NCBI RefSeq assembly: GCF_003852235.1 | Contig: NZ_CP027732.1 | Span: forward strand, 1,674,001-1,738,000 | DNA from: Pseudomonas sp. R4-35-07 | GTDB taxonomy: Bacteria > Pseudomonadota > Gammaproteobacteria > Pseudomonadales > Pseudomonadaceae | Length of the DNA stretch: 64,000 nucleotides | Direction: 5' to 3' | Part shown: in pieces, positions 1-64,000 of the stretch | How the letters are laid out: every line of letters starts with the position of its first letter | Position numbering within the stretch: position 1 is the stretch's first letter | Translations under genes and position numbers: made by a program | Notes under the pieces: model-generated | Database searches by the model: none | What the model was told of the DNA's origin: nothing | The model's input: the letters and a program-made list of their open reading frames with translations, nothing else

Positions 1-761
1 TTGCGCTCCAGCTTGCCTTCATCGGCCGCCAGCTTCTCCAGCAAATCCGGGCTGATGGTCAGGCGGTCACACCCGGCCAACTCTTCGATCTGGCTCAGGT
101 TACGGAAGCTTGCACCCATCACCACGGTCTTGTAGCCATTGGCCTTGTAGTAGTTATAGATGCGCGTCACCGACTGTACGCCCGGGTCATCGGAACCGGT
201 GTAATCGTTGCCATTGGCCTTCTTGTACCAATCGTAGATACGGCCCACGAACGGCGAAATCAGGAACACACCCGCTTCAGCGCACGCCACGGCCTGGGCG
301 AACGAGAACAGCAGCGTCAGGTTGGTCTGGATGCCTTCTTTTTCCAGCTTTTCCGCTGCGCGGATACCTTCCCAGGTGGATGCGATCTTGATCAGCACAC
401 GGTCACGGCTAACACCGGCTTTGTCGTACAGATCGATCAGACGGTGCGCACGCTTGAGGATCGCGTCTTCGTCAAACGACAAACGGGCGTCCACCTCAGT
501 GGAAATACGGCCCGGTACGACTTTAAGAATCTCCTGGCCAACCGCGACTGCGAAACGGTCACTGGCCAGGCCCACGTCGCCGTTGCAGTCCTGCACACAT
601 TCATCCAGCAGCTTGGCATAGCCAGAGATCGACGAAGCCTTGAGCAGCAGGGAAGGGTTAGTGGTCGCGTCTTGTGGCTTGAGCTTGGCGAGGGTAGAAA
701 AATCGCCGGTATCGGCTACGACGGTGGTGAATTGCTTGAGTTGTTCCAGCTTGGAAGTCAT
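1..761 (-). CDS. tal: Transaldolase, 3' end beyond the window
   Basis: Transaldolase B-type enzyme of the non-oxidative pentose phosphate pathway, cytosolic. It moves a dihydroxyacetone unit between sugar phosphates through a Schiff base. The reverse strand reads [20 protein letters not shown] from the ATG at 761, then the family's [12 protein letters not shown] segment. The LIKIASTW stretch carries the catalytic lysine, and WYKKANG follows. About 253 codons are visible and the last part runs off the left edge. It is transcribed in the same direction as dusA, which lies upstream, but about 280 bp with a REP element separate them. No damage is visible. Confidence 0.96.
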
Positions 762-965
762 GGGCGTGCTCTGTCCTGTGGGTCTGATGACATTACCCGA
801 GCGCTGGCAGGCGCTCAAGGGCGCAAATGCGTTAGGTCGTTTGCGAGGGCAACAACCTGAAAACAGCCGTATGAATGGCGGTCGTACTGCTCAATAGGAG
901 GGCAAAACCGCCGCCAGGTTCAACCCAACTGCCCGATAGCGCCTTCATAGCCGCACACCGCACCA

Positions 966-1003
966 AATGTGGGAGGGGGCTTGCCCCCGATAGCAATGTA
1001 TCA
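966..1003. repeat. REP element, single copy
   Basis: The hairpin GGGAGGGGGCTTGCCCCC with flanking TGTGGG and GATAGC matches the elements near 32923, 49855, 60767 and 61682. It lies in the 281-bp gap between tal and dusA, which holds no gene. REP elements of this kind are common intergenic elements in fluorescent pseudomonads. Confidence 0.85.
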
Positions 1004-1042
1004 GCCAATCCAAAACTAACTGACCCGCTGCAAGCCAACCAG

Positions 1043-2053
1043 TCACCGCCCTTCCAACAATTCCCCAGCCTGATCCAGCAACGCCAGCGGGTCCGCCGCC
1101 TTATGAATATCCACCGACAACAACTGCCTGAACCTGCGCGCCCCAGGAAAACCCGTGCCCAACCCCAACACATGCCGAGTGATGTGATGCATCGTCCCAC
1201 CACTGGCCAGATGCTCAGCAATATAAGGCCGCAACTGCGCCAACGCCTCCGCCCGACCAATCACCGGCGCCTCACTGCCAAACAACCGCTGATCCACCTG
1301 CGCCAACAGATACGGATTGTGATAAGCCTCCCGCCCCAGCATTACCCCATCAAACGTCTGCAAATGCTCCTGGCACTGCTCCAACGTCTTGATCCCACCG
1401 TTGAGAATAATCTCAAGCTCCGGGAAATCCTGCTTCAACTGCGCCGCCACGTCATAGCGCAATGGCGGAATATCGCGATTCTCCTTCGGCGACAACCCCT
1501 CCAGAATCGCAATCCGCGCATGCACGGTAAAACTGGTGCAACCCGCGTCCTTCACCGTGCCGACAAAATCACACAGCTCGGCATAACTGTCCCGGCCATT
1601 GATACCGATACGGTGCTTCACCGTCACCGGAATCGACACCGCATCGCGCATCGCCTTCACACAGTCCGCAACCAGGGCAGGGTGGGCCATGAGGATCGCG
1701 CCGATCATGTTGTTCTGCACGCGATCGCTGGGGCAGCCGACGTTCAAGTTCACTTCATCGTAACCGGCGGCCTCGGCCATACGGGCGCAGGCGGCCAGAT
1801 CGGCGGGGACACTGCCGCCTAGCTGGAGCGCAAGCGGGTGCTCGGCTTCGTTGTGACGCAGGAAGCGCTCGTGGTCGCCGTGGAGGATAGCGCCAGTGGT
1901 GACCATCTCGGTGTAGAGCAGGGTGTGCTTGGAGAGCAGGCGTAGGAAGTACCGGCAGTGGCGGTCGGTCCAGTCCATCATGGGGGCAACACTAAAGCGC
2001 CGAGACAGCGTGGGCCTTGCGTTTACGGGGCTAAAGGTCTGTTTATCTAGCAT
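1043..2053 (-). CDS. dusA: tRNA-dihydrouridine(20/20a) synthase DusA with prophage-supplied N-terminus
   Basis: FMN-dependent reductase that converts uridine to dihydrouridine in the D-loop of tRNA. Visible motifs are FSVAPMMDWTDRHCR at the FMN-binding start, NLNVGCPSDRVQ with the catalytic Cys, and HARIAILEGLSPKENR. With the start at 2053 (MLDKQTFSPVNARPTLSRRF) it has 336 residues, normal for DusA. An upstream in-frame ATG at 2155 would add an unlikely tail. Codons before about 1990 come from the prophage, because the original host start (MPLQSAPLSRRF) now sits at 27713. So the enzyme is probably functional but expressed from prophage DNA, divergent from the integrase. The ribosome-binding site is weak, so the exact start is uncertain. 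Confidence 0.93.
   Translation of the reverse strand: MLDKQTFSPVNARPTLSRRFSVAPMMDWTDRHCRYFLRLLSKHTLLYTEMVTTGAILHGDHERFLRHNEAEHPLALQLGGSVPADLAACARMAEAAGYDEVNLNVGCPSDRVQNNMIGAILMAHPALVADCVKAMRDAVSIPVTVKHRIGINGRDSYAELCDFVGTVKDAGCTSFTVHARIAILEGLSPKENRDIPPLRYDVAAQLKQDFPELEIILNGGIKTLEQCQEHLQTFDGVMLGREAYHNPYLLAQVDQRLFGSEAPVIGRAEALAQLRPYIAEHLASGGTMHHITRHVLGLGTGFPGARRFRQLLSVDIHKAADPLALLDQAGELLEGR
1970..1990. other. attL, prophage attachment site in dusA
   Basis: The 21 bp here and at 27654-27674 are identical except at two positions and share the core TCCATCATGGGGGC (1974-1987 and 27658-27671). The core encodes APMMDW of DusA. Integration at the 5' end of dusA is an established habit of one integrase family, and an integrase gene starts about 165 bp away. 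The exact crossover point within the core cannot be read. Confidence 0.9.
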
Positions 2054-2156
2054 TTTACTCAACGTGTTCTTGGCGTGTTTTCGGGCGTTTTCAGGCGTTT
2101 TTAAAGGCTCGGTGGTACGATGTACCACTTCAAAACTGACGCGTACCACTTTCAAT

Positions 2157-3308
2157 ATGGCGACTATCAGGGCAAGAAAACTGGCGGATGGGACTGTGAG
2201 CTACACGGCACAGATCCGCATCAAGCGCGACGGAGTGCAAGTCTACCAAGAGAGCCAGACCTTCGCCCGAAAACAGGCTGCTCAGGCTTGGGCACGCAAG
2301 CGCGGGGCGGAGCTGGATGAGCCTGGTGCGATCGAGCGCGCAAACCGCAAGGGCGCCACGCTGAAAGATATGACCGATCGCTACCTGATCGAAGTTGAGA
2401 AAGCCAAGCCGCTGGGCAAGACCAAGCGCGCCACACTCAATGCGATTGGCGAAACTTACCTGGGCAAGTTGACCGATACGGATATCAACACCCAGTGCCT
2501 GGTCGATTATGCACTTTGGCGAATGAGCGGAGAGGGCGGTGGCGTTCAGCCACAAACCGCTGGCAATGACCTGGCGCACCTCGGTGCAGTGCTGGCAATT
2601 GCCAAAGACGCGTGGGGCTATCAGGTCGATCCGCTCGCCATGGGCGGTGCGCGGCGTGTGTTACGCAAGCTGGGCTACAACTTGAAAAGTCGTGAGCGCG
2701 ACCGCCGACCGACATTGGATGAGCTGGGACGGGTGCTGACGCACTACCAGGCCATGCAGGTGAGGCGCCCGACCGTCATAAATATGCTGAAGGTCGTGGG
2801 CTTCGCCCTGTTCTCCACACGCCGGCTCGATGAAATAACCCGAATTCGCTGGGCAGACGTAGACGAGGCGGGCCAGCGGGTGCTGGTGCGCGACATGAAA
2901 AACCCAGGGCAGAAGATCGGCAACGATGTTTGGTGTTACCTGCCGGACGAGGCGTGGCATATCCTCCAGACGATGCCGAAGGCCGGCGAAGACATCTTCC
3001 CCTACAGCCCTGAGTCGATCTCCACGTCCTGGACGAAAGCCTGCAAGTTTTTGACCATCGCGGATCTGCACTTCCACGACCTCCGGCATGAAGGTGTCAG
3101 CCGCCTGTTCGAAATGGACTGGGATATTCCGCGTGTGGCGAGCGTTTCCGGCCACAGGGATTGGAATTCAATGAGGCGTTACACCCACCTTCGCGGTCGG
3201 GGCGACCGCTATGTGGGCTGGGAGTGGCACGAAAAGATTCTGAGGGCGCCCGTCCAACTGGGCGCCGCATCGCAGAAGTGGCTCAAACGGCGTGTTTTAT
3301 CCCGTTGA
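2157..3308 (+). CDS. int: Tyrosine site-specific integrase, dusA-targeting type
   Basis: Phage integrase of 383 residues that would carry out integration and excision at dusA. The start at 2157 (MATIRARKLADGT) gives the usual N-terminal arm-binding segment; the open frame extends further upstream through dusA but that part is antisense. The catalytic set is visible: R223 in TRRLDEITRIRW, H307 and R310 in HDLRH, H333 in SGHRDW and nucleophile Y342 in RRYTHL. An N-terminal SAM-like core-binding region covers roughly residues 65-165. It is divergent from dusA, and its 3' end overlaps the convergent prtN-like gene by 26 bp. It appears intact, so excision might still be possible although the prophage is damaged. 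Confidence 0.95.
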   Translation: MATIRARKLADGTVSYTAQIRIKRDGVQVYQESQTFARKQAAQAWARKRGAELDEPGAIERANRKGATLKDMTDRYLIEVEKAKPLGKTKRATLNAIGETYLGKLTDTDINTQCLVDYALWRMSGEGGGVQPQTAGNDLAHLGAVLAIAKDAWGYQVDPLAMGGARRVLRKLGYNLKSRERDRRPTLDELGRVLTHYQAMQVRRPTVINMLKVVGFALFSTRRLDEITRIRWADVDEAGQRVLVRDMKNPGQKIGNDVWCYLPDEAWHILQTMPKAGEDIFPYSPESISTSWTKACKFLTIADLHFHDLRHEGVSRLFEMDWDIPRVASVSGHRDWNSMRRYTHLRGRGDRYVGWEWHEKILRAPVQLGAASQKWLKRRVLSR

Positions 3309-3555
3309 GCTGGTTGTGCTCCTTAACCCCGGCTGCGCGCTGTAGGTCCAGGTACGCGGCCAAGTCGGTGAGGTGGATGCCCTTGGCCGACTTCTGGCTC
3401 GGCTCCAGGCGGGTGATGGGCAACTTGATCTGGCCGCTCATCACCTTGCGCTGGAACATGTCCGGCGTCAGGTGCGTGAAGTAATCCCGGCACACGAGCT
3501 CCAATGAGATGACCGCCTGGCCGTACTGGGCCATCAGGATAAAGGCTGTGTTCAT
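3283..3555 (-). CDS. Pyocin activator PrtN-like protein
   Basis: A 90-residue protein matching the pyocin activator family: it begins MNTAFILMAQYGQAVISLE and contains VCRDYFTHLTPDMFQRK and SQKSAKGIHLTDLAAYLD, close to PrtN as I recall it. In P. aeruginosa PrtN switches on pyocin genes after RecA-dependent loss of PrtR. Here it ends an operon of small genes (ATGA overlap with the gene upstream) next to the integrase, as is common for prophages at this site. A role as late-gene or excision activator is inferred. No PrtR-like repressor is visible in the element. Confidence 0.85.
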   Translation of the reverse strand: MNTAFILMAQYGQAVISLELVCRDYFTHLTPDMFQRKVMSGQIKLPITRLEPSQKSAKGIHLTDLAAYLDLQRAAGVKEHNQLNGIKHAV

Positions 3556-4070
3556 GGCTGTTGCTCCAACTGAGCGCCGCTCATATCAATCAGTCTGCGA
3601 TAGCCTGCGTCGTACAGCGCTTCCGCACTTTGCGAGATGGTCAGGCAAGCACCTACGAATGGATTCAAGACTTTTACCAAGTCATCAATTCCCTTTTTCC
3701 GCAGGGCTGCGGCCTCATCTTTGGTCCGAAAGCATCCGCCATCGCACCCAACTGGCTTGAGGGAGTCGATGCGATCCCAAATTTTTTTACTTCCCTCATC
3801 GCAGTTTTCACGATTCGGCCCCAGCCAAGTGCGCCATATCTCCAATAGCTCTTCCGATGCGGCCAAGCGCAACTGCAGAGCGTCGGCAAGCTCAATCCTT
3901 CGATCAAGTTCGCGCTCTGCGAAATATAGCTTTTCACCAAGAGTCGACTCGCGTGCCAGGGAGGCGTCAAAGTCTTCGGCGAGAACTACGACTGGCTGGA
4001 ACACAGCTTTGCTCTCACCTTCAACACCAGGGATGAAACCTTTCAACTTCCAGCGCTTTACTTCGTTCAT
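3552..4070 (-). CDS. Prophage protein of unknown function, coiled-coil
   Basis: A 172-residue protein I do not recognise. Residues about 35-75 are rich in Glu, Leu and Arg (GEKLYFAERELDRRIELADA) and probably form a coiled coil. The C-terminal half has a short Cys pair (VGCDGGC). It overlaps both neighbours by 4 bp (ATGA), so it is translationally coupled in the small early operon ending in the prtN-like gene. No function can be assigned. Confidence 0.7.
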   Translation of the reverse strand: MNEVKRWKLKGFIPGVEGESKAVFQPVVVLAEDFDASLARESTLGEKLYFAERELDRRIELADALQLRLAASEELLEIWRTWLGPNRENCDEGSKKIWDRIDSLKPVGCDGGCFRTKDEAAALRKKGIDDLVKVLNPFVGACLTISQSAEALYDAGYRRLIDMSGAQLEQQP

Positions 4071-4333
4071 AAAGCCCCCTCCAACATCCGAAACGATTGA
4101 TGAATGAGCGCCGGCTGAGCCCTATGCTCTGCGGGTTTCGCCATGTCACCCTGGATCTCACAGACGAACCGATGCCGTTGCCGGTTGGGCGCAGTCAGCG
4201 CCTCGGTCAGGGCTGGCACGACGTTGGCGCATTGCTCGTAGGCGTTGGGCCCGCTCCAGCTGTCAGTCTTTACCACTTGGCAATCCGTGCGAGCCGCATC
4301 CGCGCACAGGTAAAGCATGAGAAACACTTTCAT
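4067..4333 (-). CDS. Small prophage protein, unknown
   Basis: An 88-residue protein starting MKVFLMLYLCADAARTDCQ, followed by a Cys/Gln-containing, mostly polar body (CANVVPALTEALTAPNRQRH). The short hydrophobic start could be a weak export signal but is not convincing. ATGA-type overlaps on both sides support real translation within the operon. I do not recognise the family. Confidence 0.6.
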   Translation of the reverse strand: MKVFLMLYLCADAARTDCQVVKTDSWSGPNAYEQCANVVPALTEALTAPNRQRHRFVCEIQGDMAKPAEHRAQPALIHQSFRMLEGAL

Positions 4334-4413
4334 ACCACCTCCTGCCGCTCTATGCGGGGATTAACCGGTGTGGTAGCCTCTGCGGTGCCGCCTTGGGGTT
4401 GATTCACTTGCAT
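4330..4413 (-). CDS. 27-residue prophage peptide
   Basis: A very short gene (MQVNQPQGGTAEATTPVNPR and on to the stop). It is supported by a strong ribosome-binding site, AAAGGAGAAG, placed correctly before the ATG at 4413, and by a 4-bp overlap with the next gene. Its leader is a copy of the leader of the gene starting at 4783. It may act mainly as a coupling leader for the genes downstream; that is inference. Confidence 0.55.
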   Translation of the reverse strand: MQVNQPQGGTAEATTPVNPRIERQEVV

Positions 4414-4434
4414 GGTGCTTCTCCTTTGGGTGGT
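4411..4434 (-). repeat. Duplicated translation-initiation leader, copy 1
   Basis: These 24 bp, covering the ATG, the AAAGGAGAAG ribosome-binding site and ACCACC upstream, are identical to 4781-4804. Two consecutive genes therefore start from the same leader sequence, while their coding sequences differ after a few codons. Confidence 0.85.
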
Positions 4435-4471
4435 CGGTGTCGAGGGGTTGCAGCCCCTCGGCACCACATTC

Positions 4472-4783
4472 TTACTGGCTTTCGCCGGTTGGGTTTTGCT
4501 TCCGCACCAGGTGCAGTTGCAGGCTTTCAAACTCGACAGCGTCATCGGTCGCTGATTGCCACTCCAGCACTGCCTGGATCTGTTCCCTGCTGCACTCCAG
4601 CACCAGAACTTCTTTGTCGCTGACAGCCAGAACCTCCAAGATTGCTACCAGTCCGGCTGGGTCGTAGGCTTCTGCGTGAACAGTTTTTCCTGCCTCGTTA
4701 AACCAGGCCTTCAGCTCTTTCAGGTATCGCAGACGGTTGGGTTGCCCTTGGCGGCCCTCGGCGGTGATGACTTGTACGTGCAT
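4472..4783 (-). CDS. Small acidic prophage protein, unknown
   Basis: A 103-residue protein from the ATG at 4783, chosen because of the AAAGGAGAAG ribosome-binding site just upstream. It begins MHVQVITAEGRQGQPNRLRY and is acidic toward the C-terminus (LECSREQIQAVLEWQSATDD). I do not recognise the family; similar proteins seem to occur in other Pseudomonas prophages. It is probably co-transcribed with the genes downstream toward the integrase. Confidence 0.65.
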   Translation of the reverse strand: MHVQVITAEGRQGQPNRLRYLKELKAWFNEAGKTVHAEAYDPAGLVAILEVLAVSDKEVLVLECSREQIQAVLEWQSATDDAVEFESLQLHLVRKQNPTGESQ

Positions 4784-4804
4784 GGTGCTTCTCCTTTGGG
4801 TGGT
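4781..4804 (-). repeat. Duplicated translation-initiation leader, copy 2
   Basis: Identical over 24 bp to 4411-4434. It places a perfect Shine-Dalgarno sequence before the gene starting at 4783. Confidence 0.85.
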
Positions 4805-4845
4805 GGCAGACGTTGCAGCGCCTGGCGGGTACCGCTGTTGATGAA

Positions 4846-5425
4846 TCAGGCTTGGAAGTGCCAGCACTTCACGATGGGTTGCTTGGTGACGACGGCGTTG
4901 GTTTTGCTGGCCTGGTGAGCCCGCACCGCGCTGTCAGTCGCCTTGTTGACGTCGAGCAGCTTCCGGGAGCGGGAGTCTTTCAGGCGTTCGCGCAGCTCGC
5001 TGACGTCGGCGATTTTTTGCCGGTTTTCTGCCGCGCATTTCACGAAGTCGTTGAGGTTGATGGCGATGATGTGGTCTTTCTTGCTGTGGTTGACCACTGG
5101 GCCTTCGGCGTCCAGGCCTTCCAGGTATTCGTAAACCTCCCAGAATTCAGCCACCACCGGATGGTCGGAACTGATCGAGGCCTGGCGCTCAATTGCCATG
5201 CGGATGATCTGCGAGCGGGTGTGCTCGACCTGGGCGTCGGTGAGGGGCACCACCATGCACAGACAGTCCAGCAGGGCGAGCATTTGGGCGTGGTTCTTGT
5301 TGATCCGCTCCACTCGGATGTAGCCGCGCAGCTTGTTGCCGCAATGGCTACATTCGCTGTGCTCGTCTTTGAACGGGGTAGGCCGCTTTCGCCAACTGCG
5401 CACCAGTCGTGCGGGCCATTCAAGT
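4846..5425 (-). pseudogene. Conserved prophage protein with CxxC motif, 5' end cut off
   Basis: The reading frame contains WRKRPTPFKDEHSECSHCGN near its start, a one-sided zinc-ribbon-like Cys pair. It then has an alpha-helical body (DAQVEHTRSQIIRMAIERQ; EFWEVYEYLEG) and a conserved-looking end, KCWHFQA. I recall this as a common protein of Pseudomonas prophages near the integrase, of unknown role. No ATG with a ribosome-binding site precedes the conserved part: upstream the frame runs into the inverted tape-measure gene at about 5425. The first few codons therefore seem to have been lost at the rearrangement. A GTG inside LVRSWRK could restart translation but lacks a clear ribosome-binding site. 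Confidence 0.65.
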
Positions 5426-5426
5426 T

Positions 5427-7381
5427 TGCGCGACGAGATCCGCCGCCTGGAAACGCCGTTCAAGGATCAACTCGCGCTGCTGAAACAGCACACCAGCGAG
5501 TCGAAACGCCTGGGCGAGCAGTACGGCCAGCAGCAAGGGAAACTCGCCAGCCTCGGCGTACAGCTCAAGACCGCCGGCATCAACACCAATGCCCTGGGCG
5601 CCTCCGAGCTGAAACTCAAGCGCGACATGGACAGTGCCACCCAGGCCATCAAGTTGCAGATGGACCACCTGGACGCCCTGAGGCGTAAACAGGAAAGCCT
5701 GGCTAAGGCGCGCGCCACCTACGATAAAACCCAGAGCTTGGCGGGCAGTATGGCTGTGTCTGGTGCCGCAGGGCTGGGGGTGGGATACGCCGCCAGCCGC
5801 CCTGTGGTGTCGGCAATTCAGGCCTTTGCCCCGAACGAAGACTCGGCGACACAGCTCAAGGTGTCGATGATGGACGACACCGGCAAGGTCCCGGAGGACT
5901 TCCAGAAGATCACAGACCTGGCGACCAAGTTGGGCGACCGCCTGCCAGGCACCACAGCCGATTTTCAGAACATGATGACCATGCTTCGGCGCCAGGGACT
6001 GAGTGCACAAAGCATTCTTGGCGGCACCGGAGAGGCTGCTGCATATCTCGGGGTCCAACTGAAAATGGAGGCCACAGAGGCAGCCGAATTCGCGGCCAAG
6101 ATGCAGGACGCTACTCGCACGTCAGAGAAAGACATGATGTCGCTGATGGACACCATCCAGCGAGGGTTCTATGCCGGCGTTGATCCGACCAACATGCTGC
6201 AGGGATTCAGTAAAATTGCCCCGGTGATGGACACCATCAAAAAATCGGGTATCGATGCCGCCGCTGAGCTGGCCCCCCTTCTGGTCATGATGGACCAGGC
6301 AGGCATGGAAGGCGGTGCCGCTGGCAACGCGTACCGGAAGATCTTTCAGGCAGGCCTGGACAAGGACGGGGTCAAGGACGTCAACGAGATCATGGCGTTG
6401 GAAGGTAAATCCATTCGTTTCAAGTTTACCGATGACAAGGGCAACTTCGCCGGACTGGAAAACCTTTTCGCTCAAGTTGAGAAGCTCAAGACACTGAACG
6501 ACGAAGACCGCACCGCGACCATCAAGAGTTTATTCGGCGACGACTCCGAAACAATGACCACTTTGAACACTATGATGAGCAAGGGTCTAGCCGGGTATAG
6601 GGAGGTGCAGCAGAAGCTGCAAAATCAAGCCGATTTGCGCACCCGTGTGAACGAACAGCTCGGCACTCTCACCAACGTCATGGAAGCGGCCGAGGGCAGC
6701 TTTACCAATGCAATGGCGGAGTTCGGAGCCGCAGTTGCGCCCGAGCTTAAAGGGCTGATCAATACGCTTGGCGATCTTGCCAACGGCGTCGGAGCCTGGG
6801 CCAGGGAAAACCCAAAGTTGGCCGGCGGCTTGGTAAAAGTCGTCGCGGCTGTCGCGGCTGCAGCGCTGGTCTTCGGCACGCTGGCATTGACCATGGCAAG
6901 CATGCTCGGCCCTTTCGCCGTGCTGCGTTATGGCATGGCGATGTTCGGCATTCGCCTCGGAAGCATCAAAGCTCAGCTGATCGGAACCCGTATCGCGGCC
7001 GCAGGCGCCGGCGTAGAGGTTGGCCGGATGGGAAAAGTCTGGAGAACCGTCACTGCCAGCCGGGCCGTCGGCGGGATCATTGGCATCATCCCTACGCTGA
7101 TCAGTTCCGCGCGGCTTGCGGCGGTCAGCGTATTACCTATGCTCAGCGGCGCCGTCAGCACGGTCGGCGCGGCCATCCTAGCTACCCCGGTCGGGTGGCT
7201 AATAGCCGCCGTCGCGGGCCTGGTCGCAGCCGCGTTGCTGATTTACAAATACTGGAAACCAGTCAAGGGTTTCTTCCTCGGTTTCTGGCAGGGAATCAGC
7301 GAAGCTCTACAGCCGGTGCTCGCCGGGTTCGGTAAGTTCGGCGGGCTGCTGATCAGCCTGTCCTCGGGAACAAACACCTGA
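5427..7381 (+). pseudogene. Tail tape-measure protein fragment (P2 gpT-like), inverted and cut at both ends
   Basis: About 650 codons of a tape-measure protein. Recognisable parts are the coiled-coil start (SLRDEIRRLETPFKDQLALL), the ARATYDKTQSLAGSMAVSGA segment, the TIQRGFYAGVDPTNMLQGF region, and hydrophobic segments around GLVKVVAAVAAAALVFGTLA and GWLIAAVAGLVAAALL. It reads on the + strand, opposite to every other tail gene. The usual N-terminal 50-100 residues are missing, because the upstream frame is antisense of the neighbouring gene. The C-terminus ends abruptly at 7381, right where the tail-fibre-side gene begins. This is an inverted internal fragment and cannot make a normal tail. 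Confidence 0.85.
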
Positions 7382-7440
7382 TCAGTCAGTCTCTGGACAC
7401 CCGCTGGCGTAAACTTGTATGCAACATCATTCATCGTCAT
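7360..7440 (-). pseudogene. Truncated gene downstream of the tail fibre (possible fibre-assembly protein)
   Basis: A good start (GAGG ribosome-binding site, ATG at 7440) opens a frame reading MTMNDVAYKFTPAGVQRLTD and QVFVPED. It then runs into antisense tape-measure sequence and stops at 7243. The first about 25 codons look like the start of a small tail-fibre-assembly or accessory gene, which normally follows the fibre gene. The rest was lost at the rearrangement breakpoint. Two CTGATCAG copies (7349-7356 and 7378-7385) flank the junction. Confidence 0.55.
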
Positions 7441-7444
7441 TACC

Positions 7445-9331
7445 TCAAAGTTCCGCGTCGGCGGTCCACTCGATTTGTAGGGTATAGCCAGGAATGGACC
7501 CAGCCGGCGGCACGCATGAAAGCGAAAAGCCTGTTGCCCATAAGCTCTGGATATTCGTGGATGTGCAGGGTTTGACGGAGGACTGCGCCCAGATCTCCGA
7601 CGAGCTCTCACCAGGTGAAAACAATTTCAGCGTAGGAACGACGCGTTTTACTTCCCGGAAGTCCATACGCAAGGCTGACTGCGAGGCCTGTGCTGCTGCG
7701 GACTGCGTGAAGGTGGCAATACAGGTCGACGGACCGTTGTTCGATTTCAGGGGGTGATCCTGCAGGAAAGACTTTTCGAAGTAGCGCAGGCATGCGCGGT
7801 ACTCCTCCTGGTGCGTCCTGTAATCGTATGGAGTCGCCACGCTGCCGGACTCGATCTGAACGTTGGTAATGTCCGTGTAGTGGGCACCCGTGCCCCAGCT
7901 GGCAAAGATAACTTCCAGGAAGTCGTTCGCAACGCCCTTGTTCTTGTTCACCACGCCGCCCAGGTCGAGGGTCACGACGTATTTTTTGTATACCGTCGTC
8001 AACTCCACTGAGGTGCCCACATCGACGTTCGGCTCGGTTGAGTTCACCCCGAAGTTCTGGCGAAGAATCACCGCACACGTATGTGGAACGCTGGTTTTCA
8101 TATAAAACGAGACGGTGACCTTCCCGCCGGCCAGTGTTTCGACGTTCTCGATACGCTGACTGAGGTTCCAGCCCTGGCCTTCACCCTGGCGCGAAAGTCT
8201 CAAGGCAAACTTTGCCTCGTTGATATTGGCATCCTGCTCGAGTGGCAGCTGGCTCCAATTGCAGGTGGCGTTTTTTGGGCTGTAAATCATCCAGCGGTCC
8301 GGGCCGAACGTGCTTTCGGGGTCGCCATTGGCTTTGCCAACAACGCCTGACTTGCCCCGCTGCCAAATCTGGAAGGCACCGTTGATCAACCGGTTCTTGC
8401 GGAATACGTGCACCGGGAACTGCTGGAGTGGACTCTCGATCTGGTTGCGCACTGTCTCGGTGTTCGCCACCCGCTTCGATCGGTCATTAACCGGCGGGGT
8501 CGGGGCGTTCTGCCCACCTGCCCATTGAAACGAGAGAGGCGTGGTGCCCAACACAATCGGCGCGTCAGTGACCAGCTGCCAGAGCGTGTCGCCATTGGCG
8601 GCGCCGCGCTCAACGTGAACCAACAAACCGGGTGTCACCTCCGCGCCGATATCGGCATCCGCAGTACGGGTCCAGATTTCTGCAGTGGTGAGGTATAAGC
8701 CATTGTCTTTGCCCTGGGCCTGGTCCTTCACCAACACCCGAGAGCCCACTGGCACTGCTACGCCGTCAATTGTCTGCGCACCGGCCAGGACGATAGGGCC
8801 GGTGGTCGCTACCAGCACTGACTGTTTCACATCCTGCTGATTGAGCGCTTCAGCGATGGACTCTGTAACGAACTTGCGTGTGGCGAGCACAACGGCCGGG
8901 TCGATCATCAACACCACATTGGCGGCACTGGAGACGATGAAATTCATGCGGACCACCTGCGTCCGGCCCGAGTTCTGCGACATCAGCGGCTTATAGCTGG
9001 GGGCGCAGTTCGCCACGGCAACCAGGTCGCCGTCACCGTCGTACAGCCCGATCTCCCGAATCCACCAGCCCCCCTCATCAGCGGGGATGACCTGCTCGGC
9101 GATGAGGATATTGGTGTTGGCAGGATCAATCGACAGCTTGTTCAACGGCCGGCGGCGGCGCTCGTTGATCAGCTTTTTCTGGGTCCGGTCGGGGGTTGGG
9201 TCGGTGCCGTTCGCATCGCCGACGCCCATTTCGGTGAGTTTCCAGGGAATGCCCAGCGCGTCCGCATTGGCCTGTTTCGCCTCACCAACCGCCGTGAGAA
9301 TCGCGAAAAACTGAGAGTTGTGATCGATCAT
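7445..9331 (-). CDS. Phage tail fibre protein (P2 gpH-like)
   Basis: A 628-residue tail fibre. The N-terminus (MIDHNSQFFAILTAVGEAKQ through EGGWWIREIGLYDGDGDLVA) is the conserved baseplate-attachment domain of P2-type and Mu-type fibres. Next comes a central GAQTIDGVAVPVGSRVLVKDQ segment, a fold often seen in fibres, and a distal part (GAFQIWQRGKSG; FGPDRWMIY) resembling a carbohydrate-binding-like domain, which presumably decides host range. The start at 9331 overlaps the gpI stop by 4 bp. The gene looks complete, but the accessory gene after it is cut. Confidence 0.9.
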   Translation of the reverse strand: MIDHNSQFFAILTAVGEAKQANADALGIPWKLTEMGVGDANGTDPTPDRTQKKLINERRRRPLNKLSIDPANTNILIAEQVIPADEGGWWIREIGLYDGDGDLVAVANCAPSYKPLMSQNSGRTQVVRMNFIVSSAANVVLMIDPAVVLATRKFVTESIAEALNQQDVKQSVLVATTGPIVLAGAQTIDGVAVPVGSRVLVKDQAQGKDNGLYLTTAEIWTRTADADIGAEVTPGLLVHVERGAANGDTLWQLVTDAPIVLGTTPLSFQWAGGQNAPTPPVNDRSKRVANTETVRNQIESPLQQFPVHVFRKNRLINGAFQIWQRGKSGVVGKANGDPESTFGPDRWMIYSPKNATCNWSQLPLEQDANINEAKFALRLSRQGEGQGWNLSQRIENVETLAGGKVTVSFYMKTSVPHTCAVILRQNFGVNSTEPNVDVGTSVELTTVYKKYVVTLDLGGVVNKNKGVANDFLEVIFASWGTGAHYTDITNVQIESGSVATPYDYRTHQEEYRACLRYFEKSFLQDHPLKSNNGPSTCIATFTQSAAAQASQSALRMDFREVKRVVPTLKLFSPGESSSEIWAQSSVKPCTSTNIQSLWATGFSLSCVPPAGSIPGYTLQIEWTADAEL

Positions 9332-10029
9332 GGGTAGATGTCCAGTGTGTCGATGGAGTGTTCCCGGCCAGCGGCGCCGATGTAGCACGTAAGGTTGATG
9401 AGCCCTGGTACTGGCGGATAAATGTCGAGGGTGTCGATGGTGTGCTCGCGCCCCGGTGCGCGGATTACGCCCGTGGTGACGATGTCGCGAAGAACCGGCG
9501 GATAGACGTCGATCTCATCGCCGTCGTAAGTGCTGGCGAAAATGTTGATGCCACCGGTGGTTTCGAGGCTGATGGCCAGGCCGGTCAGGTGGCGCGTAAC
9601 TGGCCTGGCGTCGTCAATGAGCCAGGTCAGCTCCTGATACATCTCCTCGGTAATGCCGGTTTCCAGCACACCCACCTTGATGGCGAATGTGCCAGGTACG
9701 CCGTTCGGCGTGGTTTGCCACCACTCCAGCACCTCGATCAGGTAGCCGAGTGGCTCCACCACACGGCGCAAAGCGCCGATGGTGCCTTTGCGCGAGTGGA
9801 CGTAATGGGAGGAACGGATTGCCGCGCGTTTCGCAGCCTCGGTCCACTTGCTGTCCCAGCGATCAACCGAGAAAGCCCACGCCAGATAGGGCAACAGGTC
9901 CACAGGGCAGGTGTCCGGGTTGCAGAGCTGTCGCAGGGGGATCGGCACGCGCTGGATCTGCGCAAGTGCCTGCGCCGCCTGGCGCTCCAGCGGTGTAGCG
10001 TTTCCGGGTAGCAGCTGCTGAGCACCCAT
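9328..10029 (-). CDS. Phage tail protein I (P2 gpI-like)
   Basis: A 233-residue baseplate wedge component. The family signature LLPGNATPLERQAAQ and YLAWAFSVDRWDSKWTE is clear, followed by RKGTIGALRRVVEPLGY. The start at 10029 overlaps the gpJ stop (TAATG). The C-terminus holds an extra internal repeat: a DIYPPV segment after GREHTIDTL, then GREHSIDTLDIYP again at the very end, about 35 residues apart. This repeat lies outside the conserved domain. Confidence 0.92.
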   Translation of the reverse strand: MGAQQLLPGNATPLERQAAQALAQIQRVPIPLRQLCNPDTCPVDLLPYLAWAFSVDRWDSKWTEAAKRAAIRSSHYVHSRKGTIGALRRVVEPLGYLIEVLEWWQTTPNGVPGTFAIKVGVLETGITEEMYQELTWLIDDARPVTRHLTGLAISLETTGGINIFASTYDGDEIDVYPPVLRDIVTTGVIRAPGREHTIDTLDIYPPVPGLINLTCYIGAAGREHSIDTLDIYP

Positions 10030-10940
10030 TACTCGGCGCCTCGGCTCAGTGTGATGCGGGTGCAAAAAGGCGCTTGAGCCTTAGTCGCGACAATGTCCAC
10101 CCAGCCTTCCAGTTCGACCTTGCGCACGCCCTCGACGTGCAGAGCGGCGTGCAGGGCCGATTCGGAGACCTCCATGCCCAGGCGACGGCGCTGATGAACG
10201 TAGGCCAGCAGACGCTGTTCGGCAGCAGCCAAGATAGGTTCCGACTCCGGCCCGCTCGATAGCAGGTAGAGTTTGGCCTTGACCTGGTAATTCAGAATCT
10301 GCGCGCCCTGAACGGTGAGACGGTCGGCCACCGGCCGGCGGTCATCGTCGCTTAGGTAAGCGTTGACGACGGCAAGCAGGTCGGGGGGCGCCGTACCATT
10401 GCCCAGCAATGACTGAACCGTGACCACGGCGACGGCAGGCGAGGGGCTTTCGGCGGTGGCATCGGCCACGCGACCATCCGCGGCCCTGGCGTGAAAGATG
10501 TAGCTGTTGCGCGGGCCGGCGGTGCTCAAACCTTCCCAGGCCATTTGCGCACGCTCGCGCAGGCTATCGTCGCCCTCCATAAGCTTCGGAATCGGCGGCA
10601 CAGCGTTGGCTTTGCCTTCCTGAATCACCAGGCGCTTGACGTTGAAGTTTGCGGCTAACTGCTCCAGGTCAGTGCCGCGCGCGGTGGCGAGCAGGTTGGC
10701 AAGCGACGCTTCGTTGACCCGCTGACGCCACACGGTTTCCCGGTATACGTTTTCCTGGAGCAGCTTGGTCAGTGGCTCCGACTCGATCTCCAGACGGGCC
10801 GCGATTTGGGCCTGCTCGTCGGCCGGCCATAGGCTGATCATGTACGCCTTCCGCTCAGCCAGGATCTGTTCGAAGTCGATTTGCTCGACAATCTGCGGCG
10901 GCGGCAGTTGGCTGAGGTCGATGGCAGCAAAACTGTTCAT
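10029..10940 (-). CDS. Baseplate assembly protein J (P2 gpJ-like)
   Basis: A 303-residue baseplate wedge protein. It has the expected opening (FAAIDLSQLPPPQIVEQIDF; ILAERKAYMISLWPADEQ), the ATARGTDLEQLAANFNVKR block, and the PRNSYIFHARAADGRVADAT block typical of the gpJ/gp47 family. It overlaps gpW by 4 bp and gpI by 3 bp in the order W-J-I found in P2. It is complete. Confidence 0.94.
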   Translation of the reverse strand: MNSFAAIDLSQLPPPQIVEQIDFEQILAERKAYMISLWPADEQAQIAARLEIESEPLTKLLQENVYRETVWRQRVNEASLANLLATARGTDLEQLAANFNVKRLVIQEGKANAVPPIPKLMEGDDSLRERAQMAWEGLSTAGPRNSYIFHARAADGRVADATAESPSPAVAVVTVQSLLGNGTAPPDLLAVVNAYLSDDDRRPVADRLTVQGAQILNYQVKAKLYLLSSGPESEPILAAAEQRLLAYVHQRRRLGMEVSESALHAALHVEGVRKVELEGWVDIVATKAQAPFCTRITLSRGAE

Positions 10941-11281
10941 ACACTGCCCCCTAGCTGCAGCGGTACGCTGAGGCTCAGCGGCTCATTGGTATCCACCACG
11001 GTGCCCTCCAGATCGATCGAGGCCTGGCCCTGCATGTTCGCGCCTGCGAACTGCACGCGGCTCAAGCTGATGCGGGTTTCCCAGCGCATAAGGGCCATGA
11101 CCGTGGCTGCATAAACCCGCAGGCGGTTGACGTCGTTGAATGGGTGGTCGACCAGCTCGGGCACCAGGCTGCCGTATTCGCGGCGCATTACACGCGTGCC
11201 TATGCGTGTGGTCAGAATGTCGGTGATCGACTGGCTGATAAGCTCGCGCTCGCTGATGGCGCCGCCGGTATGTCGGTTCAT
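10937..11281 (-). CDS. Baseplate assembly protein W (GpW/gp25 family)
   Basis: A 114-residue gp25-like baseplate protein. Typical segments are SITDILTTRIGTRVMRREYG and LVPELVDHPFNDVNRLRVYA. It overlaps gpV upstream by 4 bp and gpJ downstream by 4 bp. In contractile tails it helps start sheath assembly around the baseplate. No sheath gene remains in this element. Confidence 0.93.
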   Translation of the reverse strand: MNRHTGGAISERELISQSITDILTTRIGTRVMRREYGSLVPELVDHPFNDVNRLRVYAATVMALMRWETRISLSRVQFAGANMQGQASIDLEGTVVDTNEPLSLSVPLQLGGSV

Positions 11282-11856
11282 GATGGGATGGGCACCCCGG
11301 ACTGCTCGCTGCCGGCCTTGACGCCGGTGTGCGGGTGTTTGACCAGGCTGACGCCGGCTGCGACCACGTCAATCGACACGTCAACCCGACCGGTGACGGT
11401 CTGATTCCCGGTTTGGATGTAGTCGCCCTGGTGCGTTATGTCGCCGACCAGGTTGATGCCACCCTTGCTGATCAGGTTGGTTGTACCGCCGTCGACCAGC
11501 GTGGCGTTGAGGTGGTGGGCCACGCTGTCGTATTCGATCACCGTGCCGTCGGCGTAGGTACGACGGTGCAGGCCAGGGCGGTTGCCGTTGGCCGGGATGT
11601 GGTCACTGAATACGCCAGTCACGGCGATGCCGTTGGCGAGCTGGCCGGATGGGCTGAATAGCATCACCTGCTCGCCCAGGGTGGGCGGGTCCCACTCGCG
11701 GTCGGCCCCGGCGCGCAACGCGAGCCATGGTAGCCAGGCGGTGGTCAGCGTTCCGGTTTTTACCTGCACGCGCGGGGGCTCCATCTGCACGGCGGCGATG
11801 ACGCCGAAGCGGATGAGGTTTTCGAGCAGGCGGGCGAGGGCGGCTAAGTCGTTCAT
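11278..11856 (-). CDS. Baseplate spike protein V (P2 gpV-like)
   Basis: A 192-residue membrane-piercing spike. An N-terminal OB-like part (RFGVIAAVQMEPPRVQVKTG; LPWLALRAGADREWDPPTLG; EQVMLFSPSGQLANGIAVTG) is followed by a beta-helix with repeated VDGG/GGIN/GNQTVTG turns. The end has an HPHTGV motif like the metal-binding HxH tips of spike proteins. It is the first gene of the V-W-J-I run; about 60 bp separate it from gpS. Confidence 0.92.
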   Translation of the reverse strand: MNDLAALARLLENLIRFGVIAAVQMEPPRVQVKTGTLTTAWLPWLALRAGADREWDPPTLGEQVMLFSPSGQLANGIAVTGVFSDHIPANGNRPGLHRRTYADGTVIEYDSVAHHLNATLVDGGTTNLISKGGINLVGDITHQGDYIQTGNQTVTGRVDVSIDVVAAGVSLVKHPHTGVKAGSEQSGVPIPS

Positions 11857-11917
11857 GGCGCCGATGGTGGCGCCACGCGCGTGCGGGCGCAGCTTCGGCG
11901 CCTTGTAGGAAGGGGGG

Positions 11918-12376
11918 TTACAGTGTCAGGTGGGTCAATAAGCTGTCGCGGATCAAATCGAGGTCTTCGTCCGTAAAGCCCAGTAACTCGCGTTGTTCGT
12001 AGCGTACTTCGGGCGCGTCGCGCTCTGCGCGGTCCTTTAAACCGAGTTGGTGAACTCTGGCGATCCGGGCAATGCGCCCTGTGAAACTAACGATAGCGGC
12101 GTCGCTATCGCCTCGAGCTTTCATGTAGGTCGCGGTGCGCAGCTTTTTGAACATCTCAACTTTGCGCCGGATGCGGCCTTGCTTGCCGCGCAAGTCGCGC
12201 TTTTTCCGGGGTGCGAACTTGCTACCATCCGGGTTTTGCTGCATCAGCACACGCTTCTGCTGGCTACGCCGCAGGTCCTGAGCGATGGAGCGGGCGAGTT
12301 GATTGCGGGCTGCTGGCTGCAGTTGATCCAGCAGTCCGGACGCCCAGGTCTCAAGCGCTTCCAGCTTATTTGTCAT
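11918..12376 (-). CDS. Tail completion / virion morphogenesis protein S (P2 gpS-like)
   Basis: A 152-residue protein with the family pattern LETWASGLLDQLQPAARNQL and RSIAQDLRRSQQKRV, then QNPDGSKFAPRKKRD. It is basic in the middle. The start at 12376 lies inside the end of gpR, giving an 11-bp overlap, as expected for the R-S pair. It acts at the head-proximal end of the tail. It is complete. Confidence 0.9.
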   Translation of the reverse strand: MTNKLEALETWASGLLDQLQPAARNQLARSIAQDLRRSQQKRVLMQQNPDGSKFAPRKKRDLRGKQGRIRRKVEMFKKLRTATYMKARGDSDAAIVSFTGRIARIARVHQLGLKDRAERDAPEVRYEQRELLGFTDEDLDLIRDSLLTHLTL

Positions 12377-12848
12377 CGGGGACCATCCATTCGCTGGCGT
12401 TGCCTTGGGAACCCGGTATCCAATTCGGATCGAGATAACCCGCCACTCGTTGTGGCTCACCGACATGGCGAACAGTGGTCTTACCTTGCTCATCCGTGCC
12501 TACCACCACCCGTTCCGTTAGGCGCAATGTAAGGCCGAGATCCACTTTTTCTTTGTCGAGAATGTCGGCTTCGAACTGAATACCGTTCTGCATTTTTTCG
12601 TAGTTTTCCAGCAGCTCCGGTTGGTTGATGCTGATCCACCCCAGTACGGGCAGCATCACACTGTCAGGATGCCCCGCGAAGGCGGTCAAGATGATCTGCA
12701 AATCGTAGCTGTACTCAAAGGAAAGGCTCGCCGCAGCCGTGCAGCGGACCTTGCCGTTGTCGATGAAGATCAGCAACAGGTCCGGGTTGTGTTTCAGCTC
12801 GGCAACGGTAGCCAACAGGTGAGCGCGCAGGCTCTCATGCTTGTTCAT
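12366..12848 (-). CDS. Tail completion protein R (P2 gpR-like)
   Basis: A 160-residue tail completion protein starting MNKHESLRAHLLATVAELKH. The FIDNGKVRCTAAASLSFEYS and LILTAFAG-like segments match the gpR family. The start at 12848 overlaps the Rz1-like gene by 4 bp. It works with gpS in tail assembly and head joining. Confidence 0.9.
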   Translation of the reverse strand: MNKHESLRAHLLATVAELKHNPDLLLIFIDNGKVRCTAAASLSFEYSYDLQIILTAFAGHPDSVMLPVLGWISINQPELLENYEKMQNGIQFEADILDKEKVDLGLTLRLTERVVVGTDEQGKTTVRHVGEPQRVAGYLDPNWIPGSQGNASEWMVPDDK

Positions 12849-13102
12849 GGATGGGCCTGCTGGTGTTTGTAGACCATGTCGACCTGGGCGGCGCAATCGG
12901 CCCAGGCGGCTTCGGCGCGGTCTTCGTCGGTGAGCAGGTCACCGTTAGCGGCTGGGCTTGTCGCTGGCAGTTGGCACGGCACCACGGCCGGACAGCCAGT
13001 CACGGTAAGCTGCGGCGCCGGTGAGGGCGGGGCGCTCGCGCAGCCGGCGAGCAGCGTCAGGCAGAGGCTGAACAGCCCAGTTGCGTAGTTCGTCGTTCTC
13101 AC
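12845..13102 (-). CDS. Outer-membrane spanin Rz1 / LysC-like lipoprotein, nested in Rz
   Basis: An 85-residue lipoprotein whose first half lies in another frame inside the Rz-like gene, the classic Rz/Rz1 nesting. The signal peptide ends in the lipobox LLAGC with Cys21. The mature part is Pro-rich (SAPPSPAPQL), as in Rz1. With Rz it would bridge the inner and outer membranes and disrupt the outer membrane at lysis. The C-terminal half extends past Rz toward gpR, longer than lambda Rz1 but usual in P2-like phages. Confidence 0.85.
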   Translation of the reverse strand: MRTTNYATGLFSLCLTLLAGCASAPPSPAPQLTVTGCPAVVPCQLPATSPAANGDLLTDEDRAEAAWADCAAQVDMVYKHQQAHP

Positions 13103-13388
13103 GTTTCAGTTCCTCTATGGTTCGCGCGCGCTTGGCCAGAGCCTGGCGCAGCTGGTCCTGCTGGGCGCGCAGAGCGGACTGGCTTTCGCGTTCCTGCTGC
13201 AGGGTGGTGGTGAGAGTGTTGACGGTGGCCAGGTTACGGTTCGCGTCTTCGCGGGCTGTTTTGGCGGCGTCATTTGCCCGCGCGGTTTTTTCCTCGGCGG
13301 CGTCTATGCGCTGTTGCTGGCCCCAGATCAGCAGCGCCAGGGCACCGAGCAGCGCAATGCCGTACAGAGCCTGGCGCAGGGTGCTCAC
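12945..13388 (-). CDS. Inner-membrane spanin Rz / LysB-like
   Basis: A 147-residue i-spanin. An N-terminal membrane anchor (ALYGIALLGALALLIWG, residues about 7-23) is followed by a long Ala/Glu/Gln-rich coiled coil (about residues 30-105) and a C-terminal part, LRERPALTGAAAYRDWLSGR, typical of LysB. It overlaps the small gene upstream by 4 bp and contains the start of Rz1 in another frame. Confidence 0.88.
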   Translation of the reverse strand: MSTLRQALYGIALLGALALLIWGQQQRIDAAEEKTARANDAAKTAREDANRNLATVNTLTTTLQQERESQSALRAQQDQLRQALAKRARTIEELKRENDELRNWAVQPLPDAARRLRERPALTGAAAYRDWLSGRGAVPTASDKPSR

Positions 13389-13588
13389 GCCCGGTACCAG
13401 CCGAGTTTGTTCATGGCAGCGGTGTCGAGCTGTTTAATCGGGCCGCGCACGATTACTGCCCTTGCGTTGTTCATCAGCTGGATGCACTCGGCCAGCCGCA
13501 CCATGTCTTCCTGTTCGGTCGATTCCGGCACCACCAAAAGGTCACCGTCCTGCACCCTCAGTTTTTGAACCGCTTCGAAGTCGATCAT
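13385..13588 (-). CDS. Small lysis-cassette protein, unknown
   Basis: A 67-residue protein starting MIDFEAVQKLRVQDGDLLVV. It sits between the endolysin and Rz with 4-bp overlaps on both sides, so it is certainly translated as part of the lysis cassette. It has no membrane segment. I recall similar small genes at this position in Pseudomonas P2-like prophages but know no function. Confidence 0.75.
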   Translation of the reverse strand: MIDFEAVQKLRVQDGDLLVVPESTEQEDMVRLAECIQLMNNARAVIVRGPIKQLDTAAMNKLGWYRA

Positions 13589-14430
13589 GCCGCCACCCCT
13601 TTCCCGCACTCGCAGCTGGCGTGCCGCTCATAGGCTCGCTGAAGCTTGGTGTCGTAGAGGTTGCGCAGATAGTCCGGCCCGTTGTAGAGACGTGCAAACT
13701 CGGCCCATTTGCGGGCCTTTAAAGCCTTGTGCAGCACCGGGTCCGTCTCGATGAAGCGAGTGAAGGCGTCGAATTGCTGCGATTCGCCGGCGCTCATTGC
13801 CGCCACAAAGTCCTGAACGCTGGCGTAGCCAAGACGTTGCCAGTGGTAGCCCATGATTTGAAAGGCGCCCCAGGACGCCGATTCCAGTGCGGCCGTGTCG
13901 TCGATCTGGCGGGCCATGGCCAGGCGTTGGTGCTCGGCGGTACCGCCGATGTAACCACCGGCCTTCGGGTTGACCAGGGCGGGATTCGTCGCAGCAAGTT
14001 CATCGGCGTGACGCTTGATCTGCGCCGGGTCATCACCGGTGTGTCGAACCTTCGCGAGCTGTCGGTACATGACGTGCCGTTCGAACAGGATCACCGGCTT
14101 GCCGTTTTCCAGGAAGCCTTTGCCTTTCGATTCCACTTCGTTGACGGCGTAGATAGTCGCCAGCGGCACGCCGAGGCGTTCAGCAGCGGTTACCAGGTCG
14201 TGGTTGCGCAGCAGTTGGGCACAGTCGCCGCCTGCCAGGCTGGATTGGGTCTTGGTACCGGCAACGCCATCGGCTACCAAGCCAACTTTCAACTGGTAGG
14301 CGCGTACGGCGATCTCGGTGGCGTCACCGTAGTGACCGTCCGGCACCAGGTTGGCACCGTACCTGTTGAGGTTTTTTTGCAGAATCAGCACCGCCTGTGA
14401 GCGGTCGCCGTGGCGAAGGGTGGTGGTCAT
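13585..14430 (-). CDS. Endolysin, N-acetylmuramidase with peptidoglycan-binding domain
   Basis: A 281-residue lysis enzyme. Residues about 5-70 form a peptidoglycan-binding_1 domain (HGDRSQAVLILQKNLNRYG; DGHYGDATEIAVRAYQ; VGLVADGVAGTKTQSSL). Residues about 90-270 match the N-acetylmuramidase family (YAVNEVESKGKGFLENGKP with the probable catalytic Glu; VILFERHVMYRQL; SWGAFQIMGYHWQ). The start at 14430 overlaps the holin by 4 bp. There is no signal peptide, so it needs the holin for release. Confidence 0.92.
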   Translation of the reverse strand: MTTTLRHGDRSQAVLILQKNLNRYGANLVPDGHYGDATEIAVRAYQLKVGLVADGVAGTKTQSSLAGGDCAQLLRNHDLVTAAERLGVPLATIYAVNEVESKGKGFLENGKPVILFERHVMYRQLAKVRHTGDDPAQIKRHADELAATNPALVNPKAGGYIGGTAEHQRLAMARQIDDTAALESASWGAFQIMGYHWQRLGYASVQDFVAAMSAGESQQFDAFTRFIETDPVLHKALKARKWAEFARLYNGPDYLRNLYDTKLQRAYERHASCECGKGVAA

Positions 14431-14705
14431 GAACTGGGCCTCAACAGGGCGGCGACGTTGCCGCGTGAACGGAAAATCAGGATGCAGAGCAGCACGATGG
14501 ACGAGGCCTGGCCGAGGCTCGTGGGCTGGCGCTCCAGCAGGATTTCCAGACCGCAGATGCACAGCACGGCACCAAAAAGGCTTGCAAGAAGAGAGATGCT
14601 GCGCCGGTACCGGGCATCGCCTCGGGTGTAGCAGGCCAGGCGCAATGCACTCAGCAGGTACGCGATTGCCGTGACCAACTGCACGGCCAGTTCGATGTTC
14701 GGCAT
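14427..14705 (-). CDS. Phage holin family protein
   Basis: A 92-residue protein with hydrophobic segments at LVTAIAYLLSALRLA, ISLLASLFGAVLCICGLEIL and ASSIVLLCILIFR, typical of class I-like phage holins. It should form the inner-membrane hole that releases the endolysin. The ATG at 14705 is preferred because GGGGGTG precedes it; a GTG at 14714 is also in frame. It directly follows another small membrane protein and precedes the endolysin. Confidence 0.82.
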   Translation of the reverse strand: MPNIELAVQLVTAIAYLLSALRLACYTRGDARYRRSISLLASLFGAVLCICGLEILLERQPTSLGQASSIVLLCILIFRSRGNVAALLRPSS

Positions 14706-14706
14706 A

Positions 14707-15060
14707 TCAGGCACCCCCTCGGATTCGACGCCAGATGTCCCAGATATCCGCCTTTTCTACCCACACCATCAGTTTGATGCTGATCGGGATGACCACCAGG
14801 GCACAGATAAACGCGCTGCCGCCGCTGGTGATGAACGGGATTGCTTTCAACGCCATAGGTGCGAACAGATAGCCCACCCCAGCGGAGAGGATCAGGGAGC
14901 CCAGGCGCTGCCAGACCTTGAGGTCGCGCTTAAGACTGGTCACCAGCCATGCGCCGAGGATCGCGCCGAATAGCGCTCCGTCGTCGATCACGGGGGTAAC
15001 GGTGGACAGGCCCAAGCCAATGAGCAGGCCGGACACAACGCTGGAAGTCGGATCAGCCAT
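14707..15060 (-). CDS. Putative holin / membrane protein of the lysis cassette
   Basis: A 117-residue protein with three or four membrane segments (SGLLIGLGLSTVTPVI; ALFGAILGAWLVTSL; LGSLILSAGVGYLFAPMAL; GGSAFICALVVIPISIKLMV). It ends with WDIWRRIRGGA. It is the first gene of the lysis cassette after gpX. Two adjacent small membrane proteins suggest a holin plus an antiholin or second holin; which is which cannot be told. Confidence 0.75.
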   Translation of the reverse strand: MADPTSSVVSGLLIGLGLSTVTPVIDDGALFGAILGAWLVTSLKRDLKVWQRLGSLILSAGVGYLFAPMALKAIPFITSGGSAFICALVVIPISIKLMVWVEKADIWDIWRRIRGGA

Positions 15061-15087
15061 GGTGTGGGTTTCCTTGGTAGCAGTGGG

Positions 15088-15300
15088 TCAGTCCCATAGG
15101 TTCACCATCTGCCGTTGGGGCGCGCTGGTTTGGGCTTCGGGCATGTTGATGACGAGGCCTTGCGGCAGGACGGGGCCGTAATCGGCCAGGCCGGGGTTCG
15201 CCTGCAGCACCGCTTCGGTAACGCCCGCGGTTCGGCCGTAATACCGCCAGCACAGGGCGTCGACGGTGTCGTTTTGATTGGCGCGGACGGCGACGGCCAT
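15088..15300 (-). CDS. Tail protein X (P2 gpX-like, LysM-type)
   Basis: A 70-residue protein with the gpX signature NQNDTVDALCWRYYGRTAGV and VLQANPGLADYGPVLPQGL, a compact LysM-like fold. It overlaps the gpL stop by one base. It is required for tail formation in P2. Confidence 0.92.
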   Translation of the reverse strand: MAVAVRANQNDTVDALCWRYYGRTAGVTEAVLQANPGLADYGPVLPQGLVINMPEAQTSAPQRQMVNLWD

Positions 15301-15761
15301 CAGATCAGCTCCACGGTGGTGCGGCTTTTTTCGAGAAAGTCACGCACCGCCCAACGCAGATCGCGGCGGTAGTCATCGATGGTAGGTGCGACCTCTTCGG
15401 CCTTGTTGTTGCCGGTGTTGGTGGCGCTGTAGTCACGAAAGCGCTCGCAGACTTCGGCGCCGGTACCGGCCTCGATCGCGCGGCGGTAGAGGTGAGCCTT
15501 TACCGATACGTCTTTGATCCGATCACCTGGTACAGCGTCCAACGTGGCGTAACCAGCTGCCTGTTGAGCTGCTCGCCAGTCACTCAGCTCGCGGTTGAGG
15601 TTGATAGCGGCAGAGATCACGGCGGTTTCCAAGCGGGCTGGGGTGACGCTGGCGTCGATGCGCAGGGTGGCGCGCAGGCTATCCAGGTCAATCGACGGCC
15701 AGAACGGGTCGGTGTTGATGTGGCCGCTGGCAACGGTGCCGCTGGCTACAAATGCGCTCAT
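15300..15761 (-). CDS. Head completion protein L (P2 gpL-like)
   Basis: A 153-residue head completion/stabilisation protein: PFWPSIDLDSLRATLRIDAS, then AVISAAINLNRELSDWRA and DRIKDVSVKAHLYRRAIEAG, as in the gpL family. It closes the capsid after packaging. About 100 bp separate it from gpM. Confidence 0.92.
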   Translation of the reverse strand: MSAFVASGTVASGHINTDPFWPSIDLDSLRATLRIDASVTPARLETAVISAAINLNRELSDWRAAQQAAGYATLDAVPGDRIKDVSVKAHLYRRAIEAGTGAEVCERFRDYSATNTGNNKAEEVAPTIDDYRRDLRWAVRDFLEKSRTTVELI

Positions 15762-15861
15762 GAGACTGCACTCGAAAATAGGTCGCCGGTGGTCGGGGCT
15801 TCACGTTCAGGAGGAGCGGCCTGGCCGATCCGCCCCGAGCCGGCGGGGTGCGTGGGGACGC

Positions 15862-16581
15862 TCAGTTAGCTGCTGGAGCAGCGTATTTTTTTAGGAGACG
15901 CTCGACGCGCTCCAAATCCTTTTTGCCACCGCAGTTGGTGTTCAGCTCGATGGCGCGGGACAGATATTTTTTCGAGGACTCCAGGTGACACAGGGCGGCC
16001 ACCTTGCTTTCCGACGTGTCGTCGTCCGAAACCATCTCTGCGAAAGCTTTGCCCAGGGCCAGATGCAGCTTGGCTTTAGCCTGGTCGGGCATGTCTTCTT
16101 CACCCGCGATTTGCTCAGTGCGCAGCAGCAGCTTCACGTCGAACGTGCCACCGGCCTTCTGCGCCTTCAGGGCGACTTCGGCAATTTCTTCGGCAACGAT
16201 GGTGCCGGTAGTGCGTTCGAAGCGGTCAGGCATGAGCAAGGCGTGCTGGATGACGTACTCGGCAATGTCCAGGGCGCCGGCAAAGTCGCCGGCATCCATT
16301 CGCCAAACCATCAAAGTGGTTAGCACCTGGTCCTGCGCGCCTTTGCCGCCTGCCAGCACGCCTTCCACGTATGGGACGTATTCGGGCAGCAGTTGCTTTT
16401 TCAGCTCTGCTTTGCCTTCGGTGGACTGCACCTGTTTCAGGCGCAAGTAGTCCTGCTGAAGTTTCGCCAGGTGCAGTTCGTAAACAGTGGAACCTTCCAT
16501 GGTCATGGCTGGGCCGGCCACAGCGGCCGCTGCGACGGCTGCCGTGACGCGCTGGAAGTGACGACGGCAAGGATTGGTCAT
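15862..16581 (-). CDS. Terminase small subunit M (P2 gpM-like)
   Basis: A 239-residue protein that recognises cos and brings the large subunit. It begins MTNPCRRHFQRVTAAVAAAA, the usual gpM opening, followed by ELHLAKLQQDYLRLKQVQS and LPEYVPYVEGVLAGGKGAQD. The C-terminus is Lys-rich. It is co-oriented with gpN and lies 11 bp after it. Confidence 0.93.
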   Translation of the reverse strand: MTNPCRRHFQRVTAAVAAAAVAGPAMTMEGSTVYELHLAKLQQDYLRLKQVQSTEGKAELKKQLLPEYVPYVEGVLAGGKGAQDQVLTTLMVWRMDAGDFAGALDIAEYVIQHALLMPDRFERTTGTIVAEEIAEVALKAQKAGGTFDVKLLLRTEQIAGEEDMPDQAKAKLHLALGKAFAEMVSDDDTSESKVAALCHLESSKKYLSRAIELNTNCGGKKDLERVERLLKKYAAPAAN

Positions 16582-16592
16582 GGTTGCTCGCC

Positions 16593-17600
16593 TTAGCTCA
16601 GGGTGATGTTTTCGGCCATGGCTGCGCAGCCAAGGTCTTCGATCACGTAGGCTTCGTTGACCGACTCGTAGTTTTCGATACGGTCGCGTTTGGCGTTATC
16701 CACCACCGTGCGGCGGCGGGTGCCTTCCTGCCAGTAGATCGACAGGTTGTCGAGGCGGGTAACCAACAGGCCGTTCGGCGGGAAGTGAGGCACTCGCACC
16801 GCCGGCAGGTTGCCGATGCGCTTCTGGCTGGTGACGATATCGGCCGCGAGCATTTCGGTCGGCGCTTGGGTTTTGTTGATGATCGGGAAGTACTTGTCGG
16901 CCAGCAGCTGGCGACCGCAGATCACCACCAGGTCAGTATCTTCCTGGTACCAGGGCTCGATGAACTCGTTGACCATGCTCACGACCAGGGCGTCGATGTT
17001 TTCGAAGTCCTTGCCCGCGCCGATCTGGATCTTGCCGCTGCCGTCGACCACTTCTTTCATAACGCGTGCAGGGTTCTCCAGGCGCATCTTTTGCAGCCAT
17101 CCGACGTTAACGTCCTGCAGCAGCTTGTTGATGTCCGGTTTAGAGGTCGCCGCACGGCTGGTACCGTTCCAGCCAATCATGATCCGGTTGAGCGCCTGGG
17201 CCCGGATGATGGCGTCACGGATACGCGCCTGAAAGTCTTTGAACTTGGCCCATTGGTCCAGCTTCTGGTAACGCAGGCCGGTATCGAAGTTGGTTTGGGT
17301 GCAGGTGTACCCACGGTTGTCGAGGCCGGTAGGATCGCGTGGCTCGCGGTCTTGCTGGGTGGTATCGGTGGTGCCGGCAATAGTACCGTCGATACCGATG
17401 CCGATTTTTTCGCCCGATTGCTCAGCCACGCCATAGACGTTGATCGAGCTGAGAAACGCGCTCGACTCCTGCATCCGGGTTTCCAACGTCTGTGCAACGG
17501 ATGGAGCAGCTGTGAATTTGGTGGTGACGTCGCTCACGCCGTGCAATTGGGCGAGTTGTTGCAGGTAAGCGTTGAAAAGAACGCGAGTATCGTTACGCAT
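16593..17600 (-). CDS. Major capsid protein N (P2 gpN-like)
   Basis: A 335-residue capsid precursor. The opening MRNDTRVLFNAYLQQLAQLH and SINVYGVAEQSGEKIGIGID, YTCTQTNFDTGLRYQKLDQW, and IMIGWNGTSRAATSKPDINK are diagnostic. It is processed by the scaffold protease in P2. It lies 45 bp downstream of gpO and appears intact. Confidence 0.95.
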   Translation of the reverse strand: MRNDTRVLFNAYLQQLAQLHGVSDVTTKFTAAPSVAQTLETRMQESSAFLSSINVYGVAEQSGEKIGIGIDGTIAGTTDTTQQDREPRDPTGLDNRGYTCTQTNFDTGLRYQKLDQWAKFKDFQARIRDAIIRAQALNRIMIGWNGTSRAATSKPDINKLLQDVNVGWLQKMRLENPARVMKEVVDGSGKIQIGAGKDFENIDALVVSMVNEFIEPWYQEDTDLVVICGRQLLADKYFPIINKTQAPTEMLAADIVTSQKRIGNLPAVRVPHFPPNGLLVTRLDNLSIYWQEGTRRRTVVDNAKRDRIENYESVNEAYVIEDLGCAAMAENITLS

Positions 17601-17645
17601 GGTGTTCTCCGATGTTCCTTGGCTGGGTGTTGTCCGTGATCTGGA

Positions 17646-18524
17646 TTAGCAGTCGGTGACGAGCGCGCCGTCACCGCCCGTAGCCGGCGGGCGAACGGAG
17701 TACTGCGGTTTCTGGCCGGTGGTGTCCGGGGTTTTTTCGAGCTGTTGAACCAACGCCGTGAAGTCGGCAGACAGCTTTTCGTGAGCGGTCTGCAGCTTTT
17801 CGCGGGCGGTTTTTTCGGCGGTAAAGGCTTCGCCCTGACCGGCGACATGCTCGGCCATGGCTTCAACAGCCTCGCCGAGTTCAGTGAATAGGGCGGCGTC
17901 CTTGCCTTCCTTGTCCTTGCTCTTGCCGAGTAGGTCGAGAACGCGGCTAAACAGGCCTGCGACTTTGCCGCTTTCGTCCTCAACTTCTTCGAATTCAAGT
18001 TCGATCTCGACGACCTCAGAAAAGAGGTTGCCGGGGTCGCGTTTGCGACTGGTCAGCGGGTTCATGTCCGGGTGTTGGGCGCTGAACGTCAGCATCTCAG
18101 TGCCCAGGCTGGCCGGGGTATCGGTAACGGCAATGCCGTCCAAATAGGCGCGGCCGGTGTCGGCGAATTTCGGCCGAATCTCGATGCTGGTGTACAGCTT
18201 CTGCCGTGCTTTGTTCATGGCGATCAGGTCGGAGGTCGGTTCGATTTGCGCGAACAAGGCCAATTTTTTGGCCCCGGCAATCTCCACCTCTTCCGTCTTC
18301 AGCGCGACGACATCGCCGTAAGCGCGGAAAGGGCTATCCGGCAGCAAGCTGCGCATGTGCTCAATCCAAACCCGCGCACCGTAGGTGTTCTGGCTGTAGG
18401 TTTCGGCAGCGTCGACCAGCCATTGGCGCTCGATCTGACGACCATCGGTAGTGGCGCCTTCAACGGCGACACGGAAGAACTTGGAGCGTTGTTTCTTGGC
18501 TGGGTTGTCGGTTTTGCCGGCCAT
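17646..18524 (-). CDS. Capsid scaffolding protein / protease O (GPO family)
   Basis: A 292-residue scaffold-protease. The N-terminal protease part includes KKQRSKFFRVAVEGATTDGR, GARVWIEHMRSLLPDSPFRA and SIEIRPKFADTGRAYLDGIA. The C-terminal part (residues about 190-270) is acidic and helical, with an EKTAREKLQTAHEKL coiled coil acting as scaffold. The start at 18524 is chosen over the longer frame because MAGKTDNPAKKQRSKFF is the family's usual beginning. It is divergent from the terminase gene, with about 150 bp of shared promoter space. Confidence 0.93.
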   Translation of the reverse strand: MAGKTDNPAKKQRSKFFRVAVEGATTDGRQIERQWLVDAAETYSQNTYGARVWIEHMRSLLPDSPFRAYGDVVALKTEEVEIAGAKKLALFAQIEPTSDLIAMNKARQKLYTSIEIRPKFADTGRAYLDGIAVTDTPASLGTEMLTFSAQHPDMNPLTSRKRDPGNLFSEVVEIELEFEEVEDESGKVAGLFSRVLDLLGKSKDKEGKDAALFTELGEAVEAMAEHVAGQGEAFTAEKTAREKLQTAHEKLSADFTALVQQLEKTPDTTGQKPQYSVRPPATGGDGALVTDC

Positions 18525-18676
18525 GCGTGAATCCCTCAGTGCGGTGGCAGTCTGCCTTGGCGATGAGCGCATGTTGTTGAGCGCGGGCGCGACGGGCAAC
18601 GAGGCGCTGTTGTAGATCGTTGATCTACAAGGGGCGGAGGGGGAACTGTTCGCGCGCGGGCGGCAGCATCTGCGCC

Positions 18677-20434
18677 ATGAATGCCATCGTCGAATTACCT
18701 ACCGATCACCGCCGCCACGCCAAGCACCTGTATTGGCAGGGCTATCGCGTGTGCGAGATCGCTGAGTTGATCGGGGAGAAGGAAAAAACACTGCACAGCT
18801 GGAAGGCCCGTGACGAATGGGACCGGGCGACACCGCTGGAGCGTATTCAGGCAGCGACCGAAGCCCGCTTGGTGCAGCTGATCCTGAAAGACCCCAAGTC
18901 AGGGTCCGACTACAAGGAAATTGACCTGTTGCACCGCCAACTGGAGCGGCAAGCCCGTATTCAGCGCTTCAACGACGGCGGTACCGAAACCGAGTTGAAC
19001 CCGAACCTGGCTAAGCGCAATGAGGGACCGAAAAAAGCGCCGAAACGCAACGAGTTCGACGAAGAACACATCGAAAAACTGACCGAAGCGTTCATTGATG
19101 GCTGTTTCGGTTACCAGTTGGATTGGTACAAGGCCGGCAATCAGCGAACCCGCGCGATACTCAAGTCACGGCAGATCGGCGCGACTTACTATTTCGCCCG
19201 TGAAGCGCTGATCGATGCGCTGACGACGGGTCGCAACCAGATTTTCCTGTCGGCCTCGAAAAACCAGGCGCACATCTTCAAGGCTTACATCCAGGCTTTT
19301 GCCCGTGAGGTGGTGGGTGTTGAGCTGACCGGCGATCCAATCATCCTGGGCAATGGCGCCGAGCTGCACTTCCTGGGCACCAACGCTCGGACGGCCCAGG
19401 GCTATCACGGCAACTTCTACTTCGACGAATTTTTTTGGACGTTCAAGTTCAAGGAACTGAACAAGGTCGCCAGCGGCATGGCGATGCAGAAGCAATACCG
19501 CCGGACCTACTTTTCGACACCTTCCAGCATGGCCCACGAAGCCTATACGTTCTGGACTGGCGAGCGTTTCAACAAAGGCAAACCGGCGGCGCAACGGGTC
19601 AAAATCGACGTTTCCCACGATGCCCTGCAACAGGGCCGGCTGTGTGAAGACCGGGTGTGGCGGCAGATCGTCACCATTTTGGACGCTGAAGACCGTGGTT
19701 GCGACCTGTTCGACTTGGACGAGCTGCGCCAGGAATACGATGCCGAGGCTTTCCAGAACCTGCTGATGTGCCAGTTCATCGACGACGGTGCCAGCATATT
19801 CCCGCTTGCGATGCTGCAGCCTTGCATGGTGGACAGCTGGGATCTATGGGCCGAGGACTACAAACCGTTTGCCGCGCGTCCGTTTGGAGATCGCCAGGTT
19901 TGGGTGGGCTACGACCCAGCTGAGAACGGCGACAGCGCTGCATTGGTGGTAATTGCTCCACCGACGGTTCCCGGCGGCAAGTTCCGGGTGCTGGAAAGAC
20001 ACCAATTCCGGGGGATGGACTTTGCCGCCCAGGCCGAGTCGATTCGCCAGGTCACCAGGCGCTACTGGGTGACTTACATCGGTATCGACATCACCGGTAT
20101 GGGGTCTGGTGTGGCCCAGTTGGTGAAGCAATTCTTCCCGAATATCACCACGTTCAGCTATTCGCCTGAGGTCAAGACGCGCCTGGTGTTGAAGGCGTAC
20201 GACGTCATCAAGAACGGCCGTCTGGAGTTTGATGCCGGTTGGACGGATATGGCGCAGTCGTTGATGGCTATTCGCAAAACAGTCACCGCCTCCGGGCGCC
20301 AGTTCACTTATACGGCCGGTCGCACCGACGAGACAGGCCATGCCGACTTGGCGTGGGCGACCTTCCACGCCCTGCATAACGAGCCTCTTGAAGGGCAGAC
20401 CACGGCGAATACCGGATTTATGGAGTCCTATTGA
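18677..20434 (+). CDS. Terminase large subunit, ATPase P (P2 gpP-like)
   Basis: A 585-residue packaging motor. An N-terminal helix-turn-helix (YWQGYRVCEIAELIGEKEKT) is followed by the ATPase core with KSRQIGATYYFA (variant Walker A) and FYFDEFFWTFK (Walker B). The nuclease region follows (WVGYDPAENGDSAALVVIAP; GIDITGMGSGV). It is oriented opposite to gpO and in line with gpQ, exactly as in P2. Its stop overlaps the gpQ start. It looks complete. Confidence 0.95.
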   Translation: MNAIVELPTDHRRHAKHLYWQGYRVCEIAELIGEKEKTLHSWKARDEWDRATPLERIQAATEARLVQLILKDPKSGSDYKEIDLLHRQLERQARIQRFNDGGTETELNPNLAKRNEGPKKAPKRNEFDEEHIEKLTEAFIDGCFGYQLDWYKAGNQRTRAILKSRQIGATYYFAREALIDALTTGRNQIFLSASKNQAHIFKAYIQAFAREVVGVELTGDPIILGNGAELHFLGTNARTAQGYHGNFYFDEFFWTFKFKELNKVASGMAMQKQYRRTYFSTPSSMAHEAYTFWTGERFNKGKPAAQRVKIDVSHDALQQGRLCEDRVWRQIVTILDAEDRGCDLFDLDELRQEYDAEAFQNLLMCQFIDDGASIFPLAMLQPCMVDSWDLWAEDYKPFAARPFGDRQVWVGYDPAENGDSAALVVIAPPTVPGGKFRVLERHQFRGMDFAAQAESIRQVTRRYWVTYIGIDITGMGSGVAQLVKQFFPNITTFSYSPEVKTRLVLKAYDVIKNGRLEFDAGWTDMAQSLMAIRKTVTASGRQFTYTAGRTDETGHADLAWATFHALHNEPLEGQTTANTGFMESY

Positions 20435-21486
20435 TGAGCAAACGTAAGCGCGGAACCCAACTGAGCACCGTTCAGCAACCCATTGAGGGGGACGTGCTAC
20501 CCGCTGAATCCGGCCCGGTCGAGGCATTCACCTTCGGTGATCCGGCGCCCGTGCTCGATAGCAGGGAGATCCTCGACTACCTGGAGTGCTGGGCCAATGG
20601 GCGTTGGTTCGAAACACCTATGTCCATGGATGGGTTAGCCAAGACGACCCGCGCCAGTGTTTACCTGCAGTCCGGCCTCAACTTCAAGCGCAACATGCTG
20701 GCCCGCACGTTCGTTCCACACCGGCTGTTGAGCCGTCAGGCCTTTGAGCAGTTCGCCCTGGACTGGCTCTGGTGCGGCAACTGCTACCTTGAAAAGCGCA
20801 ACAACATGCTGCGCAACACCATGGGCTTGCTGCCGCCGTTGGCGAAGTACATGCGTCGAGGCGTCGACATGGAAACCTATTACCAGGTGCGCGGCTGGAA
20901 GGATGAGCACGAGTTTGCACCAGGTTCGGTTTGCCACCTACGCGAGGCCGATATCAATCAAGAGATTTATGGGTTGCCGGAGTGGCTGGCAGCGCTGCAG
21001 AGCGCGCTGCTCAACGAGAGCGCCACGCTATTCCGTCGCAAGTACTACAACAACGGCAGTCATGCCGGATTCATTCTGTATATGACCGACGCGGCGCAGA
21101 AGGAAGAGGACATCGACTCCCTGCGCACAGCGCTGAAGAACTCGAAAGGGCCGGGTAACTTTCGCAACCTTTTCGTGTACGCGCCGGCCGGGAAGAAAGA
21201 TGGCATCCAATTGATCCCGGTGAGCGAGGTTGCTGCCAAGGACGAGTTCAGCTCGATCAAGAACATCAGCCGCGACGATCTGCTCGCGGCTTTGCGTATT
21301 CCACCCCAATTGATGGGCATCGTGCCGCAGAACGCGGGCGGTTTCGGGTCGTTGCGAGAGGCTGCTGAAGTTTGGGCGGTCAACGAGCTGGAGCCGTTGC
21401 AGGCCAGGCTGGCCCAGGTTAACGACTGGCTGGGTGAAGAGGTTGTCAGCTTCAAAGAATTTGAGCTTCCAACGGGGGGGAAGTAG
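20434..21486 (+). CDS. Phage portal protein Q (PBSX/P2 gpQ family)
   Basis: A 350-residue portal vertex protein. Recognisable segments are AFTFGDPAPVLDSREILDYL, FKRNMLARTFVPHRLLSRQA, DWLWCGNCYLEKRNNMLRN and the C-terminal FGSLREAAEVWAVNELEPLQ. The ATG at 20434 overlaps the terminase TGA by one base. The packaging site should lie near this end of the late block, but I cannot identify it. Confidence 0.94.
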   Translation: MSKRKRGTQLSTVQQPIEGDVLPAESGPVEAFTFGDPAPVLDSREILDYLECWANGRWFETPMSMDGLAKTTRASVYLQSGLNFKRNMLARTFVPHRLLSRQAFEQFALDWLWCGNCYLEKRNNMLRNTMGLLPPLAKYMRRGVDMETYYQVRGWKDEHEFAPGSVCHLREADINQEIYGLPEWLAALQSALLNESATLFRRKYYNNGSHAGFILYMTDAAQKEEDIDSLRTALKNSKGPGNFRNLFVYAPAGKKDGIQLIPVSEVAAKDEFSSIKNISRDDLLAALRIPPQLMGIVPQNAGGFGSLREAAEVWAVNELEPLQARLAQVNDWLGEEVVSFKEFELPTGGK

Positions 21487-21642
21487 TACCCCCGCGCAGT
21501 AAACGAGGCGACGAGCGTGTGCGCTAACACCCGCTCGACGCTGAATCACTCGAACACGCCGAGTGCTCCAACCAAGGCCTCGCCCCACTGCGCAGGGGGT
21601 GCGAAGCCTAAGCGAATCCAATTTTCAAAACAAGGATCACTT

Positions 21643-22437
21643 ATGAGCACACCGATTATCCCGTGGATGGGCGGCAAGCGTCGCCTGGCAGATCGTCTTA
21701 TTCCACTGTTCCCGCCGCACGAATGCTATGTCGAGGTCTTTGCCGGCGGCGCCGCGCTCTATTTCATGCGTCCCCAGGCTGCGCCTGTCGAAGTACTCAA
21801 CGACATCAACGGTGACCTGGTGACGCTGTATCGGGTCGTTCAAAACCACTTGGAGGAGTTCGTGCGCCAGTTCAAATGGGCGCTCAGCTCCAGGCAGGTG
21901 TTCGAATGGCAGAAGATGACCCGGCCGGAAACCCTGACCGATATTCAGCGGGCGGCCCGTTTTTTCTACCTGCAGCACCATGCCTTCGCCGGCAAGGTCA
22001 GCGGGCAGACCTTCGGTACCGCCACCACCGGCCCAGCCATCAACCTGTTGCGGATCGAGGAAAACCTGTCTGCGGCCTGGCAACGGTTGTCTGGCACCTA
22101 TGTCGAGAACCTGGGCTGGCTTGAATGCGCTGAACGCTACGACAGACCGCACACCTTCCACTACATGGACCCGCCTTACTGGCAGACAGCTGGCTATGGG
22201 GTGGACTTTCCGTTTGAGAACTATGAGCGGATGGCCGACTTCATGCGGCGTTGCAAGGGCAAGGTGATGGTGAGTATTAACGACCACCCAGATATCCGCC
22301 GGGTGTTCGAGGGCTTTCACTTTGAAACGGTGGATATTCGGTACAGCACGGCGAATCAGCGGCAAGGCAAAGCAGAAGTGAGCGGGGAGCTGATCATCAT
22401 GAACTGGGAGCCGAACGCCTTCGGCGGCCTGTTCTAG
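21643..22437 (+). CDS. D12-class N6-adenine DNA methyltransferase
   Basis: A 264-residue Dam-like enzyme. The SAM-binding motif PWMGGKRRLA at the start, VEVFAGGAALYF, and the catalytic DPPY in HYMDPPYWQTAGYG mark the D12 class. The start at 21643 follows AAGGATCACTT. It has no partner restriction enzyme, so it probably protects or regulates the phage DNA. It follows the portal gene by about 150 bp, and its 3' end overlaps the convergent SRAP gene by 4 bp. Confidence 0.93.
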   Translation: MSTPIIPWMGGKRRLADRLIPLFPPHECYVEVFAGGAALYFMRPQAAPVEVLNDINGDLVTLYRVVQNHLEEFVRQFKWALSSRQVFEWQKMTRPETLTDIQRAARFFYLQHHAFAGKVSGQTFGTATTGPAINLLRIEENLSAAWQRLSGTYVENLGWLECAERYDRPHTFHYMDPPYWQTAGYGVDFPFENYERMADFMRRCKGKVMVSINDHPDIRRVFEGFHFETVDIRYSTANQRQGKAEVSGELIIMNWEPNAFGGLF

Positions 22438-23114
22438 CGCATTGGCTGGATCAAACTGGGTCCTTTGTTTTTTACGTTACCGACCGCGACGTCGACCTTG
22501 AACCATTCAAAGGCCTCGGCCGGCTCGCCTTGATGCAACACCATCTGCTCGGCACGTTCCTTTGGCGTTGCCGGGTCCAACCATTCACGGGCCAGGTCCG
22601 GGGTTAACACCACGGGCCTTCGGTCGTGGATGTCCACCATGCCCCCGACACTGTCTGCGGTAATAATCACGAAGCCGTCATGCTCGCCTGGTCCGTGATC
22701 GACGTCGGGCAGCTGACCGATCGATGCGCACAGCACTGGCGCGCCATCCCTCCGGCGGATCAGGTAGGGCTGTTTTTTGGGGCCGCCTTCGTCAACCCAT
22801 TCAAACCAGTTATCTATTGGCGCGATTGCGCGGTATGGCCAGATCGAGCGGAAGAACGATCCGTGCGCGACTTTCTCGACTCGGGCATTGATTGGCGCAG
22901 CTCTGTCCTTTGCCCAATGCGGTCGCCACCCCCAGCGCACCGGGTCGGCATGCAGCAGGTCGCCCTGCAGGTGCAATAGAGCAACCTGGGTGGTTGGAGC
23001 CACGTTGTAACGATCAAGCGGCAGCTCACCGACGGAATTTGCCAGGGCATTAGGCATGCTCAATGCCGCAACGAAGTCATGAATGCCGCTGTATTGTGAA
23101 AGTCGTCCACACAT
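22434..23114 (-). CDS. SOS response-associated peptidase (SRAP / YedK-HMCES family)
   Basis: A 226-residue protein that in E. coli and humans crosslinks to abasic sites in single-stranded DNA through Cys2. Visible are MCGR (Cys2 after Met removal), APINARVEKV with the active-site Asn, DNWFEW with the Glu, and DIHDRRPVVL with the His region. It is full length. Carriage by a prophage suggests protection of replicating phage DNA; that is inference. It is divergent from a small gene at 23198, with an 83-bp gap holding the promoters. Confidence 0.94.
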   Translation of the reverse strand: MCGRLSQYSGIHDFVAALSMPNALANSVGELPLDRYNVAPTTQVALLHLQGDLLHADPVRWGWRPHWAKDRAAPINARVEKVAHGSFFRSIWPYRAIAPIDNWFEWVDEGGPKKQPYLIRRRDGAPVLCASIGQLPDVDHGPGEHDGFVIITADSVGGMVDIHDRRPVVLTPDLAREWLDPATPKERAEQMVLHQGEPAEAFEWFKVDVAVGNVKNKGPSLIQPMR

Positions 23115-23197
23115 AACTATCTCCGCTCGTCGGTCCTGGTGAACAGCCGCGCTCCGGCCGGCCTCTACCCAATAGACACCGACGCCGGAGATTTGTC

Positions 23198-23407
23198 ATG
23201 ACAACCGACATTCGTCAGGTTAACGAGATGGAAGCGTGGCATGCGCTTCTCAATGGCGCTGAGTTTGAGGCGGGGTCGCCAGAGTACCGCTATGAAACAC
23301 GCCTCGCCCTGGCGGATAGCATGCTTGAGCGCAAGGTGATCGACTGCGGCGAATGGAGGGAGTTGGTTGAGGAAGCGGTCGCCGCTTATGCAAGCGACGC
23401 TGGTTGA
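23198..23407 (+). CDS. Small prophage protein, unknown
   Basis: A 69-residue acidic protein (MTTDIRQVNEMEAWHALLNG, then YETRLALADSMLERKVIDCG). GGAG precedes its start. The pattern of a Trp-rich N-terminus followed by LERKVIDCGEW resembles the start of the convergent neighbour (TRDMLEAGVIDDLEKF), hinting at a shared small domain. No function is known to me. Confidence 0.6.
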   Translation: MTTDIRQVNEMEAWHALLNGAEFEAGSPEYRYETRLALADSMLERKVIDCGEWRELVEEAVAAYASDAG

Positions 23408-24111
23408 TTATCGCCTTTGGGGACAAAGCCCTGACCTAAGCACATCATGCAGTCCTCGCGCAGGCCGAAGCGATCATTACAAGCTGTGCACTTGGTGAAT
23501 TTGGCGGATAGTAACAACGGCCTGGCTATCCTATAACCTTCAAAATCGCGCTCTTCCAAGGTCACCTGCGCGCAATCTACAAGTGTCCGATAGGCGTCCG
23601 CGTCACCGATGATCGGGTAAACCTTCCCATTTATAACTTGTGCGGTCTGCATCAGATCGTACAGCTCGCCTGATGGCGCGGTAAGCAGCAGCCCATTTAT
23701 CCGCCAGACCTCCTTGTCAGAGCGAAATATCAAGCGCAGGTCAGGTTTGTTGCCAATCACTTTCCCGTCAAATCCGTCCGCACCTGGGCCAGTGGCTGAA
23801 TAGTACGTGTTGGCGGTGATCCGCCCAATGCGCTCTGATGTGGACCTATCCACTACATCATAGTCGCCGCCAAACATGTACCCCTCGGCGGCGGTAGCCA
23901 GCTCTTCAACGGCGTGCCAGTAAGCCGCGTCAACCTGCTCGTCCATTTCAAACTTTTCCAGATCATCAATCACGCCTGCCTCCAGCATGTCGCGGGTTTC
24001 CCACCGGCAACTAACTCTGTGTGCCTCGGGGTGATCCATGCGGTACACGTTGTCGTCCAGCATCCCTCGCCATTTTGCGAGCCAGGCCTGTTTGAGTTCT
24101 GTAGGGGTCAT
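23386..24111 (-). CDS. LexA-box-controlled prophage protein, unknown function
   Basis: A 241-residue protein I do not recognise. The N-terminal third is helical and Trp-containing (KQAWLAKWRGMLDDNVYRMD). The middle includes GGDYDVVDRSTSERIGRITA. The C-terminus has CTACN plus CMMC, a CxxC...CxxC arrangement likely to bind zinc. A perfect LexA-type box lies 22 bp upstream of the ATG, so it should be induced by DNA damage. Its 3' end overlaps the small gene at 23198 by 22 bp on the opposite strand. It could be a phage induction factor or a DNA-damage effector; nothing decides. Confidence 0.65.
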   Translation of the reverse strand: MTPTELKQAWLAKWRGMLDDNVYRMDHPEAHRVSCRWETRDMLEAGVIDDLEKFEMDEQVDAAYWHAVEELATAAEGYMFGGDYDVVDRSTSERIGRITANTYYSATGPGADGFDGKVIGNKPDLRLIFRSDKEVWRINGLLLTAPSGELYDLMQTAQVINGKVYPIIGDADAYRTLVDCAQVTLEERDFEGYRIARPLLLSAKFTKCTACNDRFGLREDCMMCLGQGFVPKGDNQPASLA

Positions 24112-24133
24112 GAGGGTGACTGCTTAATTTTTA

Positions 24134-24149
24134 CTGTATGCGTATACAG
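24134..24149. promoter_or_regulatory. LexA (SOS) box
   Basis: CTGTATGCGTATACAG fits the gamma-proteobacterial consensus CTGT-N8-ACAG perfectly and is almost fully palindromic. It lies 22 bp before the ATG at 24111, where LexA would block the promoter of that gene. Confidence 0.85.
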
Positions 24150-24435
24150 TAATCGAGGTTTGCCCAAGACGCGATTTGAGGCGACGAACTGTAGCGGAGG
24201 AGGGAGGGCTGTTTGCAGGAAAGAGGGTCTGGAGGGATGAAGATCGGTGGTTCTACGACGTGAAAAAGCCCTGTACAACATAGCATTTTGGGCAGGTCAC
24301 AACAAGGCTTAGCACTCGTTGGAGCCAATAAACACGGGGTCGGCGCTGTTCTGAGGCATTGGTCGGGACCCTCTCGGACAGAAGGCGGGCGGCGCGGCGC
24401 TGCGGCGCTTGCCCTCCTCGATCTGGATGGGGGGT

Positions 24436-24472
24436 TGACGTGCTACACGGCGCGGGGAAGTGACGTGCTACA
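24436..24472 (+). repeat. Direct repeat pair TGACGTGCTACA
   Basis: Two exact 12-bp copies start 25 bp apart (24436-24447 and 24461-24472), each followed by a GC-rich stretch. Function unknown; they could be binding sites. Confidence 0.6.
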
Positions 24473-24707
24473 GGCCGTGGGTAGGAGGGTCTGCACCTGG
24501 CGCGCGCCGTCGTCCCCCCACCTCGCCTGCGGGCTAAATGGGTCGTTTTTTCTGCGCACCTGCGGACCACTCTCGGCGGCGCAGGCTGGGCGCTTGCTTG
24601 GCGTTTTGGAGGGGACAGAAACCTGCGGAACCCTGCGAGGGTGGATGTTTTACGCAACGCTTATAAGCACGCACGAACGGCTGAAATTAGTAGGTGCCTC
24701 GGGAAAA

Positions 24708-24982
24708 AGGTTAGTTTTTTTTTGAAGGGGTGCTTTGGGCTTGGAAGGCCCGTGTTTGTTGGGCTTGAGACCTAACTTTGATGGGTTAGGTTGGGTTAGG
24801 TTAAAGGTTAGCTTTTCGTAACTAGCTGTTTTTAAAGGAATTAAAATATTGAATATTTAACACTGACAAAGGTTAGGAAATAACCAGACCTAACCGAGAA
24901 TCTAACCCCACCATCCCTTCGAAAAGCCATAAGAAACAAGGCCTTCAGGGCAGCCAGAAAAAAACTAACCCTCCTAACCTCT
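24708..24982. repeat. Iteron-like cluster of GGTTAG units
   Basis: About ten copies of GTTAG occur in both orientations within 275 bp. They include a perfect tandem of GGGTTAGGTT (24783-24802), AAGGTTAGG at 24869, and inverted CCTAAC copies at 24771, 24889 and 24973. Between them lies a TA-only-like stretch (TTAAAATATTGAATATTTAA, 24841-24860). Iterons around an AT-rich patch are the usual layout of a replication origin or of an autoregulated replication promoter. No replication gene is present. Confidence 0.6.
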
Positions 24983-25322
24983 TTCCCGTGGGTCAACATG
25001 AAAAGCTGTAAATTCTAAGGGACCGGGGCTGGCGGAGGTTCGCTAGCTGTTGCGCGTGAACGCTGTCGCACAGACACTTCGAGACTATAATAACGATCAT
25101 CAGTCTGGCTTGCCGGTGGGGCTGTGCCTCTGGAGGCATCGAGAGGATGCGACAGATGGAAGGGCGCGGTTTGAACCTGGTTCTTAGCTTGGGGAAATTT
25201 AAATATCTAGTAATGCGATTGCACCGTTCGGAGTGAGACGACTTCGAGCAATTCAAAGGCGATACTTGGTGGCACACTGCGTGTTATTTAAAGATGTCTA
25301 AAAAAGCGGAACAGTTGTTATG

Positions 25323-25328
25323 TATAAT
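25323..25328 (+). promoter_or_regulatory. Candidate -10 box of the OLD gene
   Basis: A consensus TATAAT lies 23 bp before the OLD start codon in an AT-rich stretch. The -35 region is not clear (TTGTTA lies too close). The leader continues with GAGGGTGAT as ribosome-binding site. Confidence 0.45.
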
Positions 25329-25351
25329 TTAATCAGAAGGCTGAGGGTGAT

Positions 25352-27130
25352 ATGCTGCTAAAGGGATTTGGTTTTTCGGGGTATCGAAGTATTGGCGATA
25401 AACTTGTTAAGTTGGCTCCCTTAAAAAAGGTAAATTTTATTATAGGTCAAAATAATATTGGTAAATCTAATATTATTAATTTTCTTTTTCATCACTACCC
25501 TACGCTTTTACGTGGAGTAAAAGGCGAGAAGATAAGCGACGCTATTCAACTGTCCGCGATAGATGAGCATATTTCGAAAGGTAAGGTCGATCGTAGAGTC
25601 GCTTTTAATATGCAGTTTTCTGAGATTGATGAGTATCTTTGGGGGAAAATTGGCAGCGAAGGCTCTAGTCAGCATGTGGAGTTAGCGAAAAAAGTACTGA
25701 TGAGTCCAGGGTTTAATGACGGGGCGAGGCTGTGGTTCGTTTATATATACGATAAATTAAAGAAAAAATTTGCCTTGGTTTATGATCGAGAGCAAGTGGA
25801 GGGGGCACTTAACCCCAGCGAATGGCAGATTTTATGGGCGGCTTTAACTAAGCAGGGTCGTGGGAATTTAAAGGATCATTGGATTCCGGAAACAATGCTA
25901 GCGCTTGCTTATTATCCAGATACTATCCCGAAGATTGAAGTAATTCCTGCAATTAGGAAAATTGGAGCTTCGGGAACTCAGGCTACGGATTTCAGCGGAG
26001 AAGGGATAATCGAACGCTTGGCGAAAATCCAGAACCCGACTTTGCAACTTCAAAAAGATAAATTAAAATTTACTGCAATAAATAATTTCTTATCCGATGT
26101 GCTCGAAAATTTAAGTGCTTCAATAGAGATACCTCATGATCGAGATATGATACTCGTTCATATGGACGGTAAAACCTTGCCACTAGAATCCTTGGGGACC
26201 GGTGTGCATGAGGTTATCATACTTGCAGCGGCCGCTACTCTGCTCGAGGATAGTATATTATGTATAGAAGAGCCCGAGCTGCATTTGCACCCTTTGCTTC
26301 AGCGGAAGTTGGTGGCCTACCTGAATAATAAAACTAATAATCAATATTTTTTTACCACTCATTCTGCGCATCTATTAGATGCTGTAGAGGCGGAGATTTT
26401 TCATGTTACTCAAATTGAGGGCGCTACTGAAGTCGAGGCTATATCGAGCACCAGGCAACGTTCAGAAATTTGCAGTAATCTTGGTTATAAAGCTTCCGAT
26501 ATTTTGCAGGCTAACTGTGTTATCTGGGTTGAAGGACCTTCCGACAGAATATACTTGAATTATTGGATCGCTACACTTGTTGATAGTTTTGTGGAGGGCG
26601 TGCACTATTCAATAATGTTTTACGGCGGCCGACTATTTAGCCATTTGTCGGCACTGGATAGCGATGAGCAAGAAAGGCTTGAAGATTTTATAAGTATTAG
26701 AAAGCTTAACAGGCATTCGGTGATAATGTTTGATAGTGATAGGTCTAGCGCACATGCTAAATTGTCCTTAACTAAGCAGCGGCTGCAACAGGAGTTTGAC
26801 GTTGGCCCTGGATTTGCGTGGGTTACAAAGGGGCGAGAAGTTGAGAACTACTTAGATGAGACATTGGTCGAGGCAACAGTTCTTGCGGTCCACCCTTCAG
26901 CGAAATCACTGGAAAGCCGTGGGCAATGGGCGAATCTTCTGAGGTATTACAAGACCAAGGGAGGAGAGATAAAAGAGGCGAGCAAGGTTAAAGTGGCACA
27001 GCATTATACAGCTAATTATGTTGCTGACTTGAAACGCTTAGACTTAGAGAAGCAAATGGAAAGGCTTAGAATTTTCATACTTGAATCTAACCACCAGTTT
27101 GATGGTATGTATCCTATAGAGTATCGATAG
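25352..27130 (+). CDS. OLD-family ATP-dependent endonuclease
   Basis: A 592-residue overcoming-lysogenization-defect type nuclease. ATPase part: Walker A GQNNIGKS (32-39), signature-like LGTGVHEVI (281-289), Walker B ILCIEEPE (302-309) and TTHS H-loop (335-338). Toprim nuclease part: VEGPSDR with E394, FDSD with D461/D463, and KGREVENYL near 493-501. All key residues are present. It is a single gene with no UvrD-like helicase beside it, so it is class 1-like (as P2 Old), not Gabija. It is AT-rich compared with the prophage around it, indicating later acquisition. A TATAAT hexamer (25323-25328) and GAGGG precede it. A phage-exclusion role is inferred from the family and position. Confidence 0.92.
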   Translation: MLLKGFGFSGYRSIGDKLVKLAPLKKVNFIIGQNNIGKSNIINFLFHHYPTLLRGVKGEKISDAIQLSAIDEHISKGKVDRRVAFNMQFSEIDEYLWGKIGSEGSSQHVELAKKVLMSPGFNDGARLWFVYIYDKLKKKFALVYDREQVEGALNPSEWQILWAALTKQGRGNLKDHWIPETMLALAYYPDTIPKIEVIPAIRKIGASGTQATDFSGEGIIERLAKIQNPTLQLQKDKLKFTAINNFLSDVLENLSASIEIPHDRDMILVHMDGKTLPLESLGTGVHEVIILAAAATLLEDSILCIEEPELHLHPLLQRKLVAYLNNKTNNQYFFTTHSAHLLDAVEAEIFHVTQIEGATEVEAISSTRQRSEICSNLGYKASDILQANCVIWVEGPSDRIYLNYWIATLVDSFVEGVHYSIMFYGGRLFSHLSALDSDEQERLEDFISIRKLNRHSVIMFDSDRSSAHAKLSLTKQRLQQEFDVGPGFAWVTKGREVENYLDETLVEATVLAVHPSAKSLESRGQWANLLRYYKTKGGEIKEASKVKVAQHYTANYVADLKRLDLEKQMERLRIFILESNHQFDGMYPIEYR

Positions 27131-27218
27131 TGCTAATGCGCTTGTGCTAGCGCTGTTCGGCTTTCTTCAGGCGCTATGTTGGGGTGGGGCTAATTTTCAT
27201 AAAAGCAGGTGATGAAGA

Positions 27219-27250
27219 GATTCAAACGTTCGATACGTTTGAATCTTTTT
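27219..27250 (+). terminator. Rho-independent terminator after the OLD gene
   Basis: Perfect 10-bp stem (GATTCAAACG / CGTTTGAATC) with a 7-nt loop, followed by five T. It sits between convergent genes. Confidence 0.9.
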
Positions 27251-27271
27251 CCGCATTGTCAACAAATTTAT

Positions 27272-27487
27272 TTATGGACTATCCTGCCTCCTCAGCCTCG
27301 CTAAGCCTTGTTTAATGTGGCCTGCGTTATCACCAAGCGTTTGAAGGGCGCCACGGACGTTCCCACCAGTCGTCAACTCGCCACGCTCTTCCGTCCATAA
27401 CGCCAGCTCCATGATTGCCGCCTCTAACGCCAGTTGGTTCTCATACATTCTTTCAAGCACATCCGCCAGTGAGTATTCGCTCGCCAT
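27272..27487 (-). CDS. Small prophage protein near attR, unknown
   Basis: A 71-residue helical protein (MASEYSLADVLERMYENQLA; ALWTEERGELTTGGNVRGAL; NAGHIKQGLARLRRQ). Similar small proteins are, as I recall, common at the ends of Pseudomonas prophages. The start at 27487 is chosen over 27520 because the conserved part begins there. It faces the terminator after the OLD gene. No function is known. Confidence 0.7.
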   Translation of the reverse strand: MASEYSLADVLERMYENQLALEAAIMELALWTEERGELTTGGNVRGALQTLGDNAGHIKQGLARLRRQDSP

Positions 27488-27644
27488 CAGTATCGCCCTT
27501 GTTCCGAAAGCACGAAGCATAGCAGCGGATGTACGCGGAGGAGATATGTGCGAAGAGCTACGGTGCTTGGCAGCGGAGTGGTACAGAAGTGGTACGGAGA
27601 TTTTTATGGTGGCCTATAGGCTACGTGTTTCAAGGTCTGTAGCG

Positions 27645-27713
27645 TTAGTAGTTCCAATCCATCATGGGGGCGACGGAGAAGCGGCGGGAGAGGGGGGCGG
27701 ATTGTAGGGGCAT
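27645..27713 (-). pseudogene. Displaced 5' end of host dusA
   Basis: Reading the reverse strand from the ATG at 27713 gives MPLQSAPLSRRFSVAPMMDW, then NY and a stop. The segment LSRRFSVAPMMDW is the start of DusA, and after the att core the frame enters prophage DNA. This is the original N-terminus of the gene now split by the prophage. Excision would rejoin it to the body of dusA at 1990. Confidence 0.92.
27654..27674. other. attR, right attachment site
   Basis: Pairs with attL (1970-1990): 19 of 21 positions are identical, including the core TCCATCATGGGGGC. It marks the right end of the prophage, about 25.7 kb from attL. Confidence 0.9.
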
Positions 27714-27894
27714 TGGGGGATCTGAGTTAGCGAGGCGAATGGGGCGCAGTTTATCAGGGATGGGTCTTGGGTGTGGGGGAGGCTTGTTTTGCGGCTTTCA
27801 CCACTTCGAACGAGGACGTTGACGTGTGTGGAGTACGCCAAGGAGAGCGATATAGTTCGCTCCGTCCTCCATTTTGAGTGCTTTTTCAAGCAAC

Positions 27895-28137
27895 TCAATC
27901 TGCATTCCGGCTCCAGCACCTAGCGCGCATGGCCGCCACTTGGGCATCGGTGGCGAATTTGCCTTCATCGGCGTCTTTTAGCGCCAGCTTGATCTGAGCG
28001 GTCAGTGTTTTTTTGTGCTCGCTGTAGTCGCGAAGAACGTCCATTGCCAAGTAGCTCGGTGTCTGGCCGTTGTTTTTGGCCAAGTCGGCGAGAGAATTGG
28101 ACAGGTCTTCAGGCAGGTTTAGGGATATTCCAGTCAT
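27895..28137 (-). CDS. RHH (CopG/ParD-like) antitoxin, toxin partner missing
   Basis: An 80-residue protein. The N-terminal TGISLNLPEDLSNSLADLAK has the beta-strand and first helix of a ribbon-helix-helix domain. SYLAMDVLRDYSEHKKTL follows, and a C-terminal neutralising-like tail (KDADEGKFATDAQVAAMRA) resembles ParD/RelB-type antitoxins. A toxin gene should follow downstream, but only short frames are found before attR, so it is an orphan or a remnant. It may still repress its own promoter. Confidence 0.65.
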   Translation of the reverse strand: MTGISLNLPEDLSNSLADLAKNNGQTPSYLAMDVLRDYSEHKKTLTAQIKLALKDADEGKFATDAQVAAMRARCWSRNAD

Positions 28138-28350
28138 GGCAGCCTCGATGAGGGGCGGTTGTGGGGCATCTTACACCTTGGTGCGCTTGGTTGACTCAGC
28201 AGTCCGTCGTGAGGTGTATCTGGAAGTGAATTGCTTTTTCTCTGGCTACTAAAACTTAGGTATCGTGTCCTGGCCTCGTTATTCGCCCATGAGTGACGCG
28301 GTCCACGTCATGAGCTTTCATATAAGCCAACAAACGCGAGGTCAAAAGTT

Positions 28351-28676
28351 ATGACCAAGAAACCTAGTCTTGAAAGGGGGGATACGGTGAACCCGGAATG
28401 GTCGGCTGAGGACTTTGCTAAGGCCAAGCCAGCCAGCGAGGTGTTTGTGGGATTGTTTGGCCAAGCTCAGGCGAAGGAAATGCTCAAACCCAAGCGCGGG
28501 CGGCCAAAGCGGTAGCCACTAATAGAGCATGTTAATGTTCGTTTTGATGCTGACGTGCTGGAGCGATTCAGGGCTTCGGACCGGGCTCGCGAACGCGAAT
28601 GAACGCCGCTTTGCCCCATTGGCTCAAGACGCATACACCGGATGAGCTAAAGGCCTACGACATAAGCCGCGGATGA
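28351..28676 (+). pseudogene. Decayed BrnA-like antitoxin gene
   Basis: The frame from 28351 reads MTKKPSLERGDTVNPEWSAE and on to KPKRGRPKR, then a TAG at 28513. The same frame continues HVNVRFDADVLERFRASDRA, the ribbon-helix-helix core of BrnA antitoxins. A shifted frame then gives PHWLKTHTPDELKAYD. The gene thus has a premature stop and a small deletion near the C-terminus. Just upstream, DAVHVMSFHISQQTRGQKL ends 4 bp before the ATG and could be the tail of a BrnT-like toxin that is otherwise gone. Confidence 0.55.
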
Positions 28677-28687
28677 TGCGGCTTTTT
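28664..28687 (+). terminator. Terminator after the brnA remnant
   Basis: AAGCCGC / GCGGCTT stem with a 7-nt loop, followed by TTT. It isolates the operon starting at 28925 from transcription on its left. Confidence 0.75.
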
Positions 28688-28838
28688 GCTGTCTTGTGAT
28701 TAGCTTTTCCTCAGCGATGGTATAAATCTGTCCCTTTTTTCCTAGGCAGTGTGCAGTGTTTTTCGATCCGTCCGACGATTTTCGGGGTCTGACTCGTCGG
28801 CGAAAAGTTATAGACGAGTGCCACATTCCAAATTTTTT

Positions 28839-28857
28839 TGATGTCACGTAGACATCA
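28839..28857. promoter_or_regulatory. Palindromic operator candidate upstream of the DUF5343-HEPN genes
   Basis: TGATGTC-ACGTA-GACATCA is a perfect 7+7 dyad in an otherwise AT-rich stretch, 67 bp before the GTG at 28925. It fits a dimeric repressor site, although no repressor gene lies beside it. Confidence 0.5.
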
Positions 28858-28924
28858 TGATGGCGGAAGAGTAGCGTTCGTTAAGAGCAAGCCTCATCCA
28901 CGGTACGGACACTAGGAGAAAAAA

Positions 28925-29548
28925 GTGGCTAAAGCATACCCCGCCTTCATGAACGCGACAGGAAATATACCTCGAATTCTAGAAAAAATTAGAGTGGCTG
29001 CTACACCCGAACGGTTTACGCAAGACTATCTAGCGACAGAGTTAGGGTTTTCTGGAGGTGGCGCCAGAGCCTTTATTCCATTAGCAAAGAAGCTTGGCTT
29101 TTTAGGTAGTGATGGAACTCCAACAGAGTTGTATAAGCAGTTTCGTAACACTAATGCTGAAAAATCAAAGTCGGCTATGGCAAAGGCAATCAAGAATGCC
29201 TACCCAGATATATACGCCAGAAACGAGTATGCGCATAGCTTGAGTAAGGCCGACTTTGAAGGACTTGTTGTCGAAATCACAGGCATGGAAAAGGGAAATC
29301 CAAGCGTTCGGGCTGTAGTTGGAACTTTTGAAGCATTGAAATCGTTTGCTGACTTTTCAGTAGTTGCCTCACATGAAGAACGTGCGCCAATCGAGAAAAA
29401 AGTCATTGAGGATATAAGCTTTTCTGAGATGTCAGATGTGAAGCTTGGATTGTCCTACACCATAAATTTGGTGTTACCAAAGACAGATGACGTATCTGTC
29501 TTTAATGCGATTTTTCGTAGCCTTCGCGAAAACCTGTTGAAGAAATGA
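28925..29548 (+). CDS. DUF5343 protein
   Basis: A 207-residue protein of the DUF5343 family. It opens with YPAFMNATGNIPRILEKIRV, then FTQDYLATELGFSGGGARAF and PLAKKLGFLGSDGTPTELYK, a winged-helix-like region that often recognises DNA or partners. The C-terminal about 90 residues (EERAPIEKKVIEDISFSEMS; LGLSYTINLVLPKTDDVSVF) are a separate small domain. It starts at GTG 28925 after AGGAGAAAA. It lies one base before the HEPN gene, so the two are co-translated. AT-rich compared with the host. Members of this family occur in accessory regions; a defence role is inferred from the partner. Confidence 0.8.
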   Translation: MAKAYPAFMNATGNIPRILEKIRVAATPERFTQDYLATELGFSGGGARAFIPLAKKLGFLGSDGTPTELYKQFRNTNAEKSKSAMAKAIKNAYPDIYARNEYAHSLSKADFEGLVVEITGMEKGNPSVRAVVGTFEALKSFADFSVVASHEERAPIEKKVIEDISFSEMSDVKLGLSYTINLVLPKTDDVSVFNAIFRSLRENLLKK

Positions 29549-29549
29549 A

Positions 29550-30134
29550 ATGGAAGATAAAATCAAGATTTTTGTGTTCTCTAACCAAATGGCTGAGCGT
29601 GCTTTAGATGGAGTAGAGAAAGGTTTGCAACTTGATCTTAATAGAGATCTTGGGATGGACGATGTGGAGGAGAAAGATCAGGATTATTATCCTCAGTTTA
29701 CCCAGTCAATAAGGTCTCAAGCTCGTGAGATGGCCATCCATTATGAACTTTTTTATTGTTTGGAAGTTTCTATTCGTACGTTGGTTAAAGAGAAGTTGAA
29801 ATCGGAGCTTGGTGCTAATTGGTGGGGCGCTGCTGAGGTGCCGGATTCAATAAAGAAGAATGTGAGGGATAATATTCAGCGGGAAATTGACTCATCTTTT
29901 ACTCAGCGTTCTGATGATGAACTTGATTATACTACGTTCGGGGAGTTAGGGGAGATTGTACGAAAGAATTGGGCTCATTTTGGGGACGTTTTTGATAGTG
30001 AGAAGGCATTCAATAGAGTTATGAATAGTCTGAACCTTCTTAGAGGACCAATTGCTCATTGTAGTCCGTTGGCGGAGGACGAGGTTGTCAGGCTAAAACT
30101 TACTTTGCGAGATTGGTTTAGGCTGATGGAATAG
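29550..30134 (+). CDS. HEPN-domain protein, Swt1-like
   Basis: A 194-residue protein that looks like a HEPN domain of the Swt1 type. The C-terminal FNRVMNSLNLLRGPIAHCSP carries the R-x4-H motif (RGPIAH) of HEPN RNases. An earlier helix FYCLEVSIRTLVKEKLKSEL and NWAHFGDVF fit the fold. HEPN proteins are often RNA-cleaving toxins in abortive infection or toxin-antitoxin modules. It is translated directly after the DUF5343 gene, suggesting a two-component sensor/effector or antitoxin/toxin pair. AT-rich. Confidence 0.75.
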   Translation: MEDKIKIFVFSNQMAERALDGVEKGLQLDLNRDLGMDDVEEKDQDYYPQFTQSIRSQAREMAIHYELFYCLEVSIRTLVKEKLKSELGANWWGAAEVPDSIKKNVRDNIQREIDSSFTQRSDDELDYTTFGELGEIVRKNWAHFGDVFDSEKAFNRVMNSLNLLRGPIAHCSPLAEDEVVRLKLTLRDWFRLME

Positions 30135-30287
30135 TTGTTGTCAGATTTTTATCAGGCAATGGTCTGAGTTTATTGTGTTTGAGATTTTGCCTAATAAATA
30201 GTTCTCTAATGAGCTCAGTGTGTTTGCATGGTAGAGTATATTTAAAGGCTAAACCTAAAAACTTCGCTAAATACTAGGTATATGATT

Positions 30288-31790
30288 ATGTCAAAAACCA
30301 CGGATTTTTATGAAAAAGATTTTTGGTCTGGTTTGTTTCCAATGCAGACTAGTAGGTTAATGATTACGCTCAAAGAGAAAGAGCTTGAAAAATATGTGTA
30401 CCAAAAAGTTTTGGCGGCTACCGAGCTGGCACATAACTTTTTGCCTCAACAGACTGTCTATGCCGATAAGTCAAATGGGCACCTTCGACGAACATTGAAG
30501 CTTGATCCCGTTGCTGAGTACTATTTGTACGATCTTGTATATAGAAATCGTGAGATTTTTAGAAAGCCGTTCTCTGATGTTAGGAAATCTTATGGATATA
30601 GATTCGAAAAGGGTGAAGTTATACCAATAAGTCAGGCTTATAGTTCTTTTAAGAAAGACGTTGCGGATAATTTGGCACGATTTAAGCATCACATAAGTTT
30701 TGATATAGCTGGTTATTTTAATAGTGTATATCACCATGATTTATCCCATTGGTTTTCCTCTTCGGATAAAGTCGATGTTGCGGATCAAGACGGCTTTGGT
30801 AAGTTCATGCGCGAAATTAACTCTGGCCGAAGTGTCGATTTTCTGCCTCATGGTTTGTATCCATCAAAGATGATTGGAAGTGAATTTTTAAAATTCACTG
30901 AGCAGTATGGTCAGTTGAAGAGCTCTGTGGTTTTACGGTTTATGGATGATTATCATATTTTTGATGATAATGAGGATAATATCAAAATAGATTTCATACA
31001 GATCCAGAAATTGCTTGGTCAAAAAGGGTTGAATGTTAATCCGCAAAAAACCCGAAAAAGCGTTCAGGATGTTGAAGTAAAAGCTTCGGAGATTCGCCAG
31101 GAATTATATGAGATAGTTGCAGTTCAAGTTGGTGTTTCTATCTTTGGGTCCGGCCATGAGCAGCCCGAGTATGAAGAAATTGAGGTGATACGTGATCTTT
31201 CGTCTGATCAAGTTGTTCAGTTGTTAGGATTACTCAAGGAAGATGCGTTGGATGACCACGATGCAGATTTCATTTTGAATGTTTTGAGGTTTCATTCAAC
31301 GGATTTTTCTGAATATTTTTCTATATTGCTTGAGCGATTTCCGAGTCTTTCAAAAAGTATCTACTCTTCGCTCGGTTACCATAATGCGCTAACTGTTGCC
31401 GATAAGGCGCAGTTGTCAATAGCGATTTATGAGTATATCGAAAAATCTAACTATGTTTCGGAGTTTCAGTTGTTTTGGCTCGCAACTATGGCTGAAGAGT
31501 ATTTGTTTGCTACTGATTTGTATGGTCGAATATTGAATCAGTTGTATATGCTTAGTTCTAATAGTGTAATTTCTCGTGCGAAAATATTAGAGATTCCTGA
31601 GCAGAAGTTTGGGCTGAAGGAGTTGAGAGATGAGCATTTGAAGAATGGGAGTTCTAATTGGTTATCTTGGGCTTCTGCTTTTGGAACTAGAAGTCTTAAA
31701 AAAGGCGAGCGGAACTACGGTTTGGATTATTTTTCTAAGGGGTCAGATCTGAATTTTTTGATATCTTCATGTGTTAAGGAGATCGAATAG
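30288..31790 (+). CDS. Reverse transcriptase, Abi/UG defence type
   Basis: A 500-residue stand-alone RT. Motif A is SFDIAGYFNSV with D139, motif B is FLPHGLYPSKMIG (about 185-197), motif C is RFMDD with D220/D221, and motif D is GLNVNPQKTR. The catalytic Asp triad is complete, so it should polymerise. There is no maturase X domain or HNH as in group II introns. Residues about 290-500 are an unknown, probably alpha-helical C-terminal domain ending LNFLISSCVKEIE. The architecture fits the Abi/UG (DRT) antiphage RTs; the exact class cannot be assigned here. The start at 30288 has AGGTA 7 bp upstream; 30282 is an alternative. AT-rich, 153 bp after the HEPN gene, with its own probable promoter. 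Confidence 0.85.
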   Translation: MSKTTDFYEKDFWSGLFPMQTSRLMITLKEKELEKYVYQKVLAATELAHNFLPQQTVYADKSNGHLRRTLKLDPVAEYYLYDLVYRNREIFRKPFSDVRKSYGYRFEKGEVIPISQAYSSFKKDVADNLARFKHHISFDIAGYFNSVYHHDLSHWFSSSDKVDVADQDGFGKFMREINSGRSVDFLPHGLYPSKMIGSEFLKFTEQYGQLKSSVVLRFMDDYHIFDDNEDNIKIDFIQIQKLLGQKGLNVNPQKTRKSVQDVEVKASEIRQELYEIVAVQVGVSIFGSGHEQPEYEEIEVIRDLSSDQVVQLLGLLKEDALDDHDADFILNVLRFHSTDFSEYFSILLERFPSLSKSIYSSLGYHNALTVADKAQLSIAIYEYIEKSNYVSEFQLFWLATMAEEYLFATDLYGRILNQLYMLSSNSVISRAKILEIPEQKFGLKELRDEHLKNGSSNWLSWASAFGTRSLKKGERNYGLDYFSKGSDLNFLISSCVKEIE

Positions 31791-32026
31791 TACGACGTGT
31801 GACAGATTTAAAATTATTCGTTTGTAAAGGAAATTAAGTTATAAGTCAGGCCACTATCTCGCTAGGATTTTTCCTACACCTATTTCGGCTTGCCCCTCAG
31901 ACCACCCCTAGCTAACCTCCTCAAGCCGCTGCCAATCCAGCGGCCGGATGTGGAAGTCCGTACCAAGCTAAGACGCAATCGTCACAAACACCTATCGGCG
32001 TTTTTTTACGTCTGTATCATGTGTTT

Positions 32027-32102
32027 CGGCGGCTGTGCGCGGGGCACTTCGGTGCGCCGGGTCCTTAGCCCTGGTCTTCCACACCTGCGTACAGCTGCCA
32101 CC
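32027..32102 (+). ncRNA. C4-antisense-RNA-like structured element
   Basis: A closing stem pairs GGCGGCTGTGCGC (32028-32040) with GCGTACAGCTGCC (32087-32099), allowing two G-U-type changes. Inside lie a hairpin GGGGCAC-TTC-GGTGCGCC and the GGGTCC/CCTGGT segment. This layout and the CTGCGTACAGC stretch match C4 antisense RNA of P1/P4-type phages as I recall the family. It lies 52 bp before a DUF6124 gene, so it may control that gene in cis. Confidence 0.6.
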
Positions 32103-32153
32103 TCTCATGTGGAAGTGAGACTGGTAGTTCCTGAATAGTTAAGGAGCTTCGCC

Positions 32154-32519
32154 ATGTACAAGGTCACACCTAATCCGCCTTATGCTTCAAACGCGGCATC
32201 CTCTGATCCAAAGCTTCAAGCCGCAGCCCAGCGGGCAATCCATCATCACTTGCCCCCATCCGACGACGCTGCACCTGCCGAACACCCAAGCAACAACCTC
32301 TTCCTCGTAAACCCAACCATCGACCCCGAAACCCTCCTGGCCAACGCCGCCGAAAACCTAGCATCCGCCAACGAAATGGCCGCCACCCTGGCGTTCAACC
32401 TCGACGACTCCCAACGAGCCATCGCCCTGGGCATCCAGCAGTTAATCGAGTTGAGCGCATTGCTCGTAGACCGAGCCCAAGAACAAGTTGCGCCTGTAAC
32501 CAAATCAGTCAAAGCCTGA
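32154..32519 (+). CDS. DUF6124 (former DUF3077) family protein
   Basis: A 121-residue protein of a family found almost only in Pseudomonas. The N-terminus is disordered and Pro/Ala-rich (MYKVTPNPPYASNAASSDPK). The conserved part is LFLVNPTIDPETLLANAAEN and LASANEMAATLAFNLDDSQR, helical. AAGGAG precedes the start. Function unknown. The gene sits under a C4-like RNA, and its 3' end is followed by a strong hairpin. Confidence 0.85.
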   Translation: MYKVTPNPPYASNAASSDPKLQAAAQRAIHHHLPPSDDAAPAEHPSNNLFLVNPTIDPETLLANAAENLASANEMAATLAFNLDDSQRAIALGIQQLIELSALLVDRAQEQVAPVTKSVKA

Positions 32520-32529
32520 CAACCAACCC

Positions 32530-32552
32530 TGCCGCCTTCCCCCAAGGCGGCA
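32530..32552 (+). terminator. Hairpin after the DUF6124 gene
   Basis: TGCCGCCTT-CCCCC-AAGGCGGCA is a perfect 9-bp stem. No T-run follows, so it may be a weak terminator or an RNA-stabilising hairpin. Confidence 0.5.
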
Positions 32553-32666
32553 ACCTGAACTCATGCTGTCCCGCAGCAAAGTTTCATAATTCCCTGCACC
32601 GTTGAGGTCTACGATTCCCTGCAAGAGAGGACCCCCAGCGCCTCCAGCCCACAGGGAACTGAAACC

Positions 32667-32885
32667 ATGATTTCGAACCTCTTCAAAGTCGCAATGATCA
32701 CCGGCACGTTGTTATTGAGCGCTTGTTCATCTTCGCCGGCCGTGAGCAGCGACCCGTGCTTCTCAGGCGGATGCCAGGCATTTGGTGACCACAGCCCCAG
32801 CAAAGCCGCCAAGATGAATTTTGGTGGCAGTGGGCTGGGGAGTAGTTATGGGGAGTATGGGGCGGGGTTGTTGCATGATGATTGA
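32667..32885 (+). CDS. Small predicted lipoprotein
   Basis: A 72-residue protein with a signal peptide ending in the lipobox LLLSAC (Cys20), then a Ser/Gly-rich mature part (SSSPAVSSDPCFSGG; NFGGSGLGSSYGEYGAGLL) with two more Cys. Probably anchored in the outer membrane. I know no function. Confidence 0.65.
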   Translation: MISNLFKVAMITGTLLLSACSSSPAVSSDPCFSGGCQAFGDHSPSKAAKMNFGGSGLGSSYGEYGAGLLHDD

Positions 32886-32922
32886 TGGGGTGGTGGGGCA
32901 GTTATTGGTGTATTGACTGGCC

Positions 32923-32957
32923 TATTGCTATCGGGGGCAAGCCCCCTCCCACATTGG
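32923..32957. repeat. REP element, single copy
   Basis: GCTATCGGGGGCAAGCCCCC followed by TCCCACATT is the same family as the other REP copies in the window. It lies between the lipoprotein gene and the 3' end of the MFS gene. Confidence 0.85.
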
Positions 32958-32985
32958 ATCTATGATCGGCGCGAAACGTGTGGCG

Positions 32986-34173
32986 TTAGTTGCCGCCCTT
33001 CATACGGCGCGCAATCAGGTAGAGGCCCAATCCGATGAGGGCCGTCACCGCGCCGATGTAGCCGGTGCTGGTCCAGCCAAACCCGGCGGTAATCGCCATG
33101 CCGCCAAACCACGGCCCCAGCGCGTTCGCCAGGTTGAAGGCGGCGTGGTTGGACGCTGCCGCCAAACTCGGGGCTTCGTGGGCGATGTCCATCAGGCGGA
33201 TTTGCAACGGCGCCGCCAGGGCGATCATGGTGCCGACGAGGCCGATGCCCAGCAGTACGCTCCACAGCGAACTGGCGGCGAAGGTGAAGAAGATCAGTAC
33301 GGCCATCGACCACACCAGAATCCAGCCCACCGCGCGAAATTGCATGCGATCAAACAGCTTGCCGCCGGCGATGTTGCCGATGATGCCGCCCATGCCAAAC
33401 GCGGCGAGGCCGAAGGGGATCCATTGCGGTGAAACCTTGGTCACTTCCAGCATGGTTGGCGCCAGGTAGCTGAATACGCAGAACATGCCGGCAAACCCGA
33501 TCGCGCCGATGGACAGCGCCATCCACACTTGGGGTTTGGTGAAGGCGCGCAGTTCCTTGCGCGGGTCACTGCGTTCTTCATCGTGGCGATGGGGCACAAA
33601 TTGCCAGACGAGGGCGATGGTGCACAGGGCGATCACGCTGACCAGGGCGAACGCCGAGCGCCAGCCCAGGTGTTGGCCGAGGAAGGTGGCGATGGGGTTG
33701 CCGAGCAGCATGGCCAGGGTCAGGCCCATCATCACTCGGGCCACGGCGCCGGCGCGTTTGTCGCTGGGCACCATGCTGGAGGCGACCACGGCGGCGATGC
33801 CGAAGTAGGCGCCGTGGGGCAGGCCGCTGATAAAGCGGAAGGCCACCAGCGAGCCGAAGGTGGGGGTGAAGGCGGTGGCGAGGTTGCCCAGGGCATAGAG
33901 GCCCATCAGCAATAACAGCATGTGTTTGCGCAGCAGTTTGGCGCCGAGGATGGCCAGCAGCGGGGCCCCGACCATCACGCCCAGGGCGTAGGCGCTGATG
34001 GCGTGGCCGACCTGCGGCTCGCTCAAGCCCAGGTTCTGGGCGATGTCGGGCATCAGGCCCATGATGGCGAATTCGCCGGTGCCGATTGCGAAAGCGCCCA
34101 CGGCCATGGCCGCTTCCATTTTGGCGGCATTGCGCGCGGGCAGGACGTGCCCGGGTGTTGGGTGGGTAGACAT
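32986..34173 (-). CDS. MFS transporter, AraJ-like DHA1 family
   Basis: A 395-residue transporter with 12 predicted membrane helices. The TGEFAIMGLMPDIAQNLGLS opening and the loop-2-like SGLPHGAYFGIAAVVASSMV are typical of the AraJ/YdhP-like drug/sugar exporters. The start at 34173 (MSTHPTPGHVLPARNAAKME) is chosen over 34209. The substrate is unknown. It stands alone, divergent from the mqo region. Confidence 0.9.
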   Translation of the reverse strand: MSTHPTPGHVLPARNAAKMEAAMAVGAFAIGTGEFAIMGLMPDIAQNLGLSEPQVGHAISAYALGVMVGAPLLAILGAKLLRKHMLLLLMGLYALGNLATAFTPTFGSLVAFRFISGLPHGAYFGIAAVVASSMVPSDKRAGAVARVMMGLTLAMLLGNPIATFLGQHLGWRSAFALVSVIALCTIALVWQFVPHRHDEERSDPRKELRAFTKPQVWMALSIGAIGFAGMFCVFSYLAPTMLEVTKVSPQWIPFGLAAFGMGGIIGNIAGGKLFDRMQFRAVGWILVWSMAVLIFFTFAASSLWSVLLGIGLVGTMIALAAPLQIRLMDIAHEAPSLAAASNHAAFNLANALGPWFGGMAITAGFGWTSTGYIGAVTALIGLGLYLIARRMKGGN

Positions 34174-34655
34174 GAATGGCTCTGTTTGGATGAGGTGTAC
34201 GAAAGACAATCGCCGATGCTACGCATGGGACGGTGAGGGTGTCTAGAACAGCCAGGCGCATGAGAGTTCCGGGCCTGTGACCCCAGGTCGCGGCTGGCTG
34301 CCTTGACACCTGCGCGAGAAAACCCGCGATTTAAAGGTGTCAATTGGCCAAACGGCGCATAAACGTGGTTTGGCGTGATATTCTGCGCGCCGTCTTGGTC
34401 TAGTCTTTCCTTGGTGCGTACACCCGTATACGTCCCAGCGGTTGGCTGTCGCCCAGGTAGCTGAAGCCAATAATGATAAGAAGTCAGCGCAGAAGGGACA
34501 TAACAGTGAGGTCGATCCATCGGCCTTGTGTGCCCACCCTGCAGTCCTCAAGTGAATGTGTAGGCCCCGCGGTACGTTGCCTGGCGTAGCGTGATCGAGG
34601 GTCACCCATGATCAGGGGCGGTAGGGCGGATGGCGTTTTATCATAGGTGCTACTG
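34174..34655. other. 482-bp intergenic region upstream of mqo with a dyad
   Basis: No gene is evident. A perfect 9-bp dyad, TTGACACCT (34303-34311) and AGGTGTCAA (34335-34343), encloses a GC-rich centre (GCGCGAGAAAACCCGCG). Each arm contains a TTGACA hexamer, so it could be a pair of divergent -35 elements or an operator. The rest is an unusually long leader for mqo. Confidence 0.45.
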
Positions 34656-36302
34656 ATGTTTAAGAAAGTAAACACTGCCCTGCTGGGGCTGGCTTTGTCG
34701 ATGGGGATCACGTCCGTTCACGCGGAAGAGGCAAAGAAAGTCGATGTGCTGCTGATCGGCGGCGGCATCATGAGTGCAACCCTGGGTGTCTGGCTCAACG
34801 AGCTGGAACCGGGCTGGTCGATGGAAATGGTCGAGCGCCTCGATGGCGTGGCCGAAGAAAGCTCCAACGGCTGGAACAACGCCGGTACCGGTCACTCGGC
34901 ACTGGCTGAGCTGAACTACACCCCGGAAGACAAGAACGGCAATGTTGAGATCCCCAAAGCGGTCGAGATCAACGAAGCGTTCCAGATTTCCCGTCAGTTC
35001 TGGTCCTGGCAGGTTCAGCAGGGCGTGTTGAAGAACCCGCGTTCGTTCATCAACTCCACACCGCATATGAGTTTTGTGTGGGGCGATGACAACATCAAGT
35101 TCCTGAAAAAACGCTACGAAGCGCTGAAGGCGAGCCCGCTGTTCGCGGGCATGCAGTACTCCGAAGACCCGGCCCAGATCGCCAAGTGGGTTCCGCTGAT
35201 GATGGAAGGGCGTGACCCGAACCAGAAAATCGCGGCCACCTGGACCCCGATCGGCACCGACGTGAACTTCGGCGAGATCACCCGCCAGTTCGTTGCCCAC
35301 CTGCAGACCACCCCTAAGTTCGACCTGAAGCTGTCGAGCGAAGTGCAGGACATCACCCGTAACGAAGACGGTTCGTGGCGTGTGAGCTACAAAAACCTCA
35401 AAGATGGCACCAAGACTGAAACCGACGCCAAGTTCGTGTTCATCGGCGCCGGCGGCGGTGCCCTGCACCTGCTGCAGAAATCCGGTATTCCGGAAGCCAA
35501 GGAATACGCCGGCTTCCCGGTAGGTGGTTCGTTCCTGGTGACCGATAATCCGACCATCGCCGAGCAGCACCTGGCCAAGGCCTACGGCAAAGCGTCGGTC
35601 GGTTCGCCGCCAATGTCGGTTCCGCACCTGGACACCCGCGTGCTGGATGGCAAGCGCGTGATCCTGTTTGGCCCATTCGCGACCTTCTCCACCAAGTTCC
35701 TGAAAGAAGGCTCGTACCTGGACCTGCTGACCAGCACCACCACCCACAACATCTGGCCAATGACCAAAGTCGGTATTCGTGAATACCCGCTGGTCGAGTA
35801 CCTCGCCGGCCAACTGATGCTGTCGGATGACGACCGCTTCAAGGCACTGCAAGAGTACTTCCCGAACGCCAAGCAGTCCGACTGGCGCCTGTGGCAAGCC
35901 GGCCAGCGTGTGCAGATCATCAAGCGTGACGAAGAGCAGGGCGGCGTCCTGAAACTCGGCACCGAAGTGGTCAGCTCCGCCGACAACTCCATCGCCGGCC
36001 TGTTGGGTGCATCGCCAGGCGCGTCCACCGCGGCTCCGATCATGCTGACCGTGCTGCAAAAGGTGTTCAAGGACAAGGTTGCCAGCCCGGCCTGGCAGGA
36101 AAAGCTGCACCAGATCGTGCCAAGCTACGGCACCAAACTGAACGACAGCCCTGAAGCGGTTGCCAAGGAATGGGCCTACACCGCCGGTGTGTTGCAACTG
36201 ACCCCACCGCCAGCGATTCCGCAACTGGCGGCTCCACAGGCCACCGAGGCTGCCAAGCCTGCGGCTGAGCCAAGCAAGCCGGCGTCTGATTTGGCGCTGT
36301 AA
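34656..36302 (+). CDS. mqo: Malate:quinone oxidoreductase
   Basis: A 548-residue FAD-dependent membrane-associated enzyme oxidising malate to oxaloacetate with electrons to quinone; in pseudomonads it serves the TCA cycle. FAD motif [20 protein letters not shown], then [20 protein letters not shown] and [20 protein letters not shown] are diagnostic. An N-terminal signal-like segment ([20 protein letters not shown]) and an Ala/Pro-rich C-terminal tail ([19 protein letters not shown]) are extra to the E. coli form but usual here, as I recall. The ATG at 34656 is preferred over a GTG at 34647. A strong terminator follows. Confidence 0.96.
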
Positions 36303-36315
36303 GCTACGCGTAAGC

Positions 36316-36354
36316 AAAAGCCCGCTGAACCGGTGACGGTCAGCGGGCTTTTTT
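36316..36354 (+). terminator. Terminator after mqo
   Basis: AAAAGCCCGCTGA / TCAGCGGGCTTTTTT, a 13-bp stem with an 11-nt loop and T-run. The A-run on the left makes it usable for the convergent LysR gene too. Confidence 0.95.
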
Positions 36355-36365
36355 GTGCGCGGCGT

Positions 36366-37202
36366 TCAGACCCTGAAGTGCCTGACTTGCTCGTACAGAT
36401 GCAGGGCCAGCGCGTTAGCGGTGTCGCACAGCAGATACAGATGCTGTGCGGGGAGGGCCGGCAGTTGCGTGATTTGCCTCAGCCCTTCGCCCATGCGGCT
36501 CTCCTCCATCAGGCCCACGGCCACGCCGCTGCGCACGCAAGCTTCTACCGCCGATGAGTTAGGGCTTTCCAGCAATACGCGATGGTAAATCCCGTGATCT
36601 TTCAGCGCCTGTAACGCCGCCGCGCGGTACGGGCAACCGGCGATAGGCACGGTGATCGGCAGCGGCGCGTTGGGTGGGTAACTGAACTGCTCGGCGGCGA
36701 CCCACAGCGGTTGCACAGGCCCCAGGCGCTCACCCTGTGCTAGTGGGTGCGCACTGACGGTGATGACCAGGTCCAACTGGTTTGCCGTGAACAGATTCAA
36801 CAGTTCGCCACTGGTCCGCGCCTCGATTTCCAGTTCCAGCAGCGGGTTGTCGGCGATCAGCCCCGGCAGGAATGTGTGCATAAAGGCAGGTGCGTAGGTG
36901 TCGGGCACGCCCAGGCGGATCTTGCCCTGCATGCGCTGGGGCATCAGCGAGATCAGCAGGCGGTCATGGCTTTTGAGGAATTCGGTGGTTTCGCCCAACA
37001 GTTTCCTGCCGTACAGCGTCAGATCCACGCCCTGGTTACTGCGGCTGAACAAGCGTTGGCCGACCTGGTCTTCCAGCTTCTGAATCTGCGTCGTCACGGT
37101 GGACGCGCTGCGGTGCACATGTTCGGCTGCTTCGTTGAAGCGGCCAAAGCGTGCGACGGCGTGAAAGGTGCGCAACAGATCGATATTCAGTTGTTTGACC
37201 AT
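36366..37202 (-). CDS. LysR-family regulator divergent from an EamA transporter
   Basis: A 278-residue LysR regulator. The HTH lies in residues about 5-60 (LNIDLLRTFHAVARFGRFNE; SASTVTTQIQKLEDQVGQRL). The ligand-binding domain begins near GKIRLGVPDTYAPAF. It is divergent from the exporter at 37300 with about 100 bp between starts, so it most likely controls that gene. The ligand is unknown. Confidence 0.92.
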   Translation of the reverse strand: MVKQLNIDLLRTFHAVARFGRFNEAAEHVHRSASTVTTQIQKLEDQVGQRLFSRSNQGVDLTLYGRKLLGETTEFLKSHDRLLISLMPQRMQGKIRLGVPDTYAPAFMHTFLPGLIADNPLLELEIEARTSGELLNLFTANQLDLVITVSAHPLAQGERLGPVQPLWVAAEQFSYPPNAPLPITVPIAGCPYRAAALQALKDHGIYHRVLLESPNSSAVEACVRSGVAVGLMEESRMGEGLRQITQLPALPAQHLYLLCDTANALALHLYEQVRHFRV

Positions 37203-37299
37203 GGTTCTACTAATACGGATTAGTGATGCAGGTTATTCAAATATACAGAAGAGTCCTCCTTCCCTAGCCTTGAAGTCAACTACACAGGCTGGAGGCTGC

Positions 37300-38199
37300 A
37301 TGAAGCGATCAACCCTGGGATTGCTGCTCTTGCAAGGGGCGTTTGTTCTGTCATGGAGTTCGGGCTATATCGGCGCGAAGTTGGGCACACAAGGCAGCGG
37401 TGCGTTCAACCTGCTGTTCTGGCGATTTTTGTTGGTATCGCTGTGCCTGGGAGCGTTCTTGAACGTCAGGTTGCTGAAGGTGACCTGGGCGCAGATTCGC
37501 CATTACGCCATCATCGGCTGCCTGTCGCAGTTTCTGTACCTGAGCTGCCTCTATGTGGCGATCCAGAACGGCTTGCCGCCGGGCATTGCCGCGATCATCG
37601 CGGCGTTGCAGCCGTTGATGACCGCCGCATTGTCGACGGGCAGCACAACTGAGCGCAGCGGCGGCTGGCAATGGGTGGGGCTCATGGTCAGCTTTGCCGG
37701 CGTAGCGATCGTGATCGCCGGGCAGTACAGCAATGGTGGCGAAGAGGTTGGCCTGGCCATGTATGGGCTGCCACTGGTGGCGGCGCTGGGGCTGACGCTG
37801 GCGACCTTGTACGAGCGCCGTTCGCAGCAGAGCAAGCAGGCCGGCTTGCTCATGCCGCTGTTTATCCAATCGCTGCTGACGTTGATCGGCTTCACCGGCG
37901 CGGTGCTTTATACCGATACCTTGAGCATTCCCCATGACGCCGACGTACTGGTTTCGATTGTATGGCTGACGGTGTTTTCCACCTTTGCCGCCTACTTGAG
38001 CCTCTGGCGGCTGCTGCGCGTGATGACGGCTACTCGGGTTGCGGCGTTGGTCTATCTGGAGCCTCCGGTCACCCTGGTATGGGCGGCGCTGATGTTCGGC
38101 GACGAAATCCATGTTTCGACCTATACCGGCATTGCCGTAGTGATTGCCGGGTTACTGTTGTTGCGCCTGAAGCGACCGACCGTCGCCTGCACGACTTGA
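37300..38199 (+). CDS. EamA/DMT-family transporter
   Basis: A 299-residue membrane protein with about ten helices in two EamA halves (FVLSWSSGYIGAKLGTQGSG; NGLPPGIAAIIAALQPLMTA; then ATRVAALVYLEPPVTLVWAA). The start at 37300 (MKRSTLGLLLLQGAF) has GGAGG 5 bp upstream. It probably exports an amino acid or other metabolite; the substrate cannot be told. Paired with the divergent LysR gene. Confidence 0.92.
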   Translation: MKRSTLGLLLLQGAFVLSWSSGYIGAKLGTQGSGAFNLLFWRFLLVSLCLGAFLNVRLLKVTWAQIRHYAIIGCLSQFLYLSCLYVAIQNGLPPGIAAIIAALQPLMTAALSTGSTTERSGGWQWVGLMVSFAGVAIVIAGQYSNGGEEVGLAMYGLPLVAALGLTLATLYERRSQQSKQAGLLMPLFIQSLLTLIGFTGAVLYTDTLSIPHDADVLVSIVWLTVFSTFAAYLSLWRLLRVMTATRVAALVYLEPPVTLVWAALMFGDEIHVSTYTGIAVVIAGLLLLRLKRPTVACTT

Positions 38200-38331
38200 G
38201 GCCTTGAGGGTTCAGCAATCTGACAGACATCTCCTGTTAAAAAATAACTCAAGCCCAAGCAGGAGCCCGGCTGGAACACAGGGGATTTCTTTCTGATGCA
38301 GGTACAGGGCGTTAACGCCCGAGGGTTTTGT

Positions 38332-38661
38332 ATGTTGCTACGTTATGCGGCAATGGCGGCGGTAGTCGTCGCGGCATCCGGGTGTGTGCAAGAGCGCGTC
38401 GTGCATGAACGCCGGCCGGTACAACGTGAGTATGTGGAAGTCGTGGCGCCGCAACCGCCGCCGGTGCAGGTGATCGAAGTCGAGCCGGCGGTACGCGAAG
38501 GTTATATCTGGTCACGCGGTTACTGGCGTTGGGAAGGTGGGCGCTATGTAGCGGTGCACGGCCATTGGGAGCCGGTACGCGTGGGCTATCGCTATGTGCA
38601 TCCGCATTGGGTGCAGCGCAACGATGGTTATCATTGGCAGGGCGGTGGCTGGGTTCGCTGA
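38332..38661 (+). CDS. YXWGXW-repeat lipoprotein
   Basis: A 109-residue lipoprotein. The signal peptide ends at SGC (Cys18). The mature part has a Pro/Val-rich linker, then repeats of the GYxWxxGYWxW type (GYIWSRGYWRWEGGRYVAVH; GYHWQGGGWV). The family is widespread in proteobacteria with unknown role. The start at 38332 is chosen so that the signal peptide begins the protein. Confidence 0.85.
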   Translation: MLLRYAAMAAVVVAASGCVQERVVHERRPVQREYVEVVAPQPPPVQVIEVEPAVREGYIWSRGYWRWEGGRYVAVHGHWEPVRVGYRYVHPHWVQRNDGYHWQGGGWVR

Positions 38662-38688
38662 CCGAGCGGCCTCTCCCCAAAAGACGGC

Positions 38689-39084
38689 CTAGCCGATCCG
38701 TTTCATGCCCGCTGCCTTGACCGCATTCAGGTCGAAGGTGGCGGTGTACTCGCAGCCGGCCGCGTGGGCGCAGCGTTCGATCAGGCAGTCGGCGAAGTCT
38801 GCTTTGTTCGCAACGAACTTGCGCAGTGCCTGCCAGACGACATCGGCGTGCTCGACAGTGAGCTCGCGCGTATGCAAAAGGGTTTCCAGCACCATCACCA
38901 CATCGCTTTTTGCCGACTGGTAGCAGGCCTGCAGCACCCATACCAATTCCACAAGGGTCACCAGGCTGACAAAGCCCGGTGACGCGGCGCTCAATGATTC
39001 GATCAGTCGCGACGCCTTGGCGGATTGACCGGGCTCATCCTGGGTGACATAGCGCACCAGCACGTTGGTATCCAGGCCGATCAT
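38689..39084 (-). CDS. vapC: VapC-type PIN-domain toxin
   Basis: A 131-residue PIN ribonuclease. Acidic residues are in place: D5 in MIGLDTNVLVRY, E46 in LVELVWVLQ, D98/D102 in ADFADCLI and D117 in ATFDL. VapC toxins cut tRNA or rRNA when free of antitoxin. It overlaps the AbrB-type antitoxin by 4 bp, the standard order (antitoxin first). Confidence 0.92.
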   Translation of the reverse strand: MIGLDTNVLVRYVTQDEPGQSAKASRLIESLSAASPGFVSLVTLVELVWVLQACYQSAKSDVVMVLETLLHTRELTVEHADVVWQALRKFVANKADFADCLIERCAHAAGCEYTATFDLNAVKAAGMKRIG

Positions 39085-39323
39085 CCCGCGTTTGCTCCCT
39101 GTGCCGCGATGGCCCGGTTCATGTCCTCGATGGACACGGCAGTGGCAGGCTTGCGAATCAGCCCCTTGAGATCGGTGACGGTTTTGCTCGCGGCGATCAT
39201 GGAAAACTTGCCGTCTTCCATTTCGACGAATTCCACCCGGTCGCCTGTTTCCAGGCCGAGGGCCGTCCTGACCTGGACAGGGATGGTGATTTGCCCTTTT
39301 GAAGTAAGTGTGGCGGTTGCCAT
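39081..39323 (-). CDS. vapB: AbrB/MazE-type antitoxin of the VapC pair
   Basis: An 80-residue antitoxin with a swapped-hairpin AbrB domain (TATLTSKGQITIPVQVRTAL; GLETGDRVEFVEMEDGKF) and a C-terminal toxin-binding tail. The ATG at 39323 follows GGAGG with correct spacing. A 24-bp perfect palindrome overlaps its promoter region. Confidence 0.92.
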   Translation of the reverse strand: MATATLTSKGQITIPVQVRTALGLETGDRVEFVEMEDGKFSMIAASKTVTDLKGLIRKPATAVSIEDMNRAIAAQGANAG

Positions 39324-39344
39324 AGTGAAGACCTCCATCGTGAT

Positions 39345-39368
39345 GCTCCTTACCCTAGGGTAAGGAGC
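39345..39368. promoter_or_regulatory. Operator palindrome of vapBC
   Basis: A perfect 24-bp palindrome with arms GCTCCTTACCCT and AGGGTAAGGAGC, 22 bp upstream of the antitoxin start. Autoregulated VapBC complexes bind such sites. Confidence 0.8.
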
Positions 39369-39507
39369 GATCGAGGACAATATCCGTTGGTCCATAGGGT
39401 GCTCGCAGAAGTGGGTGAGTCGGTACTAAACCCTAGTCCGAACTCTCGATCCCCACACCTGTGATCACGCGCCAAACCGATACAAACTATGACGGCTCGG
39501 CGCTGGC

Positions 39508-40881
39508 TCACTGCACCACGCGGTAACACGGCACATACGCTGCTCCGCCCGGCAATTTCATCCGGTGCTGGGCGACGAAGGCCTTTAGCAATTCATCCAG
39601 TGGTTTCATGATCGCCGGGTCGCCGTGGATTTCGTACGGGCCCTTTTCTTCGATCAAACGAATGCCTTTGTCCTTCACATTACCCGCCACAATCCCCGAG
39701 AACGCGCGACGCAGGTTGGCCGCCAGTTCATGGGGCGGCAGCGCATGGGTCAGTTGCAGGCTGGCCATGTTTTCGTGGGTCGGGTCGAAGGGGCGCTGGA
39801 AGCCTTCGTCGATCTTCAACAGCCAGTTGAAGTGGAATGCGTCGTTGCGCTCGCGACGGAACTGTTTGACCGCCTTGAGCCCTGCGGTCATCTGGCGCGC
39901 GACTTCGGCCGGGTCGTCGATGATGATCTGGTAATGCTTCTGCGCCGCTTCGCCGAGGGTCGCGCCGACGAACGCATGCAGTTGTTCCAGGTAAGGCGCC
40001 GCATGTTTGGGCCCGGTCAGCACGACCGGGAACGGCAGGTCGCGGTTGTCCGGGTGCATCAGGATGCCCAGCAGGTAGAGAAATTCCTCGGCCGTACCGG
40101 CGCCGCCGGGGAAGATGATGATGCCGTGACCGACGCGCACGAAGGCTTCGAGGCGTTTCTCGATGTCCGGCAGGATGACCAGCTCGTTGACGATCGGGTT
40201 GGGCGCTTCGGCGGCGATGATGCCTGGCTCGGTCAGGCCCAGGTAGCGGCCGCCGGTGATGCGCTGTTTGGCGTGGGAAATAGTCGCGCCTTTCATCGGA
40301 CCTTTCATCACGCCGGGGCCGCAGCCGGTGCACACGTCGAGGCTGCGCAAGCCCAGTTCGTGGCCGACCTTCTTGGTGTATTTGTATTCTTCGGTGTTGA
40401 TGGAGTGGCCGCCCCAGCACACGACGATCTTGGGTTCGACACCCGCGCGCAGCGTACGGGCGTTGCGCAGCAGATGAAACACGTAGTCGGTGATGCCTTG
40501 GGAGTTGCTCAGGTCGATGCGCTGGCTGTCCAGCTCGTTCTCGGTGTAGACGATGTCACGCAAGGCGCTGAACAGCATTTCGCGGGTGCTGGCGATCATT
40601 TCGCCATCGACGAAGGCATCGGCCGGGGCGTTGAGCAGCTCCAGGCGCACGCCGCGGTCCTGCTGGTGGATACGCACTTCGAAGTCTTTGTAGGCGTCGA
40701 GGATGGTCTTGGCGTTATCGATATGCGCGCCGGTGTTGAGGATCGCCAGGGCGCATTGGCGGAACAGGGCGTAGATGCTGCCGCTGCCGGCTTCACTCAG
40801 TTGCTGGACTTCACGTTGGGACAGGGTTTCGAGGCTGCCCTTGGGGCTGACGGAGGCATTGATCACTTGACGTTGGGGCAT
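39508..40881 (-). CDS. ppnN: Pyrimidine/purine 5'-monophosphate nucleosidase PpnN (LOG family)
   Basis: A 457-residue YgdH/PpnN-type enzyme that splits nucleoside monophosphates into base and ribose 5-phosphate; the E. coli enzyme is stimulated by (p)ppGpp. The LOG core shows CTGCGPGVMKGPMKGA and IIFPGGAGTAEEFLYLLG (PGGxGTxxE). N- and C-terminal extensions typical of PpnN (SPKGSLETLSQREV; YVPCYRVVQ) are present. Start at 40881 (MPQRQVINASVSPKG). It stands alone. Confidence 0.93.
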   Translation of the reverse strand: MPQRQVINASVSPKGSLETLSQREVQQLSEAGSGSIYALFRQCALAILNTGAHIDNAKTILDAYKDFEVRIHQQDRGVRLELLNAPADAFVDGEMIASTREMLFSALRDIVYTENELDSQRIDLSNSQGITDYVFHLLRNARTLRAGVEPKIVVCWGGHSINTEEYKYTKKVGHELGLRSLDVCTGCGPGVMKGPMKGATISHAKQRITGGRYLGLTEPGIIAAEAPNPIVNELVILPDIEKRLEAFVRVGHGIIIFPGGAGTAEEFLYLLGILMHPDNRDLPFPVVLTGPKHAAPYLEQLHAFVGATLGEAAQKHYQIIIDDPAEVARQMTAGLKAVKQFRRERNDAFHFNWLLKIDEGFQRPFDPTHENMASLQLTHALPPHELAANLRRAFSGIVAGNVKDKGIRLIEEKGPYEIHGDPAIMKPLDELLKAFVAQHRMKLPGGAAYVPCYRVVQ

Positions 40882-41029
40882 TCTGGTTCCTTGAAAGCAC
40901 AGCCATCGCACCCGTAAAGGCGCAATGGCTTGAGAATGAGGCGCGCCGTATACGGTCGCACGAGACGGTTATTTACCTCACGCACAAGGCCGAGTGCAAA
41001 TACCGTCCAGCACCATCATGCCGCAGAAC

Positions 41030-41899
41030 TTACTGGATCAGCTTCCAGTTTTTGTAGAAAACCCGACGCAGGGTGAACACCAGGCCGGCAAACCCCGAGA
41101 TCACGGCGTTCAACACGGAGGGCACCGGGGTCGGTCGCACAATATCGATGAACAGGCAGTAACGTTTCGCATCGTTCTTGTTAAAGGATGCATGCATCAG
41201 CGTGTCATCGAAGATGAACAGCGGGTCGTCGTGCCAATAGTGCTTGTGCTTGCCCACCTGGATATACACACCCTCGTGATGCGGCGCCGGCGCCATGTTG
41301 TAGAGCACGCGGAACATCATGCGCAACGGGCCGAAATGGAAGGACGTCGAGCGATTCTCGTTGAACACCGACACGCCGATCGTCTTCACGAATGGCAGTT
41401 TCCTGCGCAGTTGCGGGATGTCCAGGGCGGTTTCGATCGGACGACCGTACCACTGGAAAAACAACATGCCGCGTTTCTTCTCGGCCATGCGTGCGTCCAG
41501 GTAGTTGATGATTTCTTCCTTGCGGGCCATGGCGTCGTCGATGACCTGTTGCAGATCTTCGCGCCAGGCGGGCGGCAGGTCGTCCAGGGTGTAGACATGA
41601 CGGTTGCGGCGGCTCAGCAGGTCGAACAGGGTGTTGAACGGCGCCAGGATCCAGGTGTTGCGGCCGTTGCCGATGAAATATTTCTTGAAGGTAGCGCGGT
41701 CATACAGGCCATTACGCATGAAGTCATACAGACCGCAAACCACCACCAGCAGTAAAAACGCCAGGCTGGTGCGCGGAAAACAGGCGATAAACAGTAAAAC
41801 GCCGAGCACCCAGGCGAGGGATATCAGCTTTTTACCCACGGCATTTTTGCTCATGAAACGCGGCTCCAGGCCTGAAACATAATGAAACAATTTCGTCAT
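41030..41899 (-). CDS. Aspartyl/asparaginyl beta-hydroxylase family, LpxO-like
   Basis: A 289-residue 2-oxoglutarate/Fe(II) dioxygenase with two N-terminal membrane segments (LISLAWVLGVLLFIACF; LAFLLLVVVCGLYDFM). The hydroxylase core shows SFHFGPLRMMFRVLYNMAP and FIFDDTLMHASFNKNDAKRY, with the iron-binding His. LpxO enzymes add a 2-hydroxyl to lipid A acyl chains, and this membrane layout fits. Peptide hydroxylases of the same family are the alternative. It stands alone. Confidence 0.85.
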   Translation of the reverse strand: MTKLFHYVSGLEPRFMSKNAVGKKLISLAWVLGVLLFIACFPRTSLAFLLLVVVCGLYDFMRNGLYDRATFKKYFIGNGRNTWILAPFNTLFDLLSRRNRHVYTLDDLPPAWREDLQQVIDDAMARKEEIINYLDARMAEKKRGMLFFQWYGRPIETALDIPQLRRKLPFVKTIGVSVFNENRSTSFHFGPLRMMFRVLYNMAPAPHHEGVYIQVGKHKHYWHDDPLFIFDDTLMHASFNKNDAKRYCLFIDIVRPTPVPSVLNAVISGFAGLVFTLRRVFYKNWKLIQ

Positions 41900-42127
41900 G
41901 ATAGAGCTTTATGGCGCGCGCAGGCGTTTTAAATAGTTCGAAAATTGTGAAGTCGCTGCACAATTTGTAACTGGCCCCAGAGGCAAGCGGGTTTGGGTGG
42001 ATTGAATTTTGAGAACGGAAGATTTGCGACTATCGTGACGCTTCGGTTTTTCGGACGTCATAGACCGGTACGATTGAAGTTGAATGGCCAACACTGGCCT
42101 TCGGCACCTTGGAAGAGGCAGAATTTT

Positions 42128-43333
42128 ATGATCATCAAACCGCGGGTTCGTGGCTTTATCTGTGTGACCGCTCACCCTGTTGGCTGTGAAGCGAACGTCA
42201 AAGAGCAGATCGACTACGTAACTAGCTGCGTATCTAAAAGCGGCGCCATCGAAGGCGGTCCAAAGAAGGTGCTGGTCCTCGGCGCTTCCACTGGTTACGG
42301 CCTGGCCGCGCGCATCAGTGCCGCGTTTGGCTGCGGTGCCGACACCCTGGGCGTGTTTTTTGAAAAAGAAGGCGAAGAAGGCAAGCTGAGCTCCGCTGGC
42401 TGGTACAACAGCGCGGCGTTCGAGAAGTTTGCCGTGGAAAAAGGCCTGTACGCCAAGAGCATCAACGGCGACGCGTTTTCCGATGAGATCAAGCGCCTGA
42501 CCATCGACACCATCAAGAAAGACCTGGGCAAGATCGACCTGGTGGTCTACAGCCTGGCCGCGCCACGCCGTACCGACCCGCAAGGCGTGGTGCACACTTC
42601 CACCCTCAAGCCGATCGGCAAGGCCGTGACCCTGCGCGGTATCAACACCGACAAGGGCGTCGTGGTCGACACCACCCTGGAGCCTGCCACCCAGGAAGAA
42701 ATCGACGGCACCGTCAAAGTGATGGGCGGTGAGGACTGGCAGCTGTGGATCGACGCCCTGCGTGACGCCGATGTACTGGCTGAAGGCGCCAAGACCACCG
42801 CGTTCACCTACCTCGGTGAGAAGCTGACCCAGGACATCTACTGGAACGGTTCCATTGGCGAAGCCAAGAAAGACCTGGACAAGAAAGTCCTGACCCTGCG
42901 CGACAACCTCGCTGCGCTCAAGGGCGACGCCCGCGTGTCGGTACTCAAGGCCGTGGTCACCCAGGCCAGCTCGGCGATCCCGATCATGCCGCTGTACCTG
43001 TCGCTGCTGTTCAAGGTGATGAAAGAGCAGGGCACCCACGAAGGCTGCATCGAGCAGGTCTACGGCCTGTTCAAAGACAGCCTGTACGGCAAAGAGCCCA
43101 AGCTCGATGCTGACGGCCGCCTGCGCGCCGACCTGGCCGAGCTGGAGCCGAAGGTCCAGGACGCCGTGGCCGCGCTGTGGAACCAGGTGACTGACGACAA
43201 CGTTAACGAAATCAGCGATTTCGCCGGTTACAAGGCTGAGTTCCTGCGTTTGTTCGGTTTTGAAGTCGACGGCGTGGACTACGACGCGGACGTGAACCCG
43301 ACCGTCAAGATCAACGGTCTGGTCCAGGCATAA
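42128..43333 (+). CDS. fabV: Enoyl-[acyl-carrier-protein] reductase FabV
   Basis: A 401-residue trans-2-enoyl reductase for the last step of fatty acid elongation. Unlike FabI, FabV is insensitive to triclosan in pseudomonads. [20 protein letters not shown] at the start, [16 protein letters not shown] as nucleotide-binding motif, and the Y-x8-K pair Y238/K247 ([10 protein letters not shown]) are seen. The start at 42128 is the family's start; the open frame upstream is unlikely. Followed by a strong terminator. Confidence 0.97.
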
Positions 43334-43347
43334 GCGCTATCACTGTG

Positions 43348-43380
43348 GCGGCTTGATAATCGACTTATCAAGCCGCTTTT
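43348..43380 (+). terminator. Terminator between fabV and the cyclase toxin gene
   Basis: GCGGCTTGATAA / TTATCAAGCCGC, a perfect 12-bp stem with a 5-nt loop and T-run. It can serve both convergent genes. Confidence 0.95.
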
Positions 43381-43393
43381 TGCTGCTCAGCTG

Positions 43394-44596
43394 TCAGGCT
43401 TGCCTGGAACCAGACAGGCGCTGTTTTGCCAGGGTGAAGTCTGACCGCCTCACATTCACCACCTCCTTCTCCCATAGCGGATTGAGCGGCACGTGATAAC
43501 CGCTGTCCTTGGCGGTCTTTATCAGCTCAGCCATTTCCCTGCTGTCATGGATGATACTGATCTCATCGAATCTACCTAGCTTTGCCGGCAGGAAGAAAGT
43601 CGCCGGGTAGTTTGCTGCCACGTCCGTCGCAGGGCTGCCTGAGTCTGCATTGTGATGGACCACCCGCTCCGCGTCGCCGACCAGCTTTCGATTGATGATT
43701 CCGATCATTTCCTCTATTCGCGGCGTGATATTGCCGAGATCGGGGTTTTCCTTGTGATAGAAATGAGCGGCATTTTCAAAGTCCGCCGATAACTCCCGTG
43801 GAACTTGCTGGTAGTGGCTAACCCGATCCCTGAAGACACTGTGGGCGATATCGGGTACCGGCAGCTTATCCTGGGCGCCAAAGTCACTTAGGTGAGGCGC
43901 GATCATGTGCAGGTCATAGTCGGCGGTCAAGGCCTTGCCCTCTAGCTGCTTGGCCAGCACGTGCAGCACCTTGCCGTTGTGCGTAATCAGATAGTTGTCG
44001 TCGCCAGGCGTGGCGGGATGGGCTTGGAATGCATAATGCTGCCGACTTGGCCCGCGAGCGCTCAATTGCAGCGTGCCATCACCTCCGCGAGCTGCCAGCC
44101 CAGTGATTTGGCCAAGTTTTACCAGCTCGTCAATGCGATGACGCGAGAGTTTCAAGGGGATCGGGACTGCATGGCCTTGCTCGATGCAGTCCAGGATCTT
44201 CGCGTTGGCGTTAGCCACTGTTTCCGGTGATTTGTGCGCGAACTGTTCGAGCTTGCTAAATGCCTGGTCCGTACAGATCAAGCCGGACTGTGGCCCCCAA
44301 TTGGCACTTTTGCCTTTGATATGAAAGTCCTTGGTGGGGTGCCCGGCTTCTATCAGCCCTGTGGCCACGGATTCGACCGGGCGTATGCCGATGATGGAGT
44401 TGGTAGCTGCCGCTATCCGTTGCAAGGGGGCGAGGTGGCTCGACACTATTCCGGTTCGCGCTTTTGCCTGGTCGATCAGTGCATGCGGGGCATCGACCTC
44501 CGACGTAGTGCTGGCCTGCACAAGCGCCTGGTTACGTTGCAGTACTTCCAGACTGAGCGCAGAAGGTGATGTTACAGCGGTAATCATGGCAATCAT
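43394..44596 (-). CDS. ExoY/edema-factor-like nucleotidyl cyclase toxin
   Basis: A 400-residue protein clearly related to the P. aeruginosa type III effector ExoY. FGIRPVE-like SIIGIRPVESVATGLIEAG, then PTKDFHIKGKSANWGPQSG carries Lys89 and Lys96, matching the ATP-binding lysines. ALTADYDLHMIAPH has the metal-binding Asp226 and Asp228. LGNITPRIEEMIGIINRKL and the HH of RVVHHNADSGSP (His315) follow, then YPATFFLPAKLGRFDEISII. The Asn I recall two residues before the end of that His motif in ExoY is Ser321 here. Such toxins make cyclic nucleotides after activation by a host protein (actin for ExoY). No secretion genes are nearby and no Sec signal is seen. The start has AGAGGT upstream. Confidence 0.88.
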   Translation of the reverse strand: MIAMITAVTSPSALSLEVLQRNQALVQASTTSEVDAPHALIDQAKARTGIVSSHLAPLQRIAAATNSIIGIRPVESVATGLIEAGHPTKDFHIKGKSANWGPQSGLICTDQAFSKLEQFAHKSPETVANANAKILDCIEQGHAVPIPLKLSRHRIDELVKLGQITGLAARGGDGTLQLSARGPSRQHYAFQAHPATPGDDNYLITHNGKVLHVLAKQLEGKALTADYDLHMIAPHLSDFGAQDKLPVPDIAHSVFRDRVSHYQQVPRELSADFENAAHFYHKENPDLGNITPRIEEMIGIINRKLVGDAERVVHHNADSGSPATDVAANYPATFFLPAKLGRFDEISIIHDSREMAELIKTAKDSGYHVPLNPLWEKEVVNVRRSDFTLAKQRLSGSRQA

Positions 44597-44806
44597 TGGA
44601 ATACCTCTACGTCACGTTTTTTTGCGACCGTATTGATGATTCCTTTCAGTCATGGATTTCCCTGAGAGCGAAGCTCACCTTAAACGATGCTTTCGGCGAT
44701 GTGAGTGGGCGTTTCACTTTTCAGAACGGTCCTACCGTGGCTTACCTTTTGCTGTTTGCTCCGGCATGCAAGACTGCGTCATCCATGTGCGCAAACAGGA
44801 GGACCC

Positions 44807-45430
44807 ATGACGATTCGTGCAGTCGTGTTTGATTTCGGCGGTGTGTTGTTTGACTGGAACCCGCAACATCTGTACCGCAAGCTCATTACCGACGAGCAAA
44901 AGCGGCAATGGTTTCTCGACAATATCTGCACCCAGGCCTGGAACACCGAACAGGATGCTGGCCGCACCCTCGCCGAAGCCACCCGCCACCTGATTGAGCA
45001 ACACCCCGAACATCAGAGCCTGATCCAGGCTTATTACGAGCGCTGGCACGAGATGCTGCGTGGTGAGTTGCCCGAAGGTGTCGCAATTCTCACTGCGTTG
45101 CATCAAGCGAATATGCCGCTGTTCGGGCTGACCAACTGGTCGGCGGAAACCTTCCCCTATGCCCGCGAACACTACCCGTTCCTCCAGGTTTTCCGCGATA
45201 TCGTCGTATCGGGCCAAGTGAAACTGGTCAAGCCTGACCCGGCGATCTACCATGCCAGCCTCGATCAGGTGCGCGCCCATTTGCCGGATGTCCAGCCTGG
45301 TGAAGTGGTGTTCATCGATGACGTTGCCAGTAATGTCGAAGCGGCCGTCGCTCTTGGTTGGCAGGGGATTCACCATGTGTCGGCCGAGCGTACCGCCGCA
45401 CGTCTGCGCGAGTTGGGGGTGGGCTTCTAG
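44807..45430 (+). CDS. HAD-superfamily (IA) hydrolase
   Basis: A 207-residue phosphatase-like protein: DFGGVLFDWNPQHLYRKL at the start with nucleophile Asp9, FGLTNWSAETFPYAREHYPF (motif II), KLVKPDPAIYHASL (motif III Lys) and VVFIDDVASNVEAAVALGWQ (motif IV). It resembles YihX-type sugar-phosphate phosphatases and 2-haloacid dehalogenases; the substrate is unclear. AGGAGG precedes the ATG at 44807. Its stop overlaps the convergent LysR gene by 4 bp. Confidence 0.88.
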   Translation: MTIRAVVFDFGGVLFDWNPQHLYRKLITDEQKRQWFLDNICTQAWNTEQDAGRTLAEATRHLIEQHPEHQSLIQAYYERWHEMLRGELPEGVAILTALHQANMPLFGLTNWSAETFPYAREHYPFLQVFRDIVVSGQVKLVKPDPAIYHASLDQVRAHLPDVQPGEVVFIDDVASNVEAAVALGWQGIHHVSAERTAARLRELGVGF

Positions 45431-46332
45431 CGCGCCCACTTCTCCATGGCAAAGTCGACGAAGGCGCGCAGCTTGGGCAAGCGGTAACGGTCTTGGCGAT
45501 ACAGCAGATGCATGGGGCGGCTGGACAGTTGATAGCTGGTCAGCAAGGCTACCAACTTGCCGCTCTCCAGGTCCTGCTGCACCAGGGCATCGGCCAGCAT
45601 GCTGATGCCCATCCCATTGACGGCCGCCTGGCGCAAGCCCTGCGAGCTGTTGATGGTCAATGAGCCGGAGACCGGAACCTCTACCTCGCCGTCCTCGTCG
45701 GTCATGCGCCACAGCTTGTCGGTGTCGCGCCAGTTGTCGTTCGCCGGATAGGCGAACGCCAGGCAGTTGTGGTGCCGCAAGTCATCGGGCGTCGACGGCG
45801 TGCCGCGTCGCGCCAGGTAATCAGGCGACGCGCAGAGGGTCAGGGTGTAATCCTGCAGTGGCCGGGCGATCAGGCTGGAGGTTCCCAAGTCGCCGAGACG
45901 GATTGCCACGTCGAAGCCGCTGTCGACCAAGTCCATCCGCTCATTGCTCAGCACCACGTACAGGTCGATCTGCGGGTAGCGCTGGGAAAATTCGCTCAAG
46001 GCCGGCACCAGGCGTTCGCTGCCGAATACCGGTGGCACGGTAATACGCAGGCAGCCTTTGGGCGTTTCGCTGTGGATCTGCTCCGCCAGCAGTTCGGAGT
46101 CGGCCACCAGCCCGAGCACCTCAAGGCAGCGCTGGTAATACTCCCCGCCGAATTCCGTGAGGCTTTGTTTGCGCGTGGTGCGCTTGAGCAGGCTGACCCC
46201 CAGGCGCTGCTCCAGCGCGCGTAGGTGATTGCCGACCATGGTGGTCGACATTCCGCATTCCTGTGCGGCGGCGGTCATGCTGCCGGTCTCCACGACTTTC
46301 ACGTACACCGACATTGCCTGGAACACATCCAT
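45427..46332 (-). CDS. LysR-family regulator
   Basis: A 301-residue regulator starting MDVFQAMSVYVKVVETGSMT, with the HTH in AAQECGMSTTMVGNHLRALE. The effector domain begins near KGCLRITVPPVFGSERL, of the CrgA/DmlR-like group. It is divergent from the aminotransferase gene at 46436, about 100 bp apart, and is likely its regulator. Confidence 0.92.
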   Translation of the reverse strand: MDVFQAMSVYVKVVETGSMTAAAQECGMSTTMVGNHLRALEQRLGVSLLKRTTRKQSLTEFGGEYYQRCLEVLGLVADSELLAEQIHSETPKGCLRITVPPVFGSERLVPALSEFSQRYPQIDLYVVLSNERMDLVDSGFDVAIRLGDLGTSSLIARPLQDYTLTLCASPDYLARRGTPSTPDDLRHHNCLAFAYPANDNWRDTDKLWRMTDEDGEVEVPVSGSLTINSSQGLRQAAVNGMGISMLADALVQQDLESGKLVALLTSYQLSSRPMHLLYRQDRYRLPKLRAFVDFAMEKWAR

Positions 46333-46435
46333 TATCAAGCCCTGGTTCAAAGTCATTGCAGGAATGTGCAGTTTATCCAGCACGGGTGGCTAACGATACT
46401 GCACCCATCCTCACGATGCACTGGAGCTTGCCACC

Positions 46436-47605
46436 ATGACCGCCGCCTGCCTGATGACCACGTATCAACCTTTGGCCCTGAGCTTCACCCGTGGTCTGGG
46501 TACGCGCCTGTGGGACCAGCAGGGCCGTGAATACCTCGACGCGGTGGCCGGTGTGGCGGTGACGAATGTGGGCCACTCCCACCCAAGGCTGGTGGCGGCG
46601 ATCCGTGAGCAAGCGGGCCTGCTGCTGCACACCTCCAACCTCTACAGCATCGATTGGCAGCAGCAGCTGGCCCGGCGCCTGGCTCAGCTATCCGGCCTGG
46701 ACTGCGCGTTCTTCAACAACTCCGGCGCCGAAGCCAACGAGACGGCGCTGAAACTGGCACGCTTGTATGGCTGGAAAAAAGGCATTGAAGAGCCCTTGGT
46801 GGTGGTGATGGAGAACGCCTTCCACGGGCGTACCCTCGGCACCATGGCGGCCAGTGACGGGCCCTCGGTGCGCCTGGGTTTCCAGCGTTTGCCGGGGGAT
46901 TTTCTCAAAGTCGGGTTTGGCGATCTGGTGGCCCTCGAAGCCATTACTGACCAATTCGGCACACGTATAGCGGCCGTGCTGCTGGAACCGATCCAGGGCG
47001 AAAGTGGCGTGTTGCCCGCGCCGCCCGGCTACCTGAAAGCCCTGCGCGATCACTGCACGCGCCACGGCTGGCTGATGATGCTGGATGAAATCCAGACCGG
47101 CATCGGCCGCACCGGCGCCTGGTTTGCCTTCCAGCACGAGGGCATTACCCCGGACGTGATGACCCTGGCCAAAGGCCTCGGCAACGGCGTACCCATTGGC
47201 GCCTGCCTGGCCCGGGCCGCCGTCGGCCAGTTGTTTACCCCCGGCAGTCACGGCAGCACCTTTGGCGGCAACCCCTTGGCCTGCCGGGTGGGCTGCACGG
47301 TGCTGAACATCATTGAAGAGCAAGGCTTGCTGCATAACGCTGCGCAACAAGGTGCACGGCTGCTGGCGCGGTTGCGGGTGGAATTGAGCGAGCATCCGCA
47401 GGTAGTGGCGATTCGGGGGCAGGGCCTGATGATCGGCATCGAACTGGCTCGCCCGTATCGCGATCTGGCCCAGCGTGCGGCGCAGGAGCATGGGCTGCTG
47501 ATTAACGTGACGCGCGGCAAGATCATCCGCCTGCTGCCACCGCTGACGCTGGATGCCAAGGAAGTCGAGATGATCGTAAGGGCGATCACCCGTTTACTTG
47601 AGTAA
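46436..47605 (+). CDS. Acetylornithine aminotransferase-like, class III PLP enzyme
   Basis: A 389-residue aminotransferase. The ArgD-like pattern is clear: [56 protein letters not shown], the PLP lysine K246 in [15 protein letters not shown], and [15 protein letters not shown]. Function in arginine/ornithine metabolism is likely. Pseudomonas usually has another ArgD/AruC copy, so this may be a second, LysR-controlled paralogue with another amine substrate. Confidence 0.85.
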
Positions 47606-47621
47606 AACCCGATCAAAACCT

Positions 47622-48536
47622 TTAAAGGTCACTCCCGTTCAGCCATTCCTGGTTCATGGTTTCGGTATCTCCCAGGTATTCCAACAACCACGTCATCGCC
47701 GGCGACAGTTTGTTCTGCGCCCACGCCACGCACGAGGGGCTGGCGGGGAAGGGCCGGTGCAGTTGCAGCGCCACCAGCTCACCGCGCTCGATCCATGGCA
47801 GCACCTGATGCGCCGGGGCCATGCCGACGCACAAGCCATCACGCAGGCAATCGAGCGCCGAGGACCAGTTGGGCACCACCAGGCGCCGCTGGTTATCCAG
47901 GGTCCAGGTATCGCGCTTGGGCAGGTTGCGTGAGGTGTCGGTCATGCACAGGGATGCATATGGGCGAAGTTGATCGTCACTGAGCAGGCCTTCTATCGCC
48001 GCCAAGGGATGCCTGGCGCTGACCACGCACAGCCAGTTCAACAGGCCCATGTCGCGGAATGTGAAGTGGCTGGCCACCGGCACCGCGCTGGTGGCGCCGA
48101 TCACAATGTCGGTGCGCTCATCCGCCAGGGCGTCCCACACGCCGTTGTACACCTCGTACTCCAGCAGCAATTCCACTTCGGGAAACTGTCGATAAAAATC
48201 CAGCACCAGTTGCCGACAGCGCTGCGGCTTGACGATGGAATCCACTGCCACCTTCAATTGCCCGCTCCAGCCATTGGCCACCTGCTGGCACAAGCGCCGT
48301 GTGCCGAGCATTTTTTTCATTACGCCACGGGCTTCGTCTATAAACAGCCGGCCGGCGGGCGTCAGCTCCACGTCACGGTGGCGCCGTATGAACAGCGGCA
48401 CCGCCAGCCATTCCTCGAGTTGACGCACCGTATAGCTGATGGCCGACGGTACGCGATGCAGTTCCTGAGCGGCGGCACTGAAGCTGCCGTGGCGTGCGAC
48501 GGCATCGACCACATCCAGGGAGTATTCGGACCACAT
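47622..48536 (-). CDS. punR: LysR-family regulator PunR (YdhB-like)
   Basis: A 304-residue LysR protein starting MWSEYSLDVVDAVARHGSFS, with HTH AAAQELHRVPSAISYTVRQL and the effector domain from GQLKVAVDSIVKPQRC. Opening and gene order match E. coli YdhB (PunR), which activates the divergent purine nucleoside importer PunC. Here too a YdhC-like transporter is divergent at 48659. Assignment rests on order and resemblance. Confidence 0.85.
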   Translation of the reverse strand: MWSEYSLDVVDAVARHGSFSAAAQELHRVPSAISYTVRQLEEWLAVPLFIRRHRDVELTPAGRLFIDEARGVMKKMLGTRRLCQQVANGWSGQLKVAVDSIVKPQRCRQLVLDFYRQFPEVELLLEYEVYNGVWDALADERTDIVIGATSAVPVASHFTFRDMGLLNWLCVVSARHPLAAIEGLLSDDQLRPYASLCMTDTSRNLPKRDTWTLDNQRRLVVPNWSSALDCLRDGLCVGMAPAHQVLPWIERGELVALQLHRPFPASPSCVAWAQNKLSPAMTWLLEYLGDTETMNQEWLNGSDL

Positions 48537-48658
48537 GGCGGCTGCCTTCAAAATTATTGATAAGAGTGTCCAATTATTATCGCTTCACAGGAAAACTGTC
48601 AGCTTCATAATGGGCGCCAGTCAGCAAATAGTTTGATGGCAGGATCCACAAGGCTTCA

Positions 48659-49837
48659 ATGAAAAATTCTTTTGGTTTCACTTGGTATCTGGCGGGGCTG
48701 AGCATGCTCGGTTATCTCGCCATGGACATGTATTTGCCGGCGTTTGGCGCCATGGGCGCGCAACTGCAGATTGGCGCCGGGGCCGTGGGCGCCAGCTTGA
48801 GTATTTTCCTCGCCGGGTTTGCGCTAGGGCAGTTGCTGTGGGGGCCATTGTCCGACCGGCTCGGGCGCAAGCCGGTGCTGCTTACGGGGCTGAGCCTGTT
48901 TGTACTGGGGTGCCTGGGCATGTTCTGGGTGCAGACCGCGCCGCAGCTGTGGGCGCTGCGTTTTATCCAGGCGATCGGTGTGTGTTCCGCCGCCGTGAGT
49001 TGGCAGGCGCTGGTGATTGATCGCTACCCGGCCGACAAGGCGCACCGCGTGTTTGCCAGCATCATGCCGCTGATGTCGCTATCGCCGGCCCTGGCGCCGC
49101 TGTTGGGCGCGATGGTGTTGAATCACTTTGGCTGGCAGGCGATTTTCGGCGTATTGCTGGGCGTGTCGCTGCTCTTGCTGCTGCCGACCGTGTTCCTGCG
49201 TAGCGCGCCGAAGCGCCAGACGGACGCACCGGTGCGCCTGGGCTATGCACAGCTGCTCACTTCACGGGTATTTACCGGCAACGTCATGATATTTGCCGCC
49301 TGCTCCGCCAGTTTCTTTGCCTGGTTGACCGCTTCGCCATTTATCCTTGGCGGCATGGGTTACAGCCCGAATGACATCGGCCTCAGCTACGTGTTGCCGA
49401 CCCTGGCGTTTCTGGTCGGCGGCTACAGTTGCCGCAGCGCCTTGCAACGTTTGCCGGGCAAGACCCTGCTGCCGTGGCTGCTCGCGTTCTACTGCCTGAG
49501 CATGGTGGCGCTGTATCTGGTTGCAACCCTGACCGTGCCGACCCTTACTACCTTGCTGATTCCGTTCTGCCTGATGGCGCTGTGCAACGGTGCCAGCTAC
49601 CCGATCGTGGTAGCGAATGCGCTGATGCCCTTTGCGGAAAATTCCGGCAAGGCGGCGGCGCTGCAAAATACCCTGCAGTTGGGCTTGTGCTTTCTTGCCA
49701 GCTTGTTGGTGTCCTCCATGATCGAGCAGCCGTTGTTGATTACGGTAATTGTGATGCTGGCGACCGCGCCGCTCGCTGTGCTGGGTTATTGGCTGGCGCG
49801 ACCGAAGGCTCGGCGTTCAAAACTTGCAAGCGCATGA
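48659..49837 (+). CDS. punC: MFS purine nucleoside transporter PunC (YdhC-like)
   Basis: A 392-residue Bcr/CflA-type transporter with 12 helices: [20 protein letters not shown] is the family opening, [19 protein letters not shown] the loop 2-3 motif. E. coli PunC imports adenosine and other purine nucleosides. The neighbouring regulator, Tsx-like channel and purine permease support a purine role. No signal of damage. It is followed by a REP pair. Confidence 0.85.
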
Positions 49838-49854
49838 ACTGACAGTACGGTCAA

Positions 49855-49949
49855 AAATGTGGGAGGGGGCTTGCCCCCGATAGCGGTGTATCAGTGCCAG
49901 CTAGGCTAGCTGACCCACTGCTATCGGGAGCAAGCCCCCTCCCACATTT
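49855..49949. repeat. Paired inverted REP elements
   Basis: GTGGGAGGGGGCTTGCCCCC with GATAGCGG on the left and CTATCGGGAGCAAGCCCCCT on the right face each other over about 95 bp. The centre GCTAGGCTAGC adds a small palindrome. It lies between punC and the convergent tsx-like gene. Confidence 0.9.
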
Positions 49950-49966
49950 GTATTGTGTTTCTTCAG

Positions 49967-50800
49967 TTAGAACGTCACTTCCAGATTCACCGTCGGCGTT
50001 GATGTGCGGCTCCCCCGGCCACCGTCCACGCCGAACTTGTTATGCCAGTACTCGTAGCCCACGCCCAGGTACAGGTTCGGTTTGACGCTCTTGCCCGGCC
50101 GCACCGCCACCATCAGCGCGGTGCGCATCAGGGCTTCCGGCGCTGTATCGCGGCCATGATAATCCTCGCCTTTCTCCCCCACGTAATTGATGAAGCCCTG
50201 GAATTTCGCCGCGTGGTTGGCGATCTCGAACGGGCGCATCCATGTCAGGTTGAGCATGTAAGTGTCGTCAAAGGTGTGGTTCGATTCCCGCGCGCCGGGA
50301 ATGCCTGTGTGGTTCTTTTCCTTGTAGTACATCAGGCCCAGGTCCAGCACACCGACGGTATTGAATTTCAAGGTGGGGCCGACGACCAGGGCGCGTTTTT
50401 TGGCGGAAGCGACGTTGTTGTTGCGGTTGGCATCAAAACCCAGCGTCAGCGCGTAGTCCTTGATCAGCCCGGTGCCCAGCGGCGTGTCGAATACCCGTGA
50501 GGCATACAGTTGGTGCCGGTACACCGCGTACACCTCGCTGCCACCGTGGTCGGTGCCCTTGCGCGGGTCGTTGCTGTCAGACAGGAACACATCGAGATTC
50601 AGAAAATGGCTGCCGTACTGGTAGCCGCTGGCGTGGGTGAAGCTGTAGATGCGCTTGCTGAAGTCGTCGGGGTTGTTCGGGTTGGTGAAGTGCTGACCGT
50701 AGCGAAACCCCAGGCTGTTGTTCATCCACTCCACTGCGACAGCCTCCCCGCCGCCGAGGAGAGTCAATGCGACGGTTGCGCCCTGCAATGCCTTTTTCAT
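49967..50800 (-). CDS. Tsx-like nucleoside-specific outer membrane channel
   Basis: A 277-residue beta-barrel. The signal peptide MKKALQGATVALTLLGGGEA is followed by VEWMNNSLGFRYGQHFTNP, the family's first strand. Amphipathic strands and a terminal aromatic, NLEVTF, fit outer membrane insertion. The start at 50800 has AAAGGAG upstream. It is divergent from the purine permease, so both likely respond to purines. P. putida/E. coli Tsx homologues pass nucleosides. Confidence 0.88.
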   Translation of the reverse strand: MKKALQGATVALTLLGGGEAVAVEWMNNSLGFRYGQHFTNPNNPDDFSKRIYSFTHASGYQYGSHFLNLDVFLSDSNDPRKGTDHGGSEVYAVYRHQLYASRVFDTPLGTGLIKDYALTLGFDANRNNNVASAKKRALVVGPTLKFNTVGVLDLGLMYYKEKNHTGIPGARESNHTFDDTYMLNLTWMRPFEIANHAAKFQGFINYVGEKGEDYHGRDTAPEALMRTALMVAVRPGKSVKPNLYLGVGYEYWHNKFGVDGGRGSRTSTPTVNLEVTF

Positions 50801-50881
50801 TCTGTTGGCTCCTTTGGCGTTCTGGCTCATGACGGCCGGATTGTTTTTGTAACGCCGCGGCAGGGTATCTTGTCTGAACGA

Positions 50882-50891
50882 TTGTATACAA
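50882..50891. promoter_or_regulatory. Palindrome TTGTATACAA in the tsx-permease control region
   Basis: A perfect 10-bp palindrome 67 bp before the permease start, with related half-sites CATACAG (50901) and GCATACAG (50919) behind it. TGTATACA-type sites are used by GntR-family regulators; the regulator here is unknown. Confidence 0.45.
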
Positions 50892-50957
50892 CTCTATGGA
50901 CATACAGTCTGAACATTGCATACAGTGAGCGCACAACAAAAACAGAGACCCCTCACC

Positions 50958-52460
50958 ATGACTATCCCGAAGGCGTCACCGCAGCGGCCCGAAGATGAAA
51001 ATCTAGGCGTCGCCGCCAACATGGCTTACGGCCTGCAGCATGTGCTCACCATGTACGGCGGCATCGTTGCTGTACCGTTGATCGTCGGCCAGGCGGCCGG
51101 GTTGTCACCTGCGGATATTGGCCTGTTGATCGCCGCGTCACTGTTCGCCGGCGGCCTGGCCACGCTGTTGCAAACCCTTGGCCTGCCGTTCTTCGGTTGT
51201 CAGCTGCCGCTGGTGCAGGGCGTGTCGTTCGCGGGTGTGGCGACGATGGTGGCGATCGTCGGCAGCGACGGGGCAGGGGGCGTGCCGGCGATTCTCGGCG
51301 CGGTGATGGCCGCGTCGTTCATTGGTTTGTTGATCACTCCGGTGTTTTCACGCATCACCCAGTTTTTCCCGCCGCTGGTGACCGGTATCGTGATTACCAC
51401 CATCGGCCTGACCCTGATGCCCGTGGCGGCGCGCTGGGCCATGGGCGGCAACAGCCGCGCGGCGGATTTCGGCAGCATGTCGAATATCGGCTTGGCTGCA
51501 CTGACGTTGGTGCTGGTGTTGCTGTTGAGCAAAATCGGCAGCGCAGCCATCTCGCGCTTGTCGATTTTGCTCGCGATGGTGATCGGCACAGTGATCGCGG
51601 TGTTGTTGGGTATGGCCGACTTCTCCGCCGTCACCCAGGGGCCCATGTTCGGTTTTCCCACGCCCTTCCATTTCGGCATGCCGACCTTTCATGTGGCGGC
51701 GATTATTTCCATGTGCATCGTGGTGATGGTCACGCTGGTGGAGACCTCGGCGGACATCCTGGCGGTGGGCGAGATCATCGACACTAAAGTTGACTCCAAA
51801 CGCCTCGGCAATGGCCTGCGCGCCGACATGCTGTCGAGCATGTTCGCGCCGATCTTCGGCTCCTTCACGCAAAGCGCATTCGCCCAGAACGTCGGCCTGG
51901 TGGCGGTCACCGGGGTGAAGAGTCGGTTCGTGGTGGCAACGGGCGGGGTGTTCCTGGTGGTGCTGGGCTTGCTGCCGTTCATGGGCCGGGTGATTGCCGC
52001 CGTGCCCACATCGGTGCTTGGCGGGGCCGGCATTGTGCTGTTCGGCACGGTGGCAGCCAGCGGTATTCGCACGCTGTCCAAGGTGGACTATCGCAACAAC
52101 ATGAACCTGATCATCGTGGCCACCAGTATCGGTTTCGGCATGATCCCCATCGCTGCCCCCAGTTTCTATGACCAGTTTCCCAGCTGGTTCGCGACCATTT
52201 TCCATTCGGGCATCAGCTCATCGGCGATCATGGCGATCTTGCTGAACCTGACTTTCAACCATTTCACCGCCGGTAACTCGGACCAGCAATCGGTATTCGT
52301 GGCAGGCACTGAGCGCAGTTTGTGCTTTCGCGACGTGGCGGCGCTGCGCGATGGGGATTACTACCGAGGTGGGAAGTTGTTCGATGCCGAGGGTAAGGAG
52401 ATTCCGCTGGTGGCGGATACTTTGAAGAAAGCCGCAAAGCCCGAGACCACTGAGGTTTGA
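50958..52460 (+). CDS. NCS2-family xanthine/uracil permease
   Basis: A 500-residue nucleobase permease with 12-14 membrane segments: YGLQHVLTMYGGIVAVPLIV opens the family, QLPLVQGVSFAGVATMVAIV follows, and MVTLVETSADILAVGEIIDT is the NCS2 signature with the substrate-binding Glu. GSFTQSAFAQNVGLVAVTGV is the helix-10 motif. The subgroup looks like xanthine or uric acid transporters (PbuX/XanP). Start at 50958 (MTIPKASPQRPEDEN). Confidence 0.92.
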   Translation: MTIPKASPQRPEDENLGVAANMAYGLQHVLTMYGGIVAVPLIVGQAAGLSPADIGLLIAASLFAGGLATLLQTLGLPFFGCQLPLVQGVSFAGVATMVAIVGSDGAGGVPAILGAVMAASFIGLLITPVFSRITQFFPPLVTGIVITTIGLTLMPVAARWAMGGNSRAADFGSMSNIGLAALTLVLVLLLSKIGSAAISRLSILLAMVIGTVIAVLLGMADFSAVTQGPMFGFPTPFHFGMPTFHVAAIISMCIVVMVTLVETSADILAVGEIIDTKVDSKRLGNGLRADMLSSMFAPIFGSFTQSAFAQNVGLVAVTGVKSRFVVATGGVFLVVLGLLPFMGRVIAAVPTSVLGGAGIVLFGTVAASGIRTLSKVDYRNNMNLIIVATSIGFGMIPIAAPSFYDQFPSWFATIFHSGISSSAIMAILLNLTFNHFTAGNSDQQSVFVAGTERSLCFRDVAALRDGDYYRGGKLFDAEGKEIPLVADTLKKAAKPETTEV

Positions 52461-52491
52461 ATGTGGGAGGAAGTAAGGCCTGATGCCAGTC

Positions 52492-52591
52492 TGTAGGAGC
52501 GAGCTTGCTCGCGAAAAACTCACAGGCACTGCGTTCATTCAGAAAGCACGCGTTACCGTTGACGTTTTTCGCGAGCAAGCTCGCTCCTACA
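52492..52591. repeat. Paired inverted repeat of the GTAGGAGCGAGC family
   Basis: TGTAGGAGCGAGCTTGCTCG (52492) and its complement ending at 52591 face each other over 100 bp. This is a second REP family distinct from the GGGAGGGGGC type, also common in fluorescent pseudomonads. Confidence 0.9.
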
Positions 52592-52625
52592 AAAAGCCTT
52601 AAGGCTTGTCCCCCCACATTGGAAT

Positions 52626-53558
52626 TCAGCCAGCCTTGAGCGCCGTGTGCTGCATTGAGCACACCTCATCCAGAAACTTCACCACTGTCCCCATGCACGC
52701 CTGGCGTTCTTCCACGTGGGGCATGTGGCTGGAGTCTTCGAACAGCGCCCAGCGTACGTCCGGGATTTCATCCAGGAACGGCTTGACCACCAACGGCGTG
52801 GCTTCGTCATGGCGACCGGAGATCACCAGGGTCGGCACCTTGATGGCCGACAGTCGGCCAATCACATTCCAGTCCTTCAAGCTGCCAATCACATGGAACT
52901 CGGTCGGGCCGCTCATGGCGTGGTACACCGTCGGGTCGGCATCGACCTGGGCGAAGGTGCGCGCCACCTCTTCCGGCCATGGGTTGACGCGGCACACGTG
53001 CTGGTCGTAGAAAATCCGCGAAGCCGCTTGGTATTCCGGGTCCTGGTAGTTACCGGCGGCCTCATGCTTGAGCAGGGTTTCATGCACACCTTCGGGCAAC
53101 AATTTGCGCAGCCGATTGGCCTCGCTGACCCAGGTGCGCATGCATGTCGGTGAGTTGGCCGGGATAAAGGCACGCAGGCCCTTGGGCTGCAAAATGGCAT
53201 GTTCGCTGCCGAGCATGCCGCCCCAGGATTGCCCGAGGATCGCGTAGTTGTCGCTGATTTGCAGGTGGTCGAGCAGGTTGTTCAACTCGTCGAGGAACAA
53301 ACCGATGGTCCAAAAGGAAGAGGGTTTGTCAGGTAAATGCGTCGAGCGGCCATTGCCCAGCTGGTCGTAGTGAATGACCGCATGGCCGCTGGCGGCGACA
53401 TCCTTGAACGCGTCGACGTAATCGTGGGTGCAGCCGGGTCCGCCATGGATGATCACCAGCGGTGTGCGGCCTGTCGCCAGTTCACCGGTGATGCGATACC
53501 ACGTCTGATAGGCGCCGAAGGGTGCGTAGCCTTCGCGGACTTTCTCGATGAATTCCAT
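52626..53558 (-). CDS. Proline iminopeptidase-family alpha/beta hydrolase, copy 1
   Basis: A 310-residue S33-family hydrolase. [20 protein letters not shown] (oxyanion region), [13 protein letters not shown] with the nucleophile Ser, [11 protein letters not shown] with the Asp, and [14 protein letters not shown] with the His complete the triad. The start at 53558 ([20 protein letters not shown]) is chosen over 53609. Together with the LuxR-solo gene upstream it matches pip genes regulated by XccR/OryR/PsoR-type regulators. It has its own lux-box-like dyad 61 bp upstream. The substrate (proline-containing peptides) is inferred. Confidence 0.9.
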
Positions 53559-53618
53559 TTCGTACCCTGCTCTGAAAAAAGGATCAGGGCTACGATAGTC
53601 TGCACGCAACGTTTAGGT

Positions 53619-53638
53619 AACTAGCAAAACAGCTAGGT
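53619..53638. promoter_or_regulatory. Lux-box-like dyad before pip copy 1
   Basis: On the reverse strand ACCTAGC-N6-GCTAGTT forms a 20-bp dyad, the length of a LuxR-family binding site. It lies about 70 bp (centre) before the hydrolase start and shares GCTAGGTT with the dyad at 54496-54515. Confidence 0.65.
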
Positions 53639-53650
53639 TTTGCCTAAGGA

Positions 53651-54436
53651 TCAATCGTCCAGCAACCGGTAGTGCGTGGCTCGCACCACCGCCTGCACGC
53701 GGTTCTTGGCGCCCAATTTGTGCATGGCCGACGCCAGGTGCAGGGTGACCACCGCCAGCGAACGGCTCAATTGCGCGGCGATCTCGGCCGCAGTCAAGCC
53801 ATCGGCGGCCCATTTCAGGCACTCGCGCTCGCGTTTGGTCAGGTGGATATGCGGGTAGGTGCGCAACGCTTTGTTGAATAAAGGATAAGCCGCCTCCTGT
53901 AACGCATGGCTGATCACGCTGAAGTCCGACAAGGTTTGCTGCGCATCCTTCAATACCGTGCTCGCCGTACCGGTGCGCAGGCCGGTCAACGAGGCGAAGC
54001 CACCGCGGGGCAGGTGGATCGGTACGCTGACGCCGCAGGTCAGTTGCTGCTCGTGCAGGTAGGACGAAACGGGTGCATGGCAGGGGTCGATGATCGTTTG
54101 CAGGGCAGTCTCGGCCTTGGCCTCATAAGACCAGACAAATGGCGACACACTGTTCAAGGCCAAATGTTGAACCGGGTCGATCTGGTAGAACCCTTCGCTG
54201 CACCACAAGGCGTGCCAGTCGGTCGGCGTGTTGCGCAGTTGCAGCACCGAGGGCGTGATCAGCGCACCGTTGAGGTCGATAGGCACTGGCGTGTAGTCGT
54301 ACACCAGCGCATCGAAGCCCAACTGTTGGGCGAGGATAAACGTATTGTCCATCTGCTCGTCCAGGCTCCTGCCCGGCATCAGACGACTATTGAAGGCAGT
54401 TAGCTTGGCCAGCATCCGTTCTGCTCCCGAATTCAT
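53651..54436 (-). CDS. LuxR-family solo regulator of the plant-responsive (PipR/OryR/PsoR) type
   Basis: A 261-residue LuxR protein. The N-terminal autoinducer-binding fold (residues about 15-165) keeps D87-P88 (FYQIDPV) and W102, but the position of the conserved Tyr of AHL receptors is W78 (DWHALW), as in plant-signal-responsive solos; W74 keeps the usual Trp. The C-terminal HTH is LTKRERECLKWAADGLTAAE and LHLASAMHKLGAKNRVQAVV. No luxI gene is in the window. It sits between two iminopeptidase genes and a peptide importer, as described for PipR in plant-associated Pseudomonas. The start at 54436 is chosen over 54469. Confidence 0.88.
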   Translation of the reverse strand: MNSGAERMLAKLTAFNSRLMPGRSLDEQMDNTFILAQQLGFDALVYDYTPVPIDLNGALITPSVLQLRNTPTDWHALWCSEGFYQIDPVQHLALNSVSPFVWSYEAKAETALQTIIDPCHAPVSSYLHEQQLTCGVSVPIHLPRGGFASLTGLRTGTASTVLKDAQQTLSDFSVISHALQEAAYPLFNKALRTYPHIHLTKRERECLKWAADGLTAAEIAAQLSRSLAVVTLHLASAMHKLGAKNRVQAVVRATHYRLLDD

Positions 54437-54495
54437 TTGAATCTCGACTTGCTGCAAGTAGAATGCCACGCCCCGGCGAAGGACTGCCAGGCCAA

Positions 54496-54515
54496 ACCTA
54501 TAAGAAACGCTAGGT
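54496..54515. promoter_or_regulatory. Lux-box-like dyad between the LuxR gene and pip copy 2
   Basis: ACCTATAAGAAACGCTAGGT, with ACCTA...TAGGT arms over 20 bp. It lies 60 bp before the LuxR start and 83 bp before the start of pip copy 2 and the ABC operon, so it could serve both directions. Confidence 0.65.
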
Positions 54516-54598
54516 TATGGACACGCGGCATCCTCGGTAGTGTTGACGTGATAAACGGCCACTACCTGCCAGGCCGATACAACACAAGGAATGTATGC

Positions 54599-55486
54599 AT
54601 GTGGCGTGAAATAGCCCCCGACCAGCGGTATAACGTGCAAGTCGACGGCCATAATCTCGTGGTCTACAGCTTTGGCGAAGGCGATGAGGTGCTGCTGTGC
54701 CTCAACGGCGGCCCGGGCCTGCCGTGTGACTATTTGCGCGACGCCCATGGCTGGCTCAAAGAACATAACCTGCGAGTGGTTGCATTCGACCAGCTTGGCA
54801 CCGGCGCATCAGCCAGACCGAACGACGTTTCCTTGTGGGAAATCCGCCGTTATGTCGAAGAAGTTGAAACCGTCCGCCAGGCCCTGGACCTGGGCCGTGT
54901 GCACTTGCTCGGGCATTCCTGGGGTGGTTGGCTGGGCATTGAGTACGCCATTCATTATCCCGATGCGCTGAAAAGCCTGATCCTCGAAAACACCGTCGGC
55001 GATATTCCGCACCTGTCCCAGGAGCTTGAGCGCCTGCGCGGCGCCCTCGGCAGCGAAACCGTGGCCATGATGCAGCGTCATGAAGCCATGGGCACCCTCG
55101 ACCACCCGCAGTATCAAGCCGCGATCACCTTGCTCAACTATCGCCACGTCTGCCGTCTGGATGAATGGCCGGAGCCGGTCAAACGCTCCCTCGGCGACTG
55201 GAACATGGGGCCCTACGAAACCATGCAAGGCCCCAACGAATTCCTGTATGTCGGCAACCTCAAGGACTGGAACCGCATCGCCGAAATGGCCGACTTCAGC
55301 ATGCCGATGCTGATCACCACCGGCCAGCACGACGAACTCACCCCGGCCTGTGCCATGCGCATGAAAATGGCGGCCCGGCATGCCGAATTGCACGTATTTC
55401 CCAACAGCAGCCATATGCCGTTCTACGAAGAACCCCAGGCGTATTTCCCGGTGCTGCTGGACTTTCTCGCCCGCCACCGAGGCTGA
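54599..55486 (+). CDS. Proline iminopeptidase-family alpha/beta hydrolase, copy 2 (pipA-like)
   Basis: A 295-residue S33 hydrolase: LLCLNGGPGLPCDYLRDAHG, GHSWGGWLGIEYA with the nucleophile Ser, TTGQHDELTPACAM with the Asp and NSSHMPFYEEPQAYF with the His. The start at 54599 (MWREIAPDQRYNVQVDGHNL) follows AAGGA. It is a paralogue of copy 1 and the first gene of an operon with five ABC-importer genes (3 bp to the next). It probably trims imported or signal peptides; inference from the PipR locus. Confidence 0.9.
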   Translation: MWREIAPDQRYNVQVDGHNLVVYSFGEGDEVLLCLNGGPGLPCDYLRDAHGWLKEHNLRVVAFDQLGTGASARPNDVSLWEIRRYVEEVETVRQALDLGRVHLLGHSWGGWLGIEYAIHYPDALKSLILENTVGDIPHLSQELERLRGALGSETVAMMQRHEAMGTLDHPQYQAAITLLNYRHVCRLDEWPEPVKRSLGDWNMGPYETMQGPNEFLYVGNLKDWNRIAEMADFSMPMLITTGQHDELTPACAMRMKMAARHAELHVFPNSSHMPFYEEPQAYFPVLLDFLARHRG

Positions 55487-55489
55487 TGG

Positions 55490-56437
55490 ATGAACCTGGC
55501 CCGCTACCGTTTCGTGTTGTCCCGGCCCCTGCAGTTGTTGCCGGTGCTGTTGGGCATCAGTTTGATCACCTTCGTGCTGGTACGCTCGATCCCGGGCGAT
55601 CCGGCGCGTGCGCTGCTGGGCTCGCGCAGCACGCCGGACGCATTGCTGAAAATCCGCGCCCAGTACGGCCTCGATGAGCCGTTGTGGCTGCAATACTTCT
55701 ATTTCCTGAAGAACCTGCTCAAGGGCGACCTCGGCCAATCGTTGTTGTACAAAGTCGACGCCCTCAAGCTGATCGTCACCCGCATCGAACCGACCCTGGT
55801 GCTGGTGCTCGGCAGCGTGGTGCTGGCACTGTTGATCGCGGTGCCGCTGGCGACACTGGCTGCGCGCAATAAAGGCGGCTGGCCCGACACCCTGATTCGC
55901 GTGTTCACCACGGTCGGCCTGGGCATGCCGGCGTTCTGGCTGGGTCTGATGCTGATCCTGTTGTTGAGTGTGCAATGGGGTCTGTTTCCGGTGTCCGGTT
56001 ATGGCCGCACCTGGCTGGACAAGGCCCACCATATGCTGCTGCCGTGTCTGACCATTGCGCTCGCGCTGTCGGCGGTGCTGGTGCGTAATCTGCGCGCGAG
56101 CATGCTGGTGGAACTGCAGGCCGACCATGTCACCGCGGCACGGGCGCGGGGGCTGTCTGAAGCCGCCGTGTTCCGCCGCCATGTGGTGCCCAATTCGCTG
56201 GTGCCGGCGGTTAACCTGCTGGCAGTGAATATCGGCTGGCTGATCAGCGGCACGGTGGTCATCGAAAGCCTGTTCGCCATTCCCGGCATCGGCCAGTTGC
56301 TGGTGCGCGGTATTTTTACCCGCGATTACATGGTGGTGCAGGGCGTGGCGATGGTTCTGGCCTGTGCGACGGTGGTGGTCAACTTCGTCGCCGACGTGGT
56401 GACGGTGGCCCTCGACCCACGGGTGAAGATGCAATGA
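55490..56437 (+). CDS. Peptide ABC transporter permease, DppB-like
   Basis: A 315-residue inner membrane permease with six helices. PLQLLPVLLGISLITFVLVR and IPGDPARALLGSR are the DppB/GsiC opening; the EAA loop is ARARGLSEAAVFRRHVVPNS. It forms the channel with the DppC-like protein. It overlaps that gene by 4 bp. Confidence 0.93.
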   Translation: MNLARYRFVLSRPLQLLPVLLGISLITFVLVRSIPGDPARALLGSRSTPDALLKIRAQYGLDEPLWLQYFYFLKNLLKGDLGQSLLYKVDALKLIVTRIEPTLVLVLGSVVLALLIAVPLATLAARNKGGWPDTLIRVFTTVGLGMPAFWLGLMLILLLSVQWGLFPVSGYGRTWLDKAHHMLLPCLTIALALSAVLVRNLRASMLVELQADHVTAARARGLSEAAVFRRHVVPNSLVPAVNLLAVNIGWLISGTVVIESLFAIPGIGQLLVRGIFTRDYMVVQGVAMVLACATVVVNFVADVVTVALDPRVKMQ

Positions 56438-57285
56438 ACAGCCGCCCATTGGTCGCCCCCTGGCGCCTGCGCCTGGGTTTTGGCAACGGTCGCCTGACTG
56501 CCGCATGGGGCCTGTTGATACTGTTTGCATGGTTGACCCTGGCGCTGTTCGCGCCGTGGATCGCCCCCTACGACCCCATCGCGCAGAACACCGAGATGAG
56601 TCTGCTCGCGCCCGGCATTGCGCACCCGTTCGGCACGGACAACTACGGCCGCGACATCCTTTCACGGGTGATCTGGGGCGCGCGCATCGACCTGCAACTG
56701 GCGATTGTCGGGGTGATCTTTCCGTTCATGATCGGCACCTTCGTCGGCGCGGTGTCCGGCTATATCGGTGGGCGCTTCGACAGTGTGTGCATGCGCGTGA
56801 TCGATGTGGTGCTGGCGTTTCCGTTCCTGGTGCTGATGCTGGCGATCATGGCCATTCTCGGGCCTGGGCTGCAGAGCTTTTACATCGCCATGGCGCTGGT
56901 GGGCTGGGTGTCGTATGCGCGGTTGATCCGCTCGCAGATCCTGGTGCTCAAGGAAAGCGAGTTCGCCCTGGCTGCCAAGAGCCTGGGGTTTGGCCATGGG
57001 CGCATCCTGTTCCGGCATTTGCTGCCCAATGCGCTGTTCGGCTCGATTGTGTTTTCCATGTCCGACGCGGTGCTGGTGCTGCTCAACGGTGCGGCCGTGA
57101 GCTACCTGGGCCTGGGCGTGCAACCGCCCACCGCCGAATGGGGGACGATGGTCGCCGAGGGCCAGGCCTTTATCACTACCGCCTGGTGGATCTGCACCTT
57201 TCCAGGGGTGGCCATCGTGACCCTGGCCATGGGCTTCAGCCTGCTGGCCGATGGTGTGGCGCAGGTGTTGGGGGCTCGTTCATGA
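56434..57285 (+). CDS. Peptide ABC transporter permease, DppC-like
   Basis: A 283-residue permease: APWIAPYDPIAQNTEMSLLA and HPFGTDNYGRDILSRVIWGA are typical of DppC/OppC; EAA loop AAKSLGFGHGRILFRHLLPN. It overlaps the ATPase gene downstream by 4 bp. Second half of the channel. Confidence 0.93.
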   Translation: MNSRPLVAPWRLRLGFGNGRLTAAWGLLILFAWLTLALFAPWIAPYDPIAQNTEMSLLAPGIAHPFGTDNYGRDILSRVIWGARIDLQLAIVGVIFPFMIGTFVGAVSGYIGGRFDSVCMRVIDVVLAFPFLVLMLAIMAILGPGLQSFYIAMALVGWVSYARLIRSQILVLKESEFALAAKSLGFGHGRILFRHLLPNALFGSIVFSMSDAVLVLLNGAAVSYLGLGVQPPTAEWGTMVAEGQAFITTAWWICTFPGVAIVTLAMGFSLLADGVAQVLGARS

Positions 57286-58238
57286 GCCTGCTGCAGGTGC
57301 GCGACCTCAGCGTGATCGCCAATAACGCCGGGCGCGAGTTGTGCCTGGTCGACCGCGTGTCCTTTGACCTGGCCGAAGGCGAGATCCTGGGCTTGGTCGG
57401 TGAAAGCGGTTCGGGCAAGACCTTGGCCTGTCGCGCGCTGATGCGCCTGTTGCCGTCGCCCAACCTGCGTGTACAAGGCGGCGCGGTGCAGTTGGCCGGC
57501 CAGGACCTGCTGCGCCTGGATGAAGCCGGCATGCGTACCATCCGGGGCGGGCAGTTGGGCATGATTTTCCAGAACCCCAGCAGTCACCTGGACCCGTTGA
57601 TGCGTATCGGCGAGCAGATCGCCGAGGGCATCCGCCTGCATCAGGGCGCCTCGAAAAAAGACGCGCGGCTGCAGGCTATCGACGTGCTGCGCCAAGTCGG
57701 CATTCCCGACCCGCAAGCGCGGGTCGACAACTATCCCCATGAATTTTCCGGCGGCATGCGCCAGCGCGCGATGATTGCGGTAGCCCTGGGGTGCAACCCG
57801 AAGGTGCTGATCGCGGACGAACCCACCACCGCCCTCGATGTGACGGTGCAGGCGCAAATCCTGCGGCTGTTGCTCGACCTTCGCGACAAGCGTGGCCTGT
57901 CGATCATCATGATCACCCATGACCTCGGTGTAGTGGCGCAAAGCTGCGACTCCATCGCGGTGATGTACGCCGGGCGCCTGTGCGAACACGGCAGCAAATA
58001 CGAACTGCTCGCCCACCCCCGGCATCCGTACACCGCCGGGCTGATCGATTGCCAGCCGGCCCACAGCAGCGGTTATGCATTGCTGCGCACTATCCCTGGC
58101 CAGCCGCCACTGCTTGACGCACTGCCTGACGGCTGCCGCTTCAACCCCCGCTGCCCGCAGGTCGGCGCGCTGTGTACGACGCTGTTGCCGGAAGGCGCAC
58201 GGGTGGCGTGTCACTATCCCCTCGGAGAACGCCCATGA
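57282..58238 (+). CDS. Peptide ABC transporter ATPase, DppD-like
   Basis: A 318-residue ATPase. Walker A GESGSGKT, signature FSGGMRQRAMIAVAL, Walker B VLIADEPTTALD and H-loop ITHD are intact. The C-terminus has the oligopeptide-transporter extension with Cys motifs (CRFNPRCPQVGALC) that can carry an iron-sulfur cluster. Start at 57282 (MSLLQVRDLSVIANN) overlaps dppC by ATGA. Confidence 0.94.
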   Translation: MSLLQVRDLSVIANNAGRELCLVDRVSFDLAEGEILGLVGESGSGKTLACRALMRLLPSPNLRVQGGAVQLAGQDLLRLDEAGMRTIRGGQLGMIFQNPSSHLDPLMRIGEQIAEGIRLHQGASKKDARLQAIDVLRQVGIPDPQARVDNYPHEFSGGMRQRAMIAVALGCNPKVLIADEPTTALDVTVQAQILRLLLDLRDKRGLSIIMITHDLGVVAQSCDSIAVMYAGRLCEHGSKYELLAHPRHPYTAGLIDCQPAHSSGYALLRTIPGQPPLLDALPDGCRFNPRCPQVGALCTTLLPEGARVACHYPLGERP

Positions 58239-59254
58239 GTCTGCTGCAGATCAAGGACCTGGAGGTGCGCTTTGCCGCGTCCGGCACAGGCCTGTTCGGG
58301 TTGAACAAGCAGTGGGTGAGGGCGGTGAACGGGGTTTCACTGAACCTGGCCGCCGGTGAAACCCTTGGGCTGGTGGGCGAGTCCGGCAGCGGTAAAAGTA
58401 CGTTGGGGCGGGCGATCTTGCACCTGAACCCGATCAGCGCCGGGCAGGTGTTGTTTGACGGTGTCGACATGGCCCAGGGCAGCGCCATCGATATTGCGCG
58501 GTTGCGCCAGGAAACCGCAATGATTTTCCAGGACCCTTACGCCGCCCTGAACCCGCGCCACACCCTCGGCGAAACCCTCGCCGAAGTGTTGCGGGTGCAG
58601 CGCAAGGTCGCACCGGAAAACATCCGCGCCCGGGTCGATGAGCTGCTCGAGCTGGTCGGCCTGCGGCCTGAATTGGCGTCGCGCAAGCCAGGCTCCCTCA
58701 GCGGCGGCCAGTGCCAGCGCGTGGGGATCGCAAGGGCGCTGGCGGTGGAGCCGCGCTTGATCATCGCCGACGAATGCGTGGCGGCGCTGGATGTGTCGAT
58801 CCAGGGCCAGATCATCAACTTGCTGCTGCAATTGCAACAGCGCATGAACCTGGCGATCTTGTTCATCGCCCATGACCTGGCCATCGTGCGGCGCCTGTGC
58901 GACCGCGTGGCGGTGATGTACCTGGGCAAGATCGTCGAGGAGGGGCCGGTGGAAGCGGTGTTCACTGCACCGCGTCACCCGTATACGGCGGCGTTGATCG
59001 AAGCGATTCCACAGATTGACCCGCATCGTCCGTTACCGGCGCAGCCGCTGCCCGGCGAACCACCCAGCCCACTGAACCTGCCCACAGGTTGCGCGTTTCA
59101 CCCGCGTTGCCGGTATGCCCGCGCCATGTGTTCCGTGGTGTTGCCGCCCACCCATTCGCTGCATGAGCATCGATACAGTTGCGTGCTTGAACAACCTTTG
59201 ACCCTTCCTGCCCATCATGAACAAGGAGTTATGACATGCAATCGCGCCATTTGA
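58235..59254 (+). CDS. Peptide ABC transporter ATPase, DppF-like
   Basis: A 339-residue ATPase partner: Walker A GESGSGKST, signature LSGGQCQRVGIARAL, Walker B LIIADECVAALD (Cys in place of the usual Pro, a mild variant), H-loop IAHD. C-terminal Cys cluster CAFHPRCRYARAMC. Start at 58235 overlaps dppD by 4 bp. The end overlaps the binding-protein gene by 19 bp. Confidence 0.94.
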   Translation: MSLLQIKDLEVRFAASGTGLFGLNKQWVRAVNGVSLNLAAGETLGLVGESGSGKSTLGRAILHLNPISAGQVLFDGVDMAQGSAIDIARLRQETAMIFQDPYAALNPRHTLGETLAEVLRVQRKVAPENIRARVDELLELVGLRPELASRKPGSLSGGQCQRVGIARALAVEPRLIIADECVAALDVSIQGQIINLLLQLQQRMNLAILFIAHDLAIVRRLCDRVAVMYLGKIVEEGPVEAVFTAPRHPYTAALIEAIPQIDPHRPLPAQPLPGEPPSPLNLPTGCAFHPRCRYARAMCSVVLPPTHSLHEHRYSCVLEQPLTLPAHHEQGVMTCNRAI

Positions 59255-60750
59255 AATTGCTCGCCGCCGCCACGCTGACCGCCTGGTCCCTCACTGCCGG
59301 CCTGGCCCAGGCCGCCGGCGTCTTGACCATCGGCTGCCGTGAAGACAGCACCACCTTCGACCCGATCAAAAGCGCGCAGAACCGCGATACCTGGGTGTTC
59401 GCCAACGTCTACGACACCCTGGTGCGCGTGGATAACCTGGGCACCAAAATGGAACCGGGCCTGGCACAAAGCTGGGAGATTTCCAAGGACGGCCTGACCT
59501 ACACCTTTAAACTGCGCGAGGCGAAGTTTTCCGACGGTTCGCCGATCACCGCCAGCGATGCGGCGTTCAGCCTGTTGCGCATCCGTGATAACAAGGCGTC
59601 GCTGTGGAGTGACCCGTTCAGCCTGATCGACACCGCCAGGGCCAGCGATCCGAAGACGCTGGTGGTCACCCTGAAAACCCCGGCGGTGGCGTTTCTCTCG
59701 CAATTGGCCTCGCCAACGGTGTCGATCCTGTCGGAAAAAGCCATGACGGCGATGGGCGAAGACGCCTACTCGGAAAACCCGGTGACCTCCGGCGCCTTCA
59801 CCGTGGACGAATGGCGCAAGGGCGACCGCGTGATCCTGAAGAAGAACCCGAACTTCTGGCAGGCCAGTAAGGTCAGCCTGGACGGCGTGGAATGGGTGTC
59901 GGTCACCGACGACAACACACGCATGCGCATGGTGCAGAACAACGAACTGGACACGGCGATCTTCGTACCCTTCTCCCGTGTCGAGGAGCTGAAGAAAGAC
60001 CCGAACGTGGTGATCCACGCTGACCCGTCCACCCGCGAAGATCACCTGCTGATCAACCACGCGCACGGCCTGCTGGCCAAGCCGCAGGTGCGTGAAGCGC
60101 TGGACATGGCCATCGACAAACAATCGTTGGTGAAGACCGCCACTTACGGGCAAGGCACCGTGGCGTATTCCTACATCCCCAAAGGCTCGCTGTATCACTA
60201 CGCCAATAACCTGCAGCGCCCATATGACCCGACTGCGGCCAAAAAGCTGCTGGCAGAGGCAGGCGCCAAGGACTTGAAGCTCAACTACGTGGTCAATGCC
60301 GGCAATGAAGCTGACGAGCAGATTGCGGTGATCATCAAGGACCAACTGGCCAAGGTTGGCGTCACCGCCAACCTGCAGAAAGTCGACCCGACCCAGAGCT
60401 GGCAGATGCTGGTGGACGGTGAGTACGATATTTCGGTGATGTACTGGACCAACGACATCCTCGACCCGGACCAGAAGACCACCTTCGTGCTGGGCCACGA
60501 CACCAACCAGAACTACATGACCCGCTACCAGAACGACAAGGTCAAGGCGCTGGTGGCACAAGCGCGCATCGAGGCCGACCCGGCCAAGCGTGAGCAGATG
60601 TATGTGGAATTGCAGAAACTGGCGAAGCAGGATGTGAACTGGATCGATCTGTATTACAGCCCGTATATCAACATCTCACGCAAGAATGTGAGCAACTTCC
60701 TGCAGAACCCGCTGGGGCGCTTCACCCTTGAGGAAGTGGTGAAAAACTGA
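59236..60750 (+). CDS. Peptide ABC transporter substrate-binding protein, DppA-like
   Basis: A 504-residue periplasmic SBP_bac_5 protein. Signal peptide (LLAAATLTAWSLTAGLAQAA), then GCREDSTTFDPIKSAQNRDT, the family motif near FKLREAKFSDGSPITASDAA, and GAFTVDEWRKGDRVILKKNP. It would capture the peptide or amide signal for the importer. AAGGAG precedes the starts at 59231/59236; only 59236 is in frame. It is the last gene of the operon and a REP pair follows. Confidence 0.93.
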   Translation: MQSRHLKLLAAATLTAWSLTAGLAQAAGVLTIGCREDSTTFDPIKSAQNRDTWVFANVYDTLVRVDNLGTKMEPGLAQSWEISKDGLTYTFKLREAKFSDGSPITASDAAFSLLRIRDNKASLWSDPFSLIDTARASDPKTLVVTLKTPAVAFLSQLASPTVSILSEKAMTAMGEDAYSENPVTSGAFTVDEWRKGDRVILKKNPNFWQASKVSLDGVEWVSVTDDNTRMRMVQNNELDTAIFVPFSRVEELKKDPNVVIHADPSTREDHLLINHAHGLLAKPQVREALDMAIDKQSLVKTATYGQGTVAYSYIPKGSLYHYANNLQRPYDPTAAKKLLAEAGAKDLKLNYVVNAGNEADEQIAVIIKDQLAKVGVTANLQKVDPTQSWQMLVDGEYDISVMYWTNDILDPDQKTTFVLGHDTNQNYMTRYQNDKVKALVAQARIEADPAKREQMYVELQKLAKQDVNWIDLYYSPYINISRKNVSNFLQNPLGRFTLEEVVKN

Positions 60751-60766
60751 CAAGCGCTGCAATACC

Positions 60767-60861
60767 AATGTGGGAGGGGGCTTGCTCCCGATAGCGGTGG
60801 ATCAGCCAATTAATCTGTTGGCTGACACTCCGCTATCGGGAGCAAGCCCCCTCCCACATTT
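60767..60861. repeat. Paired inverted REP elements
   Basis: GTGGGAGGGGGCTTGCTCCC and its partner CTATCGGGAGCAAGCCCCCT face each other over 95 bp, with a central CCAATTAATCTGTTGG mini-dyad. Same family as at 49855 and 61682. They end the peptide-transport operon. Confidence 0.9.
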
Positions 60862-60882
60862 TGATTTAGGTTGTGTCAGGGG

Positions 60883-61623
60883 TTATTGCGCATCAAACGC
60901 CTGCCCATTGATGCCCGCACTGTCCGGCCCCATCAAATACAGGTACACCGGCATGATCTCTTCCGGCGCCGGCCTTTCCATCGGGTTTTCCCCTGGGTAC
61001 GCCTGGGCTCGCATACTGGTGCGCGTACCGCCCGGGTTGATGCTGTTGGCGCGCACGGCGGCCACATCCTCCAGCTCATCGGCCAGGGTTTGCATCAAGC
61101 CTTCGGTTGCAAATTTTGACACGCCATAGGCACCCCAATACGCCCGGCCCTTGCGCCCGACGCTGCTGGAGGTGAACACCACCGACGCATCCTGGGACAG
61201 TTTGAGCAGCGGCAGCAAGGTGCTGGTCAGCATGAACATCGCGTTGACGTTCACGTGCATCACCCGCATGAAATTCTCGCCGGACAACTGTTCGATCGGT
61301 GTGCGCGGGCCGATGATCGAGGCGTTGTGCAGCAGGCCGTCGAGGCGGCCAAATTCCCTTTCGATCATCGCCGCCAGCTCGTCGTATTGATGGGGCAGGG
61401 CAGTCTCCAGGTTGAACGGGATCACCACCGGCTGCGGCTGGCCCGCCGCTTCGATCTCGTCATACACCTGGGCCAGGTTGGCTTCGGTCTTGCCCAGCAG
61501 CAGCACGGTGGCGCCGTGGGCGGCGTAGGTTTTCGCCGCAGCGGCGCCGATCCCACGGCCGGCACCCGTAACCAGGATGATGCGGCCTTTGAGCAGTTCT
61601 GGCGGTGCAGAGTAATCAAACAT
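60883..61623 (-). CDS. Short-chain dehydrogenase YciK-like
   Basis: A 246-residue SDR. Cofactor motif ILVTGAGRGIGAAAAKTYAA, LLHNASIIGPRTPIEQLS, catalytic SSSVGRKGRAYWGAYGVSKF (Tyr-x3-Lys), and INPGGTRTSMRAQAYPGEN. It matches YciK-type SDRs of unknown substrate that follow mupP in pseudomonads. Start at 61623 (MFDYSAPPELLKGRI). A REP pair separates it from mupP. Confidence 0.9.
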   Translation of the reverse strand: MFDYSAPPELLKGRIILVTGAGRGIGAAAAKTYAAHGATVLLLGKTEANLAQVYDEIEAAGQPQPVVIPFNLETALPHQYDELAAMIEREFGRLDGLLHNASIIGPRTPIEQLSGENFMRVMHVNVNAMFMLTSTLLPLLKLSQDASVVFTSSSVGRKGRAYWGAYGVSKFATEGLMQTLADELEDVAAVRANSINPGGTRTSMRAQAYPGENPMERPAPEEIMPVYLYLMGPDSAGINGQAFDAQ

Positions 61624-61681
61624 AAATAGCCTCGACAAAATTCAACAAGTCAGCATCCAATTTGAGCTCACTGGAGATCCA

Positions 61682-61776
61682 AATGTGGGAGGGGGCTTGC
61701 CCCCGATAGCGGAGGATCAGCCAACACATGCAGTGGCTGACACACTGCAATCGGGAGCAAGCCCCCTCCCACTTTT
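61682..61776. repeat. Paired inverted REP elements
   Basis: GTGGGAGGGGGCTTGCCCCC and AATCGGGAGCAAGCCCCCTC face each other over 95 bp between mupP and yciK. They may affect mRNA decay or act as a pause within the operon. Confidence 0.9.
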
Positions 61777-61809
61777 TGGATCTTCATCGGTCAGCAGCAT
61801 CGCGAACAA

Positions 61810-62481
61810 TCAGCAACTGCACAGCGCGTTATCCAGCACCTTGCGCAGTTCCAGCGGGTGGTCCACCACTACATCCGCGCCCCAGTGACGCGGGTTGTCA
61901 TCCGGGTGAATGTAGCCGTAGGTGACCGCCGCCGTGCGCGTACCGGCATCGCGGCCTGACTCTATGTCGCGCAGGTCATCGCCGACGAAAAGCACGCTGG
62001 CCGGGTCCAGGTTCAGCAGCTTGCACGCCAGGAGCATCGGCTCCGGGTCCGGCTTGCTGTTTTTCACGTGGTCCGGGCAGATCAGCACGGCCGAGCGTTC
62101 GGCCAGGCCCAGTCGCTGCATGATCGGCTCGGCAAAGCGCACCGGCTTGTTGGTGACCACGCCCCAGATCAGCTTGGCCTTCTCAATGTCTTCCAGCAAT
62201 TCGGCCATACCGTCGAACAGTTTGCTGTGCACCGCGCAGTCTTTGAGGTAGCGCTCGAGGAATTCCTGGCGCAGTGCTTCAAAGCCTGGCGACTCCGGGT
62301 CCATCGAGAAGGTCACGGCGACCATGGCCCGTGCGCCACCGGAGATTTCATCGCGAATATGCTGCGGGTTGACCGGTGCCAGGCCACGCTCGGCGCGCAT
62401 GGCCTGGCAGATGGCGATAAAGTCTGGCGCGGTGTCCAGCAGGGTACCGTCCATGTCGAAGAGAACCGCTCGCAACTTCAC
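61810..62481 (-). CDS. mupP: N-acetylmuramic acid 6-phosphate phosphatase MupP
   Basis: A 223-residue HAD phosphatase: [20 protein letters not shown] with D9/D11, [40 protein letters not shown] and [20 protein letters not shown]. It resembles phosphoglycolate phosphatase, but the order yciK-mupP-ubiG is that of the MupP gene of the Pseudomonas cell-wall recycling pathway (MurNAc-6P to MurNAc, feeding AmgK/MurU). It is 4 bp downstream of ubiG. Confidence 0.9.
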
Positions 62482-62485
62482 AGGC

Positions 62486-63184
62486 TTACTCCTCGCGCAG
62501 GGTCTGGATCATGTAGTTGACGTCAACGTCGCTGGCCAGCTTGTAGTGCTTGGTCAGTGGGTTGTAGGTCAGGCCGATGATGTCTTTTACGCTGAGGCCG
62601 GCCTGACGGCTCCAGGCCCCCAACTCGGACGGGCGGATGAATTTCTTGAAGTCGTGGGTGCCGCGCGGCAGCAGCTTCATGATGTATTCGGCGCCAATGA
62701 TCGCGAACAGATAAGCCTTGGGATTGCGGTTGATGGTGGAGAAGAACACCTGGCCGCCGGGCTTGACCATGCGGAAACAGGCGCGGATCACCGAAGACGG
62801 GTCGGGCACATGCTCGAGCATTTCCAGGCAGGTGACCACGTCGAACTGCTCGGGCATTTCCTCGGCCAGGGCTTCGGCGGTGATCTGGCGGTACTCCACG
62901 CTCACGCCGGATTCCAGCTGGTGCAGCTGGGCCACGGCCAGCGGCGCTTCGCCCATGTCGATGCCCATCACGGTAGCGCCACGCTGGGCCATGGCCTCGC
63001 TGAGGATGCCGCCGCCGCAACCGACGTCCAGCACCTTCTTGCCGGCCAGGTTGACGCGTTCGTCAATCCAGTTGACTCGCAGCGGGTTGATGTCGTGCAG
63101 GGGCTTGAACTCGCTTTCACGGTCCCACCAGCGGTGGGCCAGGGCTTCGAATTTGGCGATTTCGGCGTGGTCGACGTTGCTCAT
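62486..63184 (-). CDS. ubiG: Ubiquinone biosynthesis O-methyltransferase UbiG
   Basis: A 232-residue SAM-dependent methyltransferase for the two O-methylations of the ubiquinone ring. [20 protein letters not shown] is the family opening; [20 protein letters not shown] is motif [16 protein letters not shown] and SAVEL-like [20 protein letters not shown] follow. Complete. It follows the hydrolase gene by about 30 bp in the same operon. Confidence 0.97.
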
Positions 63185-63213
63185 GGTGAATCCTCTGAAT
63201 CTGATAAATCGGT

Positions 63214-64000
63214 TTATTCGCTGTGCCCGCTGATGCGCTGGCCCCAGCCAATGGCCGTGGCGGTCAGCTGTTGTTCATCCATGCGGGTCAATCGTCGGTC
63301 GTCGAGCAACTGCTTGCCGGCGACCCAAAGGTGTTTCACGCAATCGCGACCGGTAGCGTAGATAAGCTGTGAGACCGGATCGTAGATCGGTTGTTGCGCC
63401 AGCCCCGAAAGGTCGAAGGCGACGATATCTGCGGCCTTGCCAACTTCCAGCGAGCCGATCTGGCTGTCCAGGCCCATCGCCCGCGCGCCATTGAGGGTCG
63501 CCATGCGCAGCGCGCGATGGGCGTCCAGCGCGGTGGCCGAACCAGCGACCGCCTTGGCCAGCATGGCGGCGGTGCGGGTTTCGCCCAACAGGTCGAGGTC
63601 GTTGTTGCTGGCGGCGCCGTCAGTGCCTATAGCCACATTGACGCCAGCCTGCCACAGGCGTTCAACCGGACAGAAGCCGCTGGCCAGTTTCAGGTTCGAT
63701 TCCGGGCAATGAATGACGCTGGTGTTGCTTTCTACCAGCAAAGCCAAGTCATCCTCGCTGATTTGGGTCATATGAACGGCCTGGAAGCGCGGGCCCAGCA
63801 AGCCAAGGCGACCCAGGCGTGCCAATGGCCGCTCGCCGGTCTGTTCCACGGCCTGCTGCACTTCAAAGGCGGTTTCGTGCACATGCATATGAATTGCGGC
63901 GTCCAGCTCTTCGGCGATCACCCGGATTTTCTCCAGGTTGTCATCGTTGACGGTGTAAGGCGCGTGGGGGCCGAACGTGATCTTGATGCGGGGATGGTGC
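63214..64000 (-). CDS. TRZ/ATZ-family amidohydrolase (MTA/SAH deaminase-like), 5' end beyond the window
   Basis: About 262 codons of the C-terminal part of a metal-dependent deaminase. [31 protein letters not shown] with metal-binding His, [39 protein letters not shown] and [16 protein letters not shown] with the metal-binding Asp are those of the 5'-methylthioadenosine/S-adenosylhomocysteine deaminase group. In P. aeruginosa the gene next to ubiG is mtaD-like. The N-terminus lies off the right edge. Confidence 0.92.

Follow-up and report, generated by a model that had tools for sequence, protein, structure and literature searches.

The gene described here is, with near certainty on the evidence of its sequence, an intact and ordinary Drt5 (UG16). 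It lies in the window, the whole stretch of 64,000 nucleotides of Pseudomonas sp. R4-35-07 which was analysed. We propose, with a probability of about 0.7, that Drt5 is a stand-alone, Class 1-like antiphage polymerase, template-independent and probably protein-primed. The support comes from the family, the intact active site, the architecture (RT plus helical domain), the constraint on the protein and the fact that neither an RNA nor a partner was detected; the Class 1 (alpha-Rep) function, the oligomer, the priming, the product and the target are what we infer. The locus is one further Drt5: its value is comparative, a testable mechanistic prediction for the whole family. The features discussed below are collected in Table 1.

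Table 1. Features of the drt5 locus and its surroundings. Positions refer to the window, unless another locus is named.
Feature	Position	Strand	Basis or comment
Putative prophage attachment core TCCATCATGGGGGC, left copy	1974..1987	+	
Putative prophage attachment core TCCATCATGGGGGC, right copy	27658..27671	+	
Defence block M34A, M34B, drt5	28230..31870		Absent from G017
DUF5343 protein, PADLOC candidate PDC-M34A	28925..29548	+	PADLOC, Pfam; GTG start; outside the Drt5 system
HEPN_Swt1 protein, PADLOC candidate PDC-M34B	29550..30134	+	PADLOC, Pfam; outside the Drt5 system
Upstream gap with AGGCAA...TTGCCT stem (30154-30192)	30135..30287	+	153 bp between 30134 and ATG 30288
Weak terminator-like site	30152-30167		Terminator scan; overlaps left arm of the stem (AGGCAA)
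drt5 gene	30288..31790	+	500 aa; NF041750 and PADLOC Drt5 matches; relatives start MSK
RVT_1 part (residues 123-264) of RT domain, including D141 and F220-M221-D222-D223	30648..31073	+	Pfam, alignment
Low-confidence linker between RT and helical domains, residues 260-304	31059..31193	+	pLDDT <50 at 260-272 and 278-304
All-helical repeat domain at the C-terminus, residues 308-500 approximately	31203..31781	+	AF2 model m519160aa7ab6, pLDDT 93.3
ATPase gene directly upstream of drt5	L100 573-5455; L101 331-3627		HerA-like by Pfam in L101

The open reading frame (30282-31790, forward strand) runs without interruption over 502 codons. Close relatives begin with MSK, so that the start is probably not the first in-frame ATG at 30282. 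Two numberings are therefore found: D139 and FMDD at 218-221 in the protein of 500 aa correspond to D141 and F220-M221-D222-D223 in that of 502 aa. The catalytic motifs of the reverse transcriptase are all intact, as the earlier note had claimed. D141, M221, D222, D223 and G191 are invariant in an alignment of 24 sequences, the window's own included; F220, L188 and P189 are nearly invariant, and the surroundings of the active site are strongly conserved. Drt5 is under strong constraint at the protein level. The gene is also AT-rich, as described before: the 1-kb bins from 29001 to 32000 have 37-42% GC, versus mostly 55-65% in the bins outside the accessory region.

Drt5 is DRT type 5, or UG16 (PMC7699616), and antiphage protection has been reported for the family in a review (PMC13213688). 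The assignment of the gene is clear. The NCBIfam equivalog model NF041750 (Drt5) gives 654.6 bits over residues 9-499, with a curated cut-off of 550; the second-best NCBIfam model, that of group II intron reverse transcriptases (TIGR04416), gives 27 bits versus a cut-off of 300, which rules out such an enzyme. Three Drt5 models of PADLOC match, two of them across residues 3-500, the best with 672.5 bits (1.2e-202). The nearest families after Drt5 score far under 672: DRT8 (UG7) has 100 bits over residues 19-495 and ranks next in PADLOC, and RT_UG20 has 65.9 bits over residues 115-496. UG7 and DRT8 are presumably the same family. Its mechanism is not established according to the same review (PMC13213688). 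A retron enzyme is also ruled out, the St85 family model NF038233 giving 14.8 bits versus 235, with no match at E 1 to any other retron RT model. The same is the case for a Class 3 DRT of the DRT1 kind: the protein has no nitrilase or phosphohydrolase domain, Pfam finds only RVT_1 (123-264) in the whole protein, and the C-terminal region is all-helical.

In a search of 5.8 billion proteins 786 matches were found among the 8000 candidates scored. The best 120 of these relatives have 49-92% identity and cover 95-100% of the query. Three of the 120 (P0005, P0010 and P0055) carry the Drt5 name, and the other named ones are called 'hypothetical protein' or 'RNA-directed DNA polymerase'. Of 398 genomes of the genus Pseudomonas, two have a protein that scores above the Drt5 cut-off, and one of the two is the genome of the window; Drt5 is present in 4 of 72,556 plasmid records and in none of 50,697 phage records. 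IMG/VR has four Drt5 loci, one of them from the genome of the window. The placement is based on HMM scores and identity. The earlier note had suggested an undescribed subgroup, adding that a position inside a characterised DRT class with the same architecture would remove the novelty. By these scores the protein lies inside Drt5/UG16 and has its architecture, so the novelty is gone; the full-length matches, which take in the C-terminal region, rule out a new subgroup.

The C-terminal part deserves a separate comment. Its roughly 200 residues had been described as matching no domain that could be named, because Pfam names the RT domain only. It is true that they have no Pfam name, but they form the conserved helical-repeat domain of Drt5: when residues 300-502 are searched alone, Drt5 HMMs are the sole matches at E 1 (best 2e-88), and many of the invariant residues of the family fall in this region. 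The structure prediction which had been recommended gives a helical-repeat solenoid with high confidence (Table 1), and the fold matches are solenoids. Whole-length fold matches of the Drt5 model are DRT6 (9wy8), DRT4 (9vdo, 9l9s) and AbiK. In Class 1 UG/Abi enzymes the RT domain is succeeded by alpha-helical repeats of the HEAT-like type, and Drt5 has this arrangement. When the C-terminal domain is folded alone, Foldseek has no match at 0.001 (best E 0.3), and no DRT or Abi chain appears among the best 50 fold matches listed.

The gap of 153 bp upstream of the gene does contain the AGGCAA...TTGCCT stem noted earlier. Such a stem occurs once in the window, with 0.20 expected, and 19 of 100 shuffled sequences have at least one. 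The gap folds with -28.5 kcal/mol, versus a mean of -29.15 for shuffled sequences (z 0.17; 108 of 200 shuffles are equal or better), and the AGGCAA/TTGCCT pairing is missing from the minimum-energy fold. Rfam has no match in the gap. There are seven terminator-like sites in the 3.4-kb region around the gene, versus 2.3 expected; the one which overlaps the stem could just terminate the M34 transcript. The closest relative with DNA context is L020, from P. paraglycinae, with a protein 92% identical: its DNA is similar only in a stretch that opens 11 nt upstream of the start and closes with the stop codon. The stem had been proposed as part of a template RNA; with a fold like that of shuffles and no similarity even in the upstream DNA of L020, this idea finds no support. 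The mismatch of the flanks is weak by itself, because fourfold sites are near saturation (60 of 143 are identical, where full saturation would give about 0.30) and neutral flanks would be unrecognisable too. An essential RNA should nevertheless remain alignable, and therefore we compared the upstream DNA of 34 Drt5 loci.

With 350 nt upstream, blastn detects similarity in one of 561 pairs (L034-L087): they are two syntenic prophages, and their upstream similarity breaks off some 60 nt before the gene. With 250 nt there is similarity in none of the 561 pairs. Downstream we find it in one of 820 pairs, 28 nt directly after the stop codon in L031 and L046, which resemble the start of an attC site. 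Thirty of the 34 loci are part of the protein alignment too and form 435 pairs (114 with at least 50% identity, 15 with at least 70% and 2 with at least 90%): no upstream similarity is found among them, since the L034-L087 match involves a locus outside this set. DRT2 was chosen as positive control; DRT3 had too few loci. The eight control loci come from 7 of 13 plasmid records plus L089, and a second Drt2 gene of G497, which is split in two and contains a stop, was excluded. Upstream similarity appears in 2 of the 28 pairs, and no other pair exceeds 50% protein identity: 282 nt at 83% in the 94% pair and 34 nt in the 52% pair. All 26 pairs with 30-43% protein identity have no upstream match. 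There are just two informative control pairs, so that the evidence against an RNA is good, but not overwhelming.

The syntenic prophage copies (L034, L086 and L087) allow a closer look. Conservation is among the lowest in the 50 columns from about 58 to 8 nt before the gene, with 0.40-0.46 in both pairs that include L087 and 0.76 in L034-L086; one stretch at -649 is equally low in the pairs with L087 (0.40-0.42). A block at about -208 to -158, between divergent genes, is 0.90-0.94 conserved: by eye it reads like a phage operator. Inside drt5 the fourfold identity between the window gene and L020 varies from 0.14 to 0.80 in stretches of 40 codons, with no convincing conserved run; the peak of 0.80 corresponds to five sites only. 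The L034 comparison was excluded here, as its alignment was ungapped and out of frame in the middle of the gene. A template RNA encoded beside drt5 is not supported by these comparisons. The conserved noncoding RNA adjoining the RT gene which characterizes Class 2 DRTs was not found in Drt5; the lack of a cis-encoded template RNA which characterizes Class 1 agrees with our data, within the limited power of the control.

The genomic setting agrees with the earlier description of an accessory block beside a prophage attachment site. Two related genomes lack the prophage, between about 1990-2008 and 27653. G017 lacks the prophage and, separately, the block 28230-31870, its flanks being there about 60 bp apart; G004 lacks the prophage and the region 27763-32545. 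Portal and scaffold genes inside the element support its identification as a prophage, P2-like in our reading. The prophage ends at 27653 in two genomes and the block is separately absent in G017: we conclude that the drt5 block, which starts about 560 bp past the right attachment core, is outside the prophage, in an adjoining variable spot. In the window drt5 is ruled out as cargo of this prophage, and the IMG/VR contig, which extends to 32519, is too long. Inside the prophage, by the right attachment site, an AT-rich gene (25352-27130, forward strand) encodes an AAA15 ATPase of the OLD/GajA-like kind, which also matches TOPRIM weakly; it is likely a second, prophage-borne defence gene. Downstream of drt5 Rfam detects a C4 antisense RNA at 32022-32105 and, at 31912-31964, its a1/b1 target, on the forward strand ahead of a DUF6124 gene (32154-32519). 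Several related genomes carry the C4 stretch in many copies, which makes it a multicopy chromosomal family with no obvious role in phage immunity. At about 32889-32965 there is a stretch of about 50-70 bp, resembling a REP-type repeat, with many copies on both strands in the genome of the window and in some of its relatives (G004, G017).

Other copies of Drt5 appear to be mobile. In two IMG/VR contigs (L086, L087) and in the syntenic L034, drt5 is convergent to the gene of an S24-type CI-like repressor, a position typical of prophage-borne exclusion genes. These three (L034 at 8001-10581) are related Pseudomonas prophage regions, and L021 shares the neighbourhood of the repressor. In 5 of 33 loci (L026, L028, L033, L041 and L043) an attC-like site scoring 10.5 or more lies upstream of the start codon, its end 24-34 nt away. 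The same score is found at 4 of 1085 other mechanical ORFs of these loci, some of which may be cassettes themselves (Fisher 1.9e-6; the threshold was picked after a first scan, so this value is indicative). Two preliminary scans, now superseded, had given one locus when strict (L026; background 3/654) and eight when looser (background 40/848); the looser one found no attC site at the drt5 of the window. Downstream sites are not enriched (0/40 vs 10/1099 at a score of 10.5, 2/40 vs 32/1099 at 8), and plausible ones lie 17-18 nt past the stop in L028 and L029. We take these sites to mean that several genomes carry Drt5 as an integron cassette of one gene. Defence genes in integrons are reportedly the subject of papers of 2025; a literature search on integron-borne DRTs gave no paper on Drt5 cassettes. 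The apparent spread as integron cassettes and as cargo by prophage repressors suggests that a single gene carries the trait.

Partner genes were searched for in the neighbourhood of 54 Drt5 loci. The 912 mechanical ORFs up to 4 kb away contain 29 families common to at least two loci. Those in three or four loci belong to the related Pseudomonas prophages (L021, L034, L086, L087), one being also matched in L043, and the remaining ones are in two loci each: no partner recurs outside the related prophages. In two roseobacter plasmids an ATPase gene abuts Drt5, with a gap of 21 bp in L101 and an overlap of 1 bp in L100, where a SIR2-family gene precedes it. The two copies are about 93% identical. 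Their only further match is weak (39 residues in L053), and a HerA-like ATPase recurs at no other locus searched, so it is ruled out as a partner; this check covered three of the four Drt5-bearing plasmid records. Drt5 thus looks like a one-gene system, and the earlier description as a stand-alone defence-type reverse transcriptase is supported.

We may now describe how such a system would work. In function Drt5 would be one of the Class 1 (alpha-Rep) UG/Abi polymerases, and it would assemble as trimers or hexamers. It would start DNA on a hydroxyl residue of its own and extend it without a nucleic-acid template. On infection the single-stranded DNA would accumulate, or bind replication proteins of phage or host, and phage production would stop. 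The arrest would probably have a cost for the cell. The DNA would either hinder replication of the phage or cause the cell to die. We know of no trigger for Drt5. Three residues may be considered as primers, with conservation weighted over 150 sequences: Ser290 in the linker (31149-31151; 0.89), absent from the alphaproteobacterial members L045, L047 and L050, Tyr38 (0.86) and Tyr483 (1.0). None of them is compelling. Ser290, a speculative choice, is ranked first because the priming residues of AbiA are tyrosines in the loop that joins its RT and helical domains (PMC11077055), and that of DRT1 is a serine in an unresolved segment which follows the RT active site (PMC13275509). Template-independent, protein-primed synthesis is reported for AbiK, Abi-P2 and AbiA (PMC9508834, PMC11077055); DRT4 is reported to make random single-stranded DNA without a template, and DRT4 and DRT6 to be single-gene systems (PMC13213688).

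Other explanations differ from this proposal in what would dictate the DNA. It might be the enzyme itself: DRT3b, a Class 1 RT, is reported to make alternating poly(dCdA) without a nucleic-acid template (PMC13174585), and the strong conservation around the active site of Drt5 would suit a protein-templated product of fixed sequence instead of a random one. We judge this unlikely. An RNA template is unlikely as well. RNAs encoded beside the RT or its operon are used by DRT2, DRT3a, DRT9 and DRT10 (PMC13213688, PMC12632851, PMC13174585), and that of Drt5 might have been overlooked inside the gene, elsewhere in the genome or by divergence, since a fast-evolving RNA could escape at 30-43% identity, as the control pairs demonstrate. 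Against it stand the Drt5 pairs of high identity that share nothing upstream, the gap that folds like shuffles and is blank in Rfam, the poor conservation of the last 60 nt or so before the gene in the syntenic prophages and the lack of a convincing synonymous run inside drt5.

A different possibility is that the DUF5343 and HEPN_Swt1 pair (PDC-M34A/B) forms one three-gene defence system with drt5. The pair and drt5 lie on the same strand, 147-153 bp apart, and are jointly absent from G017 and G004. However, tblastn (E 1e-3) gives no match to M34A, M34B or the OLD-like protein in 47 other Drt5 loci of GTDB genomes, 32 of which have at least 5 kb of upstream DNA; of these copies only that of the window has the pair upstream. 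Furthermore, three of the 298 genomes searched in the genus have M34B: that of the window, G144 and G322. The last two belong to a set in which only the genome of the window and G411 have Drt5 (E 1e-30 or better). A three-gene system is very improbable, and the absence of co-occurrence leads us to discard the pair as partners. The boldest reading, a Class 1 Drt5 primed by Ser290 which makes DNA dictated by its active site, free of RNA and partners and compact enough for a single integron cassette, would be a long shot. For Drt5 as a whole the evidence speaks against an RNA template and favours a template-independent polymerase encoded by one gene.

Reviews of May and June 2026 (PMC13213688, PMC13314766) give the mechanism of Drt5 as unresolved. 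A paper of June 2026 reports covalently attached DNA and template-free, protein-primed synthesis for 'DRT5S' and 'DRT5L', and files them under Class 3, the RTs with nitrilase or phosphohydrolase (PMC13275509). The window protein lacks both domains. For this reason we take these names to be probably the small and large UG5 proteins, not UG16, and do not count them as evidence for the Drt5 of the window. Should they nevertheless belong to UG16, the central part of our proposed mechanism has been published before.

Among known systems, DRT2, DRT9 and DRT10 are RNA-templated: they have the RT domain in common with Drt5, which differs in that no conserved cis RNA was found. DRT10 moreover has the partner SLATT (PMC12632851), whereas Drt5 has no recurrent partner gene. 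AbiK, Abi-P2 and AbiA have an RT and a helical domain as in Drt5, with 10-15% identity in structural alignments; AbiA carries an additional HEPN domain, and the priming tyrosine of AbiK has no mapped equivalent in Drt5. DRT6 and DRT4 (UG15) have the same two domains, but their identity to Drt5 is just 12-16% and the Drt4 HMM gives the window protein 18.3 bits versus a cut-off of 450: they are separate HMM families. With Drt5 itself the window protein shares everything of substance, the RT domain, the C-terminal domain and the single gene.
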